DNA of 42,463 nt from Nitrospinota bacterium. GTDB taxonomy: Bacteria > JADFOP01 > DATKYB01. The DNA lies in assembly GCA_035528715.1 (NCBI GenBank), contig DATKYB010000028.1:1-42463 (forward strand), written 5' to 3'. The translations under genes were made by a program, and so were the position numbers. Below the pieces are notes generated by a model. The model did not search any database and was not told the origin of the DNA. It saw only the letters and a program-made list of their open reading frames with translations. Below, piece after piece: positions 1 to 42,463 of the stretch (within the stretch, counting starts at the first letter, position 1; every line of letters begins with the position of its first letter).

Positions 1-80
1 GAATGATTTCTGATTTTATTTAAATACCATTTGAGGCTAAAATCGCTATGCTTGGCTAACAATAAGAACGGATGTTTTTT

Positions 81-109
81 TTGACAAGAAATCAATAAAT
101 GTGTATGAT
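81..109 (+). promoter_or_regulatory. sigma-70 type promoter
   Basis: TTGACA at 81-86, a 17-base spacer and TATGAT at 104-109: one mismatch to the full consensus. Transcription would start near 115-117. This lies inside the longest possible reading of the following gene, so it argues that the gene starts further down, at ATG 123. It probably drives the LolA-like gene and the mltD-like gene behind it. Confidence 0.65.
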
Positions 110-122
110 TCAAAAAATTAAA

Positions 123-863
123 ATGTTTAGTAAATATAAAAAATTATTATTGTCTTCTTTTCTTCTGGCCCTTTTTTTGTTTTTTTTTGTGTGTAACGGC
201 ATCTCTTTTCAAAAAGGGGTGGGTAAAGAAGTACTGGTTAAAAATGTACTCAAGGCTTACGGTGGAGAGGATAACTTAAGAAATACAAAGAATATGATAA
301 TAGATGGGGAAGTAAACGCTCTCTTTAAAAAGAAAAGAGGAACAAGCAGAATTTACATACAATATCCAGACAGGTTTAAGATAGAAATCAGATACAAGGA
401 TTCTTATGAGGTTTTGATATTAAATAAGGATAGAGGATGGAAGAGTGTTGGAGGAGATTTTGTTGAGGTAAAGGGCCCTCCTTTAGATGTAATGCTTTTT
501 AGTTTCAGAACAATAAATGTCCCTCTTGAATTATTATCTCCCGAAAATGATGTAAGTTATTCAGGTTTAAAACAAAGAGGGGACAAAATATTTGAGGTTT
601 TAGAAATATCCAATAGAAAAAATAAAAAAATTGTTCTGTATATAGATCCAAAGACTTATTTAATAAAAAGAGTCAAAGGTTTCATAAATCTGGATAATGA
701 AATTACAGAGCTGGAAAAAGAATATGGAAATTTTAAAAAGATAGATGGTATCTTTTATCCTTATTCAGCTGTAAGTTATGCTAGTGGTTCGAAGAAGATT
801 TTTGCAAATGTGAGAGAGATTATCCTAAATCCTCAGTTAACAGATAAAATGTTTATGCATTAA
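123..863 (+). CDS. LolA-like secreted protein (outer membrane lipoprotein-sorting family)
   Basis: A protein of about 246 residues. It has an N-terminal signal peptide (positive residues, then a run of Leu/Phe) and no convincing lipobox. The mature part resembles the LolA/LolB-like fold seen in many proteins named outer membrane lipoprotein-sorting protein: an AYGG motif just after the signal, then alternating beta strands with patterns such as IQYPDRFKIEI, VLYIDPKTYLIKRV and IDGIFYPYSA. Likely periplasmic and binding lipid or lipoprotein, but the substrate is unknown. In-frame ATGs at 99 and 105 also exist. I chose 123 because a near-consensus promoter with its -10 at 104-109 would start the RNA after the earlier ATGs; the leader is then only a few bases. 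The gene ends 10 bases before the mltD-like gene, so the two are probably cotranscribed. Confidence 0.65.
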   Translation: MFSKYKKLLLSSFLLALFLFFFVCNGISFQKGVGKEVLVKNVLKAYGGEDNLRNTKNMIIDGEVNALFKKKRGTSRIYIQYPDRFKIEIRYKDSYEVLILNKDRGWKSVGGDFVEVKGPPLDVMLFSFRTINVPLELLSPENDVSYSGLKQRGDKIFEVLEISNRKNKKIVLYIDPKTYLIKRVKGFINLDNEITELEKEYGNFKKIDGIFYPYSAVSYASGSKKIFANVREIILNPQLTDKMFMH

Positions 864-873
864 ATAGGGAATC

Positions 874-3048
874 ATGGCAAAAAAGGGCAAATTTTTAAAG
901 AGATTAGAAACAAATTTTTTTAGACATGGAAAGAAAAAGGATATGCTATCTCTAAATAGAATACTGTTACTAGTTTTTGTTTTCGGATTTGTGATCTTGC
1001 TATCTGGTTGCAAAGGAGACTTAAGTTTCATCCAAAAACCACAAGATACAAATCATGAGTTGATAAAGAGGGCTCAGGAATATGTTATCGAAGGATTAAA
1101 TTTCTATGAACAGGGAAATGATAAAGAAGCAAAGCAGAGATTTGATCTTGCCTTAAATCTTCTATCAAAAGCTGACCTCCCTCCCGGTCACAAAGATCTG
1201 GAGCTTCTCGAAATAGGTCTCCCTGAAAGATACAAAAGATATAAGTTGTCTCAGATTTATTCAAGACTACGAGGAGAAAAAGTAGATAAACCAAGGTTAG
1301 CAGAAAAAGAGATTGAAGAGTCAAGAGAAAAGATTCGACTAATGGACGAGACAATCGTTATTGAAGAATTAATGGAAGACATAGAAAAACAAAAGAAAGC
1401 AGAGGCTGCTCAAAAGGATGTTACGGATCTTTCTGATGACGAGTACATAAAAAATGAAATTGTTCGCCTCATGGCTGAATTCGGAGAGGATGAGTATGTC
1501 GTGCCTGATATATTTATTTCGAGTGTTAAACATTTTATAAACGCATATCAGACAGATGAGAGAGAATTTTTTGAAAAGGCTCTGAGAAGGTCTGTAAAAT
1601 ACCTCCCCTTGATCAAAACTATATTTGCTCAAAAGAGGGTGCCAGAGGATATGGCCTATATGGCACTTGTGGAAAGCGGATTCAACCCTCTGGCTGTAAG
1701 CCGGGCCAGGGCCAAAGGGCTCTGGCAGTTTATAAGATCTACGGGAAGGATTTACGGACTGAGAAGTAATCGATATATTGAAGAAAGATATGATCCAATA
1801 AAATCCACATTAGCAGCAAGAAAATATTTTTTAGACCTTGTTGCTATTTTTGGTTCGAGATCCTTTATGCTGGCCATGGCTTCTTATAATGCAGGAGAGA
1901 TGAGGATACAAGGATGTCTCAAGAGACTTGATGATCCCTTCGAACAAAGAAATTTCTGGAGTATCAGAAACTGTTTAAGAAAAGAGACCCAGGATTACGT
2001 TCCCCGAATCATTGCTTCTGCTATTATAGGGAAAAATCCCAAAAGGTTTGGTTTTTTTGATCCTAATGATGGTACTAAGTTTGAAACAGTTACTCTTAAC
2101 AGACAGATTACTTTAGAAAAAATAGCAAAAATCTCGAATGTTTCAATAGACACTATTAGAAAGTTAAATCCAGACATGGATGGAAACAGCAAATATACCC
2201 CTTCAAGGGTTCGAAATTTCCTTCTTGCTGTTCCTTATGGAACCAAACAGGCCGTAGAAAGAGAACTTACAAGAATTCATGGGAAAAGCTATGCCCTAAA
2301 GGATATCACAGATTCGTATCAGAACAGAGTAAAATATGATGAAGAGAAGATAAGATACAGAGTAAGGAGTGGAGATTCACTTTCAAAGATTGGGAAGAAA
2401 TTTGGCGTCAATTATAAATTGATTGCGAAGTGGAACAATCTGCCAAATTATAGAATAAGGACAGGGCAGGTTTTAACCATATATAAAGGGGGGGAAATAG
2501 CGTCTTATTATAAGAAGGAAAAGGAAGTCAATGGTAATGGAGAATTAAGATATACGGTAAGAAGAGGGGATTCTCTTTGGGAGATAGGGAAGAAGTTTAA
2601 TGTCAATTATAAATTGATTGCGGATTGGAACGACCTTTCAGGTCATCGAATAAAACCTGGACAGGTATTAACCATCTATAGGGGGAGTCCAGCCTCTACT
2701 ACAGAAATAGCCAAAAAAGTCAAAAAAGGGAAAAATCTCATTCGTTATGAGGTTGAAAAGGGAAATTCCCTTTATGATATAGGCCAAATGTTTATTGTTC
2801 ACTACCGTGATATTATGCGGTGGAATAATCTAAGCAACGCAAGGATATATCCAGGGACTCAATTAAAGATATATACAGATAAAAATGCAAAACTGATCTA
2901 TTACAAAGTAAAAGAAGGAGACACCCTATCAGATATCAGCAAAAAACATAATGTAAATTTGTCTCACCTATTAAGCTATAATGGATTAAGCCCTAAGGAA
3001 AAAATCATACCTAAAGATAAGTTGAAGATTTATATTATAGAAGATTAG
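874..3048 (+). CDS. mltD: MltD-type lytic transglycosylase lipoprotein with LysM repeats
   Basis: It cleaves peptidoglycan glycan strands, leaving 1,6-anhydro-muropeptides, and is probably anchored in the outer membrane. A hydrophobic segment ends in lipobox LLSGC, with Cys46 as the lipidation site. Residues about 57-100 look TPR-like. The SLT catalytic domain spans about 240-390, with catalytic Glu267 in ALVESGFNP, followed by AKGLWQF and the ASYNAGE motif. A weak LysM-like module (about 410-470) is followed by four clear LysM repeats to the C-terminus, each with a YxVxxGDSL-type start and a WN centre. The first two clear repeats are close to identical at DNA level (2401-2436 and 2596-2631), so they duplicated recently. 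ATG 943 (residue 24), behind GGAAAGAAAAAGG, is an alternative start giving a more typical lipoprotein signal. It sits between the LolA-like gene and an AlbA_2 regulator 8 bases downstream. Confidence 0.9.
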   Translation: MAKKGKFLKRLETNFFRHGKKKDMLSLNRILLLVFVFGFVILLSGCKGDLSFIQKPQDTNHELIKRAQEYVIEGLNFYEQGNDKEAKQRFDLALNLLSKADLPPGHKDLELLEIGLPERYKRYKLSQIYSRLRGEKVDKPRLAEKEIEESREKIRLMDETIVIEELMEDIEKQKKAEAAQKDVTDLSDDEYIKNEIVRLMAEFGEDEYVVPDIFISSVKHFINAYQTDEREFFEKALRRSVKYLPLIKTIFAQKRVPEDMAYMALVESGFNPLAVSRARAKGLWQFIRSTGRIYGLRSNRYIEERYDPIKSTLAARKYFLDLVAIFGSRSFMLAMASYNAGEMRIQGCLKRLDDPFEQRNFWSIRNCLRKETQDYVPRIIASAIIGKNPKRFGFFDPNDGTKFETVTLNRQITLEKIAKISNVSIDTIRKLNPDMDGNSKYTPSRVRNFLLAVPYGTKQAVERELTRIHGKSYALKDITDSYQNRVKYDEEKIRYRVRSGDSLSKIGKKFGVNYKLIAKWNNLPNYRIRTGQVLTIYKGGEIASYYKKEKEVNGNGELRYTVRRGDSLWEIGKKFNVNYKLIADWNDLSGHRIKPGQVLTIYRGSPASTTEIAKKVKKGKNLIRYEVEKGNSLYDIGQMFIVHYRDIMRWNNLSNARIYPGTQLKIYTDKNAKLIYYKVKEGDTLSDISKKHNVNLSHLLSYNGLSPKEKIIPKDKLKIYIIED

Positions 3049-3056
3049 ATAAAAGT

Positions 3057-3689
3057 ATGAATAAGATCTTTAACTTAATTCAAAAAGGCGAGAGCTTTTC
3101 AGTTGAGTTTAAACAAAAGATATCCTCTCCCAAAAGAATTGCAAAAGAAATCGTTGCGTTTTCAAATACAAAAGGAGGCTACCTCCTTATCGGCGTTGAT
3201 GACAAAGGACAAATGGTTGGCGTAGACTCCATAAAAAAGGAAAACGAGGCTTTAATGGTCGCATCAAAGGTTTATTGCTCTCCGCCTGTTGATTTAAAGA
3301 TAGACACAGCTTCTTTGAATAATAAATCGGTATTGATTGTTCAGATTGATGAGGGAAAGAATAAGCCATATCGATGTATTACTAAATCAGATGATGAGAG
3401 GATCTATATAAGAGTAAGAGATAAAAACCTGATAGCGAGTCGAGATGTCATAAGGAGCATGAAAGATGAATATCTCTATGAAAGGGAAAAGATAAAACTT
3501 GATAGCAATGAAAAAAAATTAATAGAATATTTAAAAAAGAATGAGAAAATAACCCTTAAAGAATTCAAAAAGTTTACTAATATTTCCAAAAGGAGAGCTT
3601 CAAGAATCCTCGTTCAACTGGTCAAGAAAGGCCTTCTAAGAATTCATACCCTGGAAAAAGAGAACTTTTATACCCTATCCTTTGAATAA
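3057..3689 (+). CDS. AlbA_2 (Schlafen-like) domain protein with C-terminal winged helix
   Basis: A 210-residue protein. Residues about 10-130 match the AlbA_2/divergent AAA-4 domain: ESFSVEFKQK opening, then IVAFSNTKGGYLLIGVDDKGQMVGV and the YIRVRDKN strand. This family is usually annotated as a putative transcriptional regulator or DNA-binding protein related to the RecG-like group. Residues about 145-205 form a winged helix-turn-helix (KKLIEYLKKNEKITLKEF, then SKRRASRILVQLVKKGLL). It is therefore probably a DNA-binding regulator; its target is unknown. It starts 8 bases after mltD, which suggests cotranscription with the cell-wall gene, but nothing in the protein points to that pathway. Confidence 0.75.
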   Translation: MNKIFNLIQKGESFSVEFKQKISSPKRIAKEIVAFSNTKGGYLLIGVDDKGQMVGVDSIKKENEALMVASKVYCSPPVDLKIDTASLNNKSVLIVQIDEGKNKPYRCITKSDDERIYIRVRDKNLIASRDVIRSMKDEYLYEREKIKLDSNEKKLIEYLKKNEKITLKEFKKFTNISKRRASRILVQLVKKGLLRIHTLEKENFYTLSFE

Positions 3690-3771
3690 AAACCCCAAGT
3701 AATGTTTCTTTAATTGACCTAATCATTTCCTTTTATTATATTTGAGTCTCGTTATGCGTAAGGAGAATAAA

Positions 3772-4872
3772 ATGCTTCAACCTAAAACCGTCAGAAAACG
3801 AAGAAGAAGAATAATATATTTCTTCTTGTTAAATATCCTTGTCATTTTTGTTTTCTCTGGCTGTACCATAGGATATTTTCATCATCTTATTCATAATCAA
3901 TTTGAAATCATTCATAAAAGAAAACCCATTCAAGAAGTCTTAGAAAGTAAATCTATTAGTTTTGAGCATAAAAGAAAATTAAGGTTGATTCTTGAAGCAA
4001 AAAGATTTGGTGAAGAGAATTTTGGCCTTGAAAAGACAGAAAATTATACAACCTACGCCGATATTAACAGGGAATTTGTTAGCTATGTTGTATCAGCATC
4101 ATCGAAATATAAACTTAAGCCTTATCAATGGAAATTTCCCTTTTTAGGGACCATGTTATATAAAGGTTATTTTGATTTAGAAGAAGCCTTGAAAGAAAAA
4201 GAAAAACTTAAAAAGATGGATTTAGATACATATCTTAGACCTGTAGCGACCTACAGTACGCTGGGATGGTTCAAAGACCCTGTATTGTCTTCTATGATGA
4301 AATATGACGATTCAGAGCTTATTAATTTTGCTATCCATGAGCTTGTACATGCCACAATATATTTAAAGGAATATCCAGAGTTTAATGAGGGTGTTGCAAC
4401 TTTTATTGGAAATCAGGGTTCGCTGGAGTTTTTGAAGTTTAAGTATGGCAAAGATGCACAAGATTATAAAATGGCTAAAGAGATGATTCATGATGATCTC
4501 CTCTTTTCGAAATTTTTAAAAGGGGTTTATAAAAATTTAGAGGAATTTTATAGCCTTGTTATCTCTAAAGAGGAGAAGCTTAAGGGTAGAGAAAGAATAT
4601 TTAGGGATTCTAAAGAAGAACTGAGGAGGCTAAAAGGAAGATTTAAAACTGAAACTTATATCAAGTTCTATGGAAAGGCAAGATTAAACAATGCTTTTAT
4701 CCTTGCGTTGAGTCAATATCTTATTGATTTAGAAAATTATTATACGGTTTTTGAAATATTTAACCATAATTTAAAAAGAACAGTTAATTTTTTTAAAGGG
4801 GAGGAGTTTAAAAGGGGTGATCCTATGAAATATCTTAAGAAATGGATAAAAGATAATAAAAGTACCTCGTAA
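3772..4872 (+). CDS. Predicted zinc aminopeptidase lipoprotein (Aminopep family)
   Basis: A 366-residue lipoprotein: an Arg-rich N-terminus, one hydrophobic segment and a lipobox ending VFSGC. A zincin motif HELVH lies at residues 189-193, with a likely third ligand Glu206 in NEGVATFIGNQG. This H-E-L-x-H plus N-E-G arrangement is that of the family called predicted aminopeptidase (PF10023-like). Activity has not been shown for most members, so the substrate is open. The reading frame opens earlier at a TTG (3742), but AAGGAG at 3760-3765 sits 6 bases before ATG 3772, which also leaves a standard lipoprotein signal; I therefore start there. It is followed at 4959 by a small zinc-ribbon gene. 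No terminator was seen before the gene. Confidence 0.8.
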   Translation: MLQPKTVRKRRRRIIYFFLLNILVIFVFSGCTIGYFHHLIHNQFEIIHKRKPIQEVLESKSISFEHKRKLRLILEAKRFGEENFGLEKTENYTTYADINREFVSYVVSASSKYKLKPYQWKFPFLGTMLYKGYFDLEEALKEKEKLKKMDLDTYLRPVATYSTLGWFKDPVLSSMMKYDDSELINFAIHELVHATIYLKEYPEFNEGVATFIGNQGSLEFLKFKYGKDAQDYKMAKEMIHDDLLFSKFLKGVYKNLEEFYSLVISKEEKLKGRERIFRDSKEELRRLKGRFKTETYIKFYGKARLNNAFILALSQYLIDLENYYTVFEIFNHNLKRTVNFFKGEEFKRGDPMKYLKKWIKDNKSTS

Positions 4873-4958
4873 AGATTTGGAATTTTAAAAACAGATATTA
4901 TTATTTTTATTAGAAAGATAGTTATATATAACAGTGTTGAGAAAGGAGAAGAGTTAAA

Positions 4959-5129
4959 ATGGAAGAGAAAATTTATCAAGTAGGAGATAAGGTCCTTGAA
5001 AGAGGAACTTATGAATGTGATGTCTGTGATGAAAGTCTGGGTAAGAAGGTAAAAGTAGATTTAAAAGAAGGAGAATTTTTTCCAAAGTGCTCAGACTGCG
5101 GTGATATCGATATCTGGCGTAAGGTGTAA
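4959..5129 (+). CDS. Small zinc-ribbon protein
   Basis: A 56-residue protein preceded by a strong AAAGGAG ribosome binding site at 4942-4948. It begins MEEKIYQVGDKV and carries two CxxC pairs, Cys20/Cys23 (ECDVC) and Cys44/Cys47 (KCSDC). The spacing and the acidic/aromatic tail (GDIDIWRKV) suggest a single rubredoxin-like zinc ribbon. Such small ribbons occur in several uncharacterised families and may bind nucleic acid or protein. I cannot name the family or its function. It lies between the metallopeptidase gene and the convergent nrpR gene. Confidence 0.72.
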   Translation: MEEKIYQVGDKVLERGTYECDVCDESLGKKVKVDLKEGEFFPKCSDCGDIDIWRKV

Positions 5130-5177
5130 TGCTTCTGATTTCGGATAAAAACTGAAGTTTTCAAAGGAGGAATGGTT

Positions 5178-6182
5178 TTATGGAGCCGTTTCTCCTTTTT
5201 TTATGCTGGAGAGATGTTTCATTTTTTTGAATTCATAGAGGGTGCCCATTGCGAGGTTTTGAGTCTTGATACCCTTTTCTTCCACTGCTGCAAGAGGATT
5301 TAAGCCACCAAAAACAACCATTCCAGCCCTTCCTTCGTGGACAGAGATATCAAGGAGATTCTGGCCCGGTTTTCCTATGATTAAAATACCGCCAAGACCA
5401 ATTTGATCGAGTTTTTTTCTTATCTTGTTTACTTCTGCGATACTTACAGCAGGAATTTCTCGAAAACTTGCGCCGATGAGTCCGTTACCTGTCAAAACAA
5501 CATTATTAACGGTTGTCATATTTCCTTTAATAAAAATCTCAAGAGGATCAAGTGAAGAACCATCATAGCTGATTATCTCTGTAAATCTAAGAGGCTCTCC
5601 ATCCCTCATTTCAAGGAGTCCTCCAAATCTTGATCTTACAGGTATTCCGTAATTGAGCAGTATTCCATTTATAGTTACACTGCAGATTGTTCCTATAGCC
5701 ATCTTCAAAGGAGGAACATAGTATTCTCCTAATTGATTTTCTGGTTCTTGGAAGACAATAAATTCTCCCATTCCAAGCCTTTTTTCAAGGACAGGGAGGA
5801 TATATTTTAAAGATCTTTTAAAATCCTCTTTATCAATCAGGGAGATGTTAAGGATGATGTCACCTCTCAGGGTCTTTGGTGAGAATGACAATTTATAGGA
5901 TATCGTATCTATCTTTGAAGCAATCAATCCAACCTTATCTATGACCAAGGCACTCTTTAGCTCTTCTTCTCCAGCAGGAGTTATCTCTCGTCCCCTCCTT
6001 CCAAGATTTCTTGTAAGCCCAAGTCTATCTGTTATAGCGAGATAGTATCTCACGGTTCTTTGGCTAAGATTGATTCCATAATTCTCTATCTTTTCAGCTA
6101 TTTTGGTGCTTCCAAGGGGTCTTCTGGCATCCTTTAAGACTCTTAGCATAGCAATAATTTTTCTCTCAATCCTAATATCCAT
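5178..6182 (-). CDS. nrpR: NrpR-type nitrogen regulator (winged helix + one DUF128 domain)
   Basis: A 334-residue protein. Residues 1-75 form a winged helix-turn-helix (IAMLRVLKD, STKIAEKIENYG, SQRTVRYYLAITDRLGL). Residues about 80-320 form one NrpR regulatory (DUF128) domain, with landmarks such as GTICSVTINGILLNYGIPV, GGLLEMRDG, GLIGASFREIPA and HEGRAGMVVFGGLNP. NrpR is best known from methanogens, where it represses nitrogen fixation and ammonium assimilation genes and is released by 2-oxoglutarate; Methanococcus NrpR has two DUF128 domains, this one has one. It is transcribed away from glutamate dehydrogenase, and the shared region holds three inverted repeats with GGYAA/TTRCC arms. I infer control of the dehydrogenase gene and autoregulation. 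Confidence 0.85.
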   Translation of the reverse strand: MDIRIERKIIAMLRVLKDARRPLGSTKIAEKIENYGINLSQRTVRYYLAITDRLGLTRNLGRRGREITPAGEEELKSALVIDKVGLIASKIDTISYKLSFSPKTLRGDIILNISLIDKEDFKRSLKYILPVLEKRLGMGEFIVFQEPENQLGEYYVPPLKMAIGTICSVTINGILLNYGIPVRSRFGGLLEMRDGEPLRFTEIISYDGSSLDPLEIFIKGNMTTVNNVVLTGNGLIGASFREIPAVSIAEVNKIRKKLDQIGLGGILIIGKPGQNLLDISVHEGRAGMVVFGGLNPLAAVEEKGIKTQNLAMGTLYEFKKMKHLSSIKKGETAP

Positions 6183-6214
6183 AATTTTTACCCCAAAATA
6201 TTATTTGATGATAT

Positions 6215-6236
6215 GGTAATAAATGTATTTATTACC
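6215..6236. promoter_or_regulatory. Inverted repeat O1, candidate NrpR operator
   Basis: Perfect 10-base arms GGTAATAAAT and ATTTATTACC separated by GT. It lies between the likely nrpR transcription start and its start codon, 33 bases from the ATG. The GGTA/TACC ends resemble the half-sites reported for methanogen NrpR (GGTA-N6-TACC type), but the spacing here is longer (N14). Confidence 0.6.
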
Positions 6237-6266
6237 TAAAATTTTGATTTTGTTAACTATTATATA

Positions 6267-6278
6267 GGCAATATTGCC
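6267..6278. promoter_or_regulatory. Inverted repeat O2, candidate NrpR operator
   Basis: A perfect 12-base palindrome GGCAATATTGCC. It sits next to a minus-strand TATAAT (plus-strand 6259-6264), just upstream of that -10 in the nrpR direction, so a bound repressor would block nrpR transcription. Confidence 0.5.
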
Positions 6279-6350
6279 GTTAATTATTTATAAAGAAATA
6301 TTCTTTTCTTGAATGATATAGAAAAAATTAACTTTAATCAAATAAATTTC

Positions 6351-6380
6351 TTGACATAAAACGAATTCATGTAATATATA
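6351..6380 (+). promoter_or_regulatory. Promoter of the glutamate dehydrogenase gene
   Basis: TTGACA at 6351-6356 with TATATA at 6375-6380, an 18-base spacer. Transcription would start close to 6387, inside operator candidate O3. Confidence 0.55.
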
Positions 6381-6386
6381 TTTACT

Positions 6387-6400
6387 GGCAATTTCTTACC
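6387..6400. promoter_or_regulatory. Imperfect inverted repeat O3, candidate NrpR operator at the gdh start point
   Basis: GGCAATTTCTTACC, which reads GGCA-N6-TACC: one base from the GGTA-N6-TACC pattern described for Methanosarcina NrpR. It begins 7 bases after the -10 element and covers the expected start point, a classic repressor position. Confidence 0.6.
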
Positions 6401-6441
6401 GTTTTTTTAAAAATAAATTCTTAAAATAGAGGAGATTGATA

Positions 6442-7689
6442 ATGTCGGAAGTTAATCTCTTTAAAATTAGCCAGAGACAATTGGATGAAGCTGCAAAGAT
6501 TCTTAATCTCGATCCCGGCATGCATGCCTTTCTTCGGGAACCGATGAGAGAACTTCATGTTACCATACCTGTTCGCATGGATGATGGAACTATAAAGGTG
6601 TTTAGAGGATTTAGGGTACAGTATAATGATGCAAGAGGACCCACAAAAGGTGGCTTAAGATTCCATCCTGATGAAACCATTGATACAATCAGGGCCTTGG
6701 CTGCTTGGATGACATGGAAATGTGCCTTGGTAAATATACCCCTTGGAGGAGCAAAGGGGGGGATTATCTGTGACCCAAAGAAGATGTCGGAAGGGGAATT
6801 GGAGCGTTTAAGCCGGGGATTTATAGACCAGATAGCAAGAATTATAGGACCTGACAAAGATATTCCTGCCCCTGATGTCTATACCACTCCACAGATCATG
6901 GCATGGATGATGGATGAATACTCTAAGCTTTCTGAAAAGAATCAATTTGGTGTAATAACTGGTAAGCCTTTAGAATTAAGGGGGTCTGCTGGGCGTGATG
7001 ATGCTACTGCAAGAGGAGGGTGGTATACTGTTCGAGAAGCAGCCAAAGAACTGGGTCTAAATTTGAAAGGAGCAACAGTAGCAATACAGGGCTATGGAAA
7101 TGCCGGGTATTTTGCTGCAAGCTTGGGTGAATCTCTCTTTGGATGTAAGATTGTTGCTGTAAGCGACTCAAAGGGTGGAATTTATAATGAAGACGGCTTG
7201 GATTCTGAAGAGGTCAAAGAACACAAAAATAAAACGGGCTCTGTTGTTGGTTATCGAAATACAAAAGCTATATCAAACGAAGAAATCCTTGAGTTGAATG
7301 TGGACGTTTTATGGCCAGCAGGATTGGAAAATGTTATTACAGAAAAGAATGCTGGAAATATTAAAGCCAAAATTGTTGCCGAGGCTGCAAACGGGCCTAC
7401 TACTCCTGAGGCCGATGATATTCTTTATAAAAATAATGTTCATCTTATACCAGATTTCTTGTGCAATGCCGGTGGTGTAACTGTATCCTACTTTGAGATG
7501 GTCCAGAATTTTTATATGTATTACTGGGAATTAGAGGATGTTCATAAGCGTCTGAACAATAAGATGACAGCTGCATACCGAACCGTCTTAGAGACATCAG
7601 AACAATACAAAATTAATATGAGACAGGCAGCATATATTGTTGCTGTTAAGCGCGTAGCTGAAGCAGTGAGACTACGGGGATGGGCATAG
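6442..7689 (+). CDS. gdhA: Glutamate dehydrogenase (Glu/Leu/Phe/Val dehydrogenase family)
   Basis: It catalyses reversible oxidative deamination of glutamate to 2-oxoglutarate and ammonium. The 415-residue length matches hexameric family members. Visible motifs: KGGLRFHP (substrate-binding Lys), PLGGAKGGI (active-site Lys region), PAPDVYT (catalytic Asp), and the nucleotide-binding GYGNAG of the second Rossmann domain, followed by NAGGVTVSYFEMVQN. Cofactor choice was not determined. The frame opens at TTG 6436, but AGAGGAG at 6428-6434 is spaced 7 bases from ATG 6442, so that is the start. Divergent from nrpR with operator-like repeats in the promoter region, so it is probably repressed or induced according to nitrogen status. 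No clear terminator follows; the 160 bases to the next, oppositely oriented gene hold nothing recognisable. Confidence 0.93.
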   Translation: MSEVNLFKISQRQLDEAAKILNLDPGMHAFLREPMRELHVTIPVRMDDGTIKVFRGFRVQYNDARGPTKGGLRFHPDETIDTIRALAAWMTWKCALVNIPLGGAKGGIICDPKKMSEGELERLSRGFIDQIARIIGPDKDIPAPDVYTTPQIMAWMMDEYSKLSEKNQFGVITGKPLELRGSAGRDDATARGGWYTVREAAKELGLNLKGATVAIQGYGNAGYFAASLGESLFGCKIVAVSDSKGGIYNEDGLDSEEVKEHKNKTGSVVGYRNTKAISNEEILELNVDVLWPAGLENVITEKNAGNIKAKIVAEAANGPTTPEADDILYKNNVHLIPDFLCNAGGVTVSYFEMVQNFYMYYWELEDVHKRLNNKMTAAYRTVLETSEQYKINMRQAAYIVAVKRVAEAVRLRGWA

Positions 7690-7850
7690 TCTCAGATTAT
7701 TTGTGATTAACAGTACTTCCAGCCATTATAAAATAATTTTGTCAGAAAGAACCCTCCTCCTTTATTATAAACCTTGCTTGTGTTTAAGCACTTTGCCTTC
7801 AGTTGGTCAAATATTTTGTCAAAAAAAGAAGCAGCGTTTGATTTTAATTT

Positions 7851-10475
7851 CTATTCTAAGAAACAAAGAGCTCGCTGAGTATTTGGTTCGGCAACAACTT
7901 TTGCATAACTACCATTGGCTGCAGAGCAAACATCGATCACATGTATCACATTTTCAAATTTGTAAGCATCGGTTGACATTTCTTTGAGTATATTCGGAGA
8001 GCGTTCAAAAAAACTCTTATTAAACTCGGTTTTCTCGTCATCAGGATAAATAGGGAGGTAGATGATATGAGCTTCTACCAGATCCTGAAAGAAATGAGTT
8101 CCATAGGAGACTTCTGGTACATGTCCCGCTTCTTCGCGAGCTACTTCTACGAGAACCGCAGCATTGTCAATATCTGCATAGCTTACATTGACCCCCAGAT
8201 CTATATTACTGCTACCCCACCTCCCCGGTCCCATCATCATTACTTTACCTTCTGCAGTACGCAGATGCGCGTTGATATTTCCTACGATACGTCCCAAAGA
8301 TTTCTTCCTATCAACCGTTTCAATTGCAGCATAGCTTTTTGGATCGATATATATGATATAACGTATATGACTAATCACCCCACTGCTGATAAATCTATTT
8401 GATTTGAACAGGATATTTTCTTGGGGTATGTTATCTGGAAATATCACTGGACTTGATATTCCTGGTATAGACATAGGCCGGCACTGAAGCAGATTAACTT
8501 TCAAACGTCCGTCTTTCCCCAGCGATGCAGTAAATTCAGTTTCTATAGGGTGACCATATACCCTTTCTAATTCAGTTACCATTTCTCCAGTAATACTTAC
8601 AAATTCTGTTTTGTTGATAAGGTTGTTGAAAGTGAAAACAAGATTCTGCGCTGAACCGTCTACGTGGCTTGTAATAGGATCATATGGGTGACCTTCTTTG
8701 GTTACAGAAACAAGCAGGTAAAGATTGGGATAGTCCAAATCGGCAAGTGTGTCAGTAACAGATCGAGTCATAAATTTATTTGACTTCAAGTCGATAAGGT
8801 CTATCTCGTGCTGTGAATACTTCACGATTTTCATACCAGACTCAGGTCTCAATTTTGGATTGCTAACGGGAATCATCCTTGGATAATCGCCTCCCACTCG
8901 ATCCACTGCTCGTGTACCCAAGCCAAAGACTAAACGAATAAGTCCCTTTTTAGAATCAATACGGTCTGTCCAGACGTATAAGTTTCGAGATAGTGCTACA
9001 CCTGCAAGAGTCGGAAAGAAAAAGTTTTTGTAAGGCACACCTGAAACGCGTTGGACCAGAATTGCCATCTGTTCATCACTTTCTCCCAGGCCTCGTTTGC
9101 GTCTATATGAGAGAGCATCCGGGTTCAATGCACTTGCAAAGACAAGTTTTACTGCACGTAAAAAAACCTCTAATCTATCGTGTGGATTACCTTGGTTGGC
9201 ACAAAATTCACTTCGATACTTACCGGCAAATGCGTTTCCAAAACTATCTTCCAGCAAACTACTGGACCTTACGATAATCGGTGCCTGTCCAAAATAATCG
9301 AGCATGTTGCGAAACTGCTCGACTATTTCTGATGGAAATTTTCCTGCAAGGAAACGCTGTTCAACCTCCTTAAATTCTTCATGTGAAAACCGGGGCTTAC
9401 TCGACAACTGTAATCGCAGTCGGAACAGGTCGTTATTTACTAGGAAAGTGAAAAAAACGTCAGATCCAATATAGAAAGAGTCATGATCTTCCATTACCTC
9501 GGCAAGACCTCTTTTGCGTTTATCATCTGAAAGGATGCGCCTTGCTAGCAACATCCCGGCAGCCTTGCCTCCGATACGCCCAGAACCAATAAGTCGATCA
9601 CGAATATTAAAGAGGTCATCTAATGTAAAATATTGATCAACAAGTCGGTTGAATTCCGGATGGTTTCCTACCATCATCCTCGAAAATTCTTTCTTTAAAG
9701 TGGCAATTTCTGGTGATTCTTCAGGTAATTGCTTACCAGTTTCACAATATTGAATCAATTTTCTATATACGCTTTGCCATGGAGCAATAGAATGAATATC
9801 AGGATCAAGTGGTTTTTTATGAGCAATTGTAGTCACCTCAGCTGCATCACCGCTGCTAAATATGGGGGACCAAACTTTTTCTGAAATAACATGAGGTAAA
9901 AACATTTGCGAGGAATACCGATCCCAAACCTTCAACGGATGGAGATATCTTTTGTCCTTTACTTTGCAAATATCTATTAATACCTGCGTTGTATCTCTTA
10001 TCCTTGCAACTGCACTATGAGAGTGCTGACCTCGCGTAAGTGCAAAATATGTTACTGTATCAAGCTCAAAAAGATAAGGACAGGTTACCTGGAAAAAGTT
10101 TGCTAATAACTCGTCTGTAGCCCATTCAACCACAAGAGCAGATAAGTTATCAAATATATAAAATACTTCCCGACCTCGTTCTTTGATTATTTTATGCACT
10201 TCACCGCTAAAAAAATCAAACCCAGGTTTTGGATCAACATTGATTATCTCAAGACCACTTCGAGGCTTAAGAATTGGCTCGTGAGGGGCAAATCTCATAT
10301 AGACACATTTATAACCATTGAGTATTGCTTGGTTCAAGAATGGCTCTGTAAAATACAGATAGTCTTCTAAATTATCAACCTGCCAGACTACATTATCACC
10401 CAGACGCAATCCTTGTATGACTTCATCCAGAGGCTTTAAACCACTAGGTATTGTTTTTGATTCCCTCTCATCCAT
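7851..10475 (-). CDS. KaiC-like / PPDK ATP-grasp fusion protein (PEP/pyruvate-binding domain protein)
   Basis: An 874-residue two-part protein. Residues about 1-215 look like a KaiC/RecA-type ATPase (IPSGLKPLDEVIQGLRLGD, and a Walker-B-like FYIFDNLS), but where a Walker A loop is expected it reads VDNLEDYLYF, so no GK[ST] is present. Residues about 290-670 match the N-terminal nucleotide-binding domain of PEP synthase/pyruvate phosphate dikinase: GRIGGKAAGMLLARR, PIIVRSSSLLEDSFG, FAGKYRSEF and a closing LLQCRPMS. The phosphohistidine swivel (TxGGxxSHAA) and the PEP/pyruvate barrel of true dikinases are missing; residues 680-874 are instead an unrecognised domain with a GPGRWGSSNIDLGV motif. 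It therefore should not make PEP. A nucleotide- or phosphate-sensing or phosphotransfer role is possible but unproven. The DNA looks less A-rich than its neighbours. It stands alone, 240 bases from the ferredoxin gene's stop. Confidence 0.82.
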   Translation of the reverse strand: MDERESKTIPSGLKPLDEVIQGLRLGDNVVWQVDNLEDYLYFTEPFLNQAILNGYKCVYMRFAPHEPILKPRSGLEIINVDPKPGFDFFSGEVHKIIKERGREVFYIFDNLSALVVEWATDELLANFFQVTCPYLFELDTVTYFALTRGQHSHSAVARIRDTTQVLIDICKVKDKRYLHPLKVWDRYSSQMFLPHVISEKVWSPIFSSGDAAEVTTIAHKKPLDPDIHSIAPWQSVYRKLIQYCETGKQLPEESPEIATLKKEFSRMMVGNHPEFNRLVDQYFTLDDLFNIRDRLIGSGRIGGKAAGMLLARRILSDDKRKRGLAEVMEDHDSFYIGSDVFFTFLVNNDLFRLRLQLSSKPRFSHEEFKEVEQRFLAGKFPSEIVEQFRNMLDYFGQAPIIVRSSSLLEDSFGNAFAGKYRSEFCANQGNPHDRLEVFLRAVKLVFASALNPDALSYRRKRGLGESDEQMAILVQRVSGVPYKNFFFPTLAGVALSRNLYVWTDRIDSKKGLIRLVFGLGTRAVDRVGGDYPRMIPVSNPKLRPESGMKIVKYSQHEIDLIDLKSNKFMTRSVTDTLADLDYPNLYLLVSVTKEGHPYDPITSHVDGSAQNLVFTFNNLINKTEFVSITGEMVTELERVYGHPIETEFTASLGKDGRLKVNLLQCRPMSIPGISSPVIFPDNIPQENILFKSNRFISSGVISHIRYIIYIDPKSYAAIETVDRKKSLGRIVGNINAHLRTAEGKVMMMGPGRWGSSNIDLGVNVSYADIDNAAVLVEVAREEAGHVPEVSYGTHFFQDLVEAHIIYLPIYPDDEKTEFNKSFFERSPNILKEMSTDAYKFENVIHVIDVCSAANGSYAKVVAEPNTQRALCFLE

Positions 10476-10716
10476 TTTTTAACTTTTTTTGAAAAAGATT
10501 ATTTGTTTATTATATTATATATTATAAAAAAAAGTAAAGGTATAGCCTTCTTTTACTCTAGTCAATTAAAGTATTGGGAAGGGGTCGTCTATTAAAATGA
10601 TTTTAGGAATTAAGAAGATTATCCTCGATATTTTGAATCTCAAACGCAGTCGGTGGAGTCTTAAGAAATCTGACTAAATATTGTGATGAAAATAGTTAAG
10701 GATTTTAAAGCTGTTT
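10476..10716. other. Intergenic region upstream of the KaiC-PPDK gene
   Basis: The part next to the start codon is very A/T rich, with several overlapping TATAAT-like strings on the minus strand (10508-10528) that could serve as -10 elements; no clear -35 was seen. A 26-codon plus-strand frame (ATG 10597, stop ends 10677) follows GGAAGGGG but has nothing else to support it. No terminator was seen. Confidence 0.4.
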
Positions 10717-11502
10717 TCAATGATCATGGTTGCAGGCTCCTCTTTTTATCGGGTTACTTTCCTCTTCTCTTTTATCTCCCCTAATCCCTATGACCCATTT
10801 CTTAAGAGGAATATCTTTGCCAGAGTCTTCAATTGCCTGTTTGGCAATATAGTATAGAGCATGACAACAAGGAACTTCCATGTGGACTACTGTCAAGCTC
10901 TTTATATTAGAAGACTTAAGAAGCATAGTGATTTTTTCCTTGTAAAACTCAGGATCATCCAGCTTGGGACACCCAATAATGACTGCTTTATCCTTTATAA
11001 AATCCCTGTGAAAGCCGGCAAATGCAAAAGGGGCACAATCTGCTGCAAGGAGCAGATCTGCATTTTCAAGAAAAGGGGCACCAGGAGGGACCAAAGCAAT
11101 CTTTATGGGCCATTGGGTTAACATTGATGGTGTTGTCTCTCTATCCTTTTTTCCATTATCCTCAATCTTTGGTCTTGCAAACTCCATAATCCTGCTGGAA
11201 GGACAGCCAGAAAATTGTGGATGAGAGGGCTTTTTCGTTTTTCCTCTCTTCTTTTTTTCTAGGTGTATCTTCACTGCCTTTTCATCAAACTCCTCTGCTT
11301 GTTTCTCTTCTAAGGTAATAGCACCTCTGGGGCATTCTCCAAGACATGCGCCCAATCCATCACAATACTTCTCGCTTATAAGCCTTGCCTTGCCATCGAT
11401 AATCTTAATAGCACCCTCGGCACAAGAGACCACACAATTGCCACATCCATCGCACTTTTCTTCATCTATCTTTATAATCTTTCTCTTCTGCTTTGTTATC
11501 AT
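10717..11502 (-). CDS. Ferredoxin-like iron-sulfur protein (two N-terminal cluster motifs)
   Basis: A 261-residue cytoplasmic protein. The first motif is CDGCGNCVVSC (4 Cys, 4Fe-4S type). The second is CDGLGACLGECP, where Leu replaces the second Cys, leaving three ligands in the motif; a 3Fe-4S cluster or an outside ligand is possible. After a Lys-rich linker, residues about 95-240 carry further Cys (SGCPSS, AADCAP, IIGCPKLDD, EVPCCHALYY) in a conserved pattern. I know this layout from anaerobe proteins annotated only as 4Fe-4S ferredoxin family; a role in electron transfer or redox sensing is likely, with the partner unknown. The tail ends CNHDH, a possible metal site. A Crp/Fnr-like palindrome lies about 90 bases upstream. 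Confidence 0.8.
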   Translation of the reverse strand: MITKQKRKIIKIDEEKCDGCGNCVVSCAEGAIKIIDGKARLISEKYCDGLGACLGECPRGAITLEEKQAEEFDEKAVKIHLEKKKRGKTKKPSHPQFSGCPSSRIMEFARPKIEDNGKKDRETTPSMLTQWPIKIALVPPGAPFLENADLLLAADCAPFAFAGFHRDFIKDKAVIIGCPKLDDPEFYKEKITMLLKSSNIKSLTVVHMEVPCCHALYYIAKQAIEDSGKDIPLKKWVIGIRGDKREEESNPIKRGACNHDH

Positions 11503-11809
11503 ATCTCTTTCTCCTTATCATTTATTTTGCTTAAAAACTTTTATTTTTAATTTCTAAGGTAAATATATAAGCTCAATAACAAAACGACATTGACTTAAGT
11601 CAAATGGGGATATTTTTTTAAAAAATAATAATTCGCAAAAGAACATTGACAGGATTCTTCTTTTGTTAGAAAATAATATTTCATTTTTAAAATGTTATGT
11701 TTTTTCTATTCGAAAATCTTAAGGTATTCCATCTGGATTATCTATTTCAATTGATCAGTTTAAATTTAGTAAGTTATCTTTATTAATCTTTTTTAATAAG
11801 GAAAAGGAG
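11503..11809. other. Divergent intergenic region between the ferredoxin-like and the small exported protein genes
   Basis: No gene seen. It contains the palindrome at 11590-11603 and a TTGACA at 11646-11651 on the plus strand with only weak -10 candidates (around 11669-11677). Both flanking genes are transcribed outward, so promoters for both should lie here. Confidence 0.4.
11590..11603. promoter_or_regulatory. Crp/Fnr-family-like operator
   Basis: A perfect 14-base palindrome TTGACTTAAGTCAA, which is TTGAC-N4-GTCAA. The shape equals the Fnr/Dnr/HcpR class of sites (TTGAT-N4-ATCAA and variants). It lies about 90 bases upstream of the ferredoxin-like gene, whose iron-sulfur content fits oxygen- or nitrosative-stress control. 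Confidence 0.45.
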
Positions 11810-12139
11810 GTGAACCAAATAAGAAGATTATTTATGGTTCTTCTTTTCTCCGTGGTAGCTTTTTCTTTCATTTTTACATCCACTGTTATGAGTGGAGAAG
11901 ATGTTGCCAAGGAAGCATTCAATGAGATGTGGTCTATATATGTATTTTGTAAGTATTCTGATACCAAGGCCTATGATGTCTATAATTACACCCTAGGCGA
12001 AAAATATGCTTTACAGGCAAAGAAGGCATATAAGAAAGGAAAAGGGCCAAATTTTGAGAGGGCTAAATATTTTTCAGGATTAGCTATGCCCCATCTAAAA
12101 ATAGTCCAGAAGAAATATGTGGATGCTGAAATAAAGTAA
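11810..12139 (+). CDS. Small exported protein of unknown function
   Basis: About 109 residues: a signal peptide (NQIRRLF, then a hydrophobic stretch to about residue 28) and a mature part rich in Lys, Tyr and Ala, probably helical (KYALQAKKAYKKGKG, FERAKYFSGLAMPHL). No family recognised; the helical pattern is loosely TPR-like. The start is odd. The GTG at 11810 overlaps a perfect Shine-Dalgarno string AAGGAGGTGA (11805-11814), which is too close to serve it. The next in-frame ATG, 11834, is about 20 bases beyond and would drop the Arg-Arg of the signal. The in-frame ATA at 11819 is ideally spaced. The true start codon is therefore uncertain. Confidence 0.6.
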   Translation: MNQIRRLFMVLLFSVVAFSFIFTSTVMSGEDVAKEAFNEMWSIYVFCKYSDTKAYDVYNYTLGEKYALQAKKAYKKGKGPNFERAKYFSGLAMPHLKIVQKKYVDAEIK

Positions 12140-12220
12140 AATTTATTAGAAAGGGGTTTACTTAAAAAACACTATAAAATAAGAATTCTGATGACTTTTT
12201 TTAATATCTATAGGAGTGCG

Positions 12221-12295
12221 TGTGTTAAGATAGATTTCGTGTTAAGGCTAACAGAATCGAATTCTGTCTCAATCTACTCCCCTGTATTTAACACA
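12221..12295. other. Structured intergenic element (three nested helices)
   Basis: Three nested inverted repeats: TGTGTTAA (12221-12228) with TTAACACA (12288-12295); TAGATT (12231-12236) with AATCTA (12271-12276); ACAGAAT (12251-12257) with ATTCTGT (12261-12267, loop CGA). A competing pairing GGAGT (12213-12217) with ACTCC (12276-12280) would disrupt two of them. It ends about 70 bases before the SH3 protein gene and could be a small RNA or a 5' leader structure. No known family matched. Confidence 0.4.
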
Positions 12296-12367
12296 GTGTA
12301 AACTTTCTAAACCCTTATTAATCAATATTTTTATTTCGTTAAGAATCTTTTAATCAGGTTAAGGAAT

Positions 12368-12823
12368 ATGAAAAAAGTTATAATATTCTTTGTTTTCTTT
12401 ATACTGATTGTGTTCTTAGATCAGTCTATCGTTTATGCCAAGATGATTATGGTGGATAAAGAGAAGGCAAATATCAGATCTGGACCGGGCACACAATATG
12501 AGATTTTATGGTCTGCAGTAAAATATACTCCTTTCGAGGTGTTATGTAAGTATAAAAAATGGTATATAGTAAGAGATTTTGAAGGTGATATAGGTTGGGT
12601 ATACGAAACTTTAGTGAGAGAAGAGAAGGCTGTAATCATAATAAAGAAAAACGCAGAGATAAGATCAAAACCAGGGAGTTCTTTTGATGTTCTCTGGAGA
12701 GTAGAAAAAGGGTATCCTTTTAAAGTTATAGAGCAGAAAGATAGGTGGTTAAAAGTAGTTGATTCTGAAGGAGATAGTGGCTGGATTTATAAAGATAGTG
12801 TATGGGGCTTATCTGTTGAATAG
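12368..12823 (+). CDS. Secreted protein with two bacterial SH3 domains
   Basis: A 151-residue protein: a signal peptide to about residue 24 (cleavage near VYAK), then two SH3b repeats. Each has the family signature: ANIRSGPGTQYEILW ... WYIVRDFEGDIGWVYETLV, and AEIRSKPGSSFDVLW ... WLKVVDSEGDSGWIYKDSV. Bacterial SH3 domains usually bind peptidoglycan or peptides in the periplasm. No catalytic domain is attached, so it may act as a wall-binding or scaffold factor. A weak ribosome binding site (AAGG) precedes the ATG. It stands alone, with a structured element upstream. Confidence 0.82.
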   Translation: MKKVIIFFVFFILIVFLDQSIVYAKMIMVDKEKANIRSGPGTQYEILWSAVKYTPFEVLCKYKKWYIVRDFEGDIGWVYETLVREEKAVIIIKKNAEIRSKPGSSFDVLWRVEKGYPFKVIEQKDRWLKVVDSEGDSGWIYKDSVWGLSVE

Positions 12824-12988
12824 GTCTTATCTTTAAATTCTACCTTGACCTCGAAATAGAAATTTCAAATCATTTAATCTTTACTATTTATTCCTTTTTT
12901 TAAAACGATTGTAATAATAAAATCTTCTTTTATCAAAAGCCCCGGATCAAAAAGATTCTTATTTTTAAAGTATTTGGGGATATTTTAT

Positions 12989-13017
12989 TTGACAAAACAG
13001 ATAAAATTCTATAATGT
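12989..13017 (+). promoter_or_regulatory. Promoter of the yicC-gmk-coaBC cluster
   Basis: TTGACA at 12989-12994. The -10 may be TAATGT at 13012-13017 (17-base spacer) or the better TATAAT at 13010-13015 (15-base spacer). It lies about 45 bases before the yicC start. Confidence 0.5.
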
Positions 13018-13061
13018 AAGTTATTATATTTAAGTATGTTACAAGAAAGGGGATAGAAAAT

Positions 13062-13940
13062 TTGATAAAGAGTATGACAGGATATGGAAGAGGAGAATAT
13101 AAGAATAAGATTGGTCACTGTACTGTTGAGATTAATTCAGGAAATCATAGATACTGTGATATCTCTGTTCGTATGCCGAAACAGTTCAATATATTCGAGA
13201 ATTCTGTAAAAAAATTGATTAAAGAAAGATTTTCAAGGGGACATTTTGATATTTTTATAACAATAGATTTTTTTGATAAATCTTTTATTAAGCTGGATAT
13301 CGATTATAGACTTACTGAAGAGTATATTCATGCTTTAAGTAAGATTAAAAAGAGATTTAATATAAAAGGTGATTTGGATTTACAGACTATATTGAGATTA
13401 AAGGATATCTGGAAGATAGAAGAGAGGAAACAGGATGAGGGAAAAATCTGGAACTTAATAGAAAATGCCATAAAAAAGGCCATGAAATCTTTAGAGGATA
13501 TGAGAATAAAAGAGGGGAAGGCCATTTATAGAGATACTATTAAAAGAATTCAATTAATCAAGAAATATCTGGACCGATTAAAACAAAGACTGCCAGAAAT
13601 CATGGATAAATATTGCGCAAAATTAAGAGAGAGAATCAAAAGTCTTTTAAACGAATTAGACATCGATGAAAATAGATTTTCACAAGAAGTGGCAATAATG
13701 GCAGATAAAAGTGATGTAACAGAAGAGGTTATAAGAACTGACAATCATCTCGATCAGTTTCTTAATTTGATTAAAACGGAAGAGCTCATTGGAAGGAAAC
13801 TGGATTTTTTAATACAGGAGATAAATAGGGAGGTAAATACTCTTAGTTCTAAAGTTAGCGATTTATTGATTTCAAATTTAGTAATAGAGATTAAGAGTGA
13901 ACTCGAAAAGGTCAGGGAACAGATTCAAAACGTTGAATAG
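13062..13940 (+). CDS. yicC: YicC family endoribonuclease
   Basis: A 292-residue protein that matches YicC over its whole length: it opens MIKSMTGYGRG, has EINSGNHRYCDISVRMP, and ends with the DUF1732 region TEELIGRKLDFLIQEINREVNTLSSK. YicC proteins are RNA-cleaving or RNA-turnover factors. The start is TTG 13062, with AAAGGGG about 10 bases upstream; an internal ATG (13074) would remove the conserved MI-SMTG start, so the TTG is preferred. It heads a run with gmk, coaBC and a uracil-DNA glycosylase, an order common in deltaproteobacteria and Firmicutes, except that rpoZ, normally between gmk and coaBC, is missing. Confidence 0.92.
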   Translation: MIKSMTGYGRGEYKNKIGHCTVEINSGNHRYCDISVRMPKQFNIFENSVKKLIKERFSRGHFDIFITIDFFDKSFIKLDIDYRLTEEYIHALSKIKKRFNIKGDLDLQTILRLKDIWKIEERKQDEGKIWNLIENAIKKAMKSLEDMRIKEGKAIYRDTIKRIQLIKKYLDRLKQRLPEIMDKYCAKLRERIKSLLNELDIDENRFSQEVAIMADKSDVTEEVIRTDNHLDQFLNLIKTEELIGRKLDFLIQEINREVNTLSSKVSDLLISNLVIEIKSELEKVREQIQNVE

Positions 13941-13993
13941 GAAAGACTTATTAGGGAATCAAGACAATTTTTATAATGAGAAAGGGTTCAGAA

Positions 13994-14599
13994 ATGGCTA
14001 AAAAGGGGGTATTTTTTATTCTTTCAGCACCATCAGGTTCAGGAAAAACCACCCTTTGTAAAAGGGCTGTGGAAGAGATTGAAGGTTTGAAACATTCTGT
14101 GTCTTATACTACTAGAATGCCACGGCCTCGAGAAAGGGATAAAATAGACTACTATTTTATATCCGAGAAGGAATTTCAAAAGAAGATTAAAAGAGGTGAA
14201 TTTATTGAGTGGGCAAAGGTTCATAACAATTATTATGGGACCTCTATAAAGATAATAAAAGAGAATATTGATAAAGGCATTGACCTTATATTGGATATCG
14301 ATGTTCAAGGATCTGAGCAACTAAGAAAACAATTAAAGGATAGAGATGCTATCTTTATTTTTATTTTACCTCCATCATTAGGGACTCTCCGCGCACGTTT
14401 AAAAGAAAGGGCTTCAGATTCTGAGGGAGAGATATTAAAACGTATGATAGATGCTGATAAAGAACTCTCCTTTTATGATAAGTATGATTATATCTTGGTG
14501 AATAGAGATTTGGATGATGCCACTCACCAATTGAAATCTATTATCATTGCAGAGAGATTAAAGACCCGCAGATTCATATTTCCTTCAGATTTCTTTTAA
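13994..14599 (+). CDS. gmk: Guanylate kinase
   Basis: It phosphorylates GMP to GDP with ATP. The P-loop is APSGSGKTTL at residues 12-21, and the GMP-binding region SVSYTTRMPRPRE plus DYYFISEKEF is intact. The length of 201 residues is normal. A longer reading from ATG 13976 exists, but it lacks a ribosome binding site, whereas AAAGGG stands about 8 bases before ATG 13994 and this start puts the P-loop at the usual position. It is followed 13 bases later by coaBC. Confidence 0.95.
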   Translation: MAKKGVFFILSAPSGSGKTTLCKRAVEEIEGLKHSVSYTTRMPRPRERDKIDYYFISEKEFQKKIKRGEFIEWAKVHNNYYGTSIKIIKENIDKGIDLILDIDVQGSEQLRKQLKDRDAIFIFILPPSLGTLRARLKERASDSEGEILKRMIDADKELSFYDKYDYILVNRDLDDATHQLKSIIIAERLKTRRFIFPSDFF

Positions 14600-14612
14600 A
14601 AAAGGGAAATAA

Positions 14613-15818
14613 ATGATTAAAGAAAAACTGATAGTTTTAGGTGTTACAGGAGGTATCGCTGCCTATAAATCAGCTGAAATAATTAGAGGATTGATAAAGT
14701 TAGGGGCAAGGGTAAAAGTTGTTATGACAAAAAACGCGAAAGAATTTATCACACCCTTAACTCTCCAAACCCTTTCAAAAAATCCTGTAATCTGCGATAT
14801 GTTTTCTCTGGACTATAAAGAAGAAATAGAGCATATATCTCTACCAGAAGAGCTAGACCTTCTCCTCGTAGCACCAGCTACTGCCAATATCATAGGAAAA
14901 TTTGCAAATGGGATTGCAGATGATTTTCTCTCTACCCTTTTTCTAAGTATTGATAGACCTATAATAATAGCTCCGGCAATGAATGAGAAGATGTATGCGA
15001 ATAAAACAGTTAGGCATAATATCGATAAGTTGAGAGCTAATGGCATCGAAATTATTGATCCAGGATATGGTGAACTCGCCTGTGATACAGTTGGATGGGG
15101 GCGTCTCGCAGATGAAGAAACAATTATAAAAAAGGTAGAAGATGTTTTAAAAAGAAAACAGGATCTTCTTAATAAGAAAGTCATGATAACAGCAGGACCT
15201 ACTCAGGAACCGATGGATAGCGTAAGATTCCTAACGAACTTATCCTCAGGAAAGATGGGTTATGCCTTAGCTAAAGAGGCTAAGAGGAGAGGAGCGGAGG
15301 TGATCTTGATAAGTGGTCCAACTCATCTCATGAAGCCTCATGATATTGACCTTATATCCATAAGAACGGCAGAAGAGATGAGGAAAGAAGCAATGGATAA
15401 TTTTAATAACGCTGATATTGTCATAAAGGCTTCAGCGGTATCTGATTTTAGACCTAAAAAAAGTGTATCTCATAAGATAAAAAAGGAAAGCGAGAATATC
15501 GTATTAGAGCTAGAGAGGACTCCCGACATATTAGAGGAGATGGGTTCCAAAAAGGGTAATAAGATTTTAATAGGATTTGCTGCAGAGACAGAGAATATCA
15601 TAAAGAATGCGAAGGAGAAAATAAAAAGAAAGAATCTTGACCTGGTTGTTGCCAATGATGTTAGCAAGAAAGATATTGGATTTCAAAGTGATTTGAATAA
15701 GGCTTTTCTTATCTTTAGGGATGGAGAGATAAAAGACCTTCCTGTGATGACAAAAGAACTCCTTGCCAAAGAGATATTAGATAGTACCATTAAGATAATT
15801 CAGGATAAGGAGAGATAA
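14613..15818 (+). CDS. coaBC: Bifunctional phosphopantothenoylcysteine decarboxylase / synthetase
   Basis: It catalyses two coenzyme A steps: joining cysteine to 4'-phosphopantothenate, and FMN-dependent decarboxylation. The N-terminal CoaC flavoprotein domain (about 1-180) shows GVTGGIAAYKSAEIIRGL, APAMNEKMY and ACDTVGWGRLADEE (active-site Cys in the flexible loop). The C-terminal CoaB domain begins ITAGPTQEPMDSVRFLTN-LSSGKMG and continues with KASAVSDFRP and GFAAETE. The 401-residue length is normal. AAAGGGA precedes the ATG. Part of the yicC cluster. Confidence 0.95.
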   Translation: MIKEKLIVLGVTGGIAAYKSAEIIRGLIKLGARVKVVMTKNAKEFITPLTLQTLSKNPVICDMFSLDYKEEIEHISLPEELDLLLVAPATANIIGKFANGIADDFLSTLFLSIDRPIIIAPAMNEKMYANKTVRHNIDKLRANGIEIIDPGYGELACDTVGWGRLADEETIIKKVEDVLKRKQDLLNKKVMITAGPTQEPMDSVRFLTNLSSGKMGYALAKEAKRRGAEVILISGPTHLMKPHDIDLISIRTAEEMRKEAMDNFNNADIVIKASAVSDFRPKKSVSHKIKKESENIVLELERTPDILEEMGSKKGNKILIGFAAETENIIKNAKEKIKRKNLDLVVANDVSKKDIGFQSDLNKAFLIFRDGEIKDLPVMTKELLAKEILDSTIKIIQDKER

Positions 15819-15827
15819 TACTTCATT

Positions 15828-16493
15828 GTGAAAGAAGAGATAAGAGAGCTCATTAGCGATATAAAGCTTTTTTTAGAGTATCAAAAGTTATCAGGAATAG
15901 AACTTTTTGAGATTTCATCTAAGAAAAGTTATTTTTCTGACTCGTTAAAAATAATTAAAAAGGAAGTTTTAAAGTGCACGAAATGTCGCCTTCATCAGAA
16001 CAGAAAAAAGGCTGTTCCTGGAGAAGGCAGGGAGGATGCTAGGTTAGTATTTATAGGTGAGGCTCCTGGCAGGGACGAGGACATTCAAGGTAAGCCCTTT
16101 GTTGGCAAGGCTGGTCAGTTGCTAACGAAGATTATTGAGGCAATTGATTTAAAGAGAGAAGATGTCTATATTGCTAATATAGTAAAATGTCGACCTCCTG
16201 AGAATAGAAATCCAAATGAGGATGAAATTCAATCGTGTGAACCTTATCTTTTAAGACAGCTAAGGATTATCAAACCAAAGATTATCTGTGCCCTGGGGAC
16301 TTTTGCTGCACAGGCCCTTCTCAAGACGAATGACCCCATTTCCACTCTCAGGGGGCGTTTTCATCTATACGGAAATATCAAACTCATACCAACATATCAT
16401 CCAGCGTATCTTTTAAGATATCCCTTAAAAAAAAGAGAGGCGTGGGAAGATATCCAGTTGGTTCAAAAAGAATACAACCAATTGATTATTTAG
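15828..16493 (+). CDS. udg: Family 4 uracil-DNA glycosylase (iron-sulfur)
   Basis: It removes uracil from DNA in base excision repair. The 4Fe-4S ligands are visible as Cys50, Cys53 (KCTKC), Cys121 and Cys137 (VKCRPP ... QSC). Motif A is GEAPGRDED, followed by GKPFVGKAGQLL; the C-terminal motif is HPAYLLR. The protein has an extra N-terminal stretch of about 40 residues, common in bacterial versions. The start is GTG 15828; AAGGAG at 15808-15813 is 14 bases away, a rather long spacing. The last 8 bases overlap the convergent rarA gene. Confidence 0.92.
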   Translation: MKEEIRELISDIKLFLEYQKLSGIELFEISSKKSYFSDSLKIIKKEVLKCTKCRLHQNRKKAVPGEGREDARLVFIGEAPGRDEDIQGKPFVGKAGQLLTKIIEAIDLKREDVYIANIVKCRPPENRNPNEDEIQSCEPYLLRQLRIIKPKIICALGTFAAQALLKTNDPISTLRGRFHLYGNIKLIPTYHPAYLLRYPLKKREAWEDIQLVQKEYNQLII

Positions 16494-17778
16494 CTCTTTT
16501 TTTTATCCATTCCTCAAGCCTCTTTTTTATCTCCTTTTCATAGCCGTTATCTGTAGGGAAGTAGTATCGTTTATTTTTTAAATTTTTTGGAAGATAATCT
16601 TGAGACACAAAACTCTCGGGAAAATTATGGGGATATTTGTAACCCCTGCCATACCCTATTTTTTTCATTAGGGATGTAGGGGCATTTCTTAAATGTTTCG
16701 GCACAGGTGAAGAGATTGTTTTTTTGATATCTTTTTTTATATCAGAATATGCCTTATATACTGCATTACTTTTGGGGGCTAGAGAAAGATATATCACGGC
16801 TTGAGCTAAAGCGAGATCGCCTTCAGGCTGTCCTATAAAATGCACGGCTTGCATTGCCGCAACAGATATCTCCAAAGCCTGTGGGTCTGCATTTCCTACA
16901 TCTTCAGAGGCAAACCTTATTATTCTCCTCGCTATATAGAGAGGGTCTTCTCCTCCTTCTAACATTCTGCCCAACCAATACAAAGCAGCATCAGGGTCAC
17001 TCCCCCTCATACTCTTATGGAGAGCTGAGATAAGATTATAATGCTCTTCTCCGGATTTATCATAGAGGAGATGTTTTTTCTGAATGTTTTCTATAGCGAA
17101 TTCTCTGGTAATACGCTTGATTCCTTTAGCATCAATTGGTGCGATAGAGAATAATAACTCAAGGTTATTTAATGCAATCCTAGCATCACCATTAGAAATG
17201 GTGGCTAAATATCTTATCGTTTCTCTTTTAATTTCGATTTTGAATTTTCCAAACCCTCTTTCCTTGTCATTGATTGCATTATTGAGGATCAATTCTATCT
17301 CTTCTACTGTTAATGCTTCGAGGATAAAGATTTGACATCTTGAGAGAAGGGGGGAAATGATCTCAAATGAGGGATTTTGAGTTGTAGATCCAATCAGCAA
17401 GATTATTCCTTTTTCCACATAAGGGAGAAAGGCATCCTGCTGGGCCTTATTAAATCTATGAAATTCATCTATAAATATGATGGTTTTTTTATGAAAAAGA
17501 CTCAGGTTATCTTTGATATCCTTGAACACATCTTTGATTTCTTTAATTCCTGAGGTTACTGCACTGAAGGAGATAAAATTTTGCCTTCTCATATGTGATA
17601 TTATATAAGCTAGGGTGGTTTTGCCACTTCCAGGAGGACCCCAGAGGATAAGAGAGGGAAATTCATCACTTTCGATAGCCCTTCTTAAAACCTTGCCTTT
17701 TCCCAAGATATGTTCTTGGCCAATGAACTCATCGAGAGTAGAAGGCCTCATTCTGTCAGCTAATGGTCTGTTATCCAT
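16486..17778 (-). CDS. rarA: Replication-associated recombination ATPase RarA (MgsA)
   Basis: A 430-residue AAA+ ATPase of the clamp-loader group, acting at stalled replication forks. It begins RPLADRMRPSTLDEFIGQEHILG and has Walker A GPPGSGKTTLAY, Walker B IIFIDEFHRFN and sensor 1 IGSTTQNPSFE. The C-terminal tetramerisation part shows SDPDAALYWLGRMLEGGEDP and the ending GYKYPHNFPESFVSQDYLP typical of RarA. It has its own consensus-like promoter at 17833-17861 and overlaps the 3' end of the glycosylase gene by 8 bases. Confidence 0.95.
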   Translation of the reverse strand: MDNRPLADRMRPSTLDEFIGQEHILGKGKVLRRAIESDEFPSLILWGPPGSGKTTLAYIISHMRRQNFISFSAVTSGIKEIKDVFKDIKDNLSLFHKKTIIFIDEFHRFNKAQQDAFLPYVEKGIILLIGSTTQNPSFEIISPLLSRCQIFILEALTVEEIELILNNAINDKERGFGKFKIEIKRETIRYLATISNGDARIALNNLELLFSIAPIDAKGIKRITREFAIENIQKKHLLYDKSGEEHYNLISALHKSMRGSDPDAALYWLGRMLEGGEDPLYIARRIIRFASEDVGNADPQALEISVAAMQAVHFIGQPEGDLALAQAVIYLSLAPKSNAVYKAYSDIKKDIKKTISSPVPKHLRNAPTSLMKKIGYGRGYKYPHNFPESFVSQDYLPKNLKNKRYYFPTDNGYEKEIKKRLEEWIKKRAK

Positions 17779-17832
17779 TATGAATAAGGTTTTTAAGGTT
17801 TGTAGTTTTATAAAATTGAGATTTGAAATTTA

Positions 17833-17861
17833 ATCATATTTTTATCAAGAATATTTGTCAA
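17833..17861 (-). promoter_or_regulatory. sigma-70 type promoter of rarA
   Basis: On the minus strand: TTGACA (plus 17856-17861), a 17-base spacer and TATGAT (plus 17833-17838). One mismatch to consensus, the same hexamers as the promoter at 81-109. Confidence 0.65.
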
Positions 17862-17944
17862 ACAAAATACTATTATTGTAGAAGGATTTGGACCAATCTT
17901 ACTTTTTCTTAAATTCTTAGAGCCACCCTTATATTTCTCCTTCC

Positions 17945-17973
17945 TTGAAATATTTTTGTAAATATATTATTAT
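17945..17973 (+). promoter_or_regulatory. Candidate promoter of the PBP1A gene
   Basis: TTGAAA at 17945-17950, a 17-base spacer and TATTAT at 17968-17973, giving a leader of about 27 bases before the ATG at 18007. Confidence 0.5.
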
Positions 17974-18006
17974 CTATACAATAAAAAAGCACGAAGTTTT
18001 TCAAAT

Positions 18007-20424
18007 ATGAAAAAGAAGAAAGATAAATTTACTTTCAAGCTTCCAAAGAGTTACTATCTCACAAAGAGAGGGAAGAAAAAGAGTGGGCTGAGATCTCTTT
18101 TTGTACTTTTCTTTGTGGCTCTTTTCTTTTTTTTGGGATCTGGTCTTTCCGCTTATTATTTCCTATCAAAAGATCTTCCCGATGTAAGGCAGTTAAAGAC
18201 ATATACACCCAGTTTAATTACTAAGATATACTCAGATAATGATGAGGTTATAAAGGAATTTTTTATTGAGAAGAGGATACTGGTTCCTCTTGAAAGAATT
18301 CCTTCTTTTTTGAAGCAAGCCACATTGGCAGTTGAGGATGCCCGTTTTTATCAACACATAGGTATAGATATTTATGGAATATTAAGGGCTCTCATATCAA
18401 ACATAAAGGCTGGAGAGGTTGTTGAAGGGGGAAGCACCATAACTCAACAATTAGCCAGATCCATGTTTTTAACTCCCCAAAAGACCCTTAAGAGGAAGTT
18501 AAAAGAAGCCATATTAGCTTATAGGCTGGAAAGATATTTTTCTAAACAAGAGATTTTAGAGCTCTATCTTAATCAAATATATTTTGGCCATGGGGCCTAT
18601 GGTGTCGGGGCTGCAGCGAAGACCTATTTTGGGAAAAATGTAGAAGATCTTGATTTAGCAGAAGCGGCATTAATTGCAGGTTTGGCCAGAGCACCAAATA
18701 TATACTCTCCATATGTAAGCTTGAAAAAAGCTAGGGATCGCAGAGAGCATGTTCTAAAAAGAATGGCAGAAGAGGGGTTTGTAACTGTTAGAAGTGCAAA
18801 AGAGGCTTTAAAAGCTCCCTTTGAACTAACGGGTTTAAGCAAAGGAGATGAACAAGCACCCTATTTTGTTGAGCATATAAGAAGATATCTTGGAAGGATG
18901 TACGGAGGCAAGAGATTGTATAGAGGGGGCTTGAAAGTCTATACGACTTTAAATCTTGATTTCCAAAAAGAAGCCCAGAAATCCTTACGTAAGGGTTTGG
19001 AGGATGTAGATAAGAGAATAGGCTATCGAGGTCCTTTAGCCCACATAGATTTAAAAGATAAAAATCAAATTGATTGGGATCAAGTATATAATTTAATAGC
19101 TAAAGAGAAACACGAGCTTCCTTTGAGAAGTGGTGAGCGAGTAAAAGGGGTTGTTGTTGGAGTAGATCATGATAGGGTTTTTATCGATTTTCACAGTGGT
19201 AGAGGTGTTATTTTTTTAAAAGATATGCTTTGGGCTAGACGTCCTGACCCAGAGGTTGATGCGTTAAATCGCCAAATAAAGTCTCCCGAGGAAGCCCTCA
19301 AGACAGGTGATATCATCGATGTTGAGATAAAAAAAATTGATTCAGGGGTTGGAGAAACAGTACTTTCATTAGAGCAGGAACCATTGGTTCAAGGTGCCTT
19401 GGTTTGCGTTGATCCTCAAACAGGTTATATTAAGGCAATGGTCGGTGGTTACGATTATACAAAAAGCCAGTTTAATAGGGCAACACAGGCTTTAAGACAG
19501 GCGGGGTCTGCCTTTAAACCTATAATCTATTCAGCCGCATTTGAGAAGGGTTATACAACCGCTAATGTTATTATAGATTCTCCAGTTATCTTTGATGAAG
19601 AAAAAAAAGATGATGAGAAATGGAAGCCATCAAACTTCGAAGAGAAATTTTACGGTCCCACGACCCTTCACACCGCCTTAATACATTCCAGAAATGTGGT
19701 AACCATTAAGCTTTTTAAAAAGCTGGGTGTGAATAGCATCATATCTTACGCGAGAAGATTAGGGATAATGAGTCCTTTAAATCATGACCTGTCTTTAGCG
19801 TTGGGTTCTTCGAGCGTCTCCCTTTTGGAACTGACCTCAGTTTACGGAGTATTTGCAAATCACGGTATGAGGGCAGAACCTATTTTCATAAGAATGGTGA
19901 AGGATTCGACAGATAATATCATAGAAGAAAATAAGCCGGTTACCAAAAGGGCGATTTCCGAAGAGGTGGCTTATATTACCACAAGTCTTCTTCAGGATGT
20001 TGTTAAAATGGGTACGGGTTGGAAGGCAAAAGCATTAGGTAGACCGGTGGCCGCTAAAACGGGAACGACCAATAACTATATTGATGGCTGGTTTATCGGA
20101 TACACCCCAACAGTGGTTGCCGGTGTATGGGTAGGTTTTGATAGAGAGAAGACCTTAGGTAAGAATGAGACAGGTTCAAGAGTGGCTGCGCCTATTTGGG
20201 TAAACTTTATGAAGATGATTTTGCAGAATGAACCTATTAGGAATTATTCAGTTCCATCGAATGTTATCTTCGCAAAAATCGATCCCCAAAACGGCTTGTT
20301 GGCCACACCGGATATTAAAAATGCTGTTTTTCAACCCTTTTTAAAAGGAACAGAACCAAAGGAATACACACGTAAGGAGTTTTCATCTAAGGATTTTTTT
20401 AAACTCGATTTAGAAAGCGAATAG
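18007..20424 (+). CDS. mrcA: Penicillin-binding protein 1A (bifunctional glycosyltransferase/transpeptidase)
   Basis: A class A PBP of 805 residues that polymerises and crosslinks peptidoglycan. A Lys-rich cytoplasmic tail, then one membrane segment at about 28-52. The glycosyltransferase (GT51) domain has catalytic Glu110 in VEDARFYQHIGID, then GGSTITQQLARSMFL and RKLKEAILAYRLE. An OB-like insertion (about 360-455, VKGVVVGVDHDRVFIDF) follows. The transpeptidase has Ser501-x-x-Lys504 (GSAFKP), the SRN motif and Lys684 in KTGTTN. All catalytic residues are present. The convergent neighbour is an LpoA-like lipoprotein, so the pair may be synthase and activator. No strong ribosome binding site precedes the ATG. 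Confidence 0.95.
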   Translation: MKKKKDKFTFKLPKSYYLTKRGKKKSGLRSLFVLFFVALFFFLGSGLSAYYFLSKDLPDVRQLKTYTPSLITKIYSDNDEVIKEFFIEKRILVPLERIPSFLKQATLAVEDARFYQHIGIDIYGILRALISNIKAGEVVEGGSTITQQLARSMFLTPQKTLKRKLKEAILAYRLERYFSKQEILELYLNQIYFGHGAYGVGAAAKTYFGKNVEDLDLAEAALIAGLARAPNIYSPYVSLKKARDRREHVLKRMAEEGFVTVRSAKEALKAPFELTGLSKGDEQAPYFVEHIRRYLGRMYGGKRLYRGGLKVYTTLNLDFQKEAQKSLRKGLEDVDKRIGYRGPLAHIDLKDKNQIDWDQVYNLIAKEKHELPLRSGERVKGVVVGVDHDRVFIDFHSGRGVIFLKDMLWARRPDPEVDALNRQIKSPEEALKTGDIIDVEIKKIDSGVGETVLSLEQEPLVQGALVCVDPQTGYIKAMVGGYDYTKSQFNRATQALRQAGSAFKPIIYSAAFEKGYTTANVIIDSPVIFDEEKKDDEKWKPSNFEEKFYGPTTLHTALIHSRNVVTIKLFKKLGVNSIISYARRLGIMSPLNHDLSLALGSSSVSLLELTSVYGVFANHGMRAEPIFIRMVKDSTDNIIEENKPVTKRAISEEVAYITTSLLQDVVKMGTGWKAKALGRPVAAKTGTTNNYIDGWFIGYTPTVVAGVWVGFDREKTLGKNETGSRVAAPIWVNFMKMILQNEPIRNYSVPSNVIFAKIDPQNGLLATPDIKNAVFQPFLKGTEPKEYTRKEFSSKDFFKLDLESE

Positions 20425-20452
20425 TAAAGGACTGAAAAATCTCTTTTTTATC

Positions 20453-22402
20453 TTAATTTATCTGGATAATCTCTCGATTCTTTACAGAGAGAATAAAGAG
20501 GAGCTTTTCTGAATCACCTGAAGATGTTATTGTTGTCGCCCCTGAGACCCCAGGGAAATCTTTTATTCTAAGTAATTCCTCTCTTAATCCCTCTCGAGTT
20601 TCAATCCCGGTCTTTAGAATTTTAAGGATGATTTCTGTGGCATCATAGGCTTGGGCAGAGAGGATATCAGGATCTTCACCAAAGGTTAACCTATAATTTT
20701 TTACAAAATCCTTTACAAATTGAAGAGGTGAGTTAATAAAAAAGCCGTCTAAGAACACAGAACCCTCTATATACCTTTCTCCAATGGATACTAACTTTGG
20801 AGAATTCCAACCATTTGCTCCTAGAAGGGTTATATTCGTTACATTAAAGAACTCCAATGCTGGAGCAATCAATCCTACCTTATCATAATAGCCAGGGATA
20901 AAGATTGCATCATAATCGACTTGAGGATTGATCCTGCTCGTTTCTAATAGGGGGTTGGGGGGGGATGTGGCAGTTTGCTCAGCTTTTAGTTCTCTGAGTT
21001 TCTTGTCTTCAAGGCCACCAATCTTTGCTATCTCTTTGCTAAAATCATTGGAGTCTGGGTCATAAGGTACAACATGTTTTATTTCCCCTCCTAACCTTAT
21101 CACATGAGAGATAAAAATATCTCTCAATTCTTTACCATAAGGGTTATCTGGATAAAGAACGGCAAAGGCTCTCAAACCCAAATTATTATAGGCGTATTCA
21201 GCAATGGTCTTTCCCTGCATTTCATTTGTGAGGCTATTTCTAAAAACATAGGGGCTTATTTCTGTAATCCCTTTGGCATGAGCAAAAGGGGAAAAAATAG
21301 GTATCTTGTATCTATCTGCAATGAGGGCAGCCTCCTTAGTAGTGTCACTAAAAACAGGACCAATGATCGCTATCACCTTATCTTCTATAGCCAGCTCTGA
21401 TACAGCTTCTGCTGCCCTTTTTGGACTTGTAGCAGAATCTTTAATAATCAATTGAAATCTTTCCTTTGCAGGATCCAGTTCTAAATTGCTAAAGGCTAAC
21501 TGAATCCCGTGTAGAATCTTTTGTCCTGCTAGGGCGCCTTTTCCAGATAATGGTAAGATGGCCCCAATTTTTGTTTTATCTCCTACATAAGGTGTTTCTA
21601 ATACGGATAACATCTCCATTGCTTTATTTCTGTATTTATGCCTTGGGAAAGAAACAAGAAAACCCTCTAGAGCCGTCTTGGCCTCTTTATATTTTTTTGA
21701 TTGAAAATATAACACTCCGAGTTGGAACTGGGCATATCCTATGGGAAATTCTTTAGGGTATTTTTCTATAATCTCCTCTAAAGATCTCTTATCCATTTTC
21801 TCAATAAGATAAATTATGGACTTTTTTGATTCTTCGGCCAAACCTCCTTCTTCTATTAAGACCAGTATCTCTTTGTATTCTGAGATTGCTGAGATATATT
21901 TTTTCTTATGGGCGTATGCTTTAGCAATAAAAATTTTAATTTCTGCTTTTTTATGAGATTCAGGAAATTGGGGTAGGATTTTCGTTAAGGTTGCAATAGA
22001 TCTTTCAAAAAGCCCAAGATAATAGTAGCAAAGACCTATTTTATATTCAGCATCACTGTAGATTTCAGATGTGAAAAAATTATCGAGTATTCTTTGGTAG
22101 TATTTTAAGGCCTCGGAATAATCTTTTTTCTCAAAGAGAATCTCTCCAATTCTAAAAAGGGCATTATCGACGGAAGGATTCTTAGGATAGCTACTTATAA
22201 AAGTCTTATAAGCCTCTAAGGCCACATCATATTGTTTGCTTTTATATAAATCTTCAGCATAACTGAAGTCCTTTTCTAATACGACTTCTTTTTCCTTTGG
22301 AATTTCGTGAGGGATTTTTTTTATCTCTAAAGGAGCACATCCAACGAGAAAATATAGGATTATCAAATTTAAAAGAGCTACAATTGATTTTTTATAATAC
22401 AT
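20453..22402 (-). CDS. LpoA-like lipoprotein: TPR repeats + periplasmic-binding fold
   Basis: A 649-residue lipoprotein with lipobox FLVGC (Cys22). Residues about 47-265 form at least five TPR-like units (KQYDVALEAYKTFISSYPKN, KDYSEALKYYQRILDN, KKYKEAKTALEGFLVSFPRH and others). Residues about 278-645 form a type 1 periplasmic-binding fold of the branched-chain amino acid receptor kind (IGAILPLSGKGALAGQ, AIIGPVFSDTTKEAA, AVLYPDNPYGKELRD, ILGA-like LLGANGWNSPK). The same order, TPR then receptor fold, is that of LpoA, the outer membrane activator of PBP1A in Gammaproteobacteria, and this gene faces the PBP1A gene. I infer a PBP activator; a solute receptor is the alternative. A run of eight C (coding strand, plus 20957-20964) sits in a linker within the receptor fold. 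Confidence 0.8.
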   Translation of the reverse strand: MYYKKSIVALLNLIILYFLVGCAPLEIKKIPHEIPKEKEVVLEKDFSYAEDLYKSKQYDVALEAYKTFISSYPKNPSVDNALFRIGEILFEKKDYSEALKYYQRILDNFFTSEIYSDAEYKIGLCYYYLGLFERSIATLTKILPQFPESHKKAEIKIFIAKAYAHKKKYISAISEYKEILVLIEEGGLAEESKKSIIYLIEKMDKRSLEEIIEKYPKEFPIGYAQFQLGVLYFQSKKYKEAKTALEGFLVSFPRHKYRNKAMEMLSVLETPYVGDKTKIGAILPLSGKGALAGQKILHGIQLAFSNLELDPAKERFQLIIKDSATSPKRAAEAVSELAIEDKVIAIIGPVFSDTTKEAALIADRYKIPIFSPFAHAKGITEISPYVFRNSLTNEMQGKTIAEYAYNNLGLRAFAVLYPDNPYGKELRDIFISHVIRLGGEIKHVVPYDPDSNDFSKEIAKIGGLEDKKLRELKAEQTATSPPNPLLETSRINPQVDYDAIFIPGYYDKVGLIAPALEFFNVTNITLLGANGWNSPKLVSIGERYIEGSVFLDGFFINSPLQFVKDFVKNYRLTFGEDPDILSAQAYDATEIILKILKTGIETREGLREELLRIKDFPGVSGATTITSSGDSEKLLFILSVKNREIIQIN

Positions 22403-22438
22403 TGTATTTTTTCTCTTTAGCAGAAAATATTGATAATC

Positions 22439-22468
22439 AATATACTATTAATTAATGGAGTGTGTCAA
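22439..22468 (-). promoter_or_regulatory. Promoter of the LpoA-like gene
   Basis: Minus strand: TTGACA (plus 22463-22468), an 18-base spacer and TATATT (plus 22439-22444), 37 bases before the start codon. Confidence 0.55.
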
Positions 22469-22554
22469 TGGGTAAAATGATTTTTTGAAAAGGAGTGATC
22501 CAAATAATCCATAAAAAATCCATCCGCTTAATCCCCAATATATATTTAGGTGAG

Positions 22555-22592
22555 ATATAAATAGATCTCCCATACGGGAGATCTATTTATAT
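22555..22592. repeat. Long perfect hairpin, 17-base stem
   Basis: Left arm ATATAAATAGATCTCCC (22555-22571), loop ATAC, right arm its exact reverse complement (22576-22592). There is no T-run after the stem on either strand, so it is not a standard terminator. On the plus strand a strong AAGGAGG (22596-22602) follows at once, with a 13-codon frame from ATG 22613 to 22654. It lies 93 bases downstream of khpA in that gene's direction. Possible transcript-end or RNase III site, protein-binding site, or remnant of a small repeat. Confidence 0.6.
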
Positions 22593-22684
22593 AAAAAGGA
22601 GGATATGCAAACATGCTTGTTCAGTCAATTTTAAAAAAATTTCATACTGACTGACAAATGATAAAAAGGGTGAGGTGAATTTTA

Positions 22685-22924
22685 CTATTCCAACACCTCA
22701 AGCACCTGTCGCTTGTCTTTTTGTGCCCTTGTAGCACTGAGAATAGTTCTTAAAGCAGTAATTGTTTTTCCTTTTTTCCCTATCACCTTTCCTATGTCTT
22801 CTTTCGCTACCTTTAATTCTATGACGGTTGAATTCTCGCCCTCTACACCCTTGACTTCGACAGCTTCTGGTTTATCAACAATAGCTTTCGCAATATATTC
22901 AATCAGCTCTTTCACATCATTCAT
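22685..22924 (-). CDS. khpA: KH-domain RNA-binding protein KhpA
   Basis: A 79-residue protein consisting of one KH domain. The RNA-binding loop is GKVIGKKGKTI (GxxG at IGKKG), followed by ALRTILSATRAQKDKR; the start MNDVKELIEYIAKAIVDKPE is typical. KhpA partners with KhpB in binding many RNAs and affects cell division and envelope growth in Gram-positives. Ribosome binding site GAGGTGA precedes the ATG. Elsewhere khpA usually sits between rpsP and the rimM/ffh genes; here it is alone, with its own promoter and a leader of about 275 bases containing a strong terminator. Confidence 0.92.
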   Translation of the reverse strand: MNDVKELIEYIAKAIVDKPEAVEVKGVEGENSTVIELKVAKEDIGKVIGKKGKTITALRTILSATRAQKDKRQVLEVLE

Positions 22925-23030
22925 CGTTATTCACCTCTTAATTAATGTTTAAAAAATTTCCTCCTGTTATATTTCAGAACAGGTTGAATCTAAAATATCT
23001 CACTTAAATTAATAATCACCTCCTTATGAT

Positions 23031-23076
23031 AAAAAATAAAAAAACCGCAAAAGTAGTCTCTTACCCTTGCGGTTTT
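23031..23076 (-). terminator. Intrinsic terminator in the khpA leader
   Basis: Minus strand: arm AAAACCGCAA (plus 23067-23076), a 16-base loop, arm TTGCGGTTTT (plus 23041-23050), then a T-tract (TTTATTTTTT, plus 23031-23040). It lies upstream of khpA in the same direction, so it would stop transcription before the gene unless read through. Confidence 0.72.
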
Positions 23077-23200
23077 ATGTTACTTTATCCCTGAAATAAA
23101 CCGTCTGTCCTGTTCTATCTGATACCCTTATCAATATGCAAACTCTTTCTTCGCGTCCAATGGCGATTAGTTGGAAGCATCAATAGATGTAAGCCAATAA
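23031..23200 (-). ncRNA. Candidate small RNA or regulatory leader upstream of khpA
   Basis: From the promoter at 23207-23235 to the terminator at 23031-23076 the RNA would be about 165-170 bases. Foldable parts: CTTC/GAAG enclosing CAA/TTG near the 5' end (about plus 23150-23180), a small hairpin TGATA-AGGG-TATCA, and CGGTTTAT (plus 23096-23103), which can pair with ATAAAACCG (plus 23070-23078), i.e. with the 5' arm of the terminator. That pairing would act as an antiterminator. I could not match it to 6S, SRP, T-box or a known riboswitch. Confidence 0.5.
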
Positions 23201-23206
23201 TAAATA

Positions 23207-23235
23207 AAAATAATATCGTTTGCTTTTTTTGTCAA
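23207..23235 (-). promoter_or_regulatory. Promoter of the khpA leader RNA
   Basis: Minus strand: TTGACA (plus 23230-23235), a 17-base spacer and TATTTT (plus 23207-23212). Confidence 0.55.
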
Positions 23236-23334
23236 GCTTTTTTAACAATATTTTTTAAAGATAACTTATGGTTTCTGTCTTGATTAAGGCTTGTATCAAT
23301 AGTATATTAAATTCTAAAAAATATATCTTTTGGT

Positions 23335-24192
23335 ATGAAAAAGTATCCTGTAATAAATATTTTCCTTTTTTTTATTACCATCCTCACCACATTAATTGCT
23401 GGGTATTGGCAGGAGAATTGTTCTGGCTTTTTAGAGCTAGTAAAGAACCCTTTTCTTCTTTATAAAGGAATTCCATTTTCTTTTACCTTGATATTGATTC
23501 TCGGTGCCCATGAACTAGGTCATTATTTAACGGCAAAAAAGCATGGGGTAGAAGCAACCCCGCCTTTTTTTATTCCTTCACCCCATCCCTTGGTTGGGAC
23601 CTTTGGTGCGTTTATCAGAATGAAAAGCCCTGTGCCTAATCGAAAGGCATTACTTGATATTGCAGTAGCTGGACCCCTTTCAGGATTTCTCATAGCTTTA
23701 CCCGCGGTGATCATCGGCATTAAACTTTCTGAGATACAGACCTCTCACATCGTCAATGAAGTAACACCATGGTGTCAAGTTACTGTCGGAAGTTCTCTGC
23801 TCATTTCCTTTTTGACCAAAACCCTTCTCGGCCCTCTTCCCTCTTCATATCTCGTTTCTTTTCATCCGATTGCCTTTGCCGCATGGATTGGACTCTTTGT
23901 TACTGCATTAAACCTTATTCCCTTAGGACAATTGGATGGTGGCCATATTATATATGCAATTGTTACAAAGAGATACAAAACAGTAAATAAAATATCATTT
24001 TTTCTTCTTTTGCTTCTAGGGATTCTATGGCAGGGATGGTTCTTCTGGGCATTAATCATATTTCTTTTTGGTTTTAGGCACCCCTCTCTTATAGAAGAAC
24101 TTTCCCCTTTAGACCTTAAAAGAAAGGTCATCGGAGCCATAACCATCATTATTTTCTTGATCACGTTTATTCCCATTCCCTTTATCGTCTAA
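23335..24192 (+). CDS. Site-2 protease family membrane metalloprotease (M50)
   Basis: A 285-residue membrane protein with about six to seven hydrophobic segments. The zinc motif is HELGH (His59-His63, in LGAHELGHYLTAKKHG), and the second metal-binding motif is NLIPLGQLDGGH with Asp201. The segment PFFIPSPHPLVGTFGAFIRMKSPVPNRK between them is characteristic of the EGY/YdgP-like branch of S2P proteases rather than RseP, since no PDZ domain is present. It probably cuts transmembrane segments of regulators or lipoproteins; the substrate is unknown. The ATG lacks a clear ribosome binding site. It stands alone, upstream of the pil region. Confidence 0.88.
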   Translation: MKKYPVINIFLFFITILTTLIAGYWQENCSGFLELVKNPFLLYKGIPFSFTLILILGAHELGHYLTAKKHGVEATPPFFIPSPHPLVGTFGAFIRMKSPVPNRKALLDIAVAGPLSGFLIALPAVIIGIKLSEIQTSHIVNEVTPWCQVTVGSSLLISFLTKTLLGPLPSSYLVSFHPIAFAAWIGLFVTALNLIPLGQLDGGHIIYAIVTKRYKTVNKISFFLLLLLGILWQGWFFWALIIFLFGFRHPSLIEELSPLDLKRKVIGAITIIIFLITFIPIPFIV

Positions 24193-24470
24193 CAAGATTA
24201 AATCCTAACAATCAATATCTTAGATTATACTTAATTTTCTCTAAATATGGGGTTTTTATTTGGTATAAAAATTGCTTATTCATTATCAATAATATAGAAA
24301 TTTATTAATTATACCTAATTATATATAAATTAATGAAAATTTGACTATTCAGATAATAAATTATAAGATGAAAACTGATAATTTAAAAATCCTATCATAA
24401 ATAAACATGAATCTCCTCATTTTCTTGCCATTAATTTTAGATCTGACAAACCCATTTGGAGGAATCAGGA
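24193..24470. other. Intergenic region before the pil operon
   Basis: Very A/T rich and gene-free. It contains the -24/-12 element at 24260-24276, leaving an untranslated leader of about 180 bases before the Xre gene. No terminator for the protease gene was recognised. Confidence 0.4.
24260..24276 (+). promoter_or_regulatory. Candidate sigma-54 (-24/-12) promoter of the pil operon
   Basis: TTGGTATAAAAATTGCT: invariant GG (24262-24263), ten bases, invariant GC (24274-24275), with TTGCT matching the -12 consensus and TTGG-A the -24 consensus. RpoN control of pilus genes is well known in Gram-negatives. Confidence 0.5.
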
Positions 24471-24665
24471 ATGGAACAGAATAATGTCAGAAAAATCCGT
24501 GAAGACAGGATGATGAGCAAATCTGAATTAGCTAGAAAGGCTGGAATTTCTGTTCAGACTCTAGACAGAATTGAAAAAGGAGAAAGTTGTCGTTTAGATA
24601 CGAAAAGAAAAATTATTAGGGCTTTAGGTTTCAATTTAGAAGAAAGAAATAAGGTTTTTATTTAA
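24471..24665 (+). CDS. Small Xre-family helix-turn-helix protein
   Basis: A 64-residue protein made almost only of an HTH domain: VRKIREDRMMSKSELARKAG, then SVQTLDRIEKG and TKRKIIRALGFN. TGGAGG at 24457-24462 is spaced 8 bases from ATG 24471, so this start is preferred to the upstream TTG at 24456. It ends 15 bases before pilM and is thus the first gene of the pil operon; I have seen such small Xre proteins ahead of pilM in related genomes. It may regulate the operon itself. Confidence 0.82.
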   Translation: MEQNNVRKIREDRMMSKSELARKAGISVQTLDRIEKGESCRLDTKRKIIRALGFNLEERNKVFI

Positions 24666-24680
24666 AGAAAGGAGAGTTAA

Positions 24681-25748
24681 ATGGTTTTCTTTAAAAAGAA
24701 AGAGGTTGTTGGCCTCGATATTGGAAGCCATTCCATTAAACTAGTAGAGATAAAAGAAACGGGAAAAGGAATGGAATTGATAAATTTTGGAGTAATGCCA
24801 TTACAACCAGAGGCTGTGGTTGATGGTGCAATCATGGATGCCAGTATTATTGTTGATACCATTCAAAACCTGATCGAGGTGCAGAAAGTAAAAACAAAGG
24901 ATGTAGTAACATCTGTATCGGGAACATCGGTAATTATAAAGAAGATAAAACTTCCTTTTATGACAGAAGAGGAATTAGCTGAGACCATTGAGTTTGAGGC
25001 AGAGCAGTATATCCCCTTTGATATTAGTGATGTAAATATAGATTTTCAAATATTGGAAAGCGAAGAACTCTTGGAAGAAGAGGGAGCCGATCAGATGGAA
25101 GTGCTTATCGTGGCAATTAAGAGGGAAAAGATTGACGATTATACCAATCTCATTTTAGAGGCTGGAATGAATCCAGTCATTGTTGATGTTGATGCCTTTG
25201 CAATCGAAAATAGCTATGAAGTAAACTATGATTTAAAAGAAAAAGAGATAGTAGCGTTAGTAGATATAGGCGCTGCAGTCATGAATATCAATATATTGAA
25301 AAATGGTTTGACCTCTTTTACCAGGGATATCTTTTTAGGAGGAAACCTCTACACACAAAATATTCAGAAAGAATTTGGAACAACCTGGGAAGATGCCGAG
25401 GCCATAAAACTCGGCATTGAAATGGAGGGGATTTCAAAAGAGAAAGCAAGACGGATCATAGAGAGAACAACAGAAGAAATTTTTCAAGAGGTTAATCGGT
25501 CTTTTGAATTTTTCAGGTCAGCAACAGGAGATGAAAATATAGACAAGATTGTCTTAAGTGGTGGTTGCACAAAGATCAAAGGAATGGATCAATTTTTTTC
25601 TCAAAGAGTGAATATCCCTGTCGAAATCGTAAACCCTTTTAAAAAGATTCATTTTGATGAGAAGCTTTTTGATAGAGAGTATATTAAAGAGATAGCTCCT
25701 CTTGCAGCAGTTGGCGTTGGTTTGGCAATCAGGAGGGTAGATGATTAA
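24681..25748 (+). CDS. pilM: Type IV pilus assembly ATPase-like protein PilM
   Basis: A 355-residue cytoplasmic protein with the actin/FtsA-like fold. It shows VVGLDIGSHSIKLVEIK (phosphate loop 1), VALVDIGAAVMNINIL (second phosphate motif) and KIVLSGGCTKIKGMDQFF (adenosine motif). PilM binds the N-terminal tail of PilN on the inner face of the membrane. AAAGGAGAG precedes the ATG. The last 8 bases overlap pilN. Confidence 0.95.
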   Translation: MVFFKKKEVVGLDIGSHSIKLVEIKETGKGMELINFGVMPLQPEAVVDGAIMDASIIVDTIQNLIEVQKVKTKDVVTSVSGTSVIIKKIKLPFMTEEELAETIEFEAEQYIPFDISDVNIDFQILESEELLEEEGADQMEVLIVAIKREKIDDYTNLILEAGMNPVIVDVDAFAIENSYEVNYDLKEKEIVALVDIGAAVMNINILKNGLTSFTRDIFLGGNLYTQNIQKEFGTTWEDAEAIKLGIEMEGISKEKARRIIERTTEEIFQEVNRSFEFFRSATGDENIDKIVLSGGCTKIKGMDQFFSQRVNIPVEIVNPFKKIHFDEKLFDREYIKEIAPLAAVGVGLAIRRVDD

Positions 25749-26286
25749 GATAAACCTGTTAAATGTAAGACAGCGAAGAAGACAGATTGGGATACTACGG
25801 GAGTTCATTATCTATGGAGTACTTTTTTCCCTGTTTATACTGGGTATTTTTTATCATTTGATAGTGACTCAGAATCAAAAGTCGCATTTTAGAAAAGAGA
25901 TAGTCAGCATAAAGGAGCGGCTTGCACCTTTGGAAAAGATTGCAAAAAAGATAGAAGAGTTCCAGAAAAAAAAGGGGCTTCTTGAAAAAAGGATTAATAT
26001 TATTGAAGAACTTAAATCAAATCAAGAAGGGCCTATACGCCTATTAGATGAAATAAGTTTGAATATCCCTTCTCAGGTATGGCTCATTTCTTTATCAGAA
26101 AAAGGATCGAGCATTGAAATGAAGGGTTTTTCTTTAACGAATATTGGAATAGCAACCTTCATGAAAAATGTTGAGAGTTCAGGATATTTTAAAAATGTAG
26201 AGCTCATTCAGGCAAAGCAGACAATGGTTGAGAAGCGAAAGGTAAAAGAGTTTACTATAAAAATGCAGATGAACACGACACACTAA
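25741..26286 (+). CDS. pilN: Type IV pilus inner-membrane protein PilN
   Basis: A 181-residue bitopic protein. It starts MIKINLLN, the conserved INLLP-like tail that PilM binds (here N in place of P), then one membrane segment at about residues 21-42, a coiled coil (about 45-95) and a periplasmic alpha/beta domain. It dimerises with PilO in the pilus alignment complex. It overlaps pilM by 8 bases and ends 12 bases before pilO. Confidence 0.9.
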   Translation: MIKINLLNVRQRRRQIGILREFIIYGVLFSLFILGIFYHLIVTQNQKSHFRKEIVSIKERLAPLEKIAKKIEEFQKKKGLLEKRINIIEELKSNQEGPIRLLDEISLNIPSQVWLISLSEKGSSIEMKGFSLTNIGIATFMKNVESSGYFKNVELIQAKQTMVEKRKVKEFTIKMQMNTTH

Positions 26287-26298
26287 GGAGAGAAAAGA

Positions 26299-26925
26299 GT
26301 GGAGATTTTAGAAAAAGCAAAATCGGTTCCCACATATCAACGCTGGCTGCTGATTGCCCTTTTGATATCTTTTTTGCTCCTTGGATACTATTATCTCTTC
26401 TATCAGAAAAACTCTAAAGAGATGCATAAGCTAAAAGAAGAATTTTCTAGACTAGAATTTTTATTGAAAAACTCAGAGCTCAATGCCAAGAGATTACCAG
26501 AATTAGAGGCTGAGGTAGAAGAACTGAAACGGAAGCTTACATTAGCCTTGGCACAGCTTCCCAGCAAGAAAGAGATTCCTGATTTGCTCACCCAGATATC
26601 TTTCTTGGGAAGAAGAGCTGGACTTGAGTTTTTGCTTTTTTCTCCTGCGAAAGAACGTTTTAAGGAATTTTATGCTGAGGTTCCCGTTAATATAGAAGTT
26701 TTTGGGCAATTTCATGATGTAGCAAGATTTTTTGATATGATATCAAAGCTCAATAGAATTGTGAATGTTTCAGAATTGAACATGGAGGAACCCACGGTTG
26801 AAGAAGATAAGTTTTTTTTAACAGCCAAATACACAGCAACGGCTTTTAGATTTTTAGATGAGAAAGAAATAGAAGAGATCAAAAAAAGAGAAGAAGAGCA
26901 GAGAAAGAAAAAGGGAAAAAGATAA
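26299..26925 (+). CDS. pilO: Type IV pilus inner-membrane protein PilO
   Basis: A 208-residue protein. GTG start behind AAGGAGAG. One membrane segment (about 16-36, LLIALLISFLLLGYYYLF), a coiled coil (about 38-90) and the PilO core with LPSKKEIPDLLTQIS and a ferredoxin-like fold (PVNIEVFGQFHDVARFFDMIS). It ends in a Lys/Glu-rich tail. It partners PilN and PilP. Confidence 0.92.
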   Translation: MEILEKAKSVPTYQRWLLIALLISFLLLGYYYLFYQKNSKEMHKLKEEFSRLEFLLKNSELNAKRLPELEAEVEELKRKLTLALAQLPSKKEIPDLLTQISFLGRRAGLEFLLFSPAKERFKEFYAEVPVNIEVFGQFHDVARFFDMISKLNRIVNVSELNMEEPTVEEDKFFLTAKYTATAFRFLDEKEIEEIKKREEEQRKKKGKR

Positions 26926-26930
26926 AAGAC

Positions 26931-27440
26931 ATGAAAAATATTAGCACAGTGATTCTGATGATACTTTTTGGATGGGCTATGTTTCACGTCATAGATACAG
27001 ATCCTACTAATAAGGCTATAGCTCAGATGTCATTTAGTGAAGAATTGGGTACAAAGGCCGATTCTCATCTCATAGAGAGAATTGATTATAAAGGAGGAGA
27101 GAGTCGTCTATATAATCCAAAGGGAAGAAGAGACCCTTTTAAGTCTCCTTTGATCATCTTAAAAAAAGATAAAAAGATCCCTCTAACGCCGTTGCAGAGA
27201 TATGATATATCAGAGCTCAAGCTTACAGGAATCGTATGGGGAGGAGGAGTAAGTTATAGAGCCATGATTCTTGCTCCTGATGGAAAGGGCTATTCAGTAG
27301 GAATCAATTCGCTTATGGGTAAAAATGGTGGAAGGGTGATTAATATAGAAAAAGATAAGATTGTGATTCAGGAGAAAGATATCGATTTATTTGGTAAGGT
27401 AAAAAAGATCAACATAGTAATGAAATTGAGGGAGGAGTGA
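26931..27440 (+). CDS. pilP: Type IV pilus protein PilP
   Basis: A 169-residue protein: a hydrophobic N-terminal segment without a clear lipobox Cys (classical PilP is a lipoprotein), a flexible stretch, the family hallmark GRRDPFKSP, then a small beta domain (LKLTGIVWGGGVSYRAMILAPDGKG split over two strands) with KNGGRVINIEKDKIVIQE. PilP links PilNO to the secretin PilQ. The start lies 5 bases after pilO. Confidence 0.9.
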   Translation: MKNISTVILMILFGWAMFHVIDTDPTNKAIAQMSFSEELGTKADSHLIERIDYKGGESRLYNPKGRRDPFKSPLIILKKDKKIPLTPLQRYDISELKLTGIVWGGGVSYRAMILAPDGKGYSVGINSLMGKNGGRVINIEKDKIVIQEKDIDLFGKVKKINIVMKLREE

Positions 27441-27447
27441 GGAAAAG

Positions 27448-29490
27448 ATGAAAAAAAACCGTTTTTTAATTTTATCAATAGGATTGATATTTTTAACTGT
27501 TTCTCTTCTCTTTGGGTGTGCCTCTAAAACCAAAAAGATGAAACCTAACATTAAAGAAGAGACAAAAATGGAAGAGAAAGAAAAAATAGGGACAGTAACG
27601 GAGGTAAAAGGAGAGACCCTTTCTGATAAGACCTTGATTACCATTCAAGGAACAAAGCCCTTAGCGAAATATACGGCCTTTGAAAATTCAGAACCTCTAA
27701 GTATTGTTGTAGACGTAGCAGATGTCAATTTAGGTCCACTCCCACAGCCATTAGGATTTAAGAACAAGGTAGTAAAAGAGATAAAGGCACTTGAAAAGGA
27801 AGGAAAGAAAGGGGTAGAAGTCACCATATTTTTGGCTGAGAAAACATCATTTAACCTCTATCCTGAAAATAAGAGCCTTGTTTTGAAACTAGATAACCCA
27901 GAAGAAAAGGTGGCCGCTGCTGCAATAAAAGAGGAAAGAGAAGAGATTAAAGAGGTAAAAAAGGAAATAGAAGAAGGGAAAGAGTTTTCTCAGAAAAAGG
28001 CTTCTGAGGAAGAGGTGGCACCTGTTGTGAAAGAGGAAAAAGAAGAGGGGCTTAAGGAAGAGAAAAAGGTCCCTTTGGAAAAAAAGGTTATAAAAGAAGA
28101 GAAAAAAGAGGGGGTGCCTGAAAAAGCATATACAGGAACAAAGATCTCTTTGGATTTTCAAGATGCGGATATTAATAATATCCTAAGGCTGTTATCTGAG
28201 GTAAGCGGTCTCAATATAATCTCATCTGAGGATGTAAAGGGAAAGATAACAATCAGAATGGCTAATGTTCCTTGGGATCAGGCACTGGATGTTATCTTAA
28301 AGACAAAAGCACTGGGAAAAGAACGAGAAGGAAATATTATCAGAATCGCTACCTTAGAGAGGTTAAATAAGGAAAGAAAGGAAGTGCTCAAGGCCAAGAG
28401 CAAAGAGGCAGAGGAACTCGTAAAGGAAAAAGAGTCAAAAGAAAAGTTAAAACCTTTACAAACAAAGATCTATCCTGTAAGTTATGCCAGTGTAAAGAAT
28501 ATGAAGGAAAGTATAGAGAAACTTATGAGTGAGAGGGGACATATTACGATTGATGAACGGACAAATGTCCTTATTCTAAAGGATGTCGAGGAAAACATCG
28601 AAGAGATTTCTAAACTCATTAAGGTCATGGATAAACAGACTCCTCAGGTATCGATTGAAACCAGAATAGTAGAGTCAAATAGGAATTTCGGAAGGGAACT
28701 GGGGATAAGATGGGGTGGATTTTTGGAGAGGAATGATTTTCAGCTCCAGCCAAATGCCCTCCAACAGACCGGGGGTAAACAGAATATACCCGTTAATGCT
28801 GATGGTGAAGCAGGACTCAATTTTGGTGCCTTAGGAGGGGTTAGTGCCGATTCTAATACCCATACCCCAGGAGGAGGCAATTTTATCATAAGCCTTCCTG
28901 CTGGAACCGACACAGCCATAACTGGACCTCTATCAGCCATCGGATTTGGGATTGGTAATATCTTTAACGACCTGAAGCGTCTCGATATAGAGCTTTCAGC
29001 AGCAGAATTGAATGGAAGGGCAAAGGTGCTCTCAACACCCAAGGTTACGACCCTAGATAATAAAGAAGCTGTAATATTGACAGGGGAGAGAATACCCTTT
29101 TCTACGGTTTCACAACAAGGAACAGAGACCGTATTTATCGATGCGGTTTTAAGCCTTAAGGTAACACCTCATGTTACACCTGATGACTTTATTTCTATGA
29201 AGATTACAGCAACCAGGGATGCAAAGGGTGAAAATGTCCCCCAGGTAGGGGGTGGTAGCCAGCCTGCGATAAACAAGACCGAAGTAAAAACAGAGGTATT
29301 GGTTAGAGATGGAAATACAACAGTAATAGGTGGGATTTTTCAAAATACCAAGCAAAATAGGGTAGATGGGGTCCCCTTTCTCAAAGATATTCCTGCCCTT
29401 GGATGGCTTTTTAAAAAGAAGCTTGTTCAGGATGATAATGACGAGCTGTTAATCTTTCTCACACCTAAGATTGTAAAACATAGGATGTAA
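27448..29490 (+). CDS. pilQ: Type IV pilus outer-membrane secretin PilQ
   Basis: A 680-residue protein. The signal ends in lipobox LLFGC (Cys24), so this secretin is probably a lipoprotein. One AMIN domain (about 45-150) is followed by an unusually Lys/Glu-rich linker (about 155-230), then the STN/N0 domain (KISLDFQDADINNILRLLSEV), N1 (TKIYPVSYASVKNMKESIEKL ends split) and the secretin core from about 410, with RVIETRI-like SIETRIVESN, TVIGGIFQN and VPFLKDIPALGWLFKK. GAGGAGTGAGG precedes the ATG. Only one AMIN domain and one N1 domain are visible, a short form. Confidence 0.95.
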   Translation: MKKNRFLILSIGLIFLTVSLLFGCASKTKKMKPNIKEETKMEEKEKIGTVTEVKGETLSDKTLITIQGTKPLAKYTAFENSEPLSIVVDVADVNLGPLPQPLGFKNKVVKEIKALEKEGKKGVEVTIFLAEKTSFNLYPENKSLVLKLDNPEEKVAAAAIKEEREEIKEVKKEIEEGKEFSQKKASEEEVAPVVKEEKEEGLKEEKKVPLEKKVIKEEKKEGVPEKAYTGTKISLDFQDADINNILRLLSEVSGLNIISSEDVKGKITIRMANVPWDQALDVILKTKALGKEREGNIIRIATLERLNKERKEVLKAKSKEAEELVKEKESKEKLKPLQTKIYPVSYASVKNMKESIEKLMSERGHITIDERTNVLILKDVEENIEEISKLIKVMDKQTPQVSIETRIVESNRNFGRELGIRWGGFLERNDFQLQPNALQQTGGKQNIPVNADGEAGLNFGALGGVSADSNTHTPGGGNFIISLPAGTDTAITGPLSAIGFGIGNIFNDLKRLDIELSAAELNGRAKVLSTPKVTTLDNKEAVILTGERIPFSTVSQQGTETVFIDAVLSLKVTPHVTPDDFISMKITATRDAKGENVPQVGGGSQPAINKTEVKTEVLVRDGNTTVIGGIFQNTKQNRVDGVPFLKDIPALGWLFKKKLVQDDNDELLIFLTPKIVKHRM

Positions 29491-29493
29491 TCT

Positions 29494-30570
29494 TTGAAAA
29501 CCATAAAAGTCAATCTCAGAGAGAGAAGCTATCCTATCCATATCGGCACAGAGATCATTGAAGAGATTTGTTCTCGCTTAAGAGAGTTACCAATAGGAAA
29601 AAAGATAGCTATTATTACGAATCCAAGGATAAAAGAACTCTATGGCGATTTTGTTTCCCATGCAGTTGATACGGCCGGTTTTAAACCTGAATTGATCGAA
29701 GTACCCGCTGGTGAAGAGACGAAGGATTTAGATTGGGCCAGAAAATTATATGATAAGCTCATTTCTTTACGAATGGATAGGCGTTCTTGCCTGATAACCC
29801 TTGGAGGAGGTGTTGTCGGAGATTTAGGAGGGTTTGTTGCTTCAACCTTTATGAGAGGTATACCGTATATCCAGATTCCTACATCTCTTTTGGCCCAGGT
29901 AGATAGCAGCGTTGGTGGGAAGACTGCTGTAAATCATCCTCAGGGCAAAAATATTATCGGGACATTTTATCAGCCTCTTTCGGTCTTCATCGACATTTCT
30001 TTTTTAAAGACTCTCCCAAAGGAAGAGTTCCTCAATGGAATGGCAGAAGTCGTAAAATATGGGATTATTGCAGACAAAAAGCTCTTTCATTATCTAGAAG
30101 AGAATACACAAAAAGTCCTCTCTCTTGACCATCAAGCATTAGAATATCTCGCAAGCAGGTCTTGTTCCATTAAGGCCAAAATTGTGGAAAGGGATGAGAA
30201 GGAGACAAATATAAGGGCTATTCTGAATTTTGGGCACACGATTGGACATGCCATAGAGACGGCTTCAGGATATCGGTATAAACATGGAGAAGCTGTTTCC
30301 ATCGGCATGGTTTATGCCTCTCAAATCTCTTATGATAAAGGTCTGTGTGAGAAAAAGGATGTTCAAAGGATTGAGGGCCTTTTATCCTCCTTGGGCTTAC
30401 CCATAAAAGATGAAGGATTATTGCCAGAGGATATCGTAAGGACTCTTGAAACAGACAAAAAGATTTTAGATGAAAAGATAAGGCTCATTCTCATGAAAGA
30501 GATCGGCAAGGTAGCTATTTATAATGATATATCTCGGAATCTTATCTTGAGGGTATTAAGGAATCATTAA
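29494..30570 (+). CDS. aroB: 3-dehydroquinate synthase
   Basis: It converts DAHP to 3-dehydroquinate, the second shikimate step, using NAD and a divalent metal. Motifs: ITLGGGVVGDLGGFVAST, IPTSLLAQVDSSVGGKTAVNHP, EVVKYGII (metal-ligand Glu) and NFGHTIGHAIE (metal-ligand His), followed by HGEAVSIGM. The 358-residue length is normal. TTG start 3 bases after the pilQ stop, with no clear ribosome binding site, suggesting translational coupling. aroK, which often lies next to aroB, is absent here. Confidence 0.95.
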   Translation: MKTIKVNLRERSYPIHIGTEIIEEICSRLRELPIGKKIAIITNPRIKELYGDFVSHAVDTAGFKPELIEVPAGEETKDLDWARKLYDKLISLRMDRRSCLITLGGGVVGDLGGFVASTFMRGIPYIQIPTSLLAQVDSSVGGKTAVNHPQGKNIIGTFYQPLSVFIDISFLKTLPKEEFLNGMAEVVKYGIIADKKLFHYLEENTQKVLSLDHQALEYLASRSCSIKAKIVERDEKETNIRAILNFGHTIGHAIETASGYRYKHGEAVSIGMVYASQISYDKGLCEKKDVQRIEGLLSSLGLPIKDEGLLPEDIVRTLETDKKILDEKIRLILMKEIGKVAIYNDISRNLILRVLRNH

Positions 30571-30745
30571 ATACGAATTTCATACCACTTTTCTTGACTA
30601 AAAAAAGCAACCTTGAATCTTCTCCAGCCCTTATCTAGCAGTGTTTTCTTTTAACGTTTGCTTTCTTGATAAGTATCTAAAAAATTAAAGTTTTTGTATC
30701 AAAAGGATATAAATTTAAAACTTTAAATACTGAGTACAGAAAACA

Positions 30746-30759
30746 TGACTGGTCAGTCA
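30746..30759. promoter_or_regulatory. Palindrome, TetR-like operator candidate
   Basis: TGACTG-GT-CAGTCA, perfect 6-base arms. TGACYG/CRGTCA-type palindromes are common for TetR-family regulators of lipid metabolism. It lies about 40 bases upstream of the -35 of the aroQ-efp-accBC promoter. Confidence 0.35.
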
Positions 30760-30797
30760 CTTTTGCCAAACTAATTGACCAACTTTAAAATTTTTCC

Positions 30798-30827
30798 TTG
30801 ACTAATAAGGATTATATATTCTATAGT
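30798..30827 (+). promoter_or_regulatory. Promoter of aroQ-efp-accB-accC
   Basis: TTGACT at 30798-30803, an 18-base spacer and TATAGT at 30822-30827. Start point near 30834, leaving a leader of about 90 bases. Confidence 0.55.
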
Positions 30828-30858
30828 TAAAAAAACCAGCATAGTAATTTTATTGTTG

Positions 30859-30891
30859 AGGGGAAGAGGTAATTATATTTCCCCTTTTTTT
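30859..30891 (+). terminator. Intrinsic terminator in the aroQ leader (possible attenuator)
   Basis: Stem AGGGGAA (30859-30865) with TTCCCCT (30879-30885), 13-base loop, then a run of seven T (30885-30891). It stands between the promoter and aroQ, so it either attenuates the operon or ends transcripts arriving from aroB. Confidence 0.65.
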
Positions 30892-30925
30892 GTAACTTAT
30901 AATATTTAAAGTAATTTTTAAAAAG

Positions 30926-31375
30926 ATGGTCAAGATATTAGTGATTCATGGGCCCAATCTAAACCTATTAGGGATCAGGGAAACCGAGATTTACGGTAAT
31001 CTTGCCTTAAAAGATATTAATAAGAAACTGGAGGATTTAGCCAAAAAAAACGGGTTAGATCTGGAAATAATCCAGTCAAATCATGAGGGAGAAATCGTAG
31101 AGTCAATCCAAAAGTCCAGGGGCAGGATAGATGGATTAATCATCAATCCTGCTGCTTATACCCATACCAGTATCGCTATAAGGGATGCACTGCTGACTTT
31201 AGATATTCCTGTGGTAGAGGTTCATCTGTCCAATATATTTGGAAGGGAAGAGTTTAGGAAAAAGTCTCTTATTTCTGATGTTGTTTCAGGGCATATATCA
31301 GGGTTTGGACCGAACAGTTATATATTAGGATTTCATGCTCTACTTGAGCTGATAAATAGAGGGAAAGAAAAATGA
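30926..31375 (+). CDS. aroQ: 3-dehydroquinate dehydratase, type II
   Basis: A 149-residue enzyme of the shikimate pathway (dehydroquinate to dehydroshikimate). Motifs: HGPNLNLLGIRETEIYG (active-site loop with catalytic Tyr), SNHEGEIVE, INPAAYTHTSIAIRDAL, VEVHLSNIFGREEFR and the C-terminal SGHISGFG. Length normal. The start codon has only an A-rich upstream stretch. It overlaps efp by 4 bases (ATGA). Confidence 0.96.
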   Translation: MVKILVIHGPNLNLLGIRETEIYGNLALKDINKKLEDLAKKNGLDLEIIQSNHEGEIVESIQKSRGRIDGLIINPAAYTHTSIAIRDALLTLDIPVVEVHLSNIFGREEFRKKSLISDVVSGHISGFGPNSYILGFHALLELINRGKEK

Positions 31376-31935
31376 TGGTTTCGACAAGTGAATTTAGAAA
31401 TGGGTTGAAGATAGAGCTGGGAGGAGAGCCTTTTTTAATGATTGAGTTTCAGCATGTAAAGCCTGGAAAGGGAGGAGCTTTTGTAAGAACAAAGCTTAAG
31501 AGTTTAAAGACAAAGAGTGTTTTAGAAAAGACCTTTAGGTCTGGAGAGAAGATTGAAGTGCCGGATATTGAGGAAAAAGAAATGCAGTATCTTTATAAGG
31601 ATAAAGATCACTACATCTTTATGGATAATCAAACTTATGAACAGATATCAGTTGCAGAAGATCAGCTAGGGGGCAGTCAAAATTATCTGAGAGAAAATAT
31701 AAACGTAACACTCCTTTTTCATAACAAAGTGCCTATTGAAGCCACTCTTCCAACCTTTGTCGAACTCAAGATTATAAAGACATCCCCCGGGCTCAAAGGA
31801 GATACAGTGAGTGGAGGAAATAAACCAGCTACTTTAGAGACCGGTGCTGTTGTGCAGGTTCCATTATTTCTCAATGAAGGGGATGTTGTAAAGATCGATA
31901 CCAGAACTGGTGAATATATTGAAAGGGTTAAATAA
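31372..31935 (+). CDS. efp: Elongation factor P
   Basis: It relieves ribosome stalling at proline runs. The 187-residue protein begins TSEFRNGLKIELGGEPF, and the modification loop reads VKPGKGGAFVR, with Lys33 at the usual tip, which points to a Lys-type (not Arg-rhamnose type) EF-P; no EpmA/EpmB is in the window. The C-terminal part PLFLNEGDVVKIDTRTGEYIERVK is split across the last two strands of the OB domain and is intact. It is sandwiched between aroQ and accB, an order found in deltaproteobacteria. Confidence 0.96.
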   Translation: MMVSTSEFRNGLKIELGGEPFLMIEFQHVKPGKGGAFVRTKLKSLKTKSVLEKTFRSGEKIEVPDIEEKEMQYLYKDKDHYIFMDNQTYEQISVAEDQLGGSQNYLRENINVTLLFHNKVPIEATLPTFVELKIIKTSPGLKGDTVSGGNKPATLETGAVVQVPLFLNEGDVVKIDTRTGEYIERVK

Positions 31936-31957
31936 CTAATATTTACAAGGAGTAGGT

Positions 31958-32425
31958 ATGGATTTAAAAGAGTTAGAAGAATTGATAGATCTTTTTGAAA
32001 GCAAAGAGATTTTAGAATTAGAATACGAGAAAGAAGGTGTTAAAGTTAAATTGAAAAAAGGGGGAGAGTCGGCATCGGTAGTTCTTAACCCTACTCTTAC
32101 TCATGTCGGCAGCAGCGCAACATCTTCTCCTGTAAAAAAAGAAAAAGAGGAGGTTTTGGAGAAAAAGACAGAACATGATGATAAGCTTGTTACTGTAGAA
32201 TCTCCTATTGTAGGGACCTTTTACAGGGCCCCCTCTCCTGAATCACCTCCTTATGTTGAAGTAGGTGATATGGTGGAGAAAGGACAGGTCCTCTGTATTG
32301 TTGAGGCGATGAAGGTCATGAATGAGATAGAAGTTGAGTTTAAAGGAAAGGTAGCATCAATACTGGTGGAGAACTCCCAGCCTGTAGAGTATGGAGAACC
32401 CCTGTTTCTTATAGAGCCATTGTAA
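31958..32425 (+). CDS. accB: Biotin carboxyl carrier protein of acetyl-CoA carboxylase
   Basis: A 155-residue protein that carries biotin for malonyl-CoA synthesis. The N-terminal [15 protein letters not shown] helix is typical; a flexible Ser/Lys/Glu linker (about 45-75) leads to the biotinyl domain (about 77-155) with [13 protein letters not shown] and the biotin site EAMKVMNE, Lys119. Ribosome binding site AAGGAG. Followed by accC. Confidence 0.96.
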
Positions 32426-32447
32426 TTTTTTTGGAGATTTTTTGTAT

Positions 32448-33800
32448 ATGTTTAGTAAGATTTTGGTTGCCAATCGAGGCGAGATTGCGCTTAGGGTTTT
32501 GAGGGCGTGTAAAGAGATGGGAATCATGACCGTTGCTGTCCATTCAGATGCCGATGCCGATTCTCTACATGTAAAGTTTGCTGATGAATCTGTTTGTATT
32601 GGTCCTCCGGAGACCATAAACAGCTATTTGAACATAACAAATATTATATCTGCTGCTGAGATTACCGGTGCGGACGCTATTCATCCAGGCTACGGTCTCT
32701 TGGCTGAAAATCCAGGTTTTGCCGAGGCATGTGAGGCATCCAATATTAAATTCATAGGCCCGTCTCCTGAGAGCATTAGATTAATGGGAGATAAGGCCAT
32801 GGCAAGAGAGACTATGAAAAAGGCCGGGATCCCGATTATCCCTGGGAGTGACTCAAAGATAGAAAATCCAGAGGAAGTCCTGAAACTGGCTGAGAAGATG
32901 GGATTTCCTATCATCATAAAGGCTTCTATGGGAGGGGGCGGTAACGGTATGAAGATTGTGGATGACGGAGAGAATCTCACCAAATATTTTCTTATGGCTA
33001 AAACAGAGGCCTATAAAGCCTTTGGCAGCTCAGAGGTCTATATCGAGAAATATTTAAAAAGACCGAAGCATATAGAATTTCAGGTTTTGGGGGATGAAGA
33101 TGGGAATGTGGTCTATCTTGGCGAGAGAGACTGTTCTATCCAGAGAAGGCATCAAAAGCTGATAGAAGAATCTCCTTCTCCTATTATGACCGCGAAATTG
33201 AGAAAAGAAATGGGGCGTATAGCTGTTAAGGCGGCAAAGTCTGTGAATTATTTTGGAGCTGGAACTGTAGAGTTTTTAGTGGATCAGGAGAAGAATTATT
33301 ATTTCTTAGAGATGAATACCCGTATTCAGGTGGAGCATCCTGTCACAGAAATGATAACGGGTATTGATCTGGTAAAGGAACAGATAAAGATTGCTATGGG
33401 AAAGCCCTTTGGATTTACTCAAAAGGGTATAAAATTTCAGGGCCATAGTATTGAATGTCGTATCAACGCAGAAGACCCGAAGAAGTTTGTTCCTTCCCCT
33501 GGAAAAATCACGGGTCTCAATCTTCCTGGCGGAAATGGCGTAAGAGTCGATACAGCTATCTATCCGGGTTACTATGTCCTTCCCTTTTATGATTCTCTGA
33601 TAGCAAAGCTCATTGTTCACGGAAGGGACAGAGCAGAGGCTTTGGCCAAGATGAGAGTAGCCCTTGAACAATTCAAGGTAGATGGGATCAAGACAACTAT
33701 CCCTTTTCATCAAAAGGTATTTGAGGATAAGGATTTTATTAGAGGGGATTTTTGCACAGATTTTATTGAAAAACCTGAAGTGGCTTCATCCCTTAAATGA
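32448..33800 (+). CDS. accC: Biotin carboxylase subunit of acetyl-CoA carboxylase
   Basis: An ATP-grasp enzyme of 450 residues that carboxylates biotin on AccB. Motifs: [33 protein letters not shown], the ATP loop [11 protein letters not shown] (usual form GGGGRGM; here Asn replaces Arg), [17 protein letters not shown] and [18 protein letters not shown], with catalytic Arg and Glu. A TTG at 32442 is in frame, but the ATG at 32448 gives the family start [12 protein letters not shown]. It ends overlapping the HEAT-repeat gene by 4 bases. Confidence 0.96.
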
Positions 33801-35200
33801 CTTCCATTTTTCTGACCCCCATTCATAAATTTACCCCATTAAGGAAAGGTTTATATTTAATAATTTTTTTTATGAAAGCCTTTCTTTGTCTATGGATTTT
33901 CTCTCTTATTTCAGGGTGTTCCGGGAGTGTAGAAAGATCGATAAAAGCATTAGATTCTCCAGATTGGCGGATTCGTCAAAAGGCTGTAAATCATCTCCTT
34001 GAATCAAAAGATAAACGGGCCATAGATCCCCTTATTCATAAAGGGCTGAAAGATGATGATTTCTATGTTAGAAGGTCCTCTGTCCAGGCTCTGGGAAAAC
34101 TGAAAGATAAAAGAGCTGTTGGTCCTTTAATAGAAGTATTTAAAAAAGACCTTACTGTCAGGGAAGAAGCGGCATTGGCCATTGGACAGATAGGGGATAG
34201 CGAGGCAGTTAAGTTTCTTAAAGATCTGGTAGAAAGCGATGATTATATTGAAAGGGGTTATGGAATTGGTGGATTGGCTCAGCTGGAGAAAAAGGAGTTT
34301 TTTCCTCTTTTCTATAAATCTGCGAAGGATAGATTTTATTTTGTTAGAGAAAGAGCAGTAGAGGGATTAAGAAGAATAGAGGAGAAGAAGACAAAAAGTA
34401 TCGATATATATGCGAGATTACTCAATGATAAAGATCCGGAAATTAGGGGCTATGCTGTGGAAGACATAGCAAGACTGGGGAACAGGGACCTTTATAAATA
34501 TATTAACGAAGGCTTGAAAGATAATGACCCTTTTGTCCGCAAGAAAGCTGTGCTCGCAGCAGGCATGTTACGTGATGAAAGAACGGTTGATTCTTTAGTT
34601 GAGTTATTGAATCGAGATCCTTCCCTTAAGAAAAATATTATCAAGTCGCTCCAAAAGACAGGCAGTAAAAAGGTCTTCAATCTCTTTATAAAGTTTTTAG
34701 AAGATAAGGATGTTGAGGTCAGAAAAGCCAGTATTAACGCCCTCGGTGAATTTGAAGACAGAAGAATTATTGATCCTTTGATTTCTCTTTTTGAAAGGGA
34801 TACTCAGACAAGAAAAGATGTCGTTTTAGCCCTTGGCAATATTAAAGATGAAAAGGCCTTTGAATTTTTAAAAGGGGTGGCAACCAATAGAGAGATGGGT
34901 GCTGATATTCGGGCATATGCTGTAGAGGCCATGGGAATGCACAGGAATAGAAAGGCAATCGTTCTTTTGAAAAATATATATAAAGGGGGTGAACCAAAAG
35001 TCAGGATAGAAGCTGTTAAGGCATTGGCAAATTTAGAGGATGAAGAGATCATCTCCATACTAGAAGAACTCCTAAGCACGGAAAAGGATGAGGAGGTTTC
35101 AATGGCAGCAAAGGAGGCCTTGAATGCCCTTCAAAAGAAAATTGGATCCCTTAAAAGGGAGGAGGAGAAAAAGGAAGAAAGAAAGGAACAATTAAGGTAA
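33797..35200 (+). CDS. HEAT-repeat lipoprotein
   Basis: A 467-residue protein with lipobox LISGC (Cys41 from this start). ATG 33872 (residue 26) is an alternative start giving a 15-residue signal, shorter than usual. The mature part is a row of about a dozen HEAT/PBS-lyase type repeats, each with a D-x-x-V-R core ([54 protein letters not shown]). It ends in a Lys/Glu tail. Likely a scaffold at the periplasmic face of the membrane; the partner is unknown. It overlaps accC by 4 bases, so it is cotranscribed with acc, and its last 50 bases overlap the convergent uppP gene. Confidence 0.85.
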
Positions 35201-36002
35201 ACAACCCAAACAACCAGCAATAATAAGCAAAATAGAAAAAATTTCCTTTCATAATGATACGAATCAGAAACTTTAGAGAAAGATATCCTGCCAAAAAAGC
35301 AACAATCATTCCAATAATATTTGGTATCATTAATGAGTAATCGAGATGAAGGAGTTCTCCTAACTTTAATGTCATGGCTCCCAAGATTGCTGGTATGGAT
35401 AGTAAAAAGGAGAACCTTATAGCAAGTGATTTTTCAAGACCCTGAAAAAGTCCAAAGGCGATTGTAGAGCCTGATCTTGAAATGCCAGGCAGGATTGCTA
35501 AACCCTGCACAAATCCGATCACAAGAGCATTTTTAAAACTCATTTTATGAATGTCTTTGTCATCTTTTGAAAATCTTTTGGTTAGCCATAAGAGAAGACC
35601 TGTTATAAGGAGCATTATCCCTACGATTTTGAGAGAGGAGAAAAGCTCCTCCACTTTTTTTTCAAAGAGATATCCTATGATAAATGTAGGAATTGTTGCA
35701 ATAATGATAAACTGAAGGAGTTTGATATTATAAGAACTTTTCTCAGAGGTTTTTGAGCTCTCTTTTTTCAAACGATTTGATACATAAAGATAAAGCTCTT
35801 TTACGATATTTACAATATCTTCTCTGAAGACCAAAAAGACAGCCATTAAGGTGCCGAAATGAACCATAATATCAAAGAGGAGTTGTGGTTGATGGAGACC
35901 AAAAAGATTTTGGAAGACGACCAAATGCCCGGAGCTGCTAATGGGGAGAAATTCTGTAATCCCTTGGATGATTCCCAATAAGACTGCCTTTATTATATCC
36001 AT
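35151..36002 (-). CDS. uppP: Undecaprenyl-diphosphatase UppP (BacA)
   Basis: A 283-residue membrane enzyme that recycles undecaprenyl diphosphate, the lipid carrier of wall and O-antigen synthesis. Motifs: QGITEFLPISSSGHLV (Glu and Ser active-site region) and LPGISRSGSTIAFG (second motif with Arg), about eight hydrophobic segments. The start ATG shares one base with the manC stop (TAATG), so translation is coupled. The 3' end overlaps the HEAT gene by 50 bases. Confidence 0.96.
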   Translation of the reverse strand: MDIIKAVLLGIIQGITEFLPISSSGHLVVFQNLFGLHQPQLLFDIMVHFGTLMAVFLVFREDIVNIVKELYLYVSNRLKKESSKTSEKSSYNIKLLQFIIIATIPTFIIGYLFEKKVEELFSSLKIVGIMLLITGLLLWLTKRFSKDDKDIHKMSFKNALVIGFVQGLAILPGISRSGSTIAFGLFQGLEKSLAIRFSFLLSIPAILGAMTLKLGELLHLDYSLMIPNIIGMIVAFLAGYLSLKFLIRIIMKGNFFYFAYYCWLFGLFTLIVPFFLPFSPPPF

Positions 36003-37072
36003 TAAAGATATCTCTTCTTTCCTCTTCTTGAGAGCAATTCAGTAATCTTCTTTATATCTTGCGCCTTATCCTTGTGGCATACAAGAAGTGCGTCTTTTGT
36101 TTCAACGATAATCAGATTATCAAGGCCAACCGTAGCAACGAGCTTATCAGGAGAGTAGATGATCGTGTCTTTTGTTCCCACTCCGATATGTTTTCCGATG
36201 ATTACATTTTGGGATTTATCTCTAGGCAATATTTCCTTTAGACTGTTCCAGTTTCCCACATCACTCCAGGGAAAATCACACGGTATGACTAATACATTAT
36301 CGGCCTTTTCCATTATTCCATAATCGATAGATATCTCACTTATCTTTGAATAAGACCTGGCTATAGCCCGCTCCTGTTCGGGTGTATTGAAGTAATTCTG
36401 TAAAGGTAACAAGCTCTGATAGATTTTTGGAAGATGTTTTTCAAACATCCTCAATATGGTGTTAATGCTCCAGACAAATATTCCAGCATTCCAGAGATAT
36501 GAGTTTTCTTTAAGGAATCTTTGAGCCTTTTTTTGGCTTGGCTTTTCCGTAAAATTCAAAACGCTGTAAACATTCGTTTTTTTCATCCTCGCAAATTTTT
36601 TACCATAATGGATGTATCCATAACCTGTCTCGGCCCTCTTGGGCTTTATCCCGAGGGTAATCAGATAGTCACCTTTTTTTGCAATCTCCTCAGCAAGGGA
36701 TAATGCACTAACAAATTTCTTTTGATTTTCTATCATATGGTCAGAAGGGAAGACCGCCATAATACCATTGGGGTCTCTCTCTTTGAGATAGAGGGCAGCA
36801 AGAGCTATGCATGGAGCTGTGTTCTTACCGACCGGTTCAAATATAAAGTTTTCTTCTGGGATAGAGGGAAGATGCTTTTTTATCTCTTTTTCCTGAGTTT
36901 TATTGGAGATGACAAGTATATTTCTTATGGGAATGAGCTGCTTTAATCTTTTGATGGTAAGCTGGACAAGAAACTCTTTTCCTTTTATCTTAAGATACTG
37001 TTTTGGAAGGGCTTCTCTGCTCAGTGGCCAGAATCTTGTTCCCTTACCTCCTGCCATAATAACACCAAACAT
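36002..37072 (-). CDS. manC: Mannose-1-phosphate guanylyltransferase
   Basis: It makes GDP-mannose from mannose-1-phosphate and GTP. 356 residues, the short single-domain form without the isomerase half. Motifs: VIMAGGKGTRFWPLSR (nucleotide-binding loop), ALPKQYL, FPSDHMI, NFTEKPSQKKA, NAGIFVW and CDFPWSDVGNW. The open frame extends to 37099, but AAAGGAGGAG lies 5 bases before ATG 37072, which also gives the normal start. Between the YqaA-like gene and uppP in a four-gene minus-strand operon with phosphomannomutase. Confidence 0.94.
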   Translation of the reverse strand: MFGVIMAGGKGTRFWPLSREALPKQYLKIKGKEFLVQLTIKRLKQLIPIRNILVISNKTQEKEIKKHLPSIPEENFIFEPVGKNTAPCIALAALYLKERDPNGIMAVFPSDHMIENQKKFVSALSLAEEIAKKGDYLITLGIKPKRAETGYGYIHYGKKFARMKKTNVYSVLNFTEKPSQKKAQRFLKENSYLWNAGIFVWSINTILRMFEKHLPKIYQSLLPLQNYFNTPEQERAIARSYSKISEISIDYGIMEKADNVLVIPCDFPWSDVGNWNSLKEILPRDKSQNVIIGKHIGVGTKDTIIYSPDKLVATVGLDNLIIVETKDALLVCHKDKAQDIKKITELLSRRGKKRYL

Positions 37073-37085
37073 AAAACTCCTCCTT

Positions 37086-37700
37086 TTACTTTGGCTCACC
37101 GCCTTTATTCAATGTCTTTTGAGGATTAAATAGAGGGAGCTTTTTTAAGATAATAAATCCAGCAAAGAGAAGGATAATAAAGACAATTGAGGCAAGATTA
37201 AAATTTCTTTTGAGAAAACTCTCAATCTCTTTGCCAAATAAGAGTATTGAAAATCCCACAATAAAAAATCTTCCTCCCCTACCGATGATAGAGGCGATAA
37301 CAAATGTTTTAAAATTTACATAAAGAGCCCCTGCAGAAATCGTAAAAACCTTATAAGGAATAGGGGTAAAACCGGCTATAATAATAGCCCATGCCTCAAA
37401 CCTTTCAAAATAATTATGGGCAAGCTCAATCTTTTCCTTGGAGACAACTCTCTTTAGTAGCGGCTTACCTCCCTTTATACCGATCAAATATCCAAACATG
37501 CCTCCCAGGACAGAACCAATAAGGGTAATAAGGGCGTATATAAGGCTAAAAGAGGGGTTGATGAGTGATAGGGCTATTAATAAAATATCAGGGGCAATAG
37601 GAAAAAATGAGGATTCAGCAAAGGCTATCAAAAAGAGGGCTAAGCTCCCAAAAGGGGTCTGTGCCCACTGAATGGTCCATGTAAGAAGGTTTTCAATCAT
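37086..37700 (-). CDS. YqaA/DedA family membrane protein (VTT domain)
   Basis: A 204-residue inner-membrane protein with about five hydrophobic segments. The SNARE-associated/VTT core is recognisable: FAESSFFPIAPDILLIAL, GSVLGGMFGYLIGIKGGKPLL and the loop GFTPIPYKVFTISAGAL followed by GRGGRFF. The DedA superfamily includes undecaprenyl-phosphate flippases; that fits a place beside uppP and sugar-nucleotide genes, but the YqaA branch is uncharacterised. The start lies 1 base after the phosphomannomutase stop. Confidence 0.88.
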   Translation of the reverse strand: MIENLLTWTIQWAQTPFGSLALFLIAFAESSFFPIAPDILLIALSLINPSFSLIYALITLIGSVLGGMFGYLIGIKGGKPLLKRVVSKEKIELAHNYFERFEAWAIIIAGFTPIPYKVFTISAGALYVNFKTFVIASIIGRGGRFFIVGFSILLFGKEIESFLKRNFNLASIVFIILLFAGFIILKKLPLFNPQKTLNKGGEPK

Positions 37701-37701
37701 A

Positions 37702-39063
37702 TCATTCCTCTAACTCGAGCCCTCCCAATTCCTTTAGCTTTGTTTTGAAAATCTTTCTTATCTCTTCCAGTCTCTCTTTACTATTGGCTTCAAAGCGTAA
37801 AACGAGGACCGGCTGGGTGTTTGATGCTCTTAGCAGTCCCCAGCCATCAGGAAGAGTTACCCTTACCCCATCGATATCTATGACTTCAAAGTGTTCTTTA
37901 AAGTAAGCCTTGATCTTTTCAACAACCTGAAATTTCATATTATCAGGACAGTCTATCCTGATTTCCGGTGTAGAAAATGTTTTTGGGACATCATCAAGTA
38001 GTTCTGATAGTTTTTTTTCTGTTTTCGATAATATCTGCAAAAGCCTGGCTGAGGCATAAATGGCGTCATCATATCCAAAGTAATCATCAGCAAAAAACAT
38101 ATGGCCACTCATCTCCCCTCCAACAGCGGCTTTTTCTTTTTTCATCCTCTTTTTTATTAGAGAATGGCCCGCTTGTCCCATGATAGGAATTCCACCATGT
38201 TTTTTAATATCATCAAACAGGTTCTGAGAACATTTTACCTCAAATACGACCTTTGCTCCTGGATTTCTCTTAAGGATATCTCTTGAGAATATCATTAATA
38301 AGTAATCTCCAAAGAGAATTTCTCCATTCTCATCAACAACCCCTATCCTGTCTCCATCTCCATCATAGGCTATGCCCAAATCTGCTTTGTTCTCTTTGAC
38401 TTTGGAAATCATATCTTTGAGATTTTTGGGGACTGTTGGATCTGCAAAATGATTCGGAAAATTCCCGTTAGGCTCACAGAAAAGCTCGGTTACATAACAG
38501 CCAAGCTTTCTTAAAAGCTTTGGAGCTATGATACCCGCTGTCCCATTTCCTGCATCGATAACCACATTTAGTTTTTTTTGTAGATTAATCTTTGTATAAA
38601 TAAGGTCTATGTATTCGGGGATAATATCAGAATAGGATAGTTCCCCCTTACCCTTGGAATACTCTCCTTTTTCAATGATCTTTCGAATATCCTGTATTTC
38701 ATTTCCAGAGATCGTCCATTTTCCTACACAAACCTTAAACCCATTAAACTCAGGAGGGTTATGACTCCCTGTTATCATGATCCCCCCGCTTGCATCAAAA
38801 TAAAAGAGAGCATAGTAAAGAAGTGGTGTAGGAACCAATCCCACATCAATGACATCCCATCCTGTAGATAGTATCCCCTCAATCAATCCATCCTTCAATT
38901 CTTCGGAATTTAACCTAAAATCCCTGCCAACAGCTATGGGACCTTTTTTTTGCTCGGTAATATAAGTACCATATGCTCTTCCGATATCGTAGGCAACATC
39001 TCGATTGAGTTCTTTATCGATGATGCCTCTTATATCATATTCTCTAAATATTTGTGGATTCAT
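37702..39063 (-). CDS. Phosphomannomutase/phosphoglucomutase
   Basis: A 453-residue alpha-D-phosphohexomutase that makes mannose-1-phosphate (and probably glucose-1-phosphate). It starts IFREYDIRGI, has active-site phosphoserine Ser100 in MITGSHNPPEFNG, the metal loop AYDGDGDRIGVVD, the sugar-specificity region GGEMSGHMFFADDYFGYDD (GEMSGH is the bispecific PMM/PGM form) and the phosphate-binding RASNTQPVLVLRFEA. First gene of the operon leading to GDP-mannose and UppP; promoter at 39090-39118. Confidence 0.94.
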   Translation of the reverse strand: MNPQIFREYDIRGIIDKELNRDVAYDIGRAYGTYITEQKKGPIAVGRDFRLNSEELKDGLIEGILSTGWDVIDVGLVPTPLLYYALFYFDASGGIMITGSHNPPEFNGFKVCVGKWTISGNEIQDIRKIIEKGEYSKGKGELSYSDIIPEYIDLIYTKINLQKKLNVVIDAGNGTAGIIAPKLLRKLGCYVTELFCEPNGNFPNHFADPTVPKNLKDMISKVKENKADLGIAYDGDGDRIGVVDENGEILFGDYLLMIFSRDILKRNPGAKVVFEVKCSQNLFDDIKKHGGIPIMGQAGHSLIKKRMKKEKAAVGGEMSGHMFFADDYFGYDDAIYASARLLQILSKTEKKLSELLDDVPKTFSTPEIRIDCPDNMKFQVVEKIKAYFKEHFEVIDIDGVRVTLPDGWGLLRASNTQPVLVLRFEANSKERLEEIRKIFKTKLKELGGLELEE

Positions 39064-39089
39064 GATTTATCTCGAAAATAGGATAAGTA

Positions 39090-39118
39090 ATAGTAACATT
39101 GAGGGTTTGGACGGTCAA
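39090..39118 (-). promoter_or_regulatory. Promoter of the phosphomannomutase operon
   Basis: Minus strand: TTGACC (plus 39113-39118), a 17-base spacer and TACTAT (plus 39090-39095), about 27 bases before the start codon. Confidence 0.55.
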
Positions 39119-39134
39119 GAGTTTATTCGGTTAT

Positions 39135-39164
39135 GTCCTTTTCTTGCTCGTCCAAGAAAAGGAC
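39135..39164. repeat. Hairpin repeat element
   Basis: Perfect arms GTCCTTTTCTTG (39135-39146) and CAAGAAAAGGAC (39153-39164), loop CTCGTC, followed by GAAAAGAAGGACGCC. I recall similar dispersed intergenic repeats (GTCCTTTTCTTG...) in several unrelated genomes, where they give spurious reading frames. It sits directly behind the -35 of the minus-strand promoter. Confidence 0.55.
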
Positions 39165-39223
39165 GAAAAGAAGGACGCCCCGCCTGCTTTTCTTAACAGG
39201 GTTTTGTCTTTGTTCACTCAGCC

Positions 39224-39269
39224 GAGGCAAAAAACTTGGCTTCGCCTTCAGACACTTTGCCTCTTTTTT
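39224..39269 (+). terminator. Terminator-like structure in the repeat element
   Basis: GAGGCAAA (39224-39231) pairs with TTTGCCTC (39256-39263), followed by six T. The inner part contains a small GGC-TTC-GCC hairpin. No plus-strand gene precedes it, so it would end a transcript of the repeat element itself or antisense transcription through the phosphomannomutase gene. Confidence 0.45.
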
Positions 39270-39456
39270 CCTCGTTCACTTGAAAAACCCCTAAAAAGCA
39301 GAGGGGGGATTAAAAAAACATGATTTCCTTGCTCCCCTGTCAAACACCTAAAAAATCGAAAGGGGAATTATATCTAAAAAAAGAACTTTAAAAAAACCTC
39401 ATGGAAAAAAGCCTTTCTTTTTGTTAAAATCTATAATTATTTTGAGGAGAGATATC

Positions 39457-40419
39457 ATGAAAGGTCGGACATGGAAAAATATTGAGAAAAATGCTTCAGA
39501 AGAGATTAAATCTTACCTGTCAGAAAATGGTGGGACTTCTGAAGAGGTTAAGAGTTTGTATGAAGAGTGGCGGATTAGGTTTTCAGATTCAACCTTTACC
39601 TATTATACAAAGGGGACGCTCTTTTCTACTCCTTCTCCCTCCAATGATCCTGCTGTATACAAGGCATGGAAAAAGATCGATTCTTTGGTGGGATTCACTT
39701 TTAGCAGACCAAAAAAGGATTTTCTCATGGGCCTGGATGAGACAGGAAAAGGAGAAATTATCGGTCATACCGTTCTCGCTGGAGTTATTTTCCCTAAAGG
39801 TATTTTCGAAAAGGTTGATTTGTTGGTTGGTCCTGCAGATACGAAAAAGAGGCACACTTTCGAATACTGGGACAAGATTTTTGAAGAATTAGACCATTTT
39901 AGAAGTTCTGGATTTGATTTTATTACAGAAAAGATATCCCCTTCTGAAGTAGACAGATACAACTTTAACAGAATAATGGATGTAAGATACCAAAGGATAC
40001 TTTCCCTTTTTTTACAAAAAGTAAAAATCAATCAATGCAGGATTGTACTGGATGACTATGGAGTGGGTACAACCCTTAACCGATTTCTGAATTCTCTGAC
40101 ACAAAAAGGAGCAGAGGTAATCATAACAAAAAAAGCAGAGGATAAATACCTTGGAGCAAAAGTCGCTTCTTTAGTCTCCAAGAGAATACGAGAAAAAGAG
40201 ATCAGAGAAATCAATGAAAATCCAGATTATCAGATCAACGGGCTATCAATTGGCTCAGGCAATGCTGGGGACAAGCAAACCTTGGATTGGTTAAGGAAAT
40301 GGCATGCTGCAGGTAAAGAATGGCCTTGGTTTATTAAAAGGTCGTTCAAAACGATTTGGGAAATGGAAGGGAAAACCAAAAGCCATAAAAAGATTAATCC
40401 TCCTTCTGAAAAAATCTGA
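39457..40419 (+). CDS. rnhC: Ribonuclease HIII
   Basis: A 320-residue nuclease for RNA in RNA/DNA hybrids. The N-terminal about 90 residues resemble the TBP-like substrate domain of RNase HIII (FTYYTKGTLFSTPS). The catalytic domain begins GLDETGKGEIIGHTV. Putative acidic residues Asp94, Glu95, Asp199 and Asp229 are spaced just as the active site I recall for the Geobacillus enzyme (97, 98, 202, 232). GPADTKKR corresponds to the DSKK motif, and KYLGAKVASLVSK to the AVASIIAR motif. The catalytic motif differs from the usual DEVGTGD. GAGGAG at 39444-39449 points to ATG 39457 rather than the TTG at 39421. RNase HII is the alternative, but the N-terminal domain speaks against it. Confidence 0.75.
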   Translation: MKGRTWKNIEKNASEEIKSYLSENGGTSEEVKSLYEEWRIRFSDSTFTYYTKGTLFSTPSPSNDPAVYKAWKKIDSLVGFTFSRPKKDFLMGLDETGKGEIIGHTVLAGVIFPKGIFEKVDLLVGPADTKKRHTFEYWDKIFEELDHFRSSGFDFITEKISPSEVDRYNFNRIMDVRYQRILSLFLQKVKINQCRIVLDDYGVGTTLNRFLNSLTQKGAEVIITKKAEDKYLGAKVASLVSKRIREKEIREINENPDYQINGLSIGSGNAGDKQTLDWLRKWHAAGKEWPWFIKRSFKTIWEMEGKTKSHKKINPPSEKI

Positions 40420-40609
40420 TAAAAAGAATCCTTGTTTTTCTCCTCATCATTCAAAAATTCCTACGATTTTTTTTAAAATTTTTTACTTATGTGCGTGCCA
40501 CATCTTTATTCAATATTCCCTCACTGGTTCAAAATTGCCCACTTAAGGATTTTTTTTCATTGTCAAATTCTTAACGCTTCATTAACACCCCGATTTAAAA
40601 TAGATTAAT

Positions 40610-40647
40610 ATCTTTAATATCAGATAGTTACATCTTTATATCAGATA
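40610..40647. repeat. Tandem direct repeat upstream of a -24/-12 element
   Basis: ATCTTTAATATCAGATA at 40610-40626 and ATCTTTATATCAGATA at 40632-40647, differing by one base and spaced 22 bases start to start, two turns of the helix. Each copy contains the small palindrome TATC-A-GATA. Possible paired activator-binding sites. Confidence 0.45.
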
Positions 40648-40666
40648 AACAGATTTTGGAATTTCA

Positions 40667-40682
40667 TGGCATAAAAAATGCT
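40667..40682 (+). promoter_or_regulatory. Candidate sigma-54 (-24/-12) promoter
   Basis: TGGCATAAAAAATGCT: GG at 40668-40669, ten bases, GC at 40680-40681; TGGCA matches the -24 consensus and TGCT the -12. About 93 bases before the coiled-coil gene. Confidence 0.5.
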
Positions 40683-40774
40683 AAAAAAGGGGGTAAATAA
40701 TCCTCAAGATTAAGGTGTGTTTTGTCGATATTTCATATAATGAGGAATATTAGCTGAAATTCGAAAGGGATGGT

Positions 40775-42463
40775 ATGTCAGAAAATATTGATATATCAAA
40801 AGTTATCTTAAAAAAAGAGGGAGTAAAATTTCTTAGAGAGGCTGGAGACATCTCAGAGGTTCTTAAAAAAGAGGAGCAAATTCCTTCTTTTTTGGATAAT
40901 ATAGAGATTACACCCAGAGGCCTTCTCAGTAATCCCGAACTCTTCGACTTTCTTAAAAAGGAGCTGGAATCCAAGACAATAAAAGATTACTTTCAAGGGC
41001 TTGTTACTGAAGATAGGAAAGAAGATATCTTTGTAATCAGGAGAAGATTAAAGGAAGAAGGAGTCATTGAGAATAAAAAAGATTCAGGCAATATCCTCTC
41101 CCAGCTTTTGTTTCACCAGATATCGGATCATAATGATATCCTATCCCCTGAGAAAAGAGGTTTAAAGATATTAAATATCTATAGCATAAAGAGGCTCAAG
41201 ACCCTCTTAGAGAAAGAATATAAAACTCTTGAGAATGAGAAATTAGGTCTTCAACAAAAATTAGCAGATTTAAAGAGTCGTATAGAAAAAATATCCTTTT
41301 CTTTAGAACCAAGATATGGAAATCATAAAAATCTTGAAAAGGAATTCTATACCGCCCTTTCTGATTATCAATCCTTCCAAGAAGAGTTTAAGAAAAAAAC
41401 AGTAGAAATCGATGTAAAGCTAAAGAAACTTGAAAAGGTTCTCTCCATTGGTAGCGAATCAATAAAGTCTTTTCAGACGATGTATTCTCAGGGAAAAAAG
41501 ATATATGTTGATAACAATTTTAGAAGGCTTGACCAAAGAATCGTTGAATCGAAACAGGAAAAATATAGAAAGCTTGAAAGGCTTTACAGTCAGGCAAAGG
41601 ATGAGAAAAAGGAGTGGCAGGAAAAGCTGAATAAGAAAGAAATCAGTCTAGCTAATCTCAAGAGTAAATTTAAGACCAGTGAAAAGATGATTAAATATTT
41701 CGAGCACGTTAACGAAAACTGTAAGAGGACAGAAAAAAAGTTAAAAGAGGAGCTAAAGAGTTTAGAGGAAGAGAGAGCAAAGAAATCAGGCAAGCTCGAT
41801 ACTTTGGAGGAAATTATCGATTCATATGAATCTTGTAGAAAATATTTAGAAGAAGCCATCAATGAGCTGGCCATCGATATCAATTCAGTTGAAAAGAGAA
41901 TGGGTTCTTTAACCGATGCTATTTTGGGTCTTAATCAATTAAAGGATACTGAAGGGACATATAAGGAGACAGTAGAAAGAGCAAATGAGAGAATTAAGGA
42001 GTTACGGTTTTCTTTGGACAAAAATTGCCCTCTTATCAAGGCATTCATTCATAAGAAGAAGCGAGAGCTTGGTGACAGAGCGATTCTGGAAGAAGATCTT
42101 GAGTCATCCCCTCTTATTGAAGAGTATCGCACTTTAGATTCTTCTCATAAGAGATTGATGGAGGAGCTTCAAAAGGAGATAGAGGAAAGGAAAAAGATTG
42201 TCAGTGAAAGAAAGACATGTTTTGAAAGGATCAAGGAAGAGCTGGAGCGAGGAAAGGATGAGATAGAAGGAATACAGAGAGACTTGATTGATGTAGGATT
42301 CAGGTTATCAACAAATTATAGCATATTGAATCTATCATGTATAAGCCGTGAAGTTTTTTCCAATCTCTTTCTCTTTATTTTTCTAAAAAAAGATTTTCAA
42401 AAATTTTCATTGCAGGAGTTAAAAAGCGCAACAGAAGATCAGAGCCTAGTATTAAAGGAATTA
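40775..42463 (+). CDS. Long coiled-coil protein, C-terminus beyond the window
   Basis: An uninterrupted frame of 563 codons running off the right edge; ribosome binding site AAAGGGAT before ATG 40775. No signal peptide or membrane segment. Residues 1-130 are mixed (SENIDISKVILKKEG, ITPRGLLSNPELFDFLKKE). From about residue 140 to 500 it is almost continuous charged heptad sequence (YKTLENEKLGLQQKLADLK, KKLKEELKSLEEERAKK), i.e. coiled coil, with a break near 425-455. About 510-563 becomes more hydrophobic (ILNLSCISREVFSNLFLF). I recognise no family; SMC-like or structural proteins are possible, but no ATPase motif is visible in the part present. It may be read from a sigma-54 promoter. Confidence 0.7.
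   Translation, partial: MSENIDISKVILKKEGVKFLREAGDISEVLKKEEQIPSFLDNIEITPRGLLSNPELFDFLKKELESKTIKDYFQGLVTEDRKEDIFVIRRRLKEEGVIENKKDSGNILSQLLFHQISDHNDILSPEKRGLKILNIYSIKRLKTLLEKEYKTLENEKLGLQQKLADLKSRIEKISFSLEPRYGNHKNLEKEFYTALSDYQSFQEEFKKKTVEIDVKLKKLEKVLSIGSESIKSFQTMYSQGKKIYVDNNFRRLDQRIVESKQEKYRKLERLYSQAKDEKKEWQEKLNKKEISLANLKSKFKTSEKMIKYFEHVNENCKRTEKKLKEELKSLEEERAKKSGKLDTLEEIIDSYESCRKYLEEAINELAIDINSVEKRMGSLTDAILGLNQLKDTEGTYKETVERANERIKELRFSLDKNCPLIKAFIHKKKRELGDRAILEEDLESSPLIEEYRTLDSSHKRLMEELQKEIEERKKIVSERKTCFERIKEELERGKDEIEGIQRDLIDVGFRLSTNYSILNLSCISREVFSNLFLFIFLKKDFQKFSLQELKSATEDQSLVLKEL

Follow-up and report, generated by a model that had tools for sequence, protein, structure and literature searches.

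A conserved ATP-grasp module with exchangeable N-terminal domains is genomically linked to glutamate dehydrogenase in bacteria

The window, that is, the whole stretch of 42,463 nucleotides analyzed here, encodes a protein in which a KaiC-like N-terminal domain is joined to an ATP-grasp domain of the PPDK type and a C-terminal tail. This locus raised the question of what such a protein may do, for which an initial annotation made from the sequence alone had suggested an undescribed phosphotransfer or nucleotide-sensing protein. The features considered are listed in Table 1. The gene was present as a single copy in the genome and was absent from the other two genomes of the phylum examined. Full-length relatives with 58% identity were found in two genomes of a Chloroflexota sample (G060, a Dehalococcoidia MAG, and G404), and no relative was found in a search of viral contigs. 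The base composition of the gene, which had been thought to differ from that of its neighbors, proved unexceptional, since both its GC content (0.404 vs. a mean of 0.370 for window genes, SD 0.031; z = 1.1) and its GC3 (0.329 vs. 0.339 for window genes; z = -0.3) were within the range of the neighbors. A foreign origin as judged by composition was ruled out by the same values.

Table 1. Positions in the window of the gene, its domains and motifs, and two neighboring genes.
Feature	Residues	Positions	Strand	Basis or remark
Whole gene, KaiC-like/PPDK_N/tail protein	874 aa	7851..10475	-	One intact ORF
Degenerate KaiC/RecA-like N-terminal domain	about 1-205	9861..10475	-	hhalign to KaiC profile; 18-member alignment
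Former Walker A position (GDNVVWQVDNLEDYL)	26-40	10356..10400	-	No GK[ST]; 18-member alignment
Walker-B-like strand (FYIFDNLSAL)	105-114	10134..10163	-	D109 invariant; alignment and profile comparison
PPDK_N ATP-grasp domain	300-669	8469..9578	-	Pfam PF01326, E=3.5e-44; same span in genome search
C-terminal domain (tail)	670-874	7854..8468	-	No Pfam or NCBIfam match
GPGRWGSS motif	749-756	8208..8231	-	Sequence and 131-sequence conservation
H794 of SxG[TS]HFF	794	8094..8096	-	Conserved at 98%; candidate for a catalytic role in the tail
Glutamate dehydrogenase (GDH)		6436..7689	+	Pfam ELFV_dehydrog, 1e-80; single PF00208 match in the genome, hence its only GDH
NrpR-type nitrogen regulator, next gene after GDH		5178..6182	-	Pfam NRD1_2, 4e-80

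The nucleotide-binding domain of PPDK and PEP synthase was confirmed in the second half of the protein, where PPDK_N was the only domain detected by Pfam; in a profile comparison, it aligned with the ATP-grasp domains of PEP synthases with 99% probability. K304 (GGK), R403 (VRSS), E409/D410, E647, Q664, and R666 (QxR), which we take to be the residues of the PPDK ATP site, were 96-100% conserved among 131 sequences of the family described below, with K304, R403, E647, and Q664 at 98-100%. Because these residues are nearly invariant, the predicted ATP site should be functional. The window protein thus has the K, R, ED, E, and Q-x-R nucleotide-site set in common with PEP synthase and PPDK (COG0574), but it lacks their swivelling phosphohistidine domain and PEP/pyruvate TIM barrel and carries another C-terminal domain in their place. 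Neither of the two missing domains was matched by Pfam, the sequence beyond the ATP-grasp domain is only about 205 residues long, and when the tail was compared with 27 swivel domains (hhalign), the probability was 0.2%. By eye, the TH of GTHFF and the LGxxV of the tail resemble pieces of the swivel motif; this candidate for a hidden swivel histidine was rejected on profile comparison (0.1-0.2%), and neither Pfam nor the profiles point to a swivel domain in the tail sequence. Matches to the NCBIfam PEP-synthase models were far under the cut-offs. Members of the family are labeled in databases as "PEP/pyruvate-binding domain-containing protein," and a PPDK_N match alone does not equal PEP synthesis.

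The C-terminal domain was, as initially annotated, an unrecognised one containing GPGRWGSS. The core of this motif (G751-R752-W753-G754) was 94-100% conserved in the 131 sequences. R752, G754, G761, E777, S790, G792, H794, and F795 were invariants of the tail in this set, and its most conserved motifs were GxGRWG (R752), LGxxV (G761), E777, and SxG[TS]HFF (S790, G792, H794, F795). A tail model computed with AlphaFold from two sequences reached a pLDDT of 64.7 and a pTM of 0.73, the motif region being its weak part, and Foldseek found no match to this two-sequence model at E<=0.001 in PDB and BFVD. The model of the whole protein, likewise with two input sequences, had a pLDDT of 35, too low for use, and a sequence search of PDB with the window protein returned chance matches only, none of them convincing.

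At the N-terminus, the RecA/KaiC outline without a GK[ST] loop was corroborated. A profile of genuine KaiC ATPases from other genomes matched an alignment of 18 members carrying this domain (hereafter KaiC type) over 159 columns with a probability of 96% (hhalign, E=3.7e-9), while unrelated profiles gave about 1% or less, and a RecA/KaiC fold is predicted on this profile match. Single-sequence Pfam searches of the 18 aligned members gave weak matches, at best 2e-5 for PAXNEB/Elp4, 1e-3 for DUF7090, and 5e-3 for KaiC, and none for the N-terminal domain of the window protein itself. The alignment with KaiC spans STGxxxLDxxxxGL, after which KaiC enters its P-loop, and the Walker-B-like FDxLSxL. 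At the place of GxxGxGKT in KaiC, the KaiC-type members have GDNxVWQ followed by an acidic stretch, in which G26 and D27 were invariant and N28 nearly invariant across the 18 aligned sequences. No P-loop motif ([AG]x4GK[ST]), and hence no intact Walker A, was found in the sequences of the 19 KaiC-type members, i.e., the window protein and its 18 relatives, so that its loss is old and common to the type and is not a defect of the window copy; for the same reason, the KaiC half is best read as a scaffold or sensor. The KaiC/RecA-like ATPases (PF06745) and the P-loop-less Elp4 (PAXNEB) thus resemble the window protein in the 159-column profile match and the Walker-B-like strand, whereas KaiC-type members differ from the former in having a GDNxVWQ-type sequence for Walker A and a fused ATP-grasp module.

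Following the distribution and conserved neighbors of homologues, as the initial annotation had proposed, revealed that the ATP-grasp domain and the tail form a conserved module of about 580 aa with GDH as a recurrent neighbor. We collected 133 module proteins in 110 loci; of 386 genomes in a sample spanning the bacteria, 74 carried the module, as did 26 of the 350 in the Chloroflexota sample. The window protein matched the module profile over its full length (E=6e-217), being itself one of the ten rows of that profile. The N-termini were of several kinds: pseudo-receiver plus receiver (REC type, 46), a helical region of about 190 residues (33), the KaiC-like domain (19), or none (minimal type, 16), and a further 16 proteins were of a longer type, in most tested members of which the C-terminal extension was a nucleotidyltransferase. 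In the receiver type (n=46), the second receiver keeps the acidic pair, the phospho-Asp, Ser, and Lys; the window protein, unlike these relatives, has no receiver domain with phospho-Asp. Genes of the minimal and the long type were often paired in tandem. In a tree, the window protein and three further KaiC-type proteins formed a cluster with a support of 0.99. It is therefore a member of a conserved ATP-grasp-plus-tail family with an exchangeable N-terminal domain, not a two-domain oddity, and we found no paper on this family. The reading as an undescribed protein stood in so far as the ATP-grasp residues are kept and the rest of the protein belongs to no Pfam, NCBIfam, or PDB family; it had missed the size of the family, the changeable N-termini, and the general linkage to GDH. 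Helical-type modules of the Chloroflexota sample often adjoined a dnaN-like gene identified by eye (DNA polymerase III beta subunit; L057, L061-L066, L074, L076), perhaps through shared ancestry only.

The genomic link between the module and GDH was strong. In the window, the two genes are convergent and 162 bp apart. When neighboring genes were clustered, GDH was the commonest family, found within 6 kb at 45 loci, and the next families reached 9. GDH was located within 5 kb in 43 of 73 sampled carrier genomes, and within 500 bp in 38 of the 73; by our estimate, chance adjacency at about two GDH genes per 3.5 Mb genome would be expected in well under one carrier. In the remaining 30 carriers, GDH was not seen in the stretch examined, some of these contigs being short. 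The link extended to every main architecture, with GDH within 5 kb for 30 of 46 receiver-type, 8 of 19 KaiC-type, 14 of 33 helical, 13 of 16 long, and 7 of 16 minimal members. The relative orientation varied (both genes on one strand in either order, convergent, or divergent), and both GDH clades were represented among the module-linked enzymes. GDH was encoded by 72 of 74 module carriers and by 203 of 312 non-carriers (Fisher p=4.8e-10, a value that is too small owing to shared ancestry). No site separating module-linked from unlinked GDHs was found in a comparison whose unlinked examples came from one GDH clade only. Several genomes contained two or more module genes for one or two GDHs. Given these genomes and the 30 carriers in which GDH was not seen near the module, some members may have other targets.

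Other nitrogen-related genes were found in the same neighborhoods. NrpR, next to GDH in the window, was a recurrent neighbor of KaiC-type members and was also found at L050, L051, and L165; the KaiC-type gene occurred with GDH, NrpR, and glutamate synthase at L050 and L165, and with NrpR and glutamate synthase at L051. NuoF- and NuoE-like NADH-binding iron-sulphur subunits recurred in the neighborhood of the module, at 8 and 6 loci, respectively (L050, L071, L130, L133), hinting at an NADH-linked glutamate system. At L133 and L140 (G432, G702), four module genes were arranged in a row round one GDH in the order minimal, long, receiver, GDH, receiver. At L150, L153, L154, L155, L159, and L161, GDH formed a tight trio with a minimal and a long module gene, the latter with a nucleotidyltransferase tail where tested. 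This trio suggests that the controller may consist of two subunits and include a nucleotidylating arm.

A constant ATP-using module, exchangeable inputs, and a constant genomic partner fit the pattern of a control protein, and the module protein is probably a dedicated controller of ammonia uptake or release by the cell. For the window protein, we somewhat favor, at a little better than an even chance, an ATP-dependent controller of the activity of the adjacent GDH, into which the different N-termini feed different signals. Computation supports the architecture, the kept ATP site, the lost P-loop, and the GDH linkage; we infer GDH as the physical target, a covalent effect, the participating residue, and what the KaiC-like domain senses. 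The module would bind ATP and spend it on adjusting the activity of the neighboring GDH. Since catalytic-looking residues are kept in both of its domains, covalent modification through the tail would be the most likely form, in which the tail might phosphorylate, or otherwise activate or inactivate, GDH or a small partner, with R752, E777, S790, and H794 holding or receiving the transferred group. The N-terminal domain would provide a lineage-dependent signal input: in receiver-type members, the receiver may be switched by a histidine kinase, and the KaiC-like domain, lacking a P-loop, would not hydrolyze ATP in the usual way and could act as a sensor or as a platform for assembly. Control of ammonia assimilation at the protein level, the role proposed here, is exerted by GarA/OdhI and GlnD/GlnE on GDH or glutamine synthetase, and GlnD/GlnE use nucleotidyltransferase domains such as long-type members carry. 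To our knowledge, these systems are without a PPDK-type ATP-grasp domain.

The same GDH linkage would arise if the protein were a metabolic enzyme acting on glutamate or ammonia, for example an ATP-dependent ligase or kinase whose substrate is glutamate, 2-oxoglutarate, or some other metabolite linked to GDH and whose second active site is the tail. PPDK-type ATP-grasp domains also serve ligases, and the weak NCBIfam matches of the window protein include the prodigiosin ligase PigC and RedH. The glutamate synthase and NADH-binding subunits in the neighborhood and the conserved polar residues of the tail are likewise compatible with such an enzyme. However, interchangeable receiver, degenerate KaiC, and nucleotidyltransferase attachments are typical of control proteins and not of biosynthetic enzymes, and no wider pathway recurs near the module to a degree approaching GDH, so that we regard a metabolic role as unlikely, though deserving serious attention. 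Alternatively, the ATP-grasp domain might sense the ATP level, and the protein might bind, inhibit, or assemble GDH without modifying it. GDH is a hexamer and controllable by binding partners, and the absence of a P-loop from all KaiC-type members would suit a protein of this sort, but the 95-100% conservation of ATP-grasp and tail residues in the 131 sequences goes beyond the needs of binding, which makes purely non-catalytic regulation rather improbable. A PPDK_N domain that lacks swivel and PEP/pyruvate partners could be explained by a relic or broken PEP synthase or PPDK, or by half of a split PEP synthase, but this reading is very hard to reconcile with a module conserved in 133 proteins with a strongly conserved tail, and the split form was ruled out because the genome (about 97% complete) has no orphan swivel domain, its only two being located in ORFs of 869 and 922 aa that each contain their own PPDK_N.

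An ATP-dependent controller of GDH may also bear on an older observation in Bacteroides thetaiotaomicron, in which one or more genes downstream of gdhA were described, as cited in PMC4539542, to affect GdhA activity in trans (Baggio and Morrison, 1996). In Bacteroidales, module genes also adjoin gdhA. One of them, the "PEP/pyruvate-binding domain-containing protein" of Parabacteroides distasonis (WP_041525632.1), contains the same module as the window protein, with a pseudo-receiver and a receiver at its N-terminus in place of the KaiC-like domain, and its record assigns it no function; gdhA, this gene, and a second GDH are located within about 9 kb, the second GDH being 3.5 kb away. More generally, the module genes of Phocaeicola and Parabacteroides are transcribed divergently from one GDH and are located 3.5-4.1 kb to the 3' side of the other, an order that alone does not settle which gene was the "downstream" one of 1996. 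The segment needed for the trans effect is said to be about 3 kb, which would fit a receiver-type member of 985 aa. The gene that acts on GdhA in trans may plausibly be a member of the module family, at least as far as the description cited in PMC4539542 goes.

Many anaerobes and gut bacteria tie carbon to nitrogen metabolism through GDH, and little is known about the setting of its activity in them; the module family offers a concrete candidate for its control that is present in workable Bacteroides and Parabacteroides. More tentatively, and with somewhat less than even confidence, the family could represent a new class of protein-level GDH control in many bacterial lineages, in which a PPDK-derived ATP-grasp enzyme makes no PEP and would modify GDH under plug-in inputs (receiver, P-loop-less KaiC, nucleotidyltransferase); such a class would explain the trans-acting gene of Bacteroides.

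Two further genes of the window were noted. Directly upstream of the module gene, on the same strand, is a gene for a ferredoxin-type protein that has two 4Fe-4S motifs (10717-11502, minus strand; gap 241 bp), and the two genes could be co-transcribed; a ferredoxin-type gene was not a recurrent neighbor at other module loci. On the plus strand, positions 874-3048 encode a lytic transglycosylase that contains an SLT domain and four LysM repeats.
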